From a virus: a stretch of 37,743 nt of DNA. The notes beneath the pieces were generated by a model. That model was not told the origin of the DNA and did not search any database. It saw nothing but the letters and a program-made list of their open reading frames with translations. Both the position numbers and the translations under genes were made by a program. The stretch covers positions 1 through 37,743 of the IMG/VR virus record IMGVR_UViG_3300025379_000028; one strand, 5' to 3'. Numbering within the stretch: the stretch's first letter is position 1; every line of letters starts with the position of its first letter. This document shows, piece by piece, positions 1-37,743 of the stretch.

Positions 1-1331
1 CCATTAAGAATTACAGAATAACAAGCAGATGCTGTATTTTGTCTGCCACCGATAATTGATGTATTACTTGTATTACAAATAATACAGTTAGTAGTTCCAC
101 TGCCGATAAAGTTATAATAACCATTACCTGCTGAAAGAGAATTACTATTACCACCAACAATTACACTTTGTGAAACTGTATTATAAATACAATTACTAGC
201 ACCACCAACAATGACGTTACAACCTCCAACGCCGCAATTACAATTACTAGCACCACCACCGATAAAATTACCTTGACCGCCAGTATAATTTTGAGAACCA
301 CCAACAATAGCACTATAAAATCCACTTCCAATCTTATTACCACTACCACCACCAATAATAGAACTATATGATACTAATATACAGTTATTAGAGCCACCAC
401 CAATAACACCAAGGCAACTATCATTAGTATTAGATAAACCGCCTCCTATATGACTATAACAAGCATTTGCACATAAACAGTTACTACCACCACCTCCAAT
501 ATTAGAACCAGATCCTGAAGCAGTGTTACTACCTGATAAAGGTTGAATTGAAGATGCACCTGGACCTTGTTGATAAATTGCTGCAGGTAAATTTGTGATA
601 TTTGAACCATCACCATAAAAAGTACCACAAATTGTTCCATTACCGCTTTGTGTACTAAGATTGTTAACGTATGTGTAATTAACTACAGATGCACTTAAGT
701 TAGTTCCAAGAATAAAAGTATTATTAGCACATGTATAATTTTTACATCCACCGAGAATTGCACTATTTAAGGCATTTTGAATACAATTATTTTGACCACC
801 ACCAATAAATGAACATGCTGCAGCTGATAATGTATTATTATAACCACCAACATTTACAGACCAATTACCGTTAACAACATTGCTTTGACCGCCACCGTTA
901 AATGCGGCAGTACCGTACACACTATTTGTATTACCACCAACATTAACAGTATTTTGACTTAATGCACAGTTATTATAACCAGCACCGACAAATGCAAGTA
1001 CTCCATTAGCACAATTCTTACAACCTCCAGCTACAACTGCACATCCACTAATTACATTATTAAGAGTACCACCACCAATAAAAGCACCATTTCCGTTAGG
1101 ACCAATAATATTACTAGTACCACCAGCTATACTAGCACAAGTTGTATTAGAATTTATTGTATTAGACCCATAGATAGGTAAAATACTATTATTTGTTGGT
1201 GTACCTGCATAACAATATGTTGAATTAGCAGATAAAGCAAATAATGTAGCTAAATCAACTCCACCTGATAAAATTTGTCCTGTAGTATTAGAACTGCCTT
1301 TAATTGTAAAGCATGTATTATTAATTGCCAT
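1..1331 (-). CDS. Cys-rich GGG-N repeat tail fibre protein (3' end cut by window)
   Basis: Open reading frame from ATG at 1331 that runs without a stop off the left edge (443 complete codons visible). It starts MAINNTCFTIKGSS and has a TGQILSGGVDLATLF segment, almost repeated in the fibre gene at 17746-21279. The rest is a long array of roughly 14-25-residue repeats of the type [AFV]I[IVL]GGGxxNxI, rich in Asn, Gly, Ser and Cys. Such GG-N repeats usually form stacked beta-roll or beta-helix shafts in trimeric adhesins and phage fibres; that fold is inferred. Many repeats carry Cys after Asn (NNC, SNC), which is unusual. Preceded by an exact TATAAATA late-promoter word. Function: probably host recognition at the tail tip. 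Fibre identity is fairly sure, position in the virion is not. Confidence 0.8.
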   Translation of the reverse strand, partial: MAINNTCFTIKGSSNTTGQILSGGVDLATLFALSANSTYCYAGTPTNNSILPIYGSNTINSNTTCASIAGGTSNIIGPNGNGAFIGGGTLNNVISGCAVVAGGCKNCANGVLAFVGAGYNNCALSQNTVNVGGNTNSVYGTAAFNGGGQSNVVNGNWSVNVGGYNNTLSAAACSFIGGGQNNCIQNALNSAILGGCKNYTCANNTFILGTNLSASVVNYTYVNNLSTQSGNGTICGTFYGDGSNITNLPAAIYQQGPGASSIQPLSGSNTASGSGSNIGGGGSNCLCANACYSHIGGGLSNTNDSCLGVIGGGSNNCILVSYSSIIGGGSGNKIGSGFYSAIVGGSQNYTGGQGNFIGGGASNCNCGVGGCNVIVGGASNCIYNTVSQSVIVGGNSNSLSAGNGYYNFIGSGTTNCIICNTSNTSIIGGRQNTASACYSVILN

Positions 1332-1343
1332 ATTCTATACGTA

Positions 1344-1351
1344 TATTTATA
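1344..1351 (-). promoter_or_regulatory. T4-type late promoter (TATAAATA)
   Basis: Exact TATAAATA on the minus strand, 12 nt before the ATG at 1331. The surrounding bases (CTATAGC before, TATAG-ATATG after) are nearly identical to those of the promoter at 3803-3810. Confidence 0.6.
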
Positions 1352-1365
1352 GCTATAGGTATCGT

Positions 1366-2223
1366 TTATATAAGGAAATGATTTGTTCTTAAACCTTTTA
1401 TATAAATTACTTTATTAGATCCTGGTATTGGAGTATATACAGCACTTAAATTAACAACAGTAGGTGTCGCTTGGTTATCAACGTCAGCTGTATAGCCATT
1501 AATCAAATTCGCTGACGCAATCTGCCCGTATTCACTACAATATACACTTGGTGCTAGGGTAGCTAATAAGTTTACTTCTGAGTAATAAACATCTTGACTC
1601 CAGCTTGCTTCAACCTGTAGAGTATATTTTGCAGTTTTAAAGCTATTGAATGAGAACGTATCAATTATTGTACCTCCACTTCCTGATAACGGAATAGCTA
1701 CATAGATCGGTAAATGCGGATTGAGATTGACCTGTAAATATTGATTAGGATCTGATGGATTAGTTCCAGCAAATATATACATTCGATTATTATAAAGGGA
1801 AACTGTATATCCTTTAGGAATCTGAATATTATTCGGTGCTATGTAATTATTAACATAACTTTGAATTGTTAGATATGTATTTGATGCTGAAAGATTTTGA
1901 TAACCTAAAGCTGAAAGTGAAACTGTATTACCATTTGAGAGCGTAAGATTATAAGCAGATGTAGTATCAACAAAACTCAAAGTCTGACTTCCACCGCCTG
2001 ATACACTACCTCCGGAGATAGCTGTAACAGTCAAGTCACTATTAACAGTATAAATTGTTGTTGGTAATCCGCTTAAAGCTAAAATTTGACCGGGGTAGGC
2101 AGTTCCATTAGTTGCTGCATATGAGGTTAACGCTGTTAAACTACTATATACAGAAGTAGAGTCAAGAGGTCCAGAAGAGACTCTTTGAAATCCATATGGT
2201 AATGTATATGTGTAATATGACAT
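1366..2223 (-). CDS. Putative virion/tail structural protein, 285 aa
   Basis: Unrecognised protein starting MSYYTYTLPYGFQRVSSG. It is rich in Ser, Thr, Tyr and Asn and contains an SFVDTTSAYNLTLSNGNTVS segment. Similar segments (SFNSNTAALSISNGNTVSLSAL) occur in the fibre gene at 17746-21279, so it shares a module with the fibres. The remainder looks beta-rich, without Cys-dense repeats. The ATG follows the stop of the upstream gene by one base (TAATATG), so the two are co-transcribed and probably translationally coupled. A role as fibre, fibre-tip or fibre-associated protein is inferred from composition and neighbours. Confidence 0.6.
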   Translation of the reverse strand: MSYYTYTLPYGFQRVSSGPLDSTSVYSSLTALTSYAATNGTAYPGQILALSGLPTTIYTVNSDLTVTAISGGSVSGGGSQTLSFVDTTSAYNLTLSNGNTVSLSALGYQNLSASNTYLTIQSYVNNYIAPNNIQIPKGYTVSLYNNRMYIFAGTNPSDPNQYLQVNLNPHLPIYVAIPLSGSGGTIIDTFSFNSFKTAKYTLQVEASWSQDVYYSEVNLLATLAPSVYCSEYGQIASANLINGYTADVDNQATPTVVNLSAVYTPIPGSNKVIYIKGLRTNHFLI

Positions 2224-2224
2224 A

Positions 2225-3790
2225 TTAAGGTATAGTAATAGTTAAATTAGGATTAGTATATGATGCATTATTAGGTAATAAGAATGTCCATACATAATAA
2301 GGAGTAGAACCTAAATTGTTTTGTCCGGGTATAGATATTAAAGCACTACCTGAAGTAAAGCTAGGTGTTATATAATGTCCAAGGTTATTATCATATACAG
2401 CAATTGAATTGGTATTACCGTATATAGAAGCAGGGTATGCAAAAGCAATACGAGTAAACGTACCGTTTTGATTTAATGTAATAGTAGAGTTAGGATTGTA
2501 TTGATTACTTTGATATGTATTTGTAAACACCGATCTTATATCTGAAGAGGTAGCAGGTGTAGAGTGTATGTTATCATATGTAACATAGATAGAGTACCAA
2601 GGAGAAAGGGTAAATGTGCTTGTAATTGAATTAGCTGATATCTGTCCAACAGTATCTGTTTGACCGAGATTGTTAGTTTTTGCTATACCTGTAGGATAAT
2701 AAGATGAAGCTTCATAATATACTGTACTCGTCAAATAATAAGATGGAAACGTTTGTGAGGTATTAAGAGTAGAAGGTAAGCTAAATTGTTGGGAGTATAT
2801 ACTTGTATAATTTATACTATCGGCACTTGAAAGGAAAGCATACCCTACTCCAGTACCCGCATCATTCTGAACCCAATTAAGAGTAAGTTGAGGATTTGTT
2901 ATTTGTGTACCAATTTCATAAGCTGAGGTAAAGCTCTCACTTATTGTAAGAGTGGGTTGGGTGTAGGTAGGGTGAGTTACTGTTTGAAGTATGTTTAGGA
3001 GTATTGCCGAGAGAGGGGTATTAGCGACAACAGTATTACCACTTGCATACAAACCAATATTAGTACTAACATTAATTTGATAGGGCATCTTACCACCAAC
3101 ACCCCATGAAGCAGAATTAGCATTTACCGTTGTATAAACCCCGGCTGTATTACCTCCAGCTGTCCATAGAGCACTATACGCACATACAGTTGTATAAGCA
3201 CTACTCCAACTAGCAGAATTAGCTGAAACAGTATTAGAAGTATTTGTCCATTGAGCAGTAAGGGCATTTGCAAGTCCAAAGGTTACCGCTGAACTCCACG
3301 CTCCGGAATTTGCACATACTGTATTATATGTACTTGTCCAAAAGGCTGAATTACTGGAAAGTGTAGTATAGCTATTATTCCAATTGGCGCTATTATTGTT
3401 TACAATACTTGTTGTATTGACCCAGGTAGCACTATATGAGGTTAATGTAGTATAGCTATTATTCCAATTAGCAGTTAAATTAACAAAATTTGTTATACCG
3501 CTCCAAATAGCACTATATGCGCATACAGTTGTATAAACACTACTCCAATTAGCTGAATTTGCCGTAACAGTATTGTAGGTATTATTCCAATTAACAATAC
3601 TACCGGCAATACTACTTAACGTAGTTTGTGATGTTCCAATTACATTACCAACAGCTATAGCTAATCCAGATACAGTAATCTGAGCTGTTGTTGGTACATT
3701 ATTAAAATTAAATGAATTAACAACAGCAAGTACGTCAGTTGCTGATAGGGTTTTTACTACTGGAAGATCTGTAATCCTTAGATTAGACAT
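2225..3790 (-). CDS. Tail fibre-like protein with NSANW-SYTTV repeats, 521 aa
   Basis: Starts MSNLRITDLPVVKTLSATDVL, a type of N terminus frequent in phage fibre proteins. Residues about 60-230 are a run of degenerate ~19-residue units built on [NY]SAxWxxxYTTV; the same unit recurs in the fibre genes at 12501-16022 and 17746-21279, so it is a mobile module inside this fibre family. The C-terminal half is beta-rich and aromatic, and may be the receptor-binding or tip part. Preceded by a CATAAATA late-promoter word 12 nt before the start. Gene order suggests one transcript with 1366-2223 and the partial gene at the left edge, although the latter has its own late promoter. Confidence 0.7.
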   Translation of the reverse strand: MSNLRITDLPVVKTLSATDVLAVVNSFNFNNVPTTAQITVSGLAIAVGNVIGTSQTTLSSIAGSIVNWNNTYNTVTANSANWSSVYTTVCAYSAIWSGITNFVNLTANWNNSYTTLTSYSATWVNTTSIVNNNSANWNNSYTTLSSNSAFWTSTYNTVCANSGAWSSAVTFGLANALTAQWTNTSNTVSANSASWSSAYTTVCAYSALWTAGGNTAGVYTTVNANSASWGVGGKMPYQINVSTNIGLYASGNTVVANTPLSAILLNILQTVTHPTYTQPTLTISESFTSAYEIGTQITNPQLTLNWVQNDAGTGVGYAFLSSADSINYTSIYSQQFSLPSTLNTSQTFPSYYLTSTVYYEASSYYPTGIAKTNNLGQTDTVGQISANSITSTFTLSPWYSIYVTYDNIHSTPATSSDIRSVFTNTYQSNQYNPNSTITLNQNGTFTRIAFAYPASIYGNTNSIAVYDNNLGHYITPSFTSGSALISIPGQNNLGSTPYYVWTFLLPNNASYTNPNLTITIP

Positions 3791-3802
3791 ATACTATAAC
3801 CA

Positions 3803-3810
3803 TATTTATG
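3803..3810 (-). promoter_or_regulatory. T4-type late promoter (CATAAATA)
   Basis: CATAAATA on the minus strand, 12 nt before the ATG at 3790. Its flanks match those of the promoter at 1344-1351. Confidence 0.55.
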
Positions 3811-3834
3811 GCTATAGTCTCCAGTATGGTATTA

Positions 3835-4107
3835 TTAACCTCCAGCAATTGCTGGTACTATAGAAATAATATCATTCTCCTGAATAATTGTTTTTCCTTG
3901 TTGGAGAAAACGAACATCTTCATCATTCTTATAGATATTAATAAATCTACGCACAATACCATCAGCATCAAAAATTCTTTCTTTTATCTCAGGATATGAT
4001 AAACAAAGAAGTTTTAAGCATTCATCAATATCTGTACCAAATGTGTTAATCTCTTCACTACCTCCAACGAGTTTTCTTAAAGGTACTGGTATTCTTATAG
4101 TTGCCAT
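3835..4107 (-). CDS. CysO/MoaD/ThiS-like ubiquitin-fold sulfur carrier protein
   Basis: A 90-residue protein with the size and layout of beta-grasp sulfur carriers. The middle (RFINIYKNDEDVRF, residues ~53-66) and the C terminus (ISIVPAIAGG) closely match what I recall of CysO-type carriers such as mycobacterial CysO, including the terminal Gly-Gly that is adenylated and thiocarboxylated in this family. Known members donate sulfur to cysteine, molybdopterin or thiamine synthesis. No E1-like, JAB peptidase or cysteine synthase partner is in this window, so the phage protein would need a host E1 or another phage gene. It starts one base after the stop of the upstream 77-residue gene (TAATATG). 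The family call is strong; sulfur donor, protein tag or virion-assembly role is open. Confidence 0.82.
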   Translation of the reverse strand: MATIRIPVPLRKLVGGSEEINTFGTDIDECLKLLCLSYPEIKERIFDADGIVRRFINIYKNDEDVRFLQQGKTIIQENDIISIVPAIAGG

Positions 4108-4108
4108 A

Positions 4109-4342
4109 TTATAACTTTACCATCATTCCTTTATCGGAATTCCAGTCTTGAAAATTGTATTTTGGTGAATATGTTTGAACTTTCTTTTTAGGTTTGTAAT
4201 CTTTAATACGATAAGGATATTCATTAGTATAATGCCACCAATACTCTTTAAGGTATTTATTAACCTCTCCCATTGTCTTATAAGGAGAACACATTGAAGC
4301 ATACCAAGCCTTACCCGACCATCGTTCAATTACGTATGACAT
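4109..4342 (-). CDS. Small aromatic-rich protein of unknown function, 77 aa
   Basis: Starts MSYVIERWSGKAWYASMCSPY and has many Trp, Tyr and Lys residues (EYWWHYTNEYPYR in the middle). No membrane segment or known motif. Its ATG overlaps the stop of the upstream 48-residue gene (TAATG at 4340-4344), and its stop is followed after one base by the CysO-like ATG, so the three are one coupled unit. Whether it partners the sulfur carrier is unknown. Confidence 0.65.
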   Translation of the reverse strand: MSYVIERWSGKAWYASMCSPYKTMGEVNKYLKEYWWHYTNEYPYRIKDYKPKKKVQTYSPKYNFQDWNSDKGMMVKL

Positions 4343-4488
4343 TATTTTCGCTTCTTACCAGCATCCGAACGCTGAGCTCGATACTTTGTTTTACAGCTCT
4401 TAGGAAGACCTGCATTAAGCTGACGACGAAGAAAAGCTGCAGTCTCATACCGACGCTTACTACCGGTAATAACTTTAGTCTTAGGCAT
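4342..4488 (-). CDS. Small basic protein, 48 aa
   Basis: Short frame read directly from the sequence: starts MPKTKVITGSKRRYETAAFL and ends DAGKKRK. About a third of the residues are Lys or Arg, so a nucleic-acid-binding role is plausible but not shown. The stop overlaps the next ATG (TAATG). Its length and coupling to the 77-residue gene argue for a real gene. Confidence 0.6.
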   Translation of the reverse strand: MPKTKVITGSKRRYETAAFLRRQLNAGLPKSCKTKYRAQRSDAGKKRK

Positions 4489-4490
4489 TA

Positions 4491-4727
4491 TTAAAAAAGA
4501 ATAGGTGTTGAAGATACAACCTCAGTTGTTTTTGATACAAGAATATAATCTTCAGTGTCAGCAGCGGTCTTCTTTAATGGTTGCTTATTTGGTATAACAA
4601 CAGCTTTTGAATCTGCTTTAATAACAACAGCTTTACCGTTTCCATGAATTGATTGATTAACACAGTTAACACACCCAGTAGAAAGGGCAAGGATTGCTAG
4701 AATTGTAATTAGTGATGTCTTATTCAT
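4491..4727 (-). CDS. Small lipoprotein, 78 aa
   Basis: Starting at the ATG at 4727, the protein begins MNKTSLITILAILALSTGC: a basic N terminus, a hydrophobic stretch and a lipobox LSTG|C at residues 16-19, so it should be exported and lipidated. A longer frame starts seven codons upstream (4748) but puts extra residues before the signal peptide, so 4727 is preferred. The mature part is short and rich in Lys, Val and Thr. A sigma70-like promoter (4736-4763) ends only 8 bases before this ATG, so the message may be leaderless. Phage lipoproteins can act in superinfection exclusion or as spanins; neither is shown here. Confidence 0.65.
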   Translation of the reverse strand: MNKTSLITILAILALSTGCVNCVNQSIHGNGKAVVIKADSKAVVIPNKQPLKKTAADTEDYILVSKTTEVVSSTPILF

Positions 4728-4735
4728 ATTTTTTA

Positions 4736-4763
4736 ATAATATAGGCATTTAAGAAAACGGCAA
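4736..4763 (-). promoter_or_regulatory. Sigma70-like promoter for lipoprotein gene
   Basis: Minus strand TTGCCG (4758-4763), 16-bp spacer, TATTAT (4736-4741). The expected start point is about 1-3 nt before the ATG at 4727. Confidence 0.45.
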
Positions 4764-4772
4764 GTGAAAAAT

Positions 4773-4848
4773 TGGCGGAGTTGACGGGACTCGAACCCGC
4801 ACTCACTAAAGTGACAGTCTAGTGCTTTAACCATTAAGCTACAACTCC
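4773..4848 (-). tRNA. tRNA-Asp (GUC)
   Basis: Full cloverleaf: acceptor GGAGTTG/CAACTCC, anticodon loop CTGTCAC giving GUC, T-loop TTCGAGT, G73 and an encoded CCA. First tRNA-side element downstream of Pro in a tight four-tRNA array. Confidence 0.95.
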
Positions 4849-4853
4849 TTTTC

Positions 4854-4927
4854 TCGGGATGACAGGATTCGAACCTGCGACTTCTTGGTCCCAAACCAAG
4901 CGCTCTACCAAGCTGAGCTACATCCCG
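4854..4927 (-). tRNA. tRNA-Pro (UGG)
   Basis: Acceptor CGGGATG/CATCCCG with the C1-G72 pair typical of tRNA-Pro, loop TTTGGGA giving UGG, A73. CCA is not encoded (AGAA follows), so host CCA-adding enzyme is needed. Confidence 0.95.
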
Positions 4928-4940
4928 TTAAATTATAATT

Positions 4941-5014
4941 TAGGCTTAGCAGGATTCGAACCTGCGACATCATCCTTATCAAGAATGCGCTCTAACCAGC
5001 TGAGCTATAAGCCT
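4941..5014 (-). tRNA. tRNA-Ile (GAU)
   Basis: Acceptor AGGCTTA/TAAGCCT, anticodon stem CATTC/GGATG with loop TTGATAA giving GAU, A73, no encoded CCA. Confidence 0.94.
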
Positions 5015-5019
5015 GAAAA

Positions 5020-5095
5020 TGGTACACGAGGAGGGATTTGAACCCCCGACATCTTCGGTGTAAGCGAAGCGCTACTACCACTGAGCTACTCGTGC
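5020..5095 (-). tRNA. tRNA-Val (UAC)
   Basis: Acceptor GCACGAG/CTCGTGT, so the first pair is G1-U72 instead of a Watson-Crick pair. Loop CTTACAC gives UAC, A73, CCA encoded. First gene of the array behind the promoter at 5105-5132. Confidence 0.93.
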
Positions 5096-5099
5096 AATA

Positions 5100-5128
5100 T
5101 TGTTAATATATAGGCTATTCAGTATAGA
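5100..5128 (+). promoter_or_regulatory. Sigma70-like promoter for the DUF1003 gene
   Basis: TTGTTA (5100-5105), 17-bp spacer, TATAGA (5123-5128) upstream of the plus-strand ATG at 5153. No Shine-Dalgarno is visible in the short leader. Confidence 0.4.
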
Positions 5129-5132
5129 GCAA
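5105..5132 (-). promoter_or_regulatory. Sigma70-like promoter for tRNA array Val-Ile-Pro-Asp
   Basis: Minus strand TTGCTC (5127-5132), 16-bp spacer, TATATT (5105-5110), just upstream of tRNA-Val. It overlaps a divergent plus-strand promoter. Confidence 0.5.
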
Positions 5133-5152
5133 GTATAAAATTAAATATCTTT

Positions 5153-5611
5153 ATGGTAAACGATAATAAAAGTATAGGTATTAGACTTGCAGATATAATT
5201 GCATCGTTCATTGGTTCTTGGACATTTATTATTATTCAATCTACTTTATTAACAATTTGGATATTTGTAAATATTATGAATTGGACAAAATTTGATCCTT
5301 ATCCATTTATTCTTCTTAATCTTTTTCTCTCTTTTGAAGCTGCATATGCTACACCCCTTATCCTTATGTCCTCCAATAGACAATCAGAACGTGATAGAGA
5401 GCATATGCTTAAGGATTTAAAGATAGATGAAGAGGATCATATTATAATAGCTGATTTAAAAACGATACTTACTGAGCTTCACGAAGATATTAAGCTCGAT
5501 AAACGTGCACTTAAGGATCACAAGAAATTAAAATCTGATCACGAAGAATTAAAGGAAATCTTAGCTGAATTAGTACAAGAAATAAAAAAGAGAAATACAG
5601 GTTCAGTTTAA
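5153..5611 (+). CDS. DUF1003 family inner-membrane protein, 152 aa
   Basis: Two predicted membrane segments (residues ~21-43 and ~50-72) are followed by a family signature: FDPYPFILLNLFLSFEAA, then ILMSSNRQSERDREH. This matches the DUF1003 family of small bacterial membrane proteins of unknown function. The C-terminal ~70 residues are a charged, Lys/Glu-rich coiled coil (DLKTILTELHEDIKLDKRAL onward) that should lie in the cytoplasm. It stands alone on the plus strand inside a minus-strand tRNA cluster, so it may be an acquired cargo gene. A role in altering the host membrane is a guess from location only. Confidence 0.8.
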   Translation: MVNDNKSIGIRLADIIASFIGSWTFIIIQSTLLTIWIFVNIMNWTKFDPYPFILLNLFLSFEAAYATPLILMSSNRQSERDREHMLKDLKIDEEDHIIIADLKTILTELHEDIKLDKRALKDHKKLKSDHEELKEILAELVQEIKKRNTGSV

Positions 5612-5613
5612 AA

Positions 5614-5688
5614 TGGTGCGTCGTGGTAGAATCGAACTACCATTAAGGCTTTAGAAGAGCCCTGTCCTATCCGTTGAACGAACGACGC
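5614..5688 (-). tRNA. tRNA-Arg (UCU)
   Basis: Acceptor GCGTCGT/ACGACGC, anticodon stem GGGCT/AGCCT with loop CTTCTAA giving UCU, A73, CCA encoded. It reads AGA, a common Arg codon in AT-rich phages. Its 3' end lies 3 bases from the end of the convergent DUF1003 gene. Confidence 0.94.
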
Positions 5689-5693
5689 GTAAA

Positions 5694-5906
5694 TTAAAGA
5701 TCTTTAAACATACTTAAGATCCCTTTACTATCATCTAGAGCAGGTATAAAACCTTCCTCCTCTAGATAATAACGAAGAGATTCAAACAATCTATCTGATG
5801 GCCATCCTTTAGAGATAATAGCTACCTTTGTACCCTCCACCTCACAGACAAACTTCTGTCCTTTATACTCAATCTGTAATACGTAATTAAAGTCTGGATT
5901 TTCCAT
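5694..5906 (-). CDS. Small protein, paralogue of the 9254-9439 product, 70 aa
   Basis: Unknown function. A core reading (LQIEYKGQKF...V...L...RYYLEEEGFIPA) lines up with the 61-residue protein at 9254-9439 (FDIDFKGISY...V...L...EYLVHEGFVKP). The two therefore look like divergent paralogues of one small alpha/beta domain. The start overlaps the end of the upstream 59-residue gene by 20 bases in another frame. Confidence 0.6.
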   Translation of the reverse strand: MENPDFNYVLQIEYKGQKFVCEVEGTKVAIISKGWPSDRLFESLRYYLEEEGFIPALDDSKGILSMFKDL

Positions 5907-6066
5907 GAAGTTCTGTAGTAGGTAGAGGTCGATAGGATCGAATAAAATTCTTAATAGGATTACTAAAGATAAGACTTGCTGATACTATGAGTATAACTAT
6001 AGAAAAGCTAAATACAAGCTTCATTTTGAGAGTCTGAATTAGAGTTGGTTGTTGTTCTAGTTTCAT
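5887..6066 (-). CDS. Small single-pass membrane protein, 59 aa
   Basis: Short frame read directly: starts MKLEQQPTLIQTLKMKL, then a hydrophobic stretch VFSFSIVILIVSASLIF (residues ~18-34) and a basic tail ending GKSRL. It should be anchored once in the membrane. It lies between tRNA-Leu and the 70-residue gene, which it overlaps by 20 bases. No family recognised; a small lysis or membrane effector is possible but unsupported. Confidence 0.5.
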   Translation of the reverse strand: MKLEQQPTLIQTLKMKLVFSFSIVILIVSASLIFSNPIKNFIRSYRPLPTTELHGKSRL

Positions 6067-6071
6067 AAAAA

Positions 6072-6147
6072 TGGTACTCCAGATCGGATTCGAACCGATA
6101 CTTGAGGGATTTTAAGTCCCTTGTCTCTGCCGTTGGACTACTGGAGC
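6072..6147 (-). tRNA. tRNA with UAA anticodon (Leu) on a class I body
   Basis: A regular 76-nt cloverleaf: acceptor GCTCCAG/CTGGAGT (G1-U72), anticodon stem AGGGA/TCCCT with loop CTTAAAA giving UAA, a 5-nt variable loop CAAGT, T-arm ATCGG/CCGAT, A73, CCA encoded. UAA is a leucine anticodon, but bacterial leucine tRNAs normally have a long variable arm. This one does not, so its amino-acid identity should be treated with care. Confidence 0.88.
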
Positions 6148-6154
6148 ATAATTA

Positions 6155-6478
6155 TTAATACCATTTTAAATGAACTGGTTCACCTTTGCAATTAAGAAAT
6201 TCATTTTGTTTAAACTCTACATACTTAAACGTTCCCATCTCTTCTAGGAATAGTTTATCTCCAGATGTCATAGGATTAACATATCGTTTTCCATCACGGG
6301 TAATAGGATTAGCATTAACAATAAACCCTAGTTCACAAGCTGCTTTAAGAAGAGATTTATCCTTACCAGTTCGTGATACTTTCTTCTGAGCGCGTTCGAT
6401 AACTCGATGCATTCTCTTAAGAGAACGTTCGAGATCTTTAGCTTTATCAGATACGTCGTTTAGAATGTATTGTTTCAT
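6155..6478 (-). CDS. Unknown phage protein, 107 aa
   Basis: Starts MKQYILNDVSDKAKDLERSL. The N-terminal half is helical and very basic (MHRVIERAQKKVSRTGKDKS), the C-terminal half more beta-like and ends EPVHLKWY. No motif recognised. It lies alone between tRNA-Leu and a tRNA remnant, which is typical of small accessory genes inserted in phage tRNA clusters. Confidence 0.6.
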   Translation of the reverse strand: MKQYILNDVSDKAKDLERSLKRMHRVIERAQKKVSRTGKDKSLLKAACELGFIVNANPITRDGKRYVNPMTSGDKLFLEEMGTFKYVEFKQNEFLNCKGEPVHLKWY

Positions 6479-6487
6479 TTAAAGTAG

Positions 6488-6545
6488 TGGGCCTACCAGG
6501 ATTCGAACCTGGTAAGGTTATGCTTGAACTTCAGAAGTTTTTAGA
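6488..6545 (-). pseudogene. tRNA 3'-half remnant
   Basis: The minus strand carries a perfect T-arm (ACCAGG-TTCGAAT-CCTGGT) followed by TAGGCCCA, as in the 3' half of a tRNA. No matching 5' acceptor strand or valid anticodon arm lies upstream; the place is taken by the 3' end of the neighbouring tRNA at 6547-6639. It is read as a decayed tRNA. The boundaries are approximate. Confidence 0.5.
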
Positions 6546-6546
6546 A

Positions 6547-6639
6547 TGGTCCGCCTAGCAGGATTCGAACCTGCACTGCGCCAGAGTCTCCCAGCTTCTT
6601 GTGTATAAAACAAGGGTTCTACCATTAAACTATAGGCGG
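6547..6639 (-). tRNA. tRNA with UAU anticodon and long variable arm
   Basis: 93 nt. Acceptor CCGCCTA/TAGGCGG, anticodon stem CTTGT/ACAAG with loop TTTATAC giving UAU, T-arm GCAGG/CCTGC, A73, CCA encoded. The anticodon would read AUA (Ile). The ~23-nt variable region (AAGCTGGG...GCGCAGT) is a class II feature otherwise limited to Leu, Ser, Tyr and Sec tRNAs in bacteria. The charged amino acid is therefore uncertain: Ile by anticodon, Leu or Ser by body shape. Confidence 0.8.
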
Positions 6640-6693
6640 TTTAATTCTAATAAATTTTATCTTGCTTCCAATTACATTAACCCTCCGTTAAAA

Positions 6694-6855
6694 TTATCTA
6701 TCTAGATGATCGAGTTGTTCCTTATATTCATCTCGTTGACGAGTACATTCAATGAGATCGTTTTGAGCTATTTGAAGCAATTCTTTAAGACGAATATTTT
6801 CTTCTCTTAGACTGTAGAGCTCTTCAACAGGCCAGGGTTTAAAATCATCATTCAT
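6694..6855 (-). CDS. Small coiled-coil protein, 53 aa
   Basis: Short frame read directly: starts MNDDFKPWPVEELYSLREEN, then a leucine/Glu/Gln heptad-like helix (IRLKELLQIAQNDLIE) to the end DHLDR. Its ATG overlaps the stop of the upstream membrane peptide (TAATG at 6853-6857). Together they look like a membrane anchor plus cytoplasmic coiled-coil pair, a pattern also known for spanins, but no lipobox or signal peptide is present. Confidence 0.5.
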   Translation of the reverse strand: MNDDFKPWPVEELYSLREENIRLKELLQIAQNDLIECTRQRDEYKEQLDHLDR

Positions 6856-6971
6856 TACCAAGACATAATATACAATATCTCACCAATAAGCAAGAGAAAA
6901 AAGAAAAAACTTATTACCCAACTATTCCAGATGTTTTGTAAGAAGATTTTAATTGGGTTAAATCTAATCAT
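6855..6971 (-). CDS. Small membrane peptide, 38 aa
   Basis: Short frame: MIRFNPIKIFLQNIWNSWV, then a strongly hydrophobic run VISFFFFLLLIGEILYIM. It overlaps the next ATG by one base (TAATG). One membrane segment, no known family. Confidence 0.4.
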   Translation of the reverse strand: MIRFNPIKIFLQNIWNSWVISFFFFLLLIGEILYIMSW

Positions 6972-6983
6972 ATGTTTATGATA

Positions 6984-7226
6984 TTATTCTTCTTCAGCTG
7001 AGTCAAGTAAATTTTTTAACTCCTTCATCTCTAGGTCATGACGCGCTTTAAGTTCGTCACACTCTCTATTAAACTCTTTAAGCTTCTTAATATTAGGCTT
7101 TGTTAAATTTATATCACATCCACTCATAAAGATATAGTCATTAATCTTCTCAGATAACTCATCCATTCTATCCTGTATCCAGTCTAGATTCTTATAGATA
7201 TCAACTATCTTTTTTATTGTTTCCAT
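6984..7226 (-). CDS. Coiled-coil protein, 80 aa
   Basis: Starts METIKKIVDIYKNLDWIQDRMDEL. Almost all helical with heptad-like spacing and 20-25% Glu/Asp (ends LLDSAEEE). Its ATG shares bases with the stop of the 254-residue gene upstream. No function recognised. Confidence 0.6.
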   Translation of the reverse strand: METIKKIVDIYKNLDWIQDRMDELSEKINDYIFMSGCDINLTKPNIKKLKEFNRECDELKARHDLEMKELKNLLDSAEEE

Positions 7227-7990
7227 TATCTGTTTTCGTAATCTTTTAGATTTGAATATAGCCAGTGAAGTTTATTAATAAATTTGTGATATGCTTTAGT
7301 AATTTTTGGATTGTCTTTATTATTAAAAAGAGTTTCAACAAATTCATGTTTACCTATTTTCTTAATTTTATTACCTAGTGTATTATTTGGTAATCTGCCT
7401 CCGCGAGCAAATTCCTCTAGTTCATTTAATATCTCTTGTCGTTCTTCTGAGGTTTCAGCTTCTGAGTAATCCTCTTGAATAGCATCAAGTACATTTGTAA
7501 TATAATTATTAAGCTCAACAGGATCAGTATAATAATCTAACGTACTTCTACCGTAATGTTTTCCAATAATCTTATATGGTTGTTTAGCATGATAGAGTTC
7601 ATGAACTAAAGCATCTTTGACAAATGCTCTATCGTGTTTTATCTTATAATAATGTAATACAATATACTCTTCATTAGTTTCAGCATCATAGATATATGTA
7701 CCCTTATCTGCTGAATTTTTATCAAATCCTACATAAACAGGAATCTCTTTATCTTCATCATCCTCATCATCATGAAACTTAACAATCCCTATAGTAACAA
7801 ATCCTTTCTTGTTAATATAATCTTTATATACTCTTTCAGGTCCAAGGCTAATAATTTTAACCATTGGCATTTTTAATCTCTTTGGATCAAAGAGATTCAT
7901 ATAGAAATCTACAATATCGTTTACACTCTGTTGCTCAATACCTGATAGTCTATAGGTACGTTCAGAAATATATTGTTTAAACGATAGCAT
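7226..7990 (-). CDS. Putative zinc metallopeptidase with HELYH motif, 254 aa
   Basis: Contains HELYH at residues 130-134 in the context ALVHELYHAKQP, the HExxH zinc-binding signature. A downstream acidic residue, possibly in YYTDPVELNNYI (~150-160), could be the third ligand. The fold family (SprT, ImmA or other gluzincin-like) cannot be fixed by eye. The N terminus MLSFKQYISE matches a tag shared by several otherwise unrelated proteins of this phage and resembles T4 capsid-targeting leaders, so packaging into the head is possible. A GATAAATA late-promoter word lies exactly 5 nt before the ATG, with no Shine-Dalgarno. The C-terminal third is helical and charged. Confidence 0.65.
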   Translation of the reverse strand: MLSFKQYISERTYRLSGIEQQSVNDIVDFYMNLFDPKRLKMPMVKIISLGPERVYKDYINKKGFVTIGIVKFHDDEDDEDKEIPVYVGFDKNSADKGTYIYDAETNEEYIVLHYYKIKHDRAFVKDALVHELYHAKQPYKIIGKHYGRSTLDYYTDPVELNNYITNVLDAIQEDYSEAETSEERQEILNELEEFARGGRLPNNTLGNKIKKIGKHEFVETLFNNKDNPKITKAYHKFINKLHWLYSNLKDYENR

Positions 7991-7995
7991 TAAAT

Positions 7996-8003
7996 TATTT
8001 ATC
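7996..8003 (-). promoter_or_regulatory. T4-type late promoter (GATAAATA), 5 nt from ATG
   Basis: GATAAATA-ATTTA-ATG on the minus strand. If initiation follows T4 geometry (promoter word at -13 to -6), the first transcribed base is the A of the AUG at 7990. Confidence 0.55.
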
Positions 8004-8181
8004 TACTAAACTTAATCCTTTTATCTAGTGCTTTCTGTTTACGCTTATATTTTTGTTTTGGTGTTTCAAAGTATCTTTTAGCTCTAACTGTATCCAAAAT
8101 ATAATCAACATCCATTTTATTTTTTAATCTTTTGAGAGTACGATCAATATCCTCTCCTTTTCTTGGAATTACTGAATGCAT
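7999..8181 (-). CDS. rpsU: Ribosomal protein bS21
   Basis: 60 residues with the bS21 layout: a short beta-like start (MHSVIPRKGE), then DIDRTLKRLKNKM, RAKRYFETPKQKYKRKQKA and a basic tail. This matches the family pattern (ALRRFKR..., RRREFYEKPTxxRKRK). bS21 sits on the 30S subunit near the anti-Shine-Dalgarno and the mRNA exit path and influences initiation. Phage-encoded bS21 is known from large phages, where it may replace the host copy in the ribosome. It follows the 161-residue gene after 2 bases, so it is in the same transcript. The sequence is short and diverged, but the central motif is convincing. Confidence 0.85.
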   Translation of the reverse strand: MHSVIPRKGEDIDRTLKRLKNKMDVDYILDTVRAKRYFETPKQKYKRKQKALDKRIKFSR

Positions 8182-8183
8182 GA

Positions 8184-8669
8184 TTACTTACGTTTTGGAA
8201 AAAAAGATTCTCTACGTGCTTTTTCTGAACCATACCAATGAAGCCAAGCATCCTTTAATTTTGCATCCTGTTCTGGGGTAGTAATATAATATTTTTTAAT
8301 TTCGCTAAGTGCCTTATCGAAATATTCATTAACTATATTCGGATCATACGATCCTTCTTCTCTATGTTTAGTTGCATCAACTGCGTCAAGGTAAGCACGG
8401 GTTACAACTCTATAAATATCATAATCAAGCTTATGTTTTTCTATTGCTGCTTTGCTTCTTCCTATTTGTTTTGGTACACTTAAGAATTTTTGCCAGAGTA
8501 TATCTTTACCTAATTGACTTGCATCGTATTTCTTGATATCAGCTTGAGCTGCTTCCTTATCTTCATGCTCTAAAGCACCAGCACGTAATTCATCACTAAT
8601 GTAATCATTATCGGATTCAAGATAAACACGCTTATAAGCTTCAGCAATTAAGTGTTGGTCGTTATTCAT
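8184..8669 (-). CDS. Unknown phage protein, 161 aa
   Basis: Starts MNNDQHLIAEAYKRVYLESDNDY. The LIAEAYKRVY start is reminiscent of short N-terminal helices of other phage head or internal proteins. The rest is helical and charged, ending ARRESFFPKRK. No catalytic motif seen. It is first in a transcript with bS21 and lies behind a late promoter that faces both ways (8678-8689). Confidence 0.6.
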   Translation of the reverse strand: MNNDQHLIAEAYKRVYLESDNDYISDELRAGALEHEDKEAAQADIKKYDASQLGKDILWQKFLSVPKQIGRSKAAIEKHKLDYDIYRVVTRAYLDAVDATKHREEGSYDPNIVNEYFDKALSEIKKYYITTPEQDAKLKDAWLHWYGSEKARRESFFPKRK

Positions 8670-8677
8670 ATATTAAA

Positions 8678-8685
8678 TATTTATA
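8678..8685 (-). promoter_or_regulatory. T4-type late promoter (TATAAATA), minus arm of a palindrome
   Basis: Part of the palindromic TATTTATAAATA at 8678-8689. The minus-strand word lies 8 nt before the ATG at 8669. Confidence 0.5.
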
Positions 8686-8689
8686 AATA
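8682..8689 (+). promoter_or_regulatory. T4-type late promoter (TATAAATA), plus arm of a palindrome
   Basis: The plus-strand word lies 6 nt before the ATG at 8696 and overlaps the minus-strand word by 4 bases. Confidence 0.5.
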
Positions 8690-8695
8690 TTATAA

Positions 8696-8977
8696 ATGAA
8701 ACTTAAAGAATACCCATATATTTCCGGTGTACCTGCAAAATTATTTTTATATATTTCTATTGCATCATTTTCTTCTCTTCTAAGTGATCTCTCCCATTAT
8801 ACATGTTCTCATGATCATTGGAGTGATATTACACCTATTCGCTGGATCACAATATTTTTAAACTTCTTTGTACAAGCTTTAATTGCATGGAGAGCGTTTA
8901 TCGATGGTTCTGTAGAGAGACTTGCTGAACGTGAACGTGAGGATGATAAGGCAAAAGAACTCGATCACCGTCACTAG
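8696..8977 (+). CDS. Two-segment membrane protein, 93 aa
   Basis: Starts MKLKEYPYISGVPAKLFLYI. Hydrophobic segments lie at residues ~14-30 and ~48-66 (ITIFLNFFVQALIAWRAFI), with a His/Asp-rich loop between (HYTCSHDHWSD). A charged tail follows, EREREDDKAKELDHRH. Size and topology would fit a holin or other small inner-membrane protein, but no family is recognised. It forms a plus-strand pair with the H1-like gene, which ends at a strong terminator. Confidence 0.6.
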   Translation: MKLKEYPYISGVPAKLFLYISIASFSSLLSDLSHYTCSHDHWSDITPIRWITIFLNFFVQALIAWRAFIDGSVERLAEREREDDKAKELDHRH

Positions 8978-9000
8978 GAGTTGCATTAATATATCATTAA

Positions 9001-9008
9001 TATAAATC
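9001..9008 (+). promoter_or_regulatory. Late-promoter-like word (TATAAATC), 5 nt from ATG
   Basis: TATAAATC-CTTAT-ATG. One mismatch to TATAAATA at the last base, same 5-nt spacing as other genes here. Confidence 0.4.
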
Positions 9009-9013
9009 CTTAT

Positions 9014-9202
9014 ATGTCAGACTCAATCGAAACATTCAAAACAATAACAGAAACATTTGTAACAGAGGTCACAAAGTTTAGAAGTGGTAATAATTCCGCC
9101 GGGACTCGTGCACGCAAGGCTCTTCAAGAGCTTATTAAGTTTGCACGTACTGAGCGTAAATCTATTCAAGAAGAAAAGACTGCTAGAAAAGAAGCTAAGT
9201 AA
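9014..9202 (+). CDS. Histone H1-like (Hc1-type) small basic protein, 62 aa
   Basis: A helical N terminus (SIETFKTITETFVTEVTKF) is followed by GNNSAGTRARKALQELIKFA and a Lys/Glu tail (TARKEAK). The GNxxAGTRxRKxLQELxKxA block is the hallmark I know from H1-like proteins of Bacteroidetes and related bacteria (Hc1/histone H1-like). These bind DNA without sequence specificity. In a phage it could condense phage DNA or alter host nucleoid structure. It stands in front of a strong terminator and behind a late-type promoter word, so it is probably a late protein. Confidence 0.7.
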   Translation: MSDSIETFKTITETFVTEVTKFRSGNNSAGTRARKALQELIKFARTERKSIQEEKTARKEAK

Positions 9203-9224
9203 AATTTGTTGGTGCTAAAGGAAG

Positions 9225-9255
9225 GCTCTATCTTTAATTAGATAGAGCTTTTTTT
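9225..9255 (+). terminator. Rho-independent terminator
   Basis: 9-bp stem GCTCTATCT/AGATAGAGC with a 6-nt loop TTAATT and a run of seven T. It ends the 8696-9202 plus-strand pair and runs into the 3' end of the convergent gene at 9254. Confidence 0.9.
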
Positions 9256-9439
9256 ATTCCGCTGGTGGTTTTACAAACCCTTCATGAACAAGATATTCTA
9301 CAATAGCTAGAAGTTCATTATCGGGGATATCTTCTTCATCTTTATCACGTTCTACAAAAATTTCTACATCATCGTCTTCTTCAACAACATCAATTTTATA
9401 ACTAATACCCTTAAAATCTATATCAAATGACTTCATCAT
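9254..9439 (-). CDS. Small acidic protein, paralogue of the 5694-5906 product, 61 aa
   Basis: Starts MMKSFDIDFKGISYKIDVVEEDDD; about 35% Asp/Glu, ends EGFVKPPAE. Its layout (beta hairpin around F-KG-Y, acidic loop, helix ending in EGF) matches the 70-residue protein at 5694-5906. ATGATG gives two adjacent possible starts. The 3' end lies in the convergent terminator. Function unknown; acidic small proteins in phages are often DNA mimics, but nothing shows that here. Confidence 0.6.
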   Translation of the reverse strand: MMKSFDIDFKGISYKIDVVEEDDDVEIFVERDKDEEDIPDNELLAIVEYLVHEGFVKPPAE

Positions 9440-9474
9440 AAAATTGCAATCTTTCTATAGATATTTAATCAAAT

Positions 9475-9696
9475 TTATGGAATATAATTTTGATTAAGGA
9501 GTTGTAAGGCTTTAACAGCTGTTGTGAGATTTAAATAAAACTTTTTATCATCCTTCATGTAAACAGTACCATATGCTGTAGAATTACTTTTACTTTCTTT
9601 TTGTATTGATTCAACACGAACCCAACCCTCTTCTGTAAAAGCATCCTGAGCCTGAGCAAGTAATCTCAAGTCCTTTTTTAATTCATCTATAGTCAT
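9475..9696 (-). CDS. Unknown small protein, 73 aa
   Basis: Starts MTIDELKKDLRLLAQAQDAF. An N-terminal helix, a beta-like middle (WVRVESIQ, AYGTVYMKDDKKFYLNL) and a C-terminal helix (TAVKALQLLNQ). No motif. A TATACT word lies 3-4 bases before the ATG, which again would give almost no leader. Confidence 0.55.
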   Translation of the reverse strand: MTIDELKKDLRLLAQAQDAFTEEGWVRVESIQKESKSNSTAYGTVYMKDDKKFYLNLTTAVKALQLLNQNYIP

Positions 9697-9718
9697 ATTA
9701 GTATATCTTATTAAAGAT

Positions 9719-9973
9719 TTAGATTTTTTCTACTTGATCAATTGTTTTTTCTAACTCATCACCTTCATTCCAGTTATTACCGCAACAATCACACTTATAT
9801 TTAACGGCTTTACCGACAACATTACCTGGAATTTTCTTATCAACTAAATCTAAAATTTTAGTTATAAGTCCTGTACTACCATAGTGCTCACATTCTGGAT
9901 TACAGTTGCGTACCCTGTCTCCTACTCGAAATTGAGTAGGAGTTTTTTTATGAAAGTCTTTAAAGCTAAGCAT
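9719..9973 (-). CDS. Small protein with SH3-like segment and Cys cluster, 84 aa
   Basis: Begins MLSFKDFHKKTPTQFRVGDRV, the M-L-S-F-K tag also seen at 7226-7990. FRVGDRVRNCNPECEHYGSTG looks like the first strands of an SH3-like/KOW barrel, and CNPEC with CDCCGNNW could bind one zinc ion. A role in the head or in nucleic-acid contact is possible. A CATAAATA word lies exactly 5 nt before the ATG. Confidence 0.55.
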   Translation of the reverse strand: MLSFKDFHKKTPTQFRVGDRVRNCNPECEHYGSTGLITKILDLVDKKIPGNVVGKAVKYKCDCCGNNWNEGDELEKTIDQVEKI

Positions 9974-9978
9974 ACAAG

Positions 9979-9986
9979 TATTTATG
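9979..9986 (-). promoter_or_regulatory. T4-type late promoter (CATAAATA), 5 nt from ATG
   Basis: CATAAATA-CTTGT-ATG on the minus strand. Confidence 0.55.
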
Positions 9987-10000
9987 TATGCTAGTTTATA

Positions 10001-10381
10001 TTACTTCTTATTCTTAGCCTTAGCAATAAACTTACCGCTCTTCTTACAACGGAGTTGTTTCTTTGGCTTACGGAGTTCTGATACTTTCTTTTTATTAACA
10101 ATAAATGTAGGTTTTGGCTGTAACTTAAAACCACACGTAATAAGATATTCCATACGCTCAAAGAGATAATCCTTATTACCAGCATATCGACCATTGAGAA
10201 GAAGCTTCATCTCCATAAGAATATCTCTCATTGTATCACTACCGACAATACTCTCAGTAACAAATTTCTCCCTATTAATAATCATCTGCCTGTTAACATA
10301 AAGAGTATTACCGATCTTATTCAGAGTATTATACTTTGAACGAAGGGTATAGTTAATAATGGAATCAATCATGTTTGTCAT
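10001..10381 (-). CDS. Unknown basic protein, 126 aa
   Basis: Starts MTNMIDSIINYTLRSKYNTLN and ends with a very basic tail (KKQLRCKKSGKFIAKAKNKK), which suggests nucleic-acid or membrane-surface binding. No domain recognised. An 87-bp spacer separates it from the divergent glycosyltransferase gene at 10469 and should hold promoters for both; no clear pair is seen there. Confidence 0.6.
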   Translation of the reverse strand: MTNMIDSIINYTLRSKYNTLNKIGNTLYVNRQMIINREKFVTESIVGSDTMRDILMEMKLLLNGRYAGNKDYLFERMEYLITCGFKLQPKPTFIVNKKKVSELRKPKKQLRCKKSGKFIAKAKNKK

Positions 10382-10468
10382 ATTTCTAGTTATAGATTAA
10401 AGCAAAAGAATATGCAACTCTTTTAATTTCTCTATTGATTATCTATTAAAGCGGTCTAAATTTAAGAT

Positions 10469-11410
10469 ATGGATAAATTTGCTATCTTTCACATTGACGG
10501 TGGTTGTGGAAAAAATATTGTAGGTACGGCTGTAGTTAAATCTATTAAAGCTGCCTACCCTGAACATAAAATTATTGTAGTATGTGCGTACCCTGAGGTA
10601 TTCATTCATAATCCAAATATCTACCGAGTGTATAAATTTGGCAATATACCATATTTTTACGACGACTATATTGATAAAAAGGAAACAAAGATTTTTAGAA
10701 TGGAGCCTTATCATACCGAAGACTTACTTTATCGGAGGAAGTCCTTAGCTGGTATTTGGTGTGATACATTCGGTATACCTTGTATTGATGACAAGCCAAA
10801 TATTTTCCTAACAGAGCGTGAAATTATCTTTGCTCAACAACAGATGCAGAAAGATGGTCCTGTTCTTCTCATTCAATCTAGTGGAGGTGCTGAGCAACAG
10901 GGTCATCCATATTCATGGTCAAGAGATTTACCACCAGTATTTGCTCAAGAAGTTGTTGATGCCGTTCGCGGTAATTTTAGTAAGATTCTTCATATCCGTA
11001 GAGACAATCAACCAGATATTGGTGGTACAATTAAAATAACAGATAGCTTTAGAAATCTTTTCTGTTATATTGCTCTCTCTGATAAGTTTCTTTGTATTGA
11101 TTCTTTTGCTCAGCATGCAGCAGCAGCTTTTAATAAGTCAGCAACAGTAGGGTGGATTTCTAACTCACCTGTTGTATTCGGTCACGATATTCATACTAAT
11201 ATTGTTGCTACTGGAGCTGAGACTTTCCGTCACCGTATAGATAGTTATCTTGAATCAGATGACTGGACTGGTGGTAGATTCCATGAATGTCCATATGATA
11301 ATATTAATAAGATGTTTGATAAGGATCAGTTTGTTGAATCTCTATTAGGTTCAAAAACAGGTGAATTATTATTTGATATGCCGAAAACTGTTAATACAAT
11401 TACCATGTAA
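10469..11410 (+). CDS. GT9-type (heptosyltransferase-like) glycosyltransferase, 313 aa
   Basis: Shows the two ends of a GT-B glycosyltransferase of family 9. The N terminus FHIDGGCGKNIVGTAVVKSI stands where GT9 enzymes have GGxGDxxxxTPAI. The C-terminal donor-site region FCYIALSDKFLCIDSFAQHA corresponds to the typical ADLVIGNDSGPMHLAAA. GT9 enzymes move heptose or related sugars onto lipopolysaccharide core; the donor and acceptor of this one are unknown. It is followed after one base by a sulfotransferase ATG, so the pair is an operon. Placed beside the fibre block on the opposite strand, it may modify host surface glycans or phage fibres. Confidence 0.7.
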   Translation: MDKFAIFHIDGGCGKNIVGTAVVKSIKAAYPEHKIIVVCAYPEVFIHNPNIYRVYKFGNIPYFYDDYIDKKETKIFRMEPYHTEDLLYRRKSLAGIWCDTFGIPCIDDKPNIFLTEREIIFAQQQMQKDGPVLLIQSSGGAEQQGHPYSWSRDLPPVFAQEVVDAVRGNFSKILHIRRDNQPDIGGTIKITDSFRNLFCYIALSDKFLCIDSFAQHAAAAFNKSATVGWISNSPVVFGHDIHTNIVATGAETFRHRIDSYLESDDWTGGRFHECPYDNINKMFDKDQFVESLLGSKTGELLFDMPKTVNTITM

Positions 11411-11411
11411 T

Positions 11412-12230
11412 ATGATATTCTTTAACTCCTCTATGCCTCGTAGTATGAGTACACTTCTGCAGTGTATTCTCAATCAAAATCCTGAAATTGCAGCTACACC
11501 AACTGACCCTGTATTAGAATACTTGTATGGAGCTAGAATGAACTATACAAGTACACCGGAAGTTAAAGCTATAGATCCAGAAATTGCTGCTAAGGCATGG
11601 AAAGGGTTTTGCTGGGGTGGATTAGAGGGGTATGCTAATAGTTACTCAGATAAGCCTAATCTCTGTATTAAGACAAGAGGTGGTACAATTCATTACCGTT
11701 GGTTTGAGCATATGATGCCTTATAAGCCAAAAATGATTTGTATGGTAAGAAATTTAAAAAGTGTATTTTCTTCGATGGAGAAGATTTATAGAAATAGTCC
11801 AGAACACCATCAAGCTATACAGAATCACGCGGAGATGAGAGGAACATCAACGGCAAAACGTATTGACGCATGGGTTGCAGGGCCTCCAGTAGGTCTTGCT
11901 TTAGAACGTCTTCAGCAAACAATGCTAGAAGGCATTAATAAGGAGGTTCTTTATATTAGGGCTGAGGATCTTACATCGTATCCTGAAAGAGAGATGAATA
12001 AGATCTATCAATATCTTGGATTGAATCCCTTTAAGCACGACTTTAATAATGTTGAGCAGTCAATTAAGGAAGATGACTCTGTTTACGGTTTAACATCCGA
12101 TCTTCATACTATCCGTCAATCTGTTCAACCTCTTACACCTGACTACAATACAATTTTAGGAAAACAGGTATGTGATTGGATAGATAATAATTTTGCTTGG
12201 TATCAACAGGGATTCGGGTATACTAAATAG
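11412..12230 (+). CDS. Sulfotransferase family protein, 272 aa
   Basis: Begins MIFFNSSMPRSMSTLLQCIL, the 5'-phosphosulfate loop (PRSxSTLL) that binds PAPS. Residues in MVRNLKSVFSSMEKIYRN match the 3'-phosphate motif (R...S). The length fits the Sulfotransfer family. The start at 11412 is chosen because it lies one base past the stop of the GT9 gene and begins right at the first strand of the P-loop; a longer frame from 11361 would overlap that gene by 50 bases. It should transfer sulfate from PAPS to a sugar or protein hydroxyl. With the GT9 gene it suggests sulfated glycan synthesis, or masking of a receptor. The 3' end overlaps the convergent 79-residue gene by 8 bases. Confidence 0.8.
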   Translation: MIFFNSSMPRSMSTLLQCILNQNPEIAATPTDPVLEYLYGARMNYTSTPEVKAIDPEIAAKAWKGFCWGGLEGYANSYSDKPNLCIKTRGGTIHYRWFEHMMPYKPKMICMVRNLKSVFSSMEKIYRNSPEHHQAIQNHAEMRGTSTAKRIDAWVAGPPVGLALERLQQTMLEGINKEVLYIRAEDLTSYPEREMNKIYQYLGLNPFKHDFNNVEQSIKEDDSVYGLTSDLHTIRQSVQPLTPDYNTILGKQVCDWIDNNFAWYQQGFGYTK

Positions 12231-12462
12231 CCCAAGGAATAGAAGAAAGAGCAAGAACTGCAGAAGCCTGAGCAAGAACTGTATCATTTGTCCAATTTCC
12301 AGCAGCAGCATATTGATCAGGTCCATCCCAAAGAATAACAGCTTGCGGTAAACCTTTAATTCTAGCAATAATTCTCTTTTGAATAAATTGATCTCTGATA
12401 GCTTGTATTACGATAGGGTCAGGTAGAGTTATAATTTGTTCAGGCTGCAATATAATGTCCAT
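12223..12462 (-). CDS. Unknown small protein next to fibre genes, 79 aa
   Basis: Starts MDIILQPEQIITLPDPIVIQ; hydrophobic and proline-bearing at the N terminus, WDGPDQYAAAGNWTNDT in the middle, SSIPWAI at the end. Not recognised. It is the last gene of the minus-strand fibre block and has its own exact TATAAATA 6 nt before the ATG, so it is probably a late structural or fibre-assembly protein. Confidence 0.55.
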   Translation of the reverse strand: MDIILQPEQIITLPDPIVIQAIRDQFIQKRIIARIKGLPQAVILWDGPDQYAAAGNWTNDTVLAQASAVLALSSIPWAI

Positions 12463-12468
12463 ATATTT

Positions 12469-12476
12469 TATTTATA
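12469..12476 (-). promoter_or_regulatory. T4-type late promoter (TATAAATA), 6 nt from ATG
   Basis: TATAAATA-AAATAT-ATG on the minus strand. Confidence 0.6.
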
Positions 12477-12500
12477 TTAAAATTTTAAAATTAAAAGATA

Positions 12501-15500
12501 TTATCTTACAACCTGTACACACACCAGTGTCGCGTCTTCATTACCTGTACCGTAACGCGCTGTTTGTAAAGTGAATCCTGTTGTTGACAGTGATACACCA
12601 TTAGCTATATTACAAGCAACGTCAGAGTTACTATTTGGGGTTTGTGCTGTTGCCGTTACACTGTAATTTGCATCTGGCATAGCTGTACCAAACGTAAAGA
12701 CATAGGTACCAGTACCTGATCGAGATACACTTAAATTACCGCTTCCATTCGTCGTTATAGCACCATTAGATGTATTAACACTAAAATTTATCCATGCTCG
12801 TACCCCATAAACTGGAGCTACAGAACCGTAACCGGAATTCATTCGGAAGGTACCAAATGCCTGTACACCTCCAGAAGAGTTCTGTCCATTTAAGACAATA
12901 TCACTACTACTATTTGTATTAATCCAGATTGAACCGTCTGATGCCGTAATATGTAAATTACCATCATCGTTTATATAACTATGACCGTTAAATGATATAG
13001 CATTATTACTTGGAATATTATTAGTCTGTACTGTTGTCTGTTTGAGACCAATCATACCTGATTGAGATACAGTGAGTGTTGTTGCTGTATAGGGACTATT
13101 AAGAAACTCAATACCACCAGTATAGTTAGCTCTAAGGTACATACTAGCTATACCGTTACCACCAACTACTCTAATAAAGTCATTATAATAATTTCCTGCA
13201 CCTCCTCCACCCTTATCATTTCTACCTGTAAAGAGTAAGGATGAATCTGTAGCTCCAGAATAATTAGATGTTATTATACCAGCAGCTGCTATTGCTCCTT
13301 GTGATGAAATATTATTAACGTAAGTATAGTTAGCAGCTGTAGCACTTAACCCGGTACCAAGAATAAATGTATTAGCAAATCCTTTTGTATCATTACCGGA
13401 TCCTGCTGCAATAAACGATCTTAATCCAGAAGATATGTTATAAGCACCACCTGCGATAGATGAGTATGTACCTGATGCTGTATTATTACCTCTTATTGGT
13501 CGTATGGAACTTGTAGCATTGATTAATGTATAAGGAATAGTAGAAACAGTTTGATATGCTGTATTCCAGTTAGCGCTATTAGATTTTGTCATTGTATACG
13601 CGCTAGTCCATTGATTACTACACGCAGGAATTCCGGTTACACATATATCAGAGCCAATAATAATACCAGAGCAAATATTATTTGTATATGTGTAATCATT
13701 TGTAGGTGCATTAATATTTGATCCCAACACGAACACATTACATGCACCACTAATTGTATTACAGCAACCACCTGCTATAAATGACATAGAACCAAGAGGA
13801 CTTGTTGAATTGAAATTCTGTATACAATTCTTATAACCACCGACAATAGTAGATGCAGATATACCAGCAAAATTAGCATTAATGCAAGCTCGACTAGATA
13901 TTACATTACTTCTTCCACCTATGATAGTGGAATCTTTAAGAGAACTTTGAGTACAAGTACTAGCACCGGTATTTTCGTTAATACCATCTGCGGTCATACA
14001 AACTACATTACCATACCCGTTCAGAATACCCACATTATCTATTATTGCTGACGCACAATCATACGAGCAGGCAGTAACACAATTACTATTACCTGATCCA
14101 ATTACGGTGTTGTTAATTATTGCACACGTATTGCAACCGAACTGACTACTACAACCTACTGTATTAATTGTATTACTGCAACCGTTTATAATAGAAGCGT
14201 TTGTTATACAACTATGAGAATTAATATAACCGTAATTGTAAGAGCAAATTACATTTAAGTTACCGGATCCTATAAATGCAGCAATTAAACAGGCAGCATA
14301 GCTACTATCTGTTGAACCTAAACTAATACAATTGTAACTACCGGCACCGATTATAGAATAGTCACCACATCCGCAGTTATAAAAACCACCGCCAATAAAT
14401 GCCTGGCTGGCACTTAGTGAGTTATGTGCACCGCCTACAATAGAGCTATTAGCACCCAATACATAATTGCTACCTCCTCCAACTATTACCGACGATCCAG
14501 TATTACATTCTGAACTTGTACCGTCAATACAGTTACAATAACCTGCACCAATAAAATTATTACCATTATAAGCTGATGACGTGTTATGAGCACCACCGAC
14601 AATAACGTCGGTTCCGCTATAACCAGATGTTGTATTACAATACCCGCCACCTATAAAACTACTTCCGTTATATCCACTTTCAGTATTGTATGTACCGCCA
14701 CCAATAAAATTACCTCCACAACAGCTTGTTATTTTATTAGTATTACCACCTACTATTACACCATAATTGCCTAAATTACAGTTATTTAAACCACCTCCAA
14801 TTACAGCATTACTTACATAGCATCCAAGAGCTACATTATTATAACCGCCAGCTATAACAGTACCCTCTATGAGATAATTGCTATTAGAGCTGGAAATAAT
14901 TCTATTACGCACACCACCACCGATAACAGAATCTGTTATACAAAATCCTGATAGAGCATTACACGTTCCACCAACAATTGTTGATGTACATATACTACCA
15001 GCACCGCCCCCATCCCATCCGTTTTGGCAAATAGAATTGTTACATCCATTTAAAATTGTGCTATTTTGTATATGACCATCATCATAACCTGTATTAGCAA
15101 TAACACTATTACCAACACCACCACCAATAAAAGTATTACAGATACAAGCTCCTGTATCTAGACCAACGCCTTGAGAACATACAAATACAGTATTATTACA
15201 ACCGGAAAAAATTGATACATTATAATTACAAGCACCAGCATATATAGAAGTATTAGTAGCGCAAATATTATTATTCTGACCGCTACCTACATAAGAACAA
15301 ACTGAACCTATGGATTGATTGTTACCAATAGTTGGTAAAATAGAAGATGTAGAAGGTATTAATGTATAGGCTTGACTAGAAAGTTTACTAAATGTGGTTG
15401 CGTTATATGTTGGATTATTTGTGGCTGAAGTAGAATTTACATAATTATAAGCACTATTCCATAAATTACTATTACCACCGCTTGCGTATATTACTTTATT

Positions 15501-16022
15501 TGATGAAATGCTACCGTTAACAGTTAACGCAATACCCGGAACAGGATTTGAAGTATAAATTCCAACACCAGGTAAACCTAATGAAGCACCAATATGCATT
15601 ACTTCACCATTGGTATTACCATCATAGAAAGAAGCAATGTCGCCAGATCCTTTTTGTATAATGTATAAACCAGGTCCCTGACTGTTAACTACAGCACACA
15701 AAGCACTTGTTGTTGTAAAGAAAGTGTTGGCAAAATATGCGCTACCTTGTGCTGAGATATTCCCAGTAAATGTTACACTGCCTCTTACTGTACCGCCAGT
15801 TAAATTAAGGTAATTTGATTGTACATAGCTTGTTGTAGCATAAGAACCGGAATTAGCTTTTACACTAGTATAAACACTATTCCATTGACTACTGTTTCCG
15901 GTTTGATCATAAACCAAAGCATTACCACTAATACCACCGACAACAGTAAGATTCTGATTTGGAGTATCGGTACCGATTCCAATTACAGAAGAAAGAGAAT
16001 AACTATTAATTAAGTTTGGCAT
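12501..16022 (-). CDS. Giant Cys-rich GGG-N repeat tail fibre, 1173 aa
   Basis: Starts MPNLINSYSLSSVIGIGTDT, followed by fibre-type segments (NSGSYATTSYVQSNYLNLTG). Residues ~230-830 carry dozens of GGGxxNxI repeats with frequent NC, CN and CS pairs, then NSANW-type units. The C-terminal ~300 residues are different: LLFTGRNDKGGGGAGNYYND, then a beta domain ending ATLVCVQVVR that is a good candidate for the receptor-binding tip. The gene shares modules with the partial gene at 1-1331 and with 17746-21279, so these are recombining paralogues. Cys content is far above normal for a cytoplasmically assembled fibre. Role: host attachment. Confidence 0.8.
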   Translation of the reverse strand: MPNLINSYSLSSVIGIGTDTPNQNLTVVGGISGNALVYDQTGNSSQWNSVYTSVKANSGSYATTSYVQSNYLNLTGGTVRGSVTFTGNISAQGSAYFANTFFTTTSALCAVVNSQGPGLYIIQKGSGDIASFYDGNTNGEVMHIGASLGLPGVGIYTSNPVPGIALTVNGSISSNKVIYASGGNSNLWNSAYNYVNSTSATNNPTYNATTFSKLSSQAYTLIPSTSSILPTIGNNQSIGSVCSYVGSGQNNNICATNTSIYAGACNYNVSIFSGCNNTVFVCSQGVGLDTGACICNTFIGGGVGNSVIANTGYDDGHIQNSTILNGCNNSICQNGWDGGGAGSICTSTIVGGTCNALSGFCITDSVIGGGVRNRIISSSNSNYLIEGTVIAGGYNNVALGCYVSNAVIGGGLNNCNLGNYGVIVGGNTNKITSCCGGNFIGGGTYNTESGYNGSSFIGGGYCNTTSGYSGTDVIVGGAHNTSSAYNGNNFIGAGYCNCIDGTSSECNTGSSVIVGGGSNYVLGANSSIVGGAHNSLSASQAFIGGGFYNCGCGDYSIIGAGSYNCISLGSTDSSYAACLIAAFIGSGNLNVICSYNYGYINSHSCITNASIINGCSNTINTVGCSSQFGCNTCAIINNTVIGSGNSNCVTACSYDCASAIIDNVGILNGYGNVVCMTADGINENTGASTCTQSSLKDSTIIGGRSNVISSRACINANFAGISASTIVGGYKNCIQNFNSTSPLGSMSFIAGGCCNTISGACNVFVLGSNINAPTNDYTYTNNICSGIIIGSDICVTGIPACSNQWTSAYTMTKSNSANWNTAYQTVSTIPYTLINATSSIRPIRGNNTASGTYSSIAGGAYNISSGLRSFIAAGSGNDTKGFANTFILGTGLSATAANYTYVNNISSQGAIAAAGIITSNYSGATDSSLLFTGRNDKGGGGAGNYYNDFIRVVGGNGIASMYLRANYTGGIEFLNSPYTATTLTVSQSGMIGLKQTTVQTNNIPSNNAISFNGHSYINDDGNLHITASDGSIWINTNSSSDIVLNGQNSSGGVQAFGTFRMNSGYGSVAPVYGVRAWINFSVNTSNGAITTNGSGNLSVSRSGTGTYVFTFGTAMPDANYSVTATAQTPNSNSDVACNIANGVSLSTTGFTLQTARYGTGNEDATLVCVQVVR

Positions 16023-16028
16023 TTTATT

Positions 16029-17726
16029 TTATAGTGATTCAATGACATTCATGTTACCAACTAGAGTTGCTGGAGTTGCACCACCTGCTGCTATTATTTT
16101 AGCTGTTAAGAAAATCTTGTCAGCATCTGTATATTGAATATTAGATCCGAGGTTAAGGAAGTTTAACTGAGTATTAACGTTAATTGTATCACCTGATGAT
16201 GCATATCCTGTTAATAACTCCCAACCTCCACCCATATTAGCATAGCCACTAGGTTGACTACCTGTTAGTCCAGTTGTTGAAGTACAGGGCCAATACTGAA
16301 TTGACTTACCTGTATTAACAGGAGTTGGTAATCCACTTAATCCTGGGTTTAATAAGAGCCGCCAAAAGATGAGTGATTGACTCGAATTTTTGCCTGGTCC
16401 ATTAGCAGTATCTTGAATACCAATACTCTGAACCTGAATGTCTCCTCTCTGCCATGGTTCACCAAATCTCTGACCGACTCCTAGAATAACTACTTCTTGG
16501 TTTAAATTACAGTTAATTATTGTATTATTATATACGGAAGAAAAATAAGGATTAAGCTCAACATTTGCTTCAACGTTAATAGAACAACCGAACATAGATA
16601 TTGTTGGGTTATAATTAACAGTTCCTGTATTATAAATTTCTTTTCTAACTGGCATTGCTGGAGCATTAGCATAAGGAGAACCAAATTGACCGTCAAAGGC
16701 CATTGTATGTAGAATGACTTCACCCTTATCGGTTACCTTACCGAAACGAACTTGATTAGTTCTATTACCAATAATATCTAACCAATAGGTATGGGTTCCG
16801 TGGAAGGCAGTTTGTATTATATTTCCAGTACTAGCCCCTGAACTATAATTACCAACACTTAATGGGTAGGTTAGAGTAATAGAAGGAGTAGCCGTATTAT
16901 AGGACTGAACAATAGCAGGTCCGTTAAGCGTAAACGGAGTAAATCCATTTACAGTAACTTTAGAACCAATAGGGAAGGCACTAGCCTGAGCAGCATTTGT
17001 TACACTATATCGTACATTCCAAACTGTAGTACTACCAACGGAAACAGCAGTAACTGTTGGAGTTATTGTATTAGTAGTATAAGCAGATAAGGCAGGTAAA
17101 TTCCAGTTCTCTCCACTCGGTCCATTACCATCTATTTTATCACCATTAAATTGACTTCTTGGTACTCTTGTTTCCAGTAGAGATCCATCCATTAATCTCA
17201 TACGAACAACCGCGTTCATGTCCCCGCCTGATAATTCAAAGAAGAAACCATTAAAGCCAGTAAACCAACCCTTACGCTTTACAACATTTGTATCATAACC
17301 ATCCCAGCACCAGGTACCAAAATACTGCATACCTACACCGGGACGTAGTTTATGTCTACGACGACTTGTTCTAATTGCTGTAGCTCCATTTGCCGTCCCT
17401 GATGTCATCAATGTACTAGCATAATTCTGAACATAGATACTAGTTGCCGTCGACGTAAAGGATTCAATCATTCGATAATCTCCATCCTTATCAGTTGTTG
17501 AATTATACCACCATTGTTGACCGAGTATAGCAGTTCTTGCACGACCGGTTTGATCAAGCTGATAACCTGGTGCGTTACTTACTAACTGAATACCAGATGG
17601 TATTGTTGAAACAGCATTTGTTATCGTAGCACTTAATGAGGTTACAGGGTTTGTTGTAGTAACCGAAAGGGGCTGTGGTAGTACGTAACTACTAGTCGGA
17701 TTTAATAATGAGGTTAAGTAGATCAT
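16029..17726 (-). CDS. Putative baseplate/tail structural protein, 565 aa
   Basis: Starts MIYLTSLLNPTSSYVLPQPL. It has no GGG-N repeats. A basic segment TSRRRHKLRPGVGMQYFGTW precedes a beta-rich region with several Trp/Gly turns (FNGFFFELSGGDMNAVVRMR). It is flanked by two giant fibres on the same strand and has AATAAATA 9 nt before its start, so it is very probably a late virion protein, such as a fibre-connector or baseplate component. No named homologue can be given from the sequence alone. Confidence 0.65.
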   Translation of the reverse strand: MIYLTSLLNPTSSYVLPQPLSVTTTNPVTSLSATITNAVSTIPSGIQLVSNAPGYQLDQTGRARTAILGQQWWYNSTTDKDGDYRMIESFTSTATSIYVQNYASTLMTSGTANGATAIRTSRRRHKLRPGVGMQYFGTWCWDGYDTNVVKRKGWFTGFNGFFFELSGGDMNAVVRMRLMDGSLLETRVPRSQFNGDKIDGNGPSGENWNLPALSAYTTNTITPTVTAVSVGSTTVWNVRYSVTNAAQASAFPIGSKVTVNGFTPFTLNGPAIVQSYNTATPSITLTYPLSVGNYSSGASTGNIIQTAFHGTHTYWLDIIGNRTNQVRFGKVTDKGEVILHTMAFDGQFGSPYANAPAMPVRKEIYNTGTVNYNPTISMFGCSINVEANVELNPYFSSVYNNTIINCNLNQEVVILGVGQRFGEPWQRGDIQVQSIGIQDTANGPGKNSSQSLIFWRLLLNPGLSGLPTPVNTGKSIQYWPCTSTTGLTGSQPSGYANMGGGWELLTGYASSGDTINVNTQLNFLNLGSNIQYTDADKIFLTAKIIAAGGATPATLVGNMNVIESL

Positions 17727-17735
17727 CGTCGTGTT

Positions 17736-17743
17736 TATTTATT
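17736..17743 (-). promoter_or_regulatory. Late-promoter-like word (AATAAATA)
   Basis: AATAAATA 9 nt before the ATG at 17726, minus strand. Confidence 0.4.
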
Positions 17744-17745
17744 CG

Positions 17746-20700
17746 TTATTGTACAAGCCTCCATCCGTATGTACCACCAACATAGATAGCTTTTAGAGAA
17801 AAACCTGCAATATTCATAGCAACTGTTTGATTTTGATTCTCTATGTTAGTAGAAGCAGATAGAGTAAAATTATTAGTAGCCCAGGTATAATAGGGGTCCA
17901 TAAATCCAATTACTGTTCCAATGGTCGGTGTTGTAGGTAATACGCCAGTAACTCCAGAAGTTGTAGTATCTACCATATAATTACCAGTTGGTACATTGAC
18001 AGAGAAATTACTATTTACGTAAGCATATAACGGGTTATAGGTACTCGAACTAACCGTTACTACACTACTGTTTGTTATAACACCATTACCAAGAACCTGG
18101 ACATCGATTAAAGCTCCAGCTCTAGGGGTAAAATTAAGGTTAAGATAATTCGTTCCACTATATGTTATTGTAAAGTCTGTAGTAGGAGTTTGAATAGCTC
18201 CATTTAGAGATACAATATACGCTGCAGCATTCGTGAATGGCGCTGTTGTGCTAAGATTAAAAATAGATGTACTGCCATTGGTAATAAAAGAGTAAGCGCT
18301 TAATGGATTATTCCATCCTGCAGAATTATTTTGAACCAGGGTATAAGAAGTATTCCAATTAGCACTATTTGAACTAACAGTTGTATAGGTTGATTGCCAA
18401 TTACTACTTAGAGAGGTTAATCCAGTAGCTAATGTATAAGCAGTATTCCAATTAGCACTATTAGCTGATACCGTTGTAAATGTACTATTCCATTGACTAC
18501 TATTACCTGTACCATCATAAACTAATCCCTGTGAAGAGATATTGTTAACAAATGTAAAGTTATTAACAGCACTAACAAAAATATTAGATCCTAAGATAAA
18601 TGAATTATTAGCACTTAATGTATTATTAGTGCCACCGATAATAGAAGAATTATCTCCATATACGCTATTATACACACCACCGAGAACACTCGATGAACCT
18701 AACGAATAGGGAGCTGTAGGAGGAGTAAAATTACCTGAATAAGGAGAATAACCGTTAAACACTCTTACCTCATCAATATAGCCTGTATAAAAACTACCTC
18801 CACCAGAATTACCTATACCTAATCTAAAATTCCAGTTATTACTGTAATTAGCACTGTCAGCATATGTACCAACACTAACACCATTTAAATAGAGTGTTGT
18901 AGTACCACTAACTCGACTTAAAGCAACGTGATTCCAAACATTTGGTGTAAAGCTAGATATTATTAGATCACTACCAGTAGATGTTGTGCGATAACTTATA
19001 TTTCCGTTATTTACGTATATACGAGGATTTCCAGCACTACCAGTAGTATAGTTTCCAAGTATAAATCCAGTATTATTACCACTATTATTGAACCATAAGT
19101 CGACTGAAAAATTACCAGTTCCTATTGGGGAGTTTGTATTAATAGCTAGGAAAGCTGATCCTGGAAAATAAATTCCATTATTAAATTTACCTGATACACC
19201 TACTGTTAAATTACTCGGATTAGTGACTGTAAGCCCATATATTGAAGAATCAGCAATTCCGATAAATGAATCAAAATGTAATAATATTCTAGGGTATGGA
19301 CCTAAGCCATATGTAGCTGTATTTTGTTTACCATTAACAATAGTAGAATATTGACTACTGGCAGTATTACAAAATCCGTTATTAATTGCTACACTCAATG
19401 CAGTTGCACAATTTAGTGAACCATTTAATACATTAGAGAAATTACAAAAATTTACATTACACGTTCCATTTAAAATAGTACTATAATTTGCCTGTAAATT
19501 ATTACCACAACCATTACCAATTAATAAACCAGCACCAGTTATTGAGTTACAAATACCATTTAATAAAGCAGAAGTACCACCACCGTTAATAGTATTATTA
19601 CAACCTGTACCAATAAATGTTAAACCACTATTAACAGTATTACATGAACCATTACCAATAAACGATAAAGCTGCTCCAATATACCCTGAAACACCATTAG
19701 TAATTGTACTACAAGATGCACGGCCATAACTACTAGATATAGTATTATTACTACCTCCTAAAATTGTAGCGCTACCTGTACAAGAATTAGGTAAACCACA
19801 ATTAGTAGCTCGTATTAAATTTTGATTACCGGTTAAAATAACAGAATTATAAACGTTGGAATAACTATTACCAAAAGCAACACTACTATAATAGCCAGAT
19901 GCTGTATTACAAATTTGATTTTGTACACCACCTAAAATTATAGAATTTGTAATACAAGATGTCCCGGCTCCATCACTACATCCACTATCGTTAGCGTCGG
20001 TACCAACGGCATAAAGAGCATTATTACATCCCCCTAAAATAGACGAATTACAAATATATCCATAGTTAGGGTGATTTTGATTAGGTGTAACAATACCATA
20101 TCCGGATAAAATATTATTACCAATTACTGTATTGACAGACGATGTAGACGGGATATACGTAAAGGCTTGACTAGATAACTTACTAAATGTTGTTGCATTA
20201 TAGCCTGGATTATTTGTAGCAGAAGTTGAATTTACATAGCTATATACACTATTCCAGCTAGCACTATTTGCTGTTAAAGTTGTATAACTACTATTCCAGT
20301 TAGCACTTAATGTAGGTATTTGACCGAGATTGGCAGATGTACTTGTTGCACTTAAAGCCGAGAGACTAACTGTGTTACCATTACTAATAGATAAAGCCGC
20401 GGTATTAGAGTTGAAGGAAAGAGTTTGCGGTGTACCACCTGCACCCCAACTAGCGCTATTGCCTTGTACGGTTGTATAGGTATTATTCCAGTTAGCAGAA
20501 CTTGAAATGACTACACTATTAACAGCTGCATTTCCGCTTCCACCGCTACCGCTCCCTGTTGAGAACAATGTAGCAATATCTACACCACCGGAGAGGTATT
20601 GACCAGTGACGTTTAAGGTACCGTTCATTGTACCGCCATTAGCAAATTGTTGAGCTACTGAGCCTCCACCTCCTGCGTACTCAGCCATGACAGCAGCCTT

Positions 20701-21279
20701 CTTAAGATACTTCTCCATGTACTCCTCAAGAAGTTTCTTAATACTCTCCATTTTAACAGGTTCGGTTTCGCTAATAATATCAGTACTAAGTTTATCAAGT
20801 TCTAATGTATAATCATTAGCTGTTTTTTTAGCAGCAGGCGGTTTAGATTGTCTCTCCAGTTCCTGAATATAATCGTTCTTTGGTGTAGCAGTAACAATAG
20901 GAGCTTTTGGTACTTCTACCGGTATTTCTTCTTCAATCTCTTCTACAATCGGTACTTTAACTTCAGGGACAGTAGGATCTTTTGGGTTTGCCAATATATC
21001 CTTTAATTTACCTAAAAAATCACCAAAATTGTCTTTATCTTCTAAAATCTCTTCAGACTCTTCTATAGCTATTACTGGTTGTTCTACAGTAGCTTCAGTA
21101 GAAGGAAGGTGAGCCTGAACTTGTTTAGCAATTTTTTCTTGTAAATTAGCTAAGGTAACAGCAAGAGGAGTAACAGTTTCCGGAGCCTCAAGTCCTTCCA
21201 TAATGGCCTTGTGCTCTTTCTCTACATTAATCTTTTGGGAAAGATTAGATAGAAAGTTTATTAACGGATCCTGTTCCAC
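17746..21279 (-). CDS. Giant tail fibre with inserted LamG-like lectin domain, 1177 aa
   Basis: GTG start. Residues 1-200 are an acidic, Pro/Val/Glu-rich, partly coiled-coil anchor (FGDFLGKLKDILANPKDP) unlike the other fibres. Then a Gly-rich link (AEYAGGGGSVAQQ) and TGQYLSGGVDIATLF, shared with the gene at 1-1331, then GGG-N/Cys repeats. At about residues 662-855 sits a LamG/concanavalin-type domain (LLHFDSFIGIADSS, then NVWNHVALSRVSGTTTLYLN and GYIDEVRVFNGYSPYSG), a known carbohydrate-binding fold. NSANW repeats and a beta-rich C terminus follow. A TTTAAATA word lies about 7 nt before the start. Role: host recognition, with the lectin domain possibly binding surface glycans. Confidence 0.82.
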   Translation of the reverse strand: MEQDPLINFLSNLSQKINVEKEHKAIMEGLEAPETVTPLAVTLANLQEKIAKQVQAHLPSTEATVEQPVIAIEESEEILEDKDNFGDFLGKLKDILANPKDPTVPEVKVPIVEEIEEEIPVEVPKAPIVTATPKNDYIQELERQSKPPAAKKTANDYTLELDKLSTDIISETEPVKMESIKKLLEEYMEKYLKKAAVMAEYAGGGGSVAQQFANGGTMNGTLNVTGQYLSGGVDIATLFSTGSGSGGSGNAAVNSVVISSSANWNNTYTTVQGNSASWGAGGTPQTLSFNSNTAALSISNGNTVSLSALSATSTSANLGQIPTLSANWNSSYTTLTANSASWNSVYSYVNSTSATNNPGYNATTFSKLSSQAFTYIPSTSSVNTVIGNNILSGYGIVTPNQNHPNYGYICNSSILGGCNNALYAVGTDANDSGCSDGAGTSCITNSIILGGVQNQICNTASGYYSSVAFGNSYSNVYNSVILTGNQNLIRATNCGLPNSCTGSATILGGSNNTISSSYGRASCSTITNGVSGYIGAALSFIGNGSCNTVNSGLTFIGTGCNNTINGGGTSALLNGICNSITGAGLLIGNGCGNNLQANYSTILNGTCNVNFCNFSNVLNGSLNCATALSVAINNGFCNTASSQYSTIVNGKQNTATYGLGPYPRILLHFDSFIGIADSSIYGLTVTNPSNLTVGVSGKFNNGIYFPGSAFLAINTNSPIGTGNFSVDLWFNNSGNNTGFILGNYTTGSAGNPRIYVNNGNISYRTTSTGSDLIISSFTPNVWNHVALSRVSGTTTLYLNGVSVGTYADSANYSNNWNFRLGIGNSGGGSFYTGYIDEVRVFNGYSPYSGNFTPPTAPYSLGSSSVLGGVYNSVYGDNSSIIGGTNNTLSANNSFILGSNIFVSAVNNFTFVNNISSQGLVYDGTGNSSQWNSTFTTVSANSANWNTAYTLATGLTSLSSNWQSTYTTVSSNSANWNTSYTLVQNNSAGWNNPLSAYSFITNGSTSIFNLSTTAPFTNAAAYIVSLNGAIQTPTTDFTITYSGTNYLNLNFTPRAGALIDVQVLGNGVITNSSVVTVSSSTYNPLYAYVNSNFSVNVPTGNYMVDTTTSGVTGVLPTTPTIGTVIGFMDPYYTWATNNFTLSASTNIENQNQTVAMNIAGFSLKAIYVGGTYGWRLVQ

Positions 21280-21307
21280 GTCATTATTTAAAGTAAAAAC
21301 CCTTAAA

Positions 21308-21751
21308 TTATAGTGCTTTAGACTTTATTATCTTATTTAGATAACTTCTTAAATGTTTAGTATAATTTATAGGAGCTGTGGTAGCAGCATAATTAGAATT
21401 ACTTTCACGAATAAGAGCAGGTGGTGCAGATATTTCATGAAAATCTGAGGGTAAATCAAATGCTAATGTATCTATAGTTGAATGAGGTAACTCTACCTCT
21501 TCACAAACTGCTAATTTAAATTTTACATTATCGAAAACTTCGCCATCAGATAGCTGCACACTTGTCACTAGATAATTATCACCTGTTGACTCAGTAATAA
21601 TTTTATGAACAAATTCACTACCATTAGTAACAATTACAGCAACATTATCAAGACTCTCTTCAAAAGGTCTACAATAAATTACATTTTCCGCACCTTCTAT
21701 ATCTACAAACTTACATGTTGTATTATTGTTTATTAAAATATCATTAAGCAC
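21308..21751 (-). CDS. Unknown protein upstream of the fibre block, 147 aa
   Basis: Starts MLNDILINNNTTCKFVDIEG. Beta-rich first two thirds (NVAVIVTNGSEFVHKII, NVKFKLAVCEEVEL), then a helical basic C terminus (YTKHLRSYLNKIIKSKAL). It begins 9 bases after the end of the dCMP deaminase gene and is followed by the 1177-residue fibre, so it could be a fibre-assembly or small virion protein. Not recognised. Confidence 0.55.
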   Translation of the reverse strand: MLNDILINNNTTCKFVDIEGAENVIYCRPFEESLDNVAVIVTNGSEFVHKIITESTGDNYLVTSVQLSDGEVFDNVKFKLAVCEEVELPHSTIDTLAFDLPSDFHEISAPPALIRESNSNYAATTAPINYTKHLRSYLNKIIKSKAL

Positions 21752-21759
21752 ATGAATAT

Positions 21760-22194
21760 TTAAGACATAAAAACAGATTTCAATGATGCAGATAGCTGTA
21801 TTATTTCAATTCCATAATCTTTTGCAATGTTTTCAGGTGAATATGATTCATCAAATTTATATGACTCTACATAAACTATCTTTTTAATTCCGTAAGCTGC
21901 TAATGTTTTTAGACAATCATTACAAGGAGCGTGAGTTATAGCAGCAAGATAACACTCTCCAGGCTTTATCATTCTACAAGCATTAACCTCAGCGTGAATT
22001 ACTCTTTTATGTTTTTCCACTCGATTGTGCCACTCAATTTCTACTCCTGATGGAGCTCCATTATACCCTAAACTTGCTACTGTATGATCATATCGTAAAA
22101 GACAACAACCAACTTTAGTTCTTGGATCTTCTGATCTTAATGCTGCCACCATTGCAAGTTGCATGGCGTATTCATCCCATGAAGGTCTACTCAT
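21760..22194 (-). CDS. dCMP deaminase (ComEB-like), 144 aa
   Basis: Zinc-dependent deaminase motifs are present: HAEVNA at residues 67-72 (zinc His67, catalytic Glu69) and APCNDC at 89-94 (zinc Cys91 and Cys94). It should convert dCMP to dUMP for dTTP synthesis, which suits an AT-rich phage that also encodes ribonucleotide reductase. The start at 22194 (MSRPSWDEYAM) is chosen because it forms an ATGA overlap with the stop of the upstream HNH gene; a longer frame from 22215 adds seven residues. The length fits the family. Confidence 0.9.
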   Translation of the reverse strand: MSRPSWDEYAMQLAMVAALRSEDPRTKVGCCLLRYDHTVASLGYNGAPSGVEIEWHNRVEKHKRVIHAEVNACRMIKPGECYLAAITHAPCNDCLKTLAAYGIKKIVYVESYKFDESYSPENIAKDYGIEIIQLSASLKSVFMS

Positions 22195-22772
22195 AGCTTT
22201 AAAAAGATATCCCATTCAGGAATATTCTGGTGATTGTTAATATAAAGCATTGTTGGAACTGCTCTAGGCTCATATGGTTGACGGATGAGTTTGAGTCCAG
22301 CTTCTTCAGGTGTTCTATTACCTTTCTTATGATTTACTTCTTTGTGGGAGAGAACACAATTTGTCCATGTTGTCCTACCTCCCTTACTTCTTGGTAAAAC
22401 ATGATCGATATTTGCTTCATTCGGTGTTAGCTTCTTACCAGTATATTGACAGGTACCTTCATCTCTATTCCAAATAGCTTTAGATGAAAATTTCGGTCTT
22501 CTCTTTGGAACTTTATCATATTCACATAACACAATAACCTTGGGGACCTTTATTTGACCACGTATGGTGCTGACATATTCAGCCTTTTCATCAAAAGGTA
22601 GAGAGACCCAATTCTCCCACTTGTATGGTACCATATTATCAAAGCCGGCGATATCTAAGCCTGTAGCGTTACCTACATACATCATAGAAAGAGCCTCTGC
22701 CGCTGATTTTACATGAATTGCTTGCCAATTTCGGTTTAAAATAAGAACGGATGCGCAGTTTAAGTTAGTCAT
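22191..22772 (-). CDS. HNH endonuclease family protein, 193 aa
   Basis: N-terminal region (VLILNRNWQAIHVKSAAEAL) and C-terminal core (NIDHVLPRSKGGRTTWTNCV, then KGNRTPEEAGLKL) match a widespread bacterial and phage HNH family. The catalytic pair is Asp123-His124, with Asn138 and Asn147 as the N and second positions. The usual zinc CxxC pair is reduced (CQYTG, Cys108 only), so the zinc knuckle may be lost or rebuilt. It overlaps the deaminase by 4 bases and is likely co-transcribed with it. It could act in host DNA breakdown, packaging-linked cutting or homing. Confidence 0.8.
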   Translation of the reverse strand: MTNLNCASVLILNRNWQAIHVKSAAEALSMMYVGNATGLDIAGFDNMVPYKWENWVSLPFDEKAEYVSTIRGQIKVPKVIVLCEYDKVPKRRPKFSSKAIWNRDEGTCQYTGKKLTPNEANIDHVLPRSKGGRTTWTNCVLSHKEVNHKKGNRTPEEAGLKLIRQPYEPRAVPTMLYINNHQNIPEWDIFLKL

Positions 22773-22775
22773 AAA

Positions 22776-23006
22776 TTAAAATTGTATTTTAAGTGTAGTA
22801 AAAGATGTTATACGATTCAAGGTATAATCTTTAAGAAATTCGCCAGTTATAATAATATTATTCTTTTTAAGATAAAAATTCTCTTCAGTATATTTGTTAA
22901 TAATATCGTATTGATTGAGATAAGGGTAATTTGTAGGTGATGTAGTATTATTAGTATCAGCAAAACATACAGTACATAGAATTAAAAACAATAATAATGT
23001 TTTCAT
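22776..23006 (-). CDS. Small secreted protein, 76 aa
   Basis: N terminus MKTLLLFLILCTVCFADTNN has a basic start, a hydrophobic core and an Ala-type cleavage site (CFA|D), so it should be exported. The mature part is Asn/Thr/Tyr-rich and ends TTLKIQF. The ATG overlaps the stop of the 47-residue upstream gene (ATGA). Function unknown. Confidence 0.6.
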   Translation of the reverse strand: MKTLLLFLILCTVCFADTNNTTSPTNYPYLNQYDIINKYTEENFYLKKNNIIITGEFLKDYTLNRITSFTTLKIQF

Positions 23007-23146
23007 TTCTTCTTATATTTATTTTTTTTAAAATGTCTTAAATGAGGTACATACTCTGGTGGATAATATTTTTTACGTACCTCTTGATAGTACTTTCTAT
23101 CTTCTGGAGTCATATTTACATAACCATCAATTTTGTAAATACTCAT
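23003..23146 (-). CDS. Small basic tyrosine-rich protein, 47 aa
   Basis: Short frame read directly: MSIYKIDGYVNMTPEDRKYY, then KKYYPPEYVPHLRHF and a Lys-rich tail. It overlaps the following gene by 4 bases (ATGA) and the preceding one by 20 bases. No family recognised; the MTPEDRKYYQEVRKKYYPPE region looks like a small helical DNA- or protein-binding unit. Confidence 0.5.
   Translation of the reverse strand: MSIYKIDGYVNMTPEDRKYYQEVRKKYYPPEYVPHLRHFKKNKYKKK
23016..23023 (-). promoter_or_regulatory. Late-promoter-like word (AATAAATA)
   Basis: AATAAATA 9 nt before the ATG at 23006, inside the end of the upstream gene. The leader AAGAAGAA is weakly purine-rich. Confidence 0.3.
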
Positions 23147-23423
23147 AAATATCTGGAGTTACTTGCTTCCTTGCCTCCTCTGATAGGACATTTGAAATCC
23201 ATGAAAGAGCTTCCCTCTTTTTACCGTCTCTTATAAATTTTGGTATTTCATTTAGATCATCAAAATTTTGTTTAATATAATGTCGTCGTCCGCCTCGTTT
23301 CTCAGCTAAAAGTAGTGTAGCATTACCTACCATACACTCATTCTTGTACCATTGATAAACATGACCTGCAAAAGTATCTGCGTAAAAGTACGCTAGTATA
23401 TCAAAATCATTATTGTCGTCCAT
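23127..23423 (-). CDS. Unknown protein, 98 aa
   Basis: Starts MDDNNDFDILAYFYADTFAG when read from 23423; a frame from 23435 adds MLKE. Contains WYKNECMVGNATLLLAEKRG and a basic GGRRHYIKQNFDD. No motif recognised. It overlaps the upstream 77-residue gene by 14 bases and the downstream 47-residue gene by 20. Confidence 0.55.
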   Translation of the reverse strand: MDDNNDFDILAYFYADTFAGHVYQWYKNECMVGNATLLLAEKRGGRRHYIKQNFDDLNEIPKFIRDGKKREALSWISNVLSEEARKQVTPDIYEYLQN

Positions 23424-23643
23424 TTCCTTTAACAAAAAATTTAATCTTAACTAGCTCCATTGTTTTTTCAGTTACAATAAAACGGAATGGCTTATTTTTA
23501 TACTGCTCTTGCTCAACGTAAATAGCACGATTTATAATTGATTCTCGCTCCTCGTAGGTAGGTTCATATTTAAAGACAATTGTCCTCGTATATGACTTTT
23601 CGTTCTTAACTGGTTTTTTTGCTTTAGTAGCTTGTTTTGCCAT
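23410..23643 (-). CDS. Unknown small basic protein, 77 aa
   Basis: Lys-rich N terminus (MAKQATKAKKPVKNEKSYTR), a beta-like centre and KIKFFVKGNGRQ at the end. Upstream, TATTATAGGTGGT-ATG combines a -10-like word with a Shine-Dalgarno-like AGGTGG. Function unknown. Confidence 0.5.
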   Translation of the reverse strand: MAKQATKAKKPVKNEKSYTRTIVFKYEPTYEERESIINRAIYVEQEQYKNKPFRFIVTEKTMELVKIKFFVKGNGRQ

Positions 23644-23669
23644 ACCACCTATAATAGCGATATTATAAA

Positions 23670-24041
23670 TTAATTCAAGCGAATACTTTCAGGTTTTGTA
23701 GAACGAATATAAACTTCACCGTATACCTCTAAAACACCCATAGCAGCTTGAAATTCACGTTGAGACATCTTATCCCAATTCTTAAGCTTTCTATAGGTCT
23801 CATCAGCCATTGCTTTATAATGAGATTCTTTATTATCTTTTTTAGCATGTCTAATAGCATCTTTATATGGAGCAAATTTTGCCTTGTAATGAATTGCTGT
23901 AAGTAAACTATATCCACCTTTCTTACGAGTCATTTTTTCAATCTTAATAGCTCCAGCTAAACGCTTATGGAGAAACTCTAAAAAGCTTTCTGCTGTATTC
24001 AATCCCGACTTAACTGCTTCCATTAATGCTTCTAATCTCAT
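23670..24041 (-). CDS. Unknown protein, 123 aa
   Basis: Starts MRLEALMEAVKSGLNTAESF; helical, basic (FLHKRLAGAIKIEKMTRKKG). The C terminus is EVYGEVYIRSTKPESIRLN. No motif seen. A CATAAATA word lies exactly 5 nt before the ATG, so it is probably a late, leaderless message although it lies right after the ribonucleotide reductase gene. Confidence 0.55.
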   Translation of the reverse strand: MRLEALMEAVKSGLNTAESFLEFLHKRLAGAIKIEKMTRKKGGYSLLTAIHYKAKFAPYKDAIRHAKKDNKESHYKAMADETYRKLKNWDKMSQREFQAAMGVLEVYGEVYIRSTKPESIRLN

Positions 24042-24046
24042 AGAAT

Positions 24047-24054
24047 TATTTATG
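24047..24054 (-). promoter_or_regulatory. T4-type late promoter (CATAAATA), 5 nt from ATG
   Basis: CATAAATA-ATTCT-ATG on the minus strand. It sits inside the last codons of the NrdA gene, so it costs no extra sequence. Confidence 0.55.
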
Positions 24055-25699
24055 CTTCACAATTTGCACAAGCTAGAATAGAACGAGCTAATTCTTGTGC
24101 AGGATTGGCTGAACGCTGATAATACAAAGCTTTAATTCCCTGTTCCCAGGCAAATATCATAAGTTCATTAACGTCCTTAGGTTTGGTATTCGGTGGAATC
24201 ATTACATTTAATGACTGACCCTGATCAATGTATTTCTGACGACCAGCAGCTTGAATAATGACTTCTTTTTGACTAATCTCACCAAACGTCTTAAAGACAT
24301 CTTTTTCATGTTGCGTTAAGAAATCTAAATGTTGAACAGAACCGCCTTTCTTTAAGATAGACATCCATGTCTCATCATCATGCTTTCCTTTCTCTTTAAG
24401 AAGATGTTTGAGGTAAGGGTTCTTAAAAGTAAACTTACCTTTAGCCAAATCCTTGACATAATAATTTGAATTCTGTGGTTCAATAGATGGACTTACTTGA
24501 CCGAGAATGAATGAACTAGAAGTGGTTGGAGCTACAGCAAGTGTTGTTGTATTCCTACGACCGTACCCCTTAAGAATAGGTGGTTCACCAAATTCCTTAG
24601 CAAGTTCTACAGAAGCTTTATCTGCTTTATCTCTAATTGTTTTCCAAATTTGAGTATTAAGAAGCTTTGCTTGCATGGATTCAAATGCTACCATCTTCTG
24701 TTGGAGAAGAGAATGCCATCCGAGAACACCAACACCAATTGCTCGTTGATTAATAGCGAAGTTTCTAGGGTGATCCATGAACTTCATTCCTTCGGTCTTA
24801 TTAATGAATTCTGTCATTACAGCATCGAGAAAATAAACTAACGTTTCAACAGCATCTGTTTCCTTCCACTCTTCCCAACGCTCAAGATTTAACGAAGATA
24901 AATCACAAACAAATGATTCGTCTTTTCCATTGGAGAGCATAATCTCTGAACACAAATTGCTATGATGAATCTTTAATTTCTTATCCTTATAGACTTGAGG
25001 TGCTTGATTGTTAGCATTATCAGAAAAGAAGATATAAGGATATCCAGATTCAAAACGCTTCTTAATAACTAATCCCCAGATGGCACGCTTCTCCTTATCA
25101 CCTTCCATCATAGCTTTCATCCACTTATCAGTGATACAGACACCAATTGAAAGATTCTGAATATCATCTCCTTCTCCTCTAATCTTAAGAAATTCTTCAA
25201 TATCTGGATGATCAATAGGAAGGTAAGCTGCAAACGACCCACGACGAACATTACCTTGAGAGATATAATTCGTTAATGACTCAAAGACAGATAACTGATG
25301 ATGTACGCCTGTTGCTTCACCACCTGAAGAAATCTTAGCCCCTCTTGGTCGAATTGCTCCAAAGTATCCTGATGTACCACCACCCACTTTTGACATAACA
25401 CCTACTTCGGACATCTTATAAAGAATATCATCCATATCATCATCTACATATGAACCAAAGCACGAGATTGGTAATCCGCGATCACGACCAAAATTGGACC
25501 AGATAGGAGATGATAAGGAATAAAATCCCTTATGCATATAGTCCTCAAATTTATGAGCAAAGCCTTTTTTCTTAAGAAGCTTTTCAGCTGTCTTGGCAAT
25601 GTCAGTAATACGTTGTTCAGCAGTTTCTCCTTCTAGAAGGTAACCCCTTTCAAGAAACTTTCTTGAATCCTTATTAAGCCAATAGATATCCTTATGCAT
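24050..25699 (-). CDS. nrdA: Ribonucleoside-diphosphate reductase alpha subunit, class I
   Basis: Reduces ribonucleotides to deoxyribonucleotides with the NrdB partner encoded just upstream. Active-site residues are all visible: Cys80 (PISCFGSY), Asn248, Cys250 and Glu252 (HHSNLCSEI), Cys265 (FVCDLSSLN), the radical-path Tyr pair 526-527 (ALYYQRS) and a C-terminal CANCEA pair (Cys544, Cys547) for re-reduction. At 549 residues it is much shorter than cellular NrdA (about 760). The N-terminal ATP-cone is missing, so the enzyme should escape dATP feedback inhibition, as in some other phages. The NrdB gene ends 37 bases upstream of its ATG. Confidence 0.95.
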   Translation of the reverse strand: MHKDIYWLNKDSRKFLERGYLLEGETAEQRITDIAKTAEKLLKKKGFAHKFEDYMHKGFYSLSSPIWSNFGRDRGLPISCFGSYVDDDMDDILYKMSEVGVMSKVGGGTSGYFGAIRPRGAKISSGGEATGVHHQLSVFESLTNYISQGNVRRGSFAAYLPIDHPDIEEFLKIRGEGDDIQNLSIGVCITDKWMKAMMEGDKEKRAIWGLVIKKRFESGYPYIFFSDNANNQAPQVYKDKKLKIHHSNLCSEIMLSNGKDESFVCDLSSLNLERWEEWKETDAVETLVYFLDAVMTEFINKTEGMKFMDHPRNFAINQRAIGVGVLGWHSLLQQKMVAFESMQAKLLNTQIWKTIRDKADKASVELAKEFGEPPILKGYGRRNTTTLAVAPTTSSSFILGQVSPSIEPQNSNYYVKDLAKGKFTFKNPYLKHLLKEKGKHDDETWMSILKKGGSVQHLDFLTQHEKDVFKTFGEISQKEVIIQAAGRQKYIDQGQSLNVMIPPNTKPKDVNELMIFAWEQGIKALYYQRSANPAQELARSILACANCEA

Positions 25700-25735
25700 A
25701 TAGTTTTATATTAATAGCTAGTTTATAGATAACAA

Positions 25736-26710
25736 CTAGAATAGGTCGTCTTCTGAAAATGATTGATTTTTCTTTGCGTATTCCGTGGGCCTACTATGAA
25801 AAAAGTCGACCATATTATTACCGTGAAGTTCTTCCTCAAACCATGTTGATGCTTTTAATAACTCTGTATCAACCTCGAATGGTTTATGAAAGCCAATACC
25901 TTCTAAAGAATGATTAATTCTGTTCTTAATAAACTCTTTAAGAAGAGGAGCATTAAGATTCTCTTCATCAATACCGTTAAGCATCCAATCTACAATCTCA
26001 GCTTCTGCTTTAAATGCTTCATGGGCTTCATGTAGAATCTTATCCTCTAATTCCTTATCAAAAAGCTCAGGATATTCTTCTCTGATTGTATTAATAATCT
26101 TTGTACCAACAAGACCGTGAATATTTTCTTCATTTCTTGTGTATTTTACCTGTTGATCGGTATCCTTAAGAACGTTCTTAAAACGTGCAAACCAATTAAT
26201 GACGTAGAACTGACTAAAGAGAGATACATTCTCAAGAAGAAGAGTAAAAAGAGTTATAGCATAAAGATACTGTTTCTTGGAATCCTTAAAACAGCGTTTT
26301 GTATACTTCTTAAGATACTTCACTCGACCTTGAATCCAAGGGAGCTCTAAGTTTTTTTCAAATATATCTTCTAAACCAAGTACTGAAAGCAAACGTTCAT
26401 AAGCATTATTATGAATAACTTCAGTATTAGCCATCACATAACCAAGATCGTAAATTGAGGGATGTGGTAGATTATCTCCTAAGCGTGCCCAGAAAGTCTT
26501 AATTGATACTTCAATCTGACCAATAGCCGATAATACTCTAATAATAGCTTCTCTTTCTTGGTCTGATAAATTTACTTTAAATTGTTGTATATCGGATTTA
26601 AAACTGAATTCCTTATCAGTCCAGAAGCCATTATGCATAGCTTCGATGAATTCCTCTGTCCATTTATAGTTGTTAGGTTTGCGTGATATTTGTTCGTCGA
26701 AGATTGCCAT
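25736..26710 (-). CDS. nrdB: Ribonucleoside-diphosphate reductase beta subunit
   Basis: Ferritin-like small subunit that makes the tyrosyl radical. The metal ligands can be read: Glu67 (GQIEVSIK), Glu97 and His100 with radical Tyr104 (NTEVIHNNAYER), Glu160 (LLLENVSLF), Glu195 and His198 (NEENIHGL). The first ligand is Glu where the classical enzyme has Asp. The C-terminal FSEDDLF is the tail that docks to NrdA. 324 residues is normal for the family. A TATACT word lies 8 nt before the ATG, with no Shine-Dalgarno. Confidence 0.95.
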   Translation of the reverse strand: MAIFDEQISRKPNNYKWTEEFIEAMHNGFWTDKEFSFKSDIQQFKVNLSDQEREAIIRVLSAIGQIEVSIKTFWARLGDNLPHPSIYDLGYVMANTEVIHNNAYERLLSVLGLEDIFEKNLELPWIQGRVKYLKKYTKRCFKDSKKQYLYAITLFTLLLENVSLFSQFYVINWFARFKNVLKDTDQQVKYTRNEENIHGLVGTKIINTIREEYPELFDKELEDKILHEAHEAFKAEAEIVDWMLNGIDEENLNAPLLKEFIKNRINHSLEGIGFHKPFEVDTELLKASTWFEEELHGNNMVDFFHSRPTEYAKKNQSFSEDDLF

Positions 26711-26807
26711 ATGTGTCAGTATAATTTATTAAAATTTTAGTGATAATCTCGAAGGATATCACAGGAAAAATTTATATTTTCTAAATAGAATTATAGACTA
26801 AATACCC

Positions 26808-27029
26808 CTAATTATCAAGGTTATTTTCTGACTCTTTCCACACAACGTAACCCGCTTTTTCATCATAATCTAATGAAATATTCATAGATTTTTGATATCC
26901 TGACCAACACGCTCCGCAAATAAGCTTACGTGTAATTTCATTCCAATCCGTCCAACAGATTATCTTCCACAATACATCTCCAAGGTAATAAAAAAAGTAT
27001 GCAAGTAAGGTGTAGTATTTTTGTTTCAT
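26808..27029 (-). CDS. Small membrane-associated protein, 73 aa
   Basis: N-terminal aromatic hydrophobic stretch (YTLLAYFFYYLGDVLWKIIC), then WTDWNEITRKLICGACWSGY and a hydrophilic acidic end. CGAC could bind metal or form a disulfide. Not recognised. The 97 bp between this gene and NrdB contain no gene, only AT-rich promoter-like sequence. Confidence 0.5.
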   Translation of the reverse strand: MKQKYYTLLAYFFYYLGDVLWKIICWTDWNEITRKLICGACWSGYQKSMNISLDYDEKAGYVVWKESENNLDN

Positions 27030-27036
27030 ATGTATA

Positions 27037-27210
27037 TTATTGGCAGTGATAATTTTGATAGCGACGAGCTGCTTTAGCGGTTAGACCGCCCTTACCTTCT
27101 AATTTACGAGCCTTTGAACAGGTTAATTTGCCCTTAACCTGGCGTTTGAGAATACCGGGATGACGTGGTTTATCTATATTCTTTTCTGTCACGTATTCTT
27201 TAAATGTCAT
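27037..27210 (-). CDS. Small basic protein with capsid-tag-like start, 57 aa
   Basis: Starts MTFKEYVTEKNIDKPRHPGI and continues LKRQVKGKLTCSKARKLEGK to the end. The first residues M-T-F-K-E-Y-V-T-E match the N-terminal tag of other proteins here and T4 internal-protein leaders. The body is very basic and resembles a small DNA-binding head protein. A longer frame would start at 27285 inside tRNA-Cys and is rejected. A CATAAATA word lies exactly 5 nt before this ATG and overlaps the encoded CCA of tRNA-Cys by two bases. Confidence 0.6.
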   Translation of the reverse strand: MTFKEYVTEKNIDKPRHPGILKRQVKGKLTCSKARKLEGKGGLTAKAARRYQNYHCQ

Positions 27211-27215
27211 AATAG

Positions 27216-27223
27216 TATTTATG
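27216..27223 (-). promoter_or_regulatory. T4-type late promoter (CATAAATA), 5 nt from ATG
   Basis: CATAAATA-CTATT-ATG on the minus strand. The first bases are the CA of the tRNA-Cys CCA end. Confidence 0.55.
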
Positions 27224-27299
27224 GAGCGTAGAGCCAGATTTGAACTGGCGATTTTATCCTTTTGCAGAGGATTGCCTTTGACCACTCAGCCATCTACGC
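27222..27299 (-). tRNA. tRNA-Cys (GCA)
   Basis: Acceptor GCGTAGA/TCTACGC, anticodon stem ATCCT/AGGAT with loop CTGCAAA giving GCA, U73 as required for cysteine identity, CCA encoded. Confidence 0.93.
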
Positions 27300-27307
27300 G
27301 TTAAAAT

Positions 27308-27398
27308 TGGCGGACAGGGTAGGATTCGAACCCACGGTACCCTTTCGGGTACTTCTGATTTCAAGTCAGATGCAATAGACCAACTCTGCCACCTGTCC
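27308..27398 (-). tRNA. tRNA-Ser (UGA)
   Basis: Class II cloverleaf: acceptor GGACAGG/CCTGTCC, anticodon stem TCTGA/TCAGA with loop CTTGAAA giving UGA, long variable arm GTACCC-GAAA-GGGTAC, G73, CCA encoded. Confidence 0.95.
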
Positions 27399-27406
27399 AT
27401 TCATTT

Positions 27407-27434
27407 ATATTAGAGTATTTAAGTATTAAGTCAA
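27407..27434 (-). promoter_or_regulatory. Sigma70-like promoter for tRNA-Ser(UGA)/tRNA-Cys
   Basis: Minus strand TTGACT (27429-27434), 16-bp spacer, TAATAT (27407-27412), 9 bases before the tRNA-Ser 5' end. Confidence 0.55.
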
Positions 27435-27443
27435 GAAAAAAAA

Positions 27444-27534
27444 TGGAAGGAGCGGTGGGATTCAAACCCACGGAACCTTATTAGGGTTCAATCGATTAGT
27501 AATCGATCACTTTAAATCACTCAGTCACGCTCCC
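27444..27534 (-). tRNA. tRNA-Ser with unusual ACU anticodon
   Basis: Class II body: acceptor GGGAGCG/CGCTCCT (G1-U72), anticodon stem ATCGA/TCGAT with loop TTACTAA giving ACU, variable arm GAACC/GGTTC, T-arm GTGGG/CCCAC, U73, CCA encoded. ACU would read AGU; the normal serine anticodon for AGU/AGC is GCU. The first 18 bases are also the last six codons of the HNH gene at 27517-28029. Confidence 0.85.
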
Positions 27535-28029
27535 GTTAAGTTTTCTACCTCTGCCTCTATTTTTACCTTTATATGTAGGTAGTATAGAGTCGCAATTATT
27601 ACAAATCACTCTAAAATTCTCTAATTCACAATTTTTAGCAGATCCGTCTATGTGATCGCATACAAGAGGTATAGCATGTCCTCTCCATTCAGACAGACCA
27701 CATATTTGACATTTATGTCCATATTTGTTAATTAGATATTTACGTATACGGCTCCTTATACCTGCTTCGTGAAGTTTTTTATATTCACCGCTTTCAATAA
27801 GTTGTGTATTGTATGCCAATGTACGTTCTACAAATTTCTTTCCTTTATTCGTACCGGGTCTACCTTTCTGTTGACCAGCATTACGTAGCTTTACATTATT
27901 TTTAATAAGAAAACTTGAAACAGGCCCTGGTCTTATTTTAAATTTTAATCCTATTTGTTTGCATGTTAATTTTTCATCAACATACATTTTTATTACATCT
28001 TCTTTAAAAGGTTCTAGTTTAGATTTCAT
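27517..28029 (-). CDS. HNH homing-type endonuclease with N-terminal HTH, 170 aa
   Basis: Residues ~10-48 form a helix-turn-helix like those in intron or free-standing homing enzymes (LTCKQIGLKFKIRPGPVSSF). The C-terminal half is an HNH zinc module: Cys107/Cys110 (CQICG), Asp125-His126 (CDHIDG), Cys143/Cys146 (CNNC), followed by a basic GKNRGRGRK. It would cut DNA at a specific site, probably to spread its own gene. The last six codons overlap the 5' end of tRNA-Ser(ACU), so it has inserted directly against, or its target is, that tRNA gene. CATAAATA lies 22 nt before the start. Confidence 0.88.
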   Translation of the reverse strand: MKSKLEPFKEDVIKMYVDEKLTCKQIGLKFKIRPGPVSSFLIKNNVKLRNAGQQKGRPGTNKGKKFVERTLAYNTQLIESGEYKKLHEAGIRSRIRKYLINKYGHKCQICGLSEWRGHAIPLVCDHIDGSAKNCELENFRVICNNCDSILPTYKGKNRGRGRKLNGSVTE

Positions 28030-28080
28030 AGTGGTTTATTGCATCCGTTATTATTTATGTGTGCAATAAACCTTTATCCG

Positions 28081-28692
28081 TTATTTGATATCATTAGTAT
28101 ATACTAGCTCTCCACAAAAGGTAAAGCTAATATTTCCACTATTATTGATAATTAGTCCTTCCCCTGGATAGAGAATAGTATTATCAGCTGGTGTTACAAA
28201 GTCTCCAGCTACTATTCCGTTTGAAATATAAATGTACGTTACACACCCTCCATTACCATCAGGGGTAGAGAGAGCATCAGAGTAGTCTTGAAATCCTGTA
28301 GAATTAGAAACAAACTGTTGAAGAGTAGTATGTTGTCTAATACTAATTGCTAAAGTTTGTCCTTGAAGCTCAGCTGGTACATTTGTAGCTGTAATAATGT
28401 TTTGTGTATTTGTAGTTATATCAAAAACATATCCATTATAGTTTGTACTTGTAACTTCTATATAATGAGGAATGTCTATAATATTATTTGTTATGACATT
28501 ATTAATTGTAAATGTCTCTCCATCTACTATAGCATTGCCACTATAGATAGGAGGATTAATAAACGGGTTAGTTACTAGACACCATCCACCAGGAAAGGAC
28601 ATTGTATCATATCCATAGACTGGAGAATACGCTACAGAGGTCTGTGCTTTAAGTGATGCTAGGCTTAGCAACAAGATTAGTAACCACTTCAT
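28081..28692 (-). CDS. Secreted protein with GEG-TFxGE motif, 203 aa
   Basis: Signal peptide MKWLLILLLSLASLKAQ (cleavage near residue 16). The mature part has SFPGGWCLVTNPFINPP near the start and LYPGEGLIINNSGNISFTF then CGELVY near the end. From memory, this pair of motifs (GWxLxxNPxxN and LxPGEGxxIxNxSGxxxTFxGE) is common in secreted proteins of Verrucomicrobia and Planctomycetes. If right, the gene was acquired from such a host. It would act in the periplasm or outside. It lies between the homing endonuclease and the SemiSWEET-like gene. Confidence 0.6.
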   Translation of the reverse strand: MKWLLILLLSLASLKAQTSVAYSPVYGYDTMSFPGGWCLVTNPFINPPIYSGNAIVDGETFTINNVITNNIIDIPHYIEVTSTNYNGYVFDITTNTQNIITATNVPAELQGQTLAISIRQHTTLQQFVSNSTGFQDYSDALSTPDGNGGCVTYIYISNGIVAGDFVTPADNTILYPGEGLIINNSGNISFTFCGELVYTNDIK

Positions 28693-28726
28693 ATATAAAG
28701 TATATAGATAATATTGTATAAATCAA

Positions 28727-28999
28727 TTATTTTTTATAACGAAAATAAAAAAATAATGTAATAATATAACAAATAATGCCAAAACAATAATTTACAAATA
28801 ACCAGAGTTGAAAGCTTGTATTGAACAGGTAAAGCATTGCAAAGATATACCCTGTGAGAACTAAAAATAACATCCATGGAGAAAAATCATGTGCTGATTT
28901 TGTTTTAAAAAGCTTATAGAGCTGAGGAAACCAACTTATTGACCAACATAAAGACATAAGGAACCCACAAATTTCAATGGCATTTTTCGTAATCTGCAC
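28727..28999 (-). CDS. SemiSWEET-like PQ-loop membrane protein, 90 aa
   Basis: GTG start. Three hydrophobic segments at residues ~6-25, ~42-60 and ~64-86. The first ends in the PQ-loop signature SISWFPQLYKLFKTKSAHDFS (Pro25-Gln26), then MLFLVLTGYIFAMLYLF. Length and three-helix topology match bacterial SemiSWEET/MtN3 half-transporters, which work as dimers and move sugars across the membrane. A phage copy could change sugar uptake or efflux during infection. The stop lies 34 bases upstream of the next gene's start, so it is not tightly coupled. Confidence 0.75.
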   Translation of the reverse strand: MQITKNAIEICGFLMSLCWSISWFPQLYKLFKTKSAHDFSPWMLFLVLTGYIFAMLYLFNTSFQLWLFVNYCFGIICYIITLFFYFRYKK

Positions 29000-29016
29000 A
29001 TTAAATATTTAATCAT

Positions 29017-29175
29017 ATGCTAACGGAATATATTTTTGAGGTAATAACAGATAAGAATCCTGTAATTCTTAATGTTACGGCTATCTCAAAAGAAGATGCT
29101 ATAAAAAAACTTGAAGAGCGTTACGGTAAGGAAGTAGACTTTAAGCTATTAGATTTAAGAAGGCTTATCTATTAA
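29017..29175 (+). CDS. Small protein on plus strand, 52 aa
   Basis: Short frame read directly: MLTEYIFEVITDKNPVILNV, then TAISKEDAIKKLEERYGKEV and DFKLLDLRRLIY. A beta-hairpin plus helix layout is likely. It runs against the neighbouring minus-strand genes and overlaps the 3' end of 29165-29740 by 11 bases. The divergent spacer (29000-29016) is palindromic (TTAAATATTTAA). Function unknown. Confidence 0.5.
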   Translation: MLTEYIFEVITDKNPVILNVTAISKEDAIKKLEERYGKEVDFKLLDLRRLIY

Positions 29176-29740
29176 CAGATTTAAGTAATCCGTTTACTAT
29201 TTGTATTTGTAACTTCACTCTATCCTCTAAGCTATATGACTTAATAGGTGTCTCTATGGTTACACTAGGGATATCACGTTTTCTCAATGCTTTCTCAAGT
29301 GTTCCTGCTGTTGGTAAATGACCACGGGCAATAACACCCTTATCTGCTTTGTCTCCTATTGCCGTTTTTGCTAACGGTACTCCTAATTCAGCTAAAACAG
29401 CTTGAACTTTATCTTTCATACCTGGAGAACAATACGCATAAACTTCATCTGTTATATCATCTTCATGAAGTGCGATAACTAACCTTGGTTTTAACTCTTC
29501 AATTTTAGCTAAGATTTCATCCTCAATTGGGAGAGAATCTTTTTTGTCAAAATGTCTATTTGGATCTACTCCATCTAGTCTTCTCTCTCCAGTTGTATTA
29601 ACGTCAGCTATTACAATAATACCTTCTCTACCTTGATATTTTTTAGCAGCTATATTACCAGCTGGTTCATCACCATGAATACCACCAACTATAACAACTG
29701 GTGATTCAGATTGATTAAAATACTGTTCAAACGTTAACAT
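29165..29740 (-). CDS. M14/AstE-AspA-like zinc hydrolase, 191 aa
   Basis: Zinc site of the aspartoacylase/succinylglutamate desuccinylase branch: GGIHGDEPAG (His22, Glu25), DPNRHF (residues 59-64, Arg for substrate carboxylate), ALHED (His92) and TIETP (Glu163, catalytic). It should cleave an amide or C-terminal amino acid; the substrate is unknown. It is shorter than cellular family members and lacks their C-terminal beta domain. The N terminus MLTFEQYFNQ carries the tag shared with 7226-7990 and 27037-27210, so it may be packaged and injected. AATAAATA lies 6 nt before the ATG. Confidence 0.8.
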   Translation of the reverse strand: MLTFEQYFNQSESPVVIVGGIHGDEPAGNIAAKKYQGREGIIVIADVNTTGERRLDGVDPNRHFDKKDSLPIEDEILAKIEELKPRLVIALHEDDITDEVYAYCSPGMKDKVQAVLAELGVPLAKTAIGDKADKGVIARGHLPTAGTLEKALRKRDIPSVTIETPIKSYSLEDRVKLQIQIVNGLLKSVNR

Positions 29741-29746
29741 CAGTAT

Positions 29747-29754
29747 TATTTATT
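29747..29754 (-). promoter_or_regulatory. Late-promoter-like word (AATAAATA), 6 nt from ATG
   Basis: AATAAATA-ATACTG-ATG on the minus strand. Confidence 0.45.
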
Positions 29755-29760
29755 GTTTCC

Positions 29761-29835
29761 TGGCAGTCTCACGGAGACTCGAACTCCGATTACGCGGATG
29801 AAAACCGCGTGTCCTAGCCGTTAGACGATGAGACC
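29761..29835 (-). tRNA. tRNA-Glu (UUC)
   Basis: Acceptor GGTCTCA/TGAGACT (G1-U72) placed by the following TC-GTCT of the D arm, as in bacterial tRNA-Glu. Anticodon stem CGCGG/CCGCG with loop TTTTCAT giving UUC, G73, CCA encoded. Confidence 0.93.
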
Positions 29836-29838
29836 GTA

Positions 29839-29913
29839 TGGAGGAGATGACCGGGCTCGAACCGGCAGTATCTTCTTTGGCAAAGAAGTGCATTGCCATT
29901 ATGCTACATCTCC
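29839..29913 (-). tRNA. tRNA-Gly (GCC)
   Basis: Acceptor GGAGATG/CATCTCC, anticodon stem CTTCT/AGAAG with loop TTGCCAA giving GCC, U73 as usual for bacterial Gly, CCA encoded. Confidence 0.95.
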
Positions 29914-29919
29914 AAATAA

Positions 29920-29963
29920 AGACCGGGCGTGAGATAGCTTGCATGTGCAGAGGCCCGCCCGGT
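29920..29963 (-). terminator. Probable terminator after the DUF932-like gene
   Basis: Minus strand hairpin with stem ACCGGGC/GCCCGGT closing a long loop and followed by CTTTATTT. It lies between the stop at 29977 and tRNA-Gly. The loop is large, so it may equally be an RNA-processing element. Confidence 0.45.
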
Positions 29964-29976
29964 TTACTTTATTTAC

Positions 29977-31080
29977 TTAGGCGTTAAGATTTGCTGGTGC
30001 AACCTCACGGAATGGATCCGGTGCGATTGAAGCGAAGTCTGGTCCCTTGAAGAACAACTCAGAGGCAAGTCGGTTGAGCTCCATCCTGAATGCTACGTTC
30101 TCGTCAGAGACACTGTGAGTAGCAACGTTTGTGATCTTATTAAAGAGATCGTAAGCATTAACGTTCGAGTTAGCCGTTGACTGCCAACGAGTACCCTTCG
30201 ATTTATTAAGATCAATACCGACCTCTTTATACCGTGAACGAATCTCGTGATCAGAGAAAGCAGTTACTGCTAGCTCCTTATCATACTTCATCGTAATACT
30301 ACGAGCAGCATTGAATTCTCTAAGGGAGGCATTGTTATCCCTAAGGCGATTAGCACTTGACGTAATCTCCTGACGAAGAGCGTCACCAGTTAGGAACTTA
30401 CGAACCTGAGTATCGAAGGTCTTCTGACTGAAGTCAGCACTATCGATGAAACGCTGGGCCATACGATGAACAGCGGTCATTCCATTGGAGCAAACCAAAC
30501 GGAGGAGATAGGGATAGAACTGAGACTTGTTGAGAGAGAAGTTCATTCCAAAACCACCCTTCCACATATCATGACCATCTCCGAATACGTCAATATCAGA
30601 ATCAGGGTTCTTGAAGTTAATTCCAATACTAATGTTAGTAGGATCAAAGTTAAAGTCACGAAGTTCGAGATTATTCTCGTTGTCCTTCAAGAAGGCCTCT
30701 GTATAACGGAGACCAGCTGAGAGGTCAATCTGACGCTCTTCCTTGATAGGGCGATCGAAGAGATTAACAATCTCATTGTTGTGGTTATTAACAATCGCGG
30801 TTACACGCTTGTTCTTCTTAATGTTCGTAAGAGCATTATGGAGAGGAGCCCACTGAGAGCTGTCATCCTTAATCTCGTTAACGAGCTGATCCTTAACTCC
30901 AAGAACTCCAAGGAGACTCTTAAGAGATGTACTGGATAGGCGGTTGTTATTGTAAGAGAAGTTATTTCCGTTCTTCTCGATGGACTCAATATCCAGAGGA
31001 GCGAGGGTATAACCTTGCAGCGTCTGGCGAATATCGTTGCTCTTGGCGACGAACTTGTCTAGTGTGTTTGTTGTGCTCAT
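29977..31080 (-). CDS. DUF932-like phage protein, 367 aa
   Basis: Starts MSTTNTLDKFVAKSNDIRQT. A conserved-looking block YLLRLVCSNGMTAVHRMAQR (residues ~195-214) resembles the CxNGM centre of DUF932 phage/plasmid proteins. The family function is unclear. Codon use is richer in G and C at third positions than in the neighbours, a feature shared with 35816-36724 and 37167-37361 and suggestive of high expression. The promoter is sigma70-like (TTGAAT-17-TATTAT) and ends 9 bases before the ATG. A GGGG stretch is the only possible ribosome site, so the message is nearly leaderless. Confidence 0.55.
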   Translation of the reverse strand: MSTTNTLDKFVAKSNDIRQTLQGYTLAPLDIESIEKNGNNFSYNNNRLSSTSLKSLLGVLGVKDQLVNEIKDDSSQWAPLHNALTNIKKNKRVTAIVNNHNNEIVNLFDRPIKEERQIDLSAGLRYTEAFLKDNENNLELRDFNFDPTNISIGINFKNPDSDIDVFGDGHDMWKGGFGMNFSLNKSQFYPYLLRLVCSNGMTAVHRMAQRFIDSADFSQKTFDTQVRKFLTGDALRQEITSSANRLRDNNASLREFNAARSITMKYDKELAVTAFSDHEIRSRYKEVGIDLNKSKGTRWQSTANSNVNAYDLFNKITNVATHSVSDENVAFRMELNRLASELFFKGPDFASIAPDPFREVAPANLNA

Positions 31081-31089
31081 TACCCCTTT

Positions 31090-31118
31090 ATAATATGGGC
31101 ACTCGAAAAGGAATTCAA
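31090..31118 (-). promoter_or_regulatory. Sigma70-like promoter of the DUF932-like gene
   Basis: Minus strand TTGAAT (31113-31118), 17-bp spacer, TATTAT (31090-31095). The spacer shares TCCTTTT and CCCA with the promoter region at 36731-36758. Confidence 0.6.
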
Positions 31119-31121
31119 GAA

Positions 31122-31250
31122 TTATTTTTTGATTCCCTTAAAATACTTTGCAAGTAAAGTTACCAACTTAGTAGAATACATTATAGCATAAGCTGTTATA
31201 AAACCTAAAGTAAATAAACCCACCATAGCAGCTTCCAGTGGATCGAGCAT
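31122..31250 (-). CDS. Small membrane protein, 42 aa
   Basis: Short frame: MLDPLEAAMVGLFTLGFITA, then YAIMYSTKLVTLLAKYFKGI and KK. One hydrophobic segment (residues ~9-25), amphipathic basic tail. ATTAAATA lies 5 nt before the ATG. Unknown function. Confidence 0.45.
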   Translation of the reverse strand: MLDPLEAAMVGLFTLGFITAYAIMYSTKLVTLLAKYFKGIKK

Positions 31251-31278
31251 ATAATTATTTAATCATTCTAGAACACAG

Positions 31279-31311
31279 AAAACCCCTACTACCTGATCAG
31301 GGTAATAGGGG
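31279..31311 (-). terminator. Strong rho-independent terminator of the large ncRNA
   Basis: 11-bp stem CCCCTATTACC/GGTAGTAGGGG (one U-G pair) with a 7-nt loop, then TTTTCTGT on the minus strand. Confidence 0.85.
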
Positions 31312-31793
31312 CAGACTGCAGTCTATGTTTTCATTCTCTCTGCGTTTCGTAGGAGAGGCCATCTCCTATCGCTCGGACTTGAGACCGACATCATGGTAGC
31401 ATTATATGAAAATTTGTGGTGTTTGAAAAGCTTTTGTTCCGGATTTTGTTCTCTCCTCATCGAGTGCCGGCATGGAGCCAGCTCGTCGACCAGTCTGTGT
31501 TTATTAAAGCAAGGGATCGTAGCTGTATGTAAGTTTTTGGCTCCTCCTATGAAAATACGTCTACTAACATACCAACAGACAACTCAACGTATCTCTCCCA
31601 CGGATTATACCTACAACGTGGGAACTTAATTTGTATGACTAGAAAACCTCATTCGCTTTCACGGAGATTTATCTTATAGGCTACACGTTCACTCGGCCGA
31701 ATGCTTCGCTATCACCTATCGCGGGAGTCTTTTAGCTTTTAAGACTTGCGCCTAGTCAAATTTCAAAATGTACTATCAAAGATCAATTCTTAT
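31279..31793 (-). ncRNA. Large structured noncoding RNA (~515 nt), family not identified
   Basis: An independent unit with its own sigma70-like promoter (31800-31828) and strong terminator (31279-31311) but no credible ORF. Minus-strand pairings that I can see: GACTAG with CTAGTC closing a 5' domain, AGTCTT/AAGACT, ATAGG/CCTAT around ATTCGGCCGAGT, CCCACG/CGTGGG, ATACGT/ACGTAT, GGAGCC/GGCTCC, AGGAGA/TCTCCT, and the palindrome AGACTGCAGTCT at 31313-31324. GCGATAGG-GAT occurs near both ends (31707-31722, 31358-31372). No tmRNA, RNase P, SRP or group I intron signatures were found. Size, ornateness and a place among phage tRNAs recall the ROOL and GOLLD classes, but I cannot show membership. Confidence 0.7.
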
Positions 31794-31799
31794 TCTTTT

Positions 31800-31828
31800 A
31801 ATATAATGCCTGAATAAGGAAGTGGCAA
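31800..31828 (-). promoter_or_regulatory. Sigma70-like promoter of the large ncRNA
   Basis: Minus strand TTGCCA (31823-31828), 17-bp spacer, TATATT (31800-31805). Expected start near 31793. Confidence 0.6.
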
Positions 31829-31837
31829 CTAAAAAAT

Positions 31838-31909
31838 TGGCAGAGGTGGGAATCGAACCCACTGCCTTCACGTTATGAGCGTGACGAGATACCAGTTCTC
31901 TACTCTGCG
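31838..31909 (-). tRNA. Initiator tRNA-fMet (CAU)
   Basis: Cloverleaf starting CGCAGAG-TA-GAG, anticodon stem TCACG/CGTGA with loop CTCATAA giving CAU, variable AGGCA, T-arm GTGGG/CCCAC, 3' CTCTGCC-A. The 1-72 position is an unpaired C1-C72, the hallmark that lets the formyltransferase act and bars elongation factor. The sequence follows bacterial fMet closely (GGTAxCTCGTC, GCTCATAAC, GAAGG). The three G-C pairs below the anticodon loop are not complete. CCA is not encoded. Confidence 0.88.
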
Positions 31910-31914
31910 GAAAT

Positions 31915-32050
31915 TAATGTAAGTTCCTTTGTCCTAAAAACCTCAAGCGTCCTTGATTATGTTCTAGTTTTGTATGAACTTACGAAGAACCGGTTCCATG
32001 CATACAACTCTTCGAACAGTTGTAGAGAGGGTTTTGCCGATTACTATAAT
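31915..32050 (-). other. Structured intergenic segment between tRNA-Trp and tRNA-fMet
   Basis: No ORF. The minus strand has an 8-bp stem GTAAGTTC (31976-31983)/GAACTTAC (31919-31926) enclosing the hairpin TCAAG-GACG-CTTGA (31943-31956), and a separate hairpin ACAACT/AGTTGT (32004-32023). A CATAAATA word at 32053-32060 precedes it. It may be a small RNA or a processing scaffold of the tRNA transcript. Confidence 0.4.
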
Positions 32051-32058
32051 TCTATTTA

Positions 32059-32133
32059 TGGCACGCCGGGTAGGAATCGAACCTACCTAAGGCAGTTTTG
32101 GAGACTGCTGCACAGCCAATGTACCACCGACGT
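32059..32133 (-). tRNA. tRNA-Trp (CCA)
   Basis: Acceptor ACGTCGG/CCGGCGT, anticodon stem GCAGT/ACTGC with loop CTCCAAA giving CCA, G73, CCA end encoded. Confidence 0.95.
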
Positions 32134-32153
32134 AAAATGTAAAAGATCAAGTA

Positions 32154-32227
32154 TGGAGCCCAGTGTGAGAATCGAACTCACGACTAAGGTTTACAAAACC
32201 CTCGTTTTACCATTGAACTAACCGGGC
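32154..32227 (-). tRNA. tRNA-Thr (UGU)
   Basis: Acceptor GCCCGGT/ACTGGGC, anticodon stem AGGGT/ACCTT with loop TTTGTAA giving UGU, U73, CCA encoded. Confidence 0.94.
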
Positions 32228-32273
32228 GTTAATTTATTTATCTATATTAATACCAAGTATTGGTTCCTGCAAG

Positions 32274-32636
32274 CTATTTCTGAAAATGATCTTCTTTTAA
32301 TTTAGCGTTCCAAATTTTAGCATCTTCTACAGAATTTGGATTTATGTTTTTATAATCACCTAAATGACCAACAAGAATATGACAGATAATACCATAACTT
32401 GCACTTTCACAAAGAGTAATAAAGTTACTTGGATCGAGTTCTAATTCCGGATGTAAATGAAATGGTTTAATATGATGTACATTAAGTTTTTCTGTACCTT
32501 CACAAATTGCACATTTTGGATTATTCTTAAGATGTTCCTTGCGTACAGCAGCCCATTTAGGAGATCGTTTCACTCCTGTTGCTGGAAATTTACCATGTGC
32601 TATATCGCGAGCTGCGCTTAAACGTGTAGAAGCCAT
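32274..32636 (-). CDS. HNH endonuclease, 120 aa
   Basis: Basic N terminus (GVKRSPKWAAVRKEHLKNNP) followed by an HNH zinc module: Cys42/Cys45 (CAIC), His54-His55 (LNVHHIKPFHLHPELELDPS), Asn71 (NFITLC), and Cys76/Cys85 as a second pair. This matches a short phage HNH family. It sits between tRNA-Thr and tRNA-Ala, again a homing enzyme in a tRNA cluster. It would nick or cut DNA; the target is unknown. The promoter-like TTAAATAT lies 4-5 bases before the ATG. Confidence 0.88.
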   Translation of the reverse strand: MASTRLSAARDIAHGKFPATGVKRSPKWAAVRKEHLKNNPKCAICEGTEKLNVHHIKPFHLHPELELDPSNFITLCESASYGIICHILVGHLGDYKNINPNSVEDAKIWNAKLKEDHFQK

Positions 32637-32657
32637 GTATATATTTAATAAAAATTG

Positions 32658-32731
32658 TGGAGAATAGCGGGATCGAACCGCTGACCTATAGCTTGCAAAG
32701 CTATCGCTACTACCAACTGAGCTAATTCCCC
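32658..32731 (-). tRNA. tRNA-Ala (UGC)
   Basis: Acceptor GGGGAAT/ATTCTCC contains the G3-U70 pair that marks alanine tRNAs. Anticodon stem ATAGC/GCTAT with loop TTTGCAA giving UGC, A73, CCA not encoded. Confidence 0.95.
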
Positions 32732-32742
32732 GTAAAATAAAA

Positions 32743-33193
32743 TGGTGGAGGCGAGGGGAGTCGAACCCCTGTGTTTATACTTTTCTATTTATACTTCTAC
32801 ACGCTTAGCTAGCTTTCGTACTTTGGTTGACTAAAGGTAACCAGGCACTAGCGACCTATCCATGTTTAGAGTCCTACCTGTATGTGTGATTAACGACCAC
32901 ATACCACCGCTTGCACTCAATTTTCTAAGAATCACAAGACCTTCTAAACCTATTTTTATTTCCAAAAGCTTTAATAGGATTATCTTTTGGTTCCTTAGGC
33001 AGCTAGGAGTGCTGGCTCTTCAAAGCTGGCGAGGATTTCGTCAGCGTTCTCGAGACAATACAATGCTTCCGCAAGGATAGCGTCAGAGTTATCTTCTGCA
33101 TTTATGTTTTTAATCAGCTTTTTAAAGTGGCCAACTGATTAACCACTACGTGCCATACAAACTTCGAGTATAAGTCGAAACCAGTACGCCCCC
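32743..33193 (-). ncRNA. ssrA: tmRNA with a 34-codon tag
   Basis: tRNA-like ends pair as GGGGGCG (5', 33193) with CGCCTCC (3'), including G3-U70 for alanine charging, A73 and encoded CCA. T-arm GGGGTTCGACTCCCC and the typical CTAAGCGTGTAGAAG before it are present. An H-type pseudoknot precedes the message part: GTGG (33143-33146)/CCAC (33127-33130) and TTAATCAG (33135-33142)/CTGATTAA (33110-33117). The resume codon is GCA at 33097-33099. The RNA would rescue stalled ribosomes with host or phage SmpB. One-piece, 451 nt, about 90 nt longer than the E. coli RNA, largely because of the tag. Confidence 0.95.
32995..33099 (-). CDS. tmRNA proteolysis tag reading frame (34 residues)
   Basis: Resume codon GCA at 33099, ten bases after the pseudoknot, then 34 codons to TAA at 32995-32997. 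The tag begins AEDNSDAILAEALY and ends SFEEPALLAA. The C terminus keeps the LAA degron that ClpXP recognises in ordinary tags of 8-15 residues. The internal part is acidic, helix-prone and has one Cys. Confidence 0.85.
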   Translation of the reverse strand, partial: AEDNSDAILAEALYCLENADEILASFEEPALLAA

Positions 33194-33215
33194 AAAATTA
33201 TTTATCAAAGAACAA

Positions 33216-33836
33216 TTAGAGTCTATAAAGAACCCAACTAATCTTACTAGAGATAATTGAATTAAGCTTTAATAAACTACTAATCAATTTGCGGTAAATC
33301 TTTGACTTACGTAAAAATTTTATAATACGACGATGAAGAGTTGATTCCTTTTTCTTAAGATCCTTAGCCCATTCAATATTTTGAATAATACGAATCTTAG
33401 CAGGTTCTTTCTTTGCTTCAGTAAGAGTAATTTCAGTAAGCTTACCTTTTACGAATTCAGCTTCAAACTCCACCCACCAATCATATCCATCAAGATCGGT
33501 ATCATCTTCAATTACATCTGAAAAAATATTAACGTTTGATTTATTAGTAGAAAAATTATGATAAAATCTTACTGTACCTGTATGCTTGGTATCAACCCAC
33601 TTAGAAGATACCTCTTTCATATACCCCTTAAAAAAAGCCCCTTCATCATCTACCCACTCCCTCTCTACTTTTTGGTAGCGAAGTTTACCGGTCTTAGTAA
33701 CTTCGTAGATAGAGAGAGAATTTTCAAGATCTTTAGTCTGAAAGTCACATTCTTCCCACTTAATATCTTTTAGAGCTTTAAGCTCTTTATTAAGAGGAAG
33801 TGCTTTCTTTATAAAAATTATATCAAACATACCCAT
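33216..33836 (-). CDS. Conserved MGMFD phage protein, 206 aa
   Basis: Begins MGMFDIIFIKKALPLNKELK and has ECDFQTKDLENSLSIYEVTK at ~30-49. I know this pattern (MGMFDxI, then QTKDLxxxLxxYxI) from a conserved family of phage and plasmid hypothetical proteins of unknown role. The middle is beta-rich (GTVRFYHNFSTNKSNVNIF); the last 50 residues are very basic and helical (LHRRIIKFLRKSKIYRKLIS), which looks like an added tail. It lies right after the tmRNA gene on the same strand order, 23 bases away. Confidence 0.6.
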   Translation of the reverse strand: MGMFDIIFIKKALPLNKELKALKDIKWEECDFQTKDLENSLSIYEVTKTGKLRYQKVEREWVDDEGAFFKGYMKEVSSKWVDTKHTGTVRFYHNFSTNKSNVNIFSDVIEDDTDLDGYDWWVEFEAEFVKGKLTEITLTEAKKEPAKIRIIQNIEWAKDLKKKESTLHRRIIKFLRKSKIYRKLISSLLKLNSIISSKISWVLYRL

Positions 33837-33856
33837 ACAAATAATTATGGATGCAT

Positions 33857-34492
33857 TTAGAGAGAATGCAACACTTTTCTTACGTATTGCTCAAACGTTG
33901 GTATTTTAGGTTCAGGTTGTACACCATCAATTTGTTCTTTAGCTGCATTAAGTTTCTTAGTGAGAAATGCTCTTACTTCTTCTGGACTATTCAAGCTATC
34001 TGTACGCATTTCTATTGGAATACCACCAGCTGCTTTCCATTCTTTAATATATTTTGGAAAATCATCAATAAGAACATTGGGCTTACCTGTTTCTTTATTA
34101 ATTGCGTTAATAGTTTTATCTCTAACAAAGGACATTTCATCAGGAAGTGGGTTAAGGTGCTTATGAATCCAAATTCTCTTTCCAGCTTCTGAAGCCTGTT
34201 CATCAATACCAGCAGGACAGGAGCAAATACTATAACCTCCTACCTCTTTCACAACTGTGTTAATAATAGCGTCAGTTAGAGGGCCAAAAGTAGGAAGATC
34301 GGCAAAAAACTTCTTAACTCCACCCTGTTTTTGAAAGAACTCTTTAGCTTTACCTTCTCTATCTGTCCAAATTTGACGTGTATGTTCTTTTTCAGGTTCC
34401 GTTAGTGCTTTATAATGCTTACCAATCATTCCCATGGAAACTGTATCAAAAAGGTTAGCAAGTAACCCATCCATGTCGAGGTATACCTTCAT
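33857..34492 (-). CDS. HAD-type 5'(3')-deoxyribonucleotidase-like, 211 aa
   Basis: HAD phosphatase with the nucleophile motif YLDMDGLLAN (Asp6, Asp8) and acidic metal motif VLIDDFPKYI (Asp143-Asp144). The overall pattern resembles NT5C/phage deoxynucleotidases, which remove phosphate from dNMPs or otherwise tune nucleotide pools. A C-terminal extension, PKIPTFEQYVRKVLHSL, contains T-F-E-Q-Y-V, the same motif that stands at the N terminus of other proteins here, an odd placement. The ATG overlaps the stop of the HiPIP-like gene (TAATG). Confidence 0.7.
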   Translation of the reverse strand: MKVYLDMDGLLANLFDTVSMGMIGKHYKALTEPEKEHTRQIWTDREGKAKEFFQKQGGVKKFFADLPTFGPLTDAIINTVVKEVGGYSICSCPAGIDEQASEAGKRIWIHKHLNPLPDEMSFVRDKTINAINKETGKPNVLIDDFPKYIKEWKAAGGIPIEMRTDSLNSPEEVRAFLTKKLNAAKEQIDGVQPEPKIPTFEQYVRKVLHSL

Positions 34493-34704
34493 TATTTTCT
34501 ATCCTTTCTATGTGTTCTCTTCCACCACTTACACCAACCATCAGGTTTAATAACACCGAATACGGCAGAACACTTATTTGGAGGTCTCCACATCGTACAT
34601 ACATCACAGCGATGACCATCAACAGGATGAGCCACATAGCCTGCCTTCTGTTTAGAGTGCATGTGTTCGGTTAATAATGATTCAAATATCTTTTTAAAGT
34701 TCAT
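34492..34704 (-). CDS. HiPIP-like Cys4 protein, 70 aa
   Basis: Four cysteines in the order Cys33-x2-Cys36-x8-Cys45-x12-Cys58, in the context HRCDVCTMWRPPNKCSAVFG and PDGWCKWW. The CxxC, spaced C and final GWC are the pattern of high-potential iron-sulfur proteins, which hold a 4Fe-4S cluster. No export signal is visible. It could instead be a zinc ribbon. The N terminus MNFKKIFESLLTE partly resembles the capsid-tag motif. It is coupled to the deoxynucleotidase gene. Confidence 0.5.
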   Translation of the reverse strand: MNFKKIFESLLTEHMHSKQKAGYVAHPVDGHRCDVCTMWRPPNKCSAVFGVIKPDGWCKWWKRTHRKDRK

Positions 34705-34940
34705 TTATTTGTTAATATTACAACAAAGCGATAAAGAAAATATCCTTTAAAATGTCTGTTTACAAACTCTTTCTTAGCACTTACGACCAATTTATTTTCG
34801 TTTTCTGCATGATGCTTAGTCTGTTCTTTTAAATGCTCATCTGCCTGCTCTGACGTTGAAAAATACCCACTCCATTTAATGGTATTGCGATCTATTATAG
34901 GTGCTGTATTATGTGGTGGATTGTGATCCATAAGAGTCAT
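34701..34940 (-). CDS. Unknown small protein, 79 aa
   Basis: Starts MTLMDHNPPHNTAPIIDRNT; His-rich in the middle (HLKEQTKHHAENENK), then a basic aromatic end (HFKGYFLYRFVVILTNK). The region SGYFSTSEQADEHLKEQTKHH could be a small alpha/beta domain. It overlaps the next gene by 4 bases (ATGA). ACTAAATA lies 9 nt before the ATG. Confidence 0.5.
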   Translation of the reverse strand: MTLMDHNPPHNTAPIIDRNTIKWSGYFSTSEQADEHLKEQTKHHAENENKLVVSAKKEFVNRHFKGYFLYRFVVILTNK

Positions 34941-34958
34941 AGCATATATTATTTAGTC

Positions 34959-35042
34959 TGGGCAGAAGTGGATTCGAACCACTGAAGGCAATAGCCAGAA
35001 GATTTACAGTCTTCCCCGTTTGTCCAGCTTCGGTATCTACCC
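34959..35042 (-). tRNA. tRNA-Tyr (GUA)
   Basis: 84-nt class II cloverleaf: acceptor GGGTAGA/TCTGCCC, anticodon stem GAAGA/TCTTC with loop CTGTAAA giving GUA, variable arm with GGC/GCC, A73, CCA not encoded. Confidence 0.93.
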
Positions 35043-35050
35043 ATTAAATT

Positions 35051-35689
35051 TTATGACCAAAAGAAGTAACGATATTTAACAAGTTGTGTTAGAATATCAC
35101 TATCTTTATCTTGAATAAGTTGCTCAAGACGATTAACCTCTCCATAGAGTTCTTCGTATGACTCTTCTCGTGGTGTCATCTTAAACATCTTAACCTTACC
35201 CTTATCATCTGTCTCACACGGTACAAACATTTCCTTGAGTGGTTGATGAGGTGGATAGGCATTATCCATATCTTTTTCTAGCTGTGGTCGTTCAATAGTA
35301 ATATAATTGTAAGCAGATTCAAGCCATTTAGCGAACGCTACAGCGTGCTCACCTGTACCCTCCCAATCAGTGTGACCATGAAGGTATTCTGTTTCATAAA
35401 AACTCTTAATAAACTCAAAATTTATAATCTCAATAAGGTGAGATGTGTCTGTCCAGGTACGTGGAATTGCCTTACGAATACGATTATTTTCTGGAGCAAA
35501 GATTGGACGAATCTTATCGTAGTATCGTAGCTTCCAACGGAATGGAAGTACATCCCATACACTACGAATACTAAACTTATCGTCCATAAAGTTCCAAAAC
35601 TTACGACTAAAAGACTTTTTATAGGTCTCAAGGTCAGCAAAATCACACCGTAAAGCATGATTGCGTGCTTGGAATTTTTCTGGTGTCAT
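35051..35689 (-). CDS. Unknown phage protein, 212 aa
   Basis: Starts MTPEKFQARNHALRCDFADL. Trp- and Arg-rich first half (FWNFMDDKFSIRSVWDVLPF), then HGHTDWEGTGEHAVAFAKWL and a helical Glu-rich end. This looks like a conserved phage hypothetical with many polar contacts; no catalytic motif is convincing. The ATG overlaps the stop of the 41-residue gene (TAATG at 35687-35691), and tRNA-Tyr follows 8 bases after its end. Confidence 0.55.
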   Translation of the reverse strand: MTPEKFQARNHALRCDFADLETYKKSFSRKFWNFMDDKFSIRSVWDVLPFRWKLRYYDKIRPIFAPENNRIRKAIPRTWTDTSHLIEIINFEFIKSFYETEYLHGHTDWEGTGEHAVAFAKWLESAYNYITIERPQLEKDMDNAYPPHQPLKEMFVPCETDDKGKVKMFKMTPREESYEELYGEVNRLEQLIQDKDSDILTQLVKYRYFFWS

Positions 35690-35814
35690 TAGTATTTCTT
35701 TACAAGCTTTCCCTTGATCTTTACAAAGCCTTCAACCTTGCCTGATGCCTTAGGAAAGTTTTCCTTGTATTTTTTTGTGTCGCTTACGCGTGATTTTGAT
35801 CCTTTGCCTGCCAT
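35689..35814 (-). CDS. Small Lys-rich protein, 41 aa
   Basis: Short frame: MAGKGSKSRVSDTKKYKENF, then PKASGKVEGFVKIKGKLVKK and Y. Strongly basic. Overlaps the next ATG (TAATG), and starts 2 bases past the RadA-like stop, so it belongs to that transcript. A nucleic-acid-binding role is possible. Confidence 0.55.
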   Translation of the reverse strand: MAGKGSKSRVSDTKKYKENFPKASGKVEGFVKIKGKLVKKY

Positions 35815-35815
35815 A

Positions 35816-36724
35816 TTAGTGTTTGGTTATGATTGCTTCGACTTTATTTACCCTCCACCGGCACTTATTGCCACGGAGATCATTCTTAGTAAGCTTGCCC
35901 TCAGTCGTAAGCTCCCGAAGAAGCCATCCAGCCCTGGAGGCATCAACCTTAAGAGCTGTACAAACGTCAGAGACTGAGAACTTACCGTTCATACTAAGAA
36001 TTTGCTTACGAGCTTCTTCCTTCTTATCAGACTTAGTAGTCTTACCAGCACCCTCGGTTATCTTAACCGGAGTAAAGTCATAACCACGACTAGTAAACGC
36101 ACAGGTATAGTCAATACCAGGACCGAAGCGATTCTTAGCGAAGTAAATCCGACGATGACCAGGCTCTTCCTCTGAGAGTTCAACAAAAACATTGACATCA
36201 ACAGCGTACGTCAACAGGTTTGTACCCTTAATAACACCACCCTTAGTAAGATGACAGATAATAAGAACAACACACTCTGTCTCCTTAGCACGGTTAATAA
36301 GAGTCTCAATGAACTCCTTCTCTTCCATATTGCTCTTATCGACAGCATGGAACGAATCAATGACGATAACGTCAACGTCGTTCATAAACCCGATAATCTT
36401 CTTAGCATTAGACTCGTTACAAATACCAACATCTTCAATACCAAGACGCTTACAGGCAAAGGCAACCTGATGAATAGACTCCTCCGCCGATACAAATCCA
36501 ACCCTATGACCGTTCTTTGTTATACCGTTAAGAATCTGAAGAACCATCGTCGACTTACCAACACCTGCCTTTGATGAGATTGTAGTAACTGAACCCGGAA
36601 GCATTCCACCTCCGAACATTTCGTCAACCTCGGGAATACCCGACTTGACGCGACGATTGTAAATGTCAGGAATCTGAACATCTTTGACTGCTGTAAACGA
36701 CGTACTCTGTAGGTTAATTTTCAT
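35816..36724 (-). CDS. RadA/Sak4-like RecA-fold ATPase, 302 aa
   Basis: RecA-fold core with GIPEVDEMFGGGMLPGSVTT (typical entry of RadA/KaiC/Sak4), Walker A KAGVGKST at residues 52-59, Walker B DVIVIDS (118-124) and KNRFGP (197-202), the motif that marks RadA-type branch-migration proteins. The N-terminal zinc finger and C-terminal Lon-like domain of cellular RadA are absent. Residues ~230-295 form a winged-helix-like end (FSVSDVCTALKVDASRAGWL). It probably acts in phage recombination or replication. Codon use is GC-richer than in the neighbours. A TATACT -10 lies 6 nt before the ATG, so the message is nearly leaderless. Confidence 0.8.
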   Translation of the reverse strand: MKINLQSTSFTAVKDVQIPDIYNRRVKSGIPEVDEMFGGGMLPGSVTTISSKAGVGKSTMVLQILNGITKNGHRVGFVSAEESIHQVAFACKRLGIEDVGICNESNAKKIIGFMNDVDVIVIDSFHAVDKSNMEEKEFIETLINRAKETECVVLIICHLTKGGVIKGTNLLTYAVDVNVFVELSEEEPGHRRIYFAKNRFGPGIDYTCAFTSRGYDFTPVKITEGAGKTTKSDKKEEARKQILSMNGKFSVSDVCTALKVDASRAGWLLRELTTEGKLTKNDLRGNKCRWRVNKVEAIITKH

Positions 36725-36730
36725 ACTATT

Positions 36731-36758
36731 AGTATATGGGAATTCAAAAGGAATTAAA
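36731..36758 (-). promoter_or_regulatory. Promoter of the RadA-like gene
   Basis: TATACT (36731-36736) with a weak -35 TTTAAT (36753-36758) at a 16-bp spacing. The spacer contains TCCTTTT and CCCA, as in the promoter at 31090-31118. Confidence 0.45.
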
Positions 36759-36761
36759 AGC

Positions 36762-37061
36762 TTATTTTCCGTTTATTTTTAAGGCACGGAGAAGTTTTTT
36801 CTCATCCGGAGGTAGGATAGCTGTAGAGACACCGAGTGCAGATCGAACATCATACACTGTTCTCCCTTGTTTAAGCATTGTTAATGCCTCACGACATATA
36901 TAATGGTTAATAAACTCTTCTTTTGAACCGAGTTTCTTTGATTTCTCTTCCAAATATGCACTGTTAGTAGGTCTCGTCTTTCCTGTTACAATACAAGTAA
37001 GAACGGAAGGATCGTTTGAGATACTTTTCTTAAATCTAGCGTTAATTTCTGCAGCATTCAT
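36762..37061 (-). CDS. Unknown phage protein, 99 aa
   Basis: Starts MNAAEINARFKKSISNDPSV. LTCIVTGKTRPTNSAYLEEK (~20-39) looks like the start of a conserved small domain seen in phage hypotheticals, and EEFINHYICREALTMLKQGR adds an amphipathic helix that ends in a basic patch. This could be a DNA-binding or assembly factor. The next gene downstream is the RadA-like ATPase, 38 bases away but with its own promoter. Confidence 0.55.
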   Translation of the reverse strand: MNAAEINARFKKSISNDPSVLTCIVTGKTRPTNSAYLEEKSKKLGSKEEFINHYICREALTMLKQGRTVYDVRSALGVSTAILPPDEKKLLRALKINGK

Positions 37062-37111
37062 TAGTGATAATAATAGGAAATTTAAAAAAGAAAGGCAATA
37101 AAATAGTTGAC

Positions 37112-37149
37112 AAAAAAAGACCGGCTGCTAAGTAGTAACAGCCGGTCTT
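37112..37149 (-). terminator. Strong rho-independent terminator
   Basis: 11-bp stem AAGACCGGCTG/CAGCCGGTCTT with an 11-nt loop, followed on the minus strand by TTTTT. Ends the gene at 37167-37361. Confidence 0.9.
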
Positions 37150-37166
37150 CTCATTGTTATACCGAA

Positions 37167-37361
37167 TTAAGCAACGGTAATATCGTTTGTGCGGATGGCG
37201 CGAGTGAAGTCGCGTGCATCAACCTGACGTGTGCTGCGCTCGAACTGATTGGTCTTCTCGAGGACCTTAGCGCGCTTAACGGTAAAACTACCGTCACGGT
37301 TACGCTCCATCTTGACGAAAAACGTCTTTGGACGGAGATTCTTATTTGTGTAATCGATCAT
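37167..37361 (-). CDS. Small, probably highly expressed protein, 64 aa
   Basis: Starts MIDYTNKNLRPKTFFVKMER; basic, with KRAKVLEKTNQFERSTRQVD in the middle. Not recognised. Its control signals are the best in the window: a sigma70-like promoter (TTCTTG-17-TATAAT), a leader of about 30 nt with a near-perfect Shine-Dalgarno AAAGGAGGTGA, and a strong terminator. Third positions are GC-rich relative to the neighbours. It is therefore a stand-alone, probably early, abundant product that could act on host machinery. Confidence 0.65.
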   Translation of the reverse strand: MIDYTNKNLRPKTFFVKMERNRDGSFTVKRAKVLEKTNQFERSTRQVDARDFTRAIRTNDITVA

Positions 37362-37368
37362 TGTTATT

Positions 37369-37380
37369 TCACCTCCTTTT
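37369..37380 (-). promoter_or_regulatory. Near-perfect Shine-Dalgarno
   Basis: Minus strand AAAAGGAGGTGA, 7 bases before the ATG at 37361. It contrasts with the many genes here that have no ribosome-binding site. Confidence 0.85.
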
Positions 37381-37396
37381 GTTTCATAAATTTGAT

Positions 37397-37425
37397 ATTA
37401 TAGTGATTTTAGATTATTGCAAGAA
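37397..37425 (-). promoter_or_regulatory. Sigma70-like promoter
   Basis: TTCTTG (37420-37425), 17-bp spacer, TATAAT (37397-37402), minus strand, upstream of the 64-residue gene. Confidence 0.6.
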
Positions 37426-37677
37426 TTACTTTGAATAAACATCTCCATTAGCAGCAATCTTTGCATCTTCGTAAGGAGAAACAGCACGACGATACATCTC
37501 GAGCTTACAACATTCTAAAGCTCCGACAATATCATTATAGGATTGATAGCTCTCTGTTTTGTTTTCCAAGTACTCTAAACACACCTTGGTAAGTACAAAA
37601 TTTAGGTCACCAGGATTCTCTATAGTACCGTTTCCAGTCATAAAGTTGTCTCTTTTTTCTTGTGTAATGTAAGGCAT
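37426..37677 (-). CDS. Conserved MPYI phage protein, 83 aa
   Basis: Starts MPYITQEKRDNF. NPGDLNFVLTKVCLEYL, SYQSYNDIVGALECCKLEMY, RRAVSPYEDAKIAANGDVYS follow. I recognise the pattern (MPYIxxExR, GDLNYVI, YNxxxGxLxxxKxExYRR, PYEDxKxxxNGDV) from a small protein found in very many tailed phages, mostly of unknown function. Length is normal, so the frame and start are reliable. Confidence 0.75.
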   Translation of the reverse strand: MPYITQEKRDNFMTGNGTIENPGDLNFVLTKVCLEYLENKTESYQSYNDIVGALECCKLEMYRRAVSPYEDAKIAANGDVYSK

Positions 37678-37743
37678 GACAGCATACTAGACTATATATT
37701 TCAATAAATAAACTCTTGAATTATTTTTTTAACTCTATAATAT

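Follow-up and report, generated by a model that had tools for sequence, protein, structure and literature searches.

The tRNA cluster of bacteriophage T4 holds two small stable RNAs of no known function, rnaC and rnaD (species 1 and 2 RNA). For the particles formed by much larger phage RNAs, candidate roles in print include enclosing phage tRNAs and binding ribosomes.

GOLLD RNAs form an oligomeric cage. GOLLD (RF02032) is a large structured RNA of phage tRNA islands, with tRNA-Met nearby and sometimes a tRNA inside; its 3' part is conserved, its 5' part is variable, and a loop palindrome switches between homologues (PMC12286853). ROOL (RF03087) is also an RNA of phage tRNA islands, and is oligomeric with kissing loops (PMC12286853). 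This 2025 cryo-EM paper used the palindrome-switch argument for OLE L9.3 and GOLLD L21a. In phage K, tRNA-Met is followed by the long noncoding RNA lnc001 and then by a terminator (PMC9241854), and phage ICP1 has an abundant large noncoding RNA (PMC7567579). The theta ribozymes of gut phages are self-cleaving, HDV-like ribozymes tied to phage tRNAs, with a proposed role in trimming tRNA trailers (PMC10879173).

The DNA analyzed here (the window) is an IMG/VR virus record of 37,743 bases. The unit under study lies on the minus strand, in the intergenic region between tRNA-Met (31838-31909) and a gene for a 367-aa protein (29977-31080). Its best reading is a new RNA family that works like the ornate oligomeric RNAs.

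Organization of the locus

An initial annotation, which gave no strand, had described a structured RNA near tRNAs, unassigned and equipped with a promoter and a terminator of its own. Relatives and covariation bear out this description, and the RNA lies on the minus strand. The 515 nt are indeed structured, but in place of one uniform fold they comprise a leader, module A, a core, a twister and a terminator. The 3' twister, the boxA-like leader and the modular build (the latter visible only in relatives) had been overlooked. The features are:

31823-31828, minus strand: -35 hexamer TTGCCA; promoter region conserved in relatives
31800-31805, minus strand: -10 hexamer TATATT, from a sequence scan
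31774-31786, minus strand: boxA-like element TTGATCTTTGATA, within a conserved leader (31796-31770), from TTGNTCTTTGATA matches
31636-31759, minus strand: exchangeable 5' module A, closed by TTGACTAG/CTAGTCA; seven distinct copies aligned
31690-31703, minus strand: hairpin of module A whose loop is the palindrome CGGCCG (GUGCAC in three of seven copies), from the module A alignment
31418-31625, minus strand: core D, the family-defining part (model R1), from alignment A4 (14 sequences), pair counts and a covariance model
31575-31580, minus strand: 5' strand of the pseudoknot, GUCUGU, with partner ACAGAC at 31498-31493 (helix 3)
31425-31456, minus strand: core 3' hairpin (31456-31451 with 31430-31425), loop palindrome between A-rich flanks (helix 8)
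31438-31443, minus strand: palindromic loop hexamer UCCGGA, proposed kissing-loop dimer contact, from 16 sequences
31328-31412, minus strand: type-P1 twister ribozyme with predicted cleavage at U31404/A31403, from RF03160 and covariation among 21 distinct copies
31313-31324, minus strand: palindromic hairpin AGACUGCAGUCU (GAGUUCGAACUC in several relatives), from sequence comparison
31279-31312, minus strand: intrinsic terminator with loop CUGAUCA, from a scan and relatives

The promoter TTGCCA-17-TATATT is present on the minus strand where it had been placed, with agreement at 10 of 12 consensus positions, and a transcript would start near 31793. The terminator (31312-31282) also stands, with 12 pairs and a 7-nt loop instead of the 11 bp first given. 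Across 1.2 kb, the scan found 6 promoter-like sites where 2.7 were expected and 2 terminator-like sites where the expectation was 0.7. The scan is weak alone; both signals are credible because they are conserved in relatives.

The absence of a sense ORF over about 500 nt holds: no minus-strand ORF of at least 50 aa lies within the interval, and the longest in 31793-31332 has 23 aa. The longest antisense ORF has 78 aa, and 31 of 500 mononucleotide shuffles contain one at least as long; in a comparison of lengths among 13 relatives, the longest ranges from 27 to 83 aa. Antisense coding is rejected on both grounds: the length is within the shuffle range and it varies among relatives. The single-sequence fold (-140.2 kcal/mol, z = -2.33) is moderately more stable than shuffled sequences, none of 100 being as stable.

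The palindromes GGCC and AGACTGCAGTCT are present as described. So is the repeated word GCGATAGG..GAT, but its repetition looks incidental because the first copy takes part in the TAGG/CCTA pairing of module A and the second lies in P5 of the twister. In module A, TAGG pairs with CCTA, and L039 has CAAG with CTTG instead; the sequence of P5 differs in the 20 other twisters compared.

An HNH gene (32274-32636) lies near the RNA, and the 367-aa gene has no PHROG or Pfam match. By eye, a small hydrophobic ORF (MLDPLEAAMVGLFTLGFITAYA...) lies 3' of the RNA at about 31120-31250 on the minus strand, and a similar stretch is seen near the distant homologue L249. The spacer between tRNA-Trp and tRNA-Met (about 31913-32055, minus strand) recurs, also by eye, in L023, L172, L173 and L182, and is probably structured.

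Relatives and their phages

A homologue search with covariation analysis had been proposed as a check; relatives were found, and the core covaries strongly. Viral scans with DNA patterns, nhmmer and a covariance model located the core in 25 IMG/VR contigs besides the window, so far in uncultured phages only. Contigs L002, L003, L004 and L013 match the window base for base across 571 nt. In whole-record searches of 15 phage records, each of the 11 matching records carried a single core copy.

Because a T4-type gp23 capsid gene is present in 5 of 10 records searched, and gp23 of one record is ~36% identical to its best cultured matches, the carriers seem to be uncultured phages of the T4-like kind. 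No single host is indicated by ribonucleotide reductase or by the gp23 of one record. Several records are presumably lake-derived, to judge by IMG project numbers.

A bacterial genome scan gave 117 hits, of which nhmmer supports only L062 (15.5 bits), a sequence that the covariance model scores at 9.8 bits (E 0.97). The hits L026, L038, L179, L180 and L183 were taken as chance pattern hits. Searched against a phage collection, the RNAs of the window and L175 had no match, that of L006 had one 30-base match (E 0.5), and that of L177 had, among the best 20 of 232 matches, only tRNA-like stretches. The core model had no match in nine whole cultured phage genomes, and among the open-access papers listed on phage twisters, phage self-cleaving ribozymes and phage noncoding RNAs, no title or abstract opening describes such an RNA. 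The RNA is new to the libraries searched.

A search with the 367-aa protein yielded 13 loci, and the RNA lies upstream of the gene in 12; in the exception, L012, the locus starts within the gene. This arrangement would suit a cis-acting leader that controls the downstream gene (29977-31080) by twister cleavage or attenuation. Fetching loci through the gene biases that count, and the gene also follows the RNA in L019 and L029, which were not fetched in this way. It was not found, however, in the 0.8 to 8 kb downstream flanks of L015, L032, L039, L048, L051, L175, L177 and L249. In the window a strong terminator separates RNA and gene, and the covariation lies in the core, far off. Control of the gene in cis is considered unlikely.

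A conserved core with a pseudoknot

The core was analyzed in alignment A4, which contains 14 distinct cores including that of the window. It leaves out identical contigs, L023 (whose contig ends within the core) and L029/L181 (a core split over two loci), and its gaps are misplaced in H2 and in the 3' hairpin for L008, L014 and L015. L175 and L249 were set aside as test sequences.

Across the 208 nt of the core, a 45-pair structure that includes the pseudoknot is paired in 96.3% of 630 cells. Slid partners pair in 35.8 to 53.8% of cells, a comparison that favours the core structure because this was partly derived from the same sequences. Double changes occur in 19 of the 45 pairs (72 cells). 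The covariation score is 0.407 vs 0.211 for shuffled alignments, none of 500 scoring as high; a measure of further pair types is not above shuffles (297/500). Helices differ in what they contribute: H1 and H2 are fully paired in 14/14 sequences, with the best complement taken within a short range; the pseudoknot helix 3 is paired in 97.6% of cells, with double changes in three of six pairs; helix 7 is invariant, and helices 4 and 5 consist mostly of invariant pairs. Helix 8 is paired in 81% of cells, with L014 and others out of register in A4.

Out of sample, the core model scores L175 at 37.3 bits (E 8e-9) and L249 at 47.2 bits (E 3e-12). By eye, the pseudoknot of L249 is also complementary, GCUGAU with AUUAGC. 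Taken together, these comparisons support a core fold, pseudoknot included, that is real and conserved, and the compensatory changes point to selection on the fold.

A palindromic loop as a candidate dimer contact

The loop of helix 8 is palindromic in 16 of 16 sequences, in which the hexamer is UCCGGA, ACUAGU, UCUAGA or UGCGCA. Its central pairs are Watson-Crick in 48/48 cases, compared with 0 to 16 of 48 when the center is slid, and double changes are seen at all three nested pairs. L175, with a 5' flank one base longer, was registered by its own palindrome; the count without it is 45/45. When single loops are shuffled, the observed degree of palindromy arises in 0.5 to 0.7% of cases for the window, L008 and L177, and in 7% for L175. 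L249 carries UGCGCA at the same center; it came to light after the dimer contact had been proposed, through a model in which the loop is unpaired.

Since adjacent loop bases cannot pair within one strand, the palindrome suggests pairing between two copies. An intramolecular partner was also sought: in 9 of 15 RNAs, no second copy of the palindrome occurs in the stretches given. The second copies in the remaining 6 lie in the twister (L005, L006, L007, L019) or in module C (L008, L015); they do not track the loop changes, and were rejected as partners. The comparisons thus support the core loop as a homodimer contact. The RNA seems able to pair with its own copies, and is probably multimeric. 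For the loop of module A, with palindrome shuffle frequencies of 0.05 and 0.26, a dimer contact is suggestive only, strong statistics being confined to the core loop.

Palindromes can serve as protein-binding sites, and the core palindrome could be read as a DNA site for a dimeric protein instead of an RNA contact. It sits, however, in an RNA hairpin loop between A-rich flanks, and its sequence changes while its symmetry is kept. A DNA site is considered highly unlikely, and an RNA contact between copies is the reading carried forward.

A divergent twister at the 3' end

Within the window, the RF03160 match covers 31408-31332 and scores 25.8 bits (E 0.005), short of the gathering score of 67.2. 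The twisters of L016 and L018 score 32.4 bits and that of a third relative 28.5; in a set of nine sources, five matched with 23.6 to 30.2 bits. Every twister scored falls below gathering (listed range 23.6-32.4 bits). The other four of the nine, L048, L051, L174 and L175, hold the twister pattern but gave no Rfam match to it at E values up to 2.

A twister depends on helices P1, P2 and P4 and on pseudoknots T1 and T2 (PMC5408937). In the window, P1 has seven pairs after one mismatch, P2 is UGC/GCA and P4 is UCG/CGA. T1 pairs CUC (31383-31381) with GAG (31338-31336), where the consensus is CCC:GGG, and T2 pairs AC (31397-31396) with GU (31378-31377), where it is GC:GC. By eye, both are compensatory changes from the Rfam consensus, whose printed structure leaves T1 and T2 unpaired. 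Both the scans and the analysis script selected for the T1 and T2 words, so that the uniformity of these words across the 21 copies is not evidence.

P1 and P4 vary in sequence among these 21 distinct copies with pairing mostly kept. P4 is paired at 3/3 positions in 19 copies and at 2/3 in L010 and L172, through the variants UCG/CGA, CCG/CGG, CUG/CAG, CAG/CUG, CAU/GUG, CAC/GUG, CCU/AGG, GCG/CGU and ACC/GGU. P1 has internal mismatches in several copies, and a one-base slip is needed in L010, L051 and L172. These observations support a divergent type-P1 twister, with which the RNA could apparently remove its own 3' tail.

Of the 14 aligned copies, 13 have the twister directly 3' of the core, the exception being L032. 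In L175 it lies ~50 nt past the core, after a promoter-like stretch, and the 3.2-kb locus of L249 has no twister. Because L032 and L249 have a core without an adjoining twister, cleavage would not be indispensable. Similar twisters behind promoter-like sequences precede other blocks in L032, L036, L174, L175 and L176 (by eye).

Two further, unassigned blocks were seen by eye after the twister. One, CCCUGUGC..GCCGAAU..GCAGGGAC with variants, replaces the terminator of the window in L177 (1177-1420), L178, L051, L174 and L036; its sole Rfam matches, in L177 and L178, are to tRNA-Sec and below threshold. The other, GACUCG..GUGAG..ACGU followed by a terminator-like hairpin, is found in L011, L015, L048, L175 and L176, and has no Rfam match in L048, L175 and L176.

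A putative boxA-type leader

The word TTGNTCTTTGATA matches twice in the window, with 0.01 matches expected: in the leader of the RNA and upstream of a phage tmRNA (32743-33193, minus strand) that Rfam detects and ARAGORN did not report. The second copy, TTGTTCTTTGATA (33203-33215, minus strand), ends 9 nt 5' of the tmRNA. The corresponding gap measures 10 nt in L007 and 9 nt in L008; in L019 the word lies 17 nt before a tmRNA match just below cut-off. Behind the second copy of L030 there is no Rfam tmRNA at gathering level.

The exact word stands 5' of the RNA in 11 of 16 core sequences, and near versions occur in L008 (GATCTTTGACAG) and L177 (GATCTTTAACAG). It is absent there in L032 and L249, and none was seen by eye in L175. 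A boxA-like word also lies 5' of 16S in 4 of 5 bacterial genomes with a 16S match: TGATCTTTAACA in the Undibacterium rRNA leader, TGCTCTTTGACA in Microvirga, TGCTCTTTAACA in Cedecea and CGTTCTTTGAAT in Hymenobacter. In Streptomyces, the search word used found none upstream of 16S. The leader word is therefore supported as a putative boxA-type site. NusB/NusE bind the boxA of rRNA and are proposed to block Rho-dependent termination, and the main role of Nus factors on rRNA has also been argued to be maturation, not antitermination (PMC4807359). Either role would suit a long untranslated RNA.

Usual tmRNA tags have about 10 aa; the tmRNA of the window has a long predicted tag, AEDNSDAILAEALYCLENADEILASFEEPALLAA, of 34 aa at 33099-32998. 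At L019 (3301-3917, minus strand), a tmRNA match of 45.5 bits (cut-off 47) overlaps a group I intron match of 77.7 bits at its 3' end, and this phage tmRNA is perhaps interrupted by an intron.

Exchangeable modules and tRNA-Met

The slot between leader and core holds module A in the window and other content elsewhere: module B, module A or B with an insert C, another kind of block (L048), or just a tRNA-Met (L014). Similar helices, TTTGAC..GTCA and TTTGATTACTG..CAGTAATCA, close the modules. On this comparison, phages have swapped 5' modules among themselves. A tRNA-Met lies within the unit, between the leader and the module or core, in L010/L011, L014, L048/L053, L171/L178 and L177 (its identity in L171, L177 and L178 was read by eye). 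L171/L178 carry a boxA variant, tRNA-Met and module A joined straight to the twister, with no core.

These tRNA-bearing units, the coreless L171/L178 included, would be compatible with a unit mainly for tRNA processing, with the twister trimming a tRNA precursor, as theta ribozymes are proposed to trim the 3' trailers of phage tRNAs (PMC10879173), and the remainder serving as spacer. In the window, however, tRNA-Met lies upstream of the promoter and the unit holds no tRNA; where tRNA and core co-occur, the twister is hundreds of nucleotides from the tRNA; and the core covaries far beyond the needs of a spacer. A primary role in tRNA processing is improbable.

The reshuffling of modules A, B and C, the twister and other blocks between phages, together with group I intron matches nearby, could also reflect mobile RNA cassettes that gather in tRNA islands, the whole RNA having no function of its own. 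Against this, the core occurs once per record (11/11 matching records), and its compensatory changes show a fold under selection. Cassettes without a joint function are quite improbable, and a functional RNA with interchangeable parts is preferred.

Proposed mechanism

Compared across its members, the RNA family is demonstrably conserved, structured and modular, with a divergent twister. For transcription start, cleavage, particle and function, we infer the following course. Host RNA polymerase would start at about 31793 on the minus strand. The boxA-like element, in the first 20 nt, may recruit Nus factors, keeping polymerase on the untranslated RNA as at rRNA operons; these factors may also aid folding. 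The 5' module and core would then fold, the core being held by its long-range pseudoknot, as covariation suggests. The twister, recognized by structure and covariation, is predicted to cut at U31404/A31403. Cleavage would free an RNA of ~390 nt with a defined 3' end (a 2',3'-cyclic phosphate) and leave the terminator behind. The freed RNA may pair with further copies through palindromic hairpin loops, at least the covarying 3' loop of the core, and homodimers or higher oligomers would form. Its job is taken to be of the ROOL/GOLLD type: a stable RNA particle during infection.

This reading, in which large structured phage RNAs of modular build make up a new family, Nus-assisted, twister-cut and self-pairing into a ROOL/GOLLD-like particle, is given a probability of about 0.62. 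A bolder proposal would make the RNA a self-processing, self-assembling chassis: a 5' end with antitermination of the rRNA type, exchangeable slots (module A, B, C or tRNA-Met), a dimerizing core and a twister-freed 3' end, with symmetric particles displaying or enclosing varied RNA cargo, tRNA included. It is put forward tentatively and seems rather unlikely as stated.

With its ribozyme at the 3' end, its leader resembling that of rRNA and its naturally swapped domains, the family provides clean handles on the function of large oligomeric phage RNAs. Symmetric loop covariation would make oligomerization predictable from sequence.

Comparison with known RNA systems

Rfam was searched in gathering mode on the window and in permissive mode on 31081-32060. 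In the stretch it returned the flanking tRNA, the sub-threshold twister (the closest) and three further sub-threshold matches, to MESTIT1, tpke11 and Plastid-ycf2, which are taken as chance. The initial annotation had excluded tmRNA, RNase P, SRP, 6S and group I intron, rightly as it appears from the absence of an Rfam match in the stretch. It had also named ROOL, GOLLD, OLE and HEARO as the families to check, and none matched there. HEARO and OLE were rejected accordingly. RNase P-like words (GGCTCCA, GAGGAAAG) were dropped, as their order is wrong and Rfam has no match, and tmRNA identity was rejected: RF00023 has no match in the stretch, and the phage tmRNA lies elsewhere (32743-33193).

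GOLLD (RF02032, cut-off 150 bits) has no match in 31081-32060 at E up to 10 and none above cut-off in nine phage records, its best score, 7.5 bits in one record, lying away from the RNA; five controls matched, none above cut-off. ROOL (RF03087, cut-off 99.1 bits) has no match in 31081-32060 or the nine records, and no control matched either. Because no control exceeded its cut-off, absence of GOLLD and ROOL is not proven. The RNA could be a GOLLD or ROOL so divergent that the Rfam models fail to catch it: common to both are the phage tRNA island, tRNA-Met beside or inside the unit, a conserved 3' and variable 5' part, and symmetric kissing loops. Weighed against the missing matches, even with such weak controls, this reading is very unlikely. 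Of the two options first raised, membership in the ROOL/GOLLD type is not supported, with neither the RNA nor the controls above cut-off, and a new class is most likely.

Among shorter or partly similar systems, T4 rnaC and rnaD are much shorter, and T4 has no core-model match. To our knowledge, theta ribozymes have no large core. Phage K and ICP1 resemble this locus in having a large noncoding RNA, but neither whole genome has a core-model match under stricter filters. At the 3' end of phage K lnc001 (L201, 633-769, minus strand), Rfam gives DUF3800-I at 43.4 bits, just under the cut-off of 44.2.

The ribozyme shares with type-P1 twisters (RF03160) helices P1, P2 and P4, optional P3/P5, T1, T2 and the conserved loop; it differs in its low scores, in the compensatory changes of T1 and T2, and in sitting 3' in a large RNA. 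GOLLD differs from the present RNA, which has a core of ~208 nt and a twister at its end; ROOL is of similar length, and its model is silent here as in the controls. If the present reading is confirmed, such RNAs arose more than once in phage tRNA islands.
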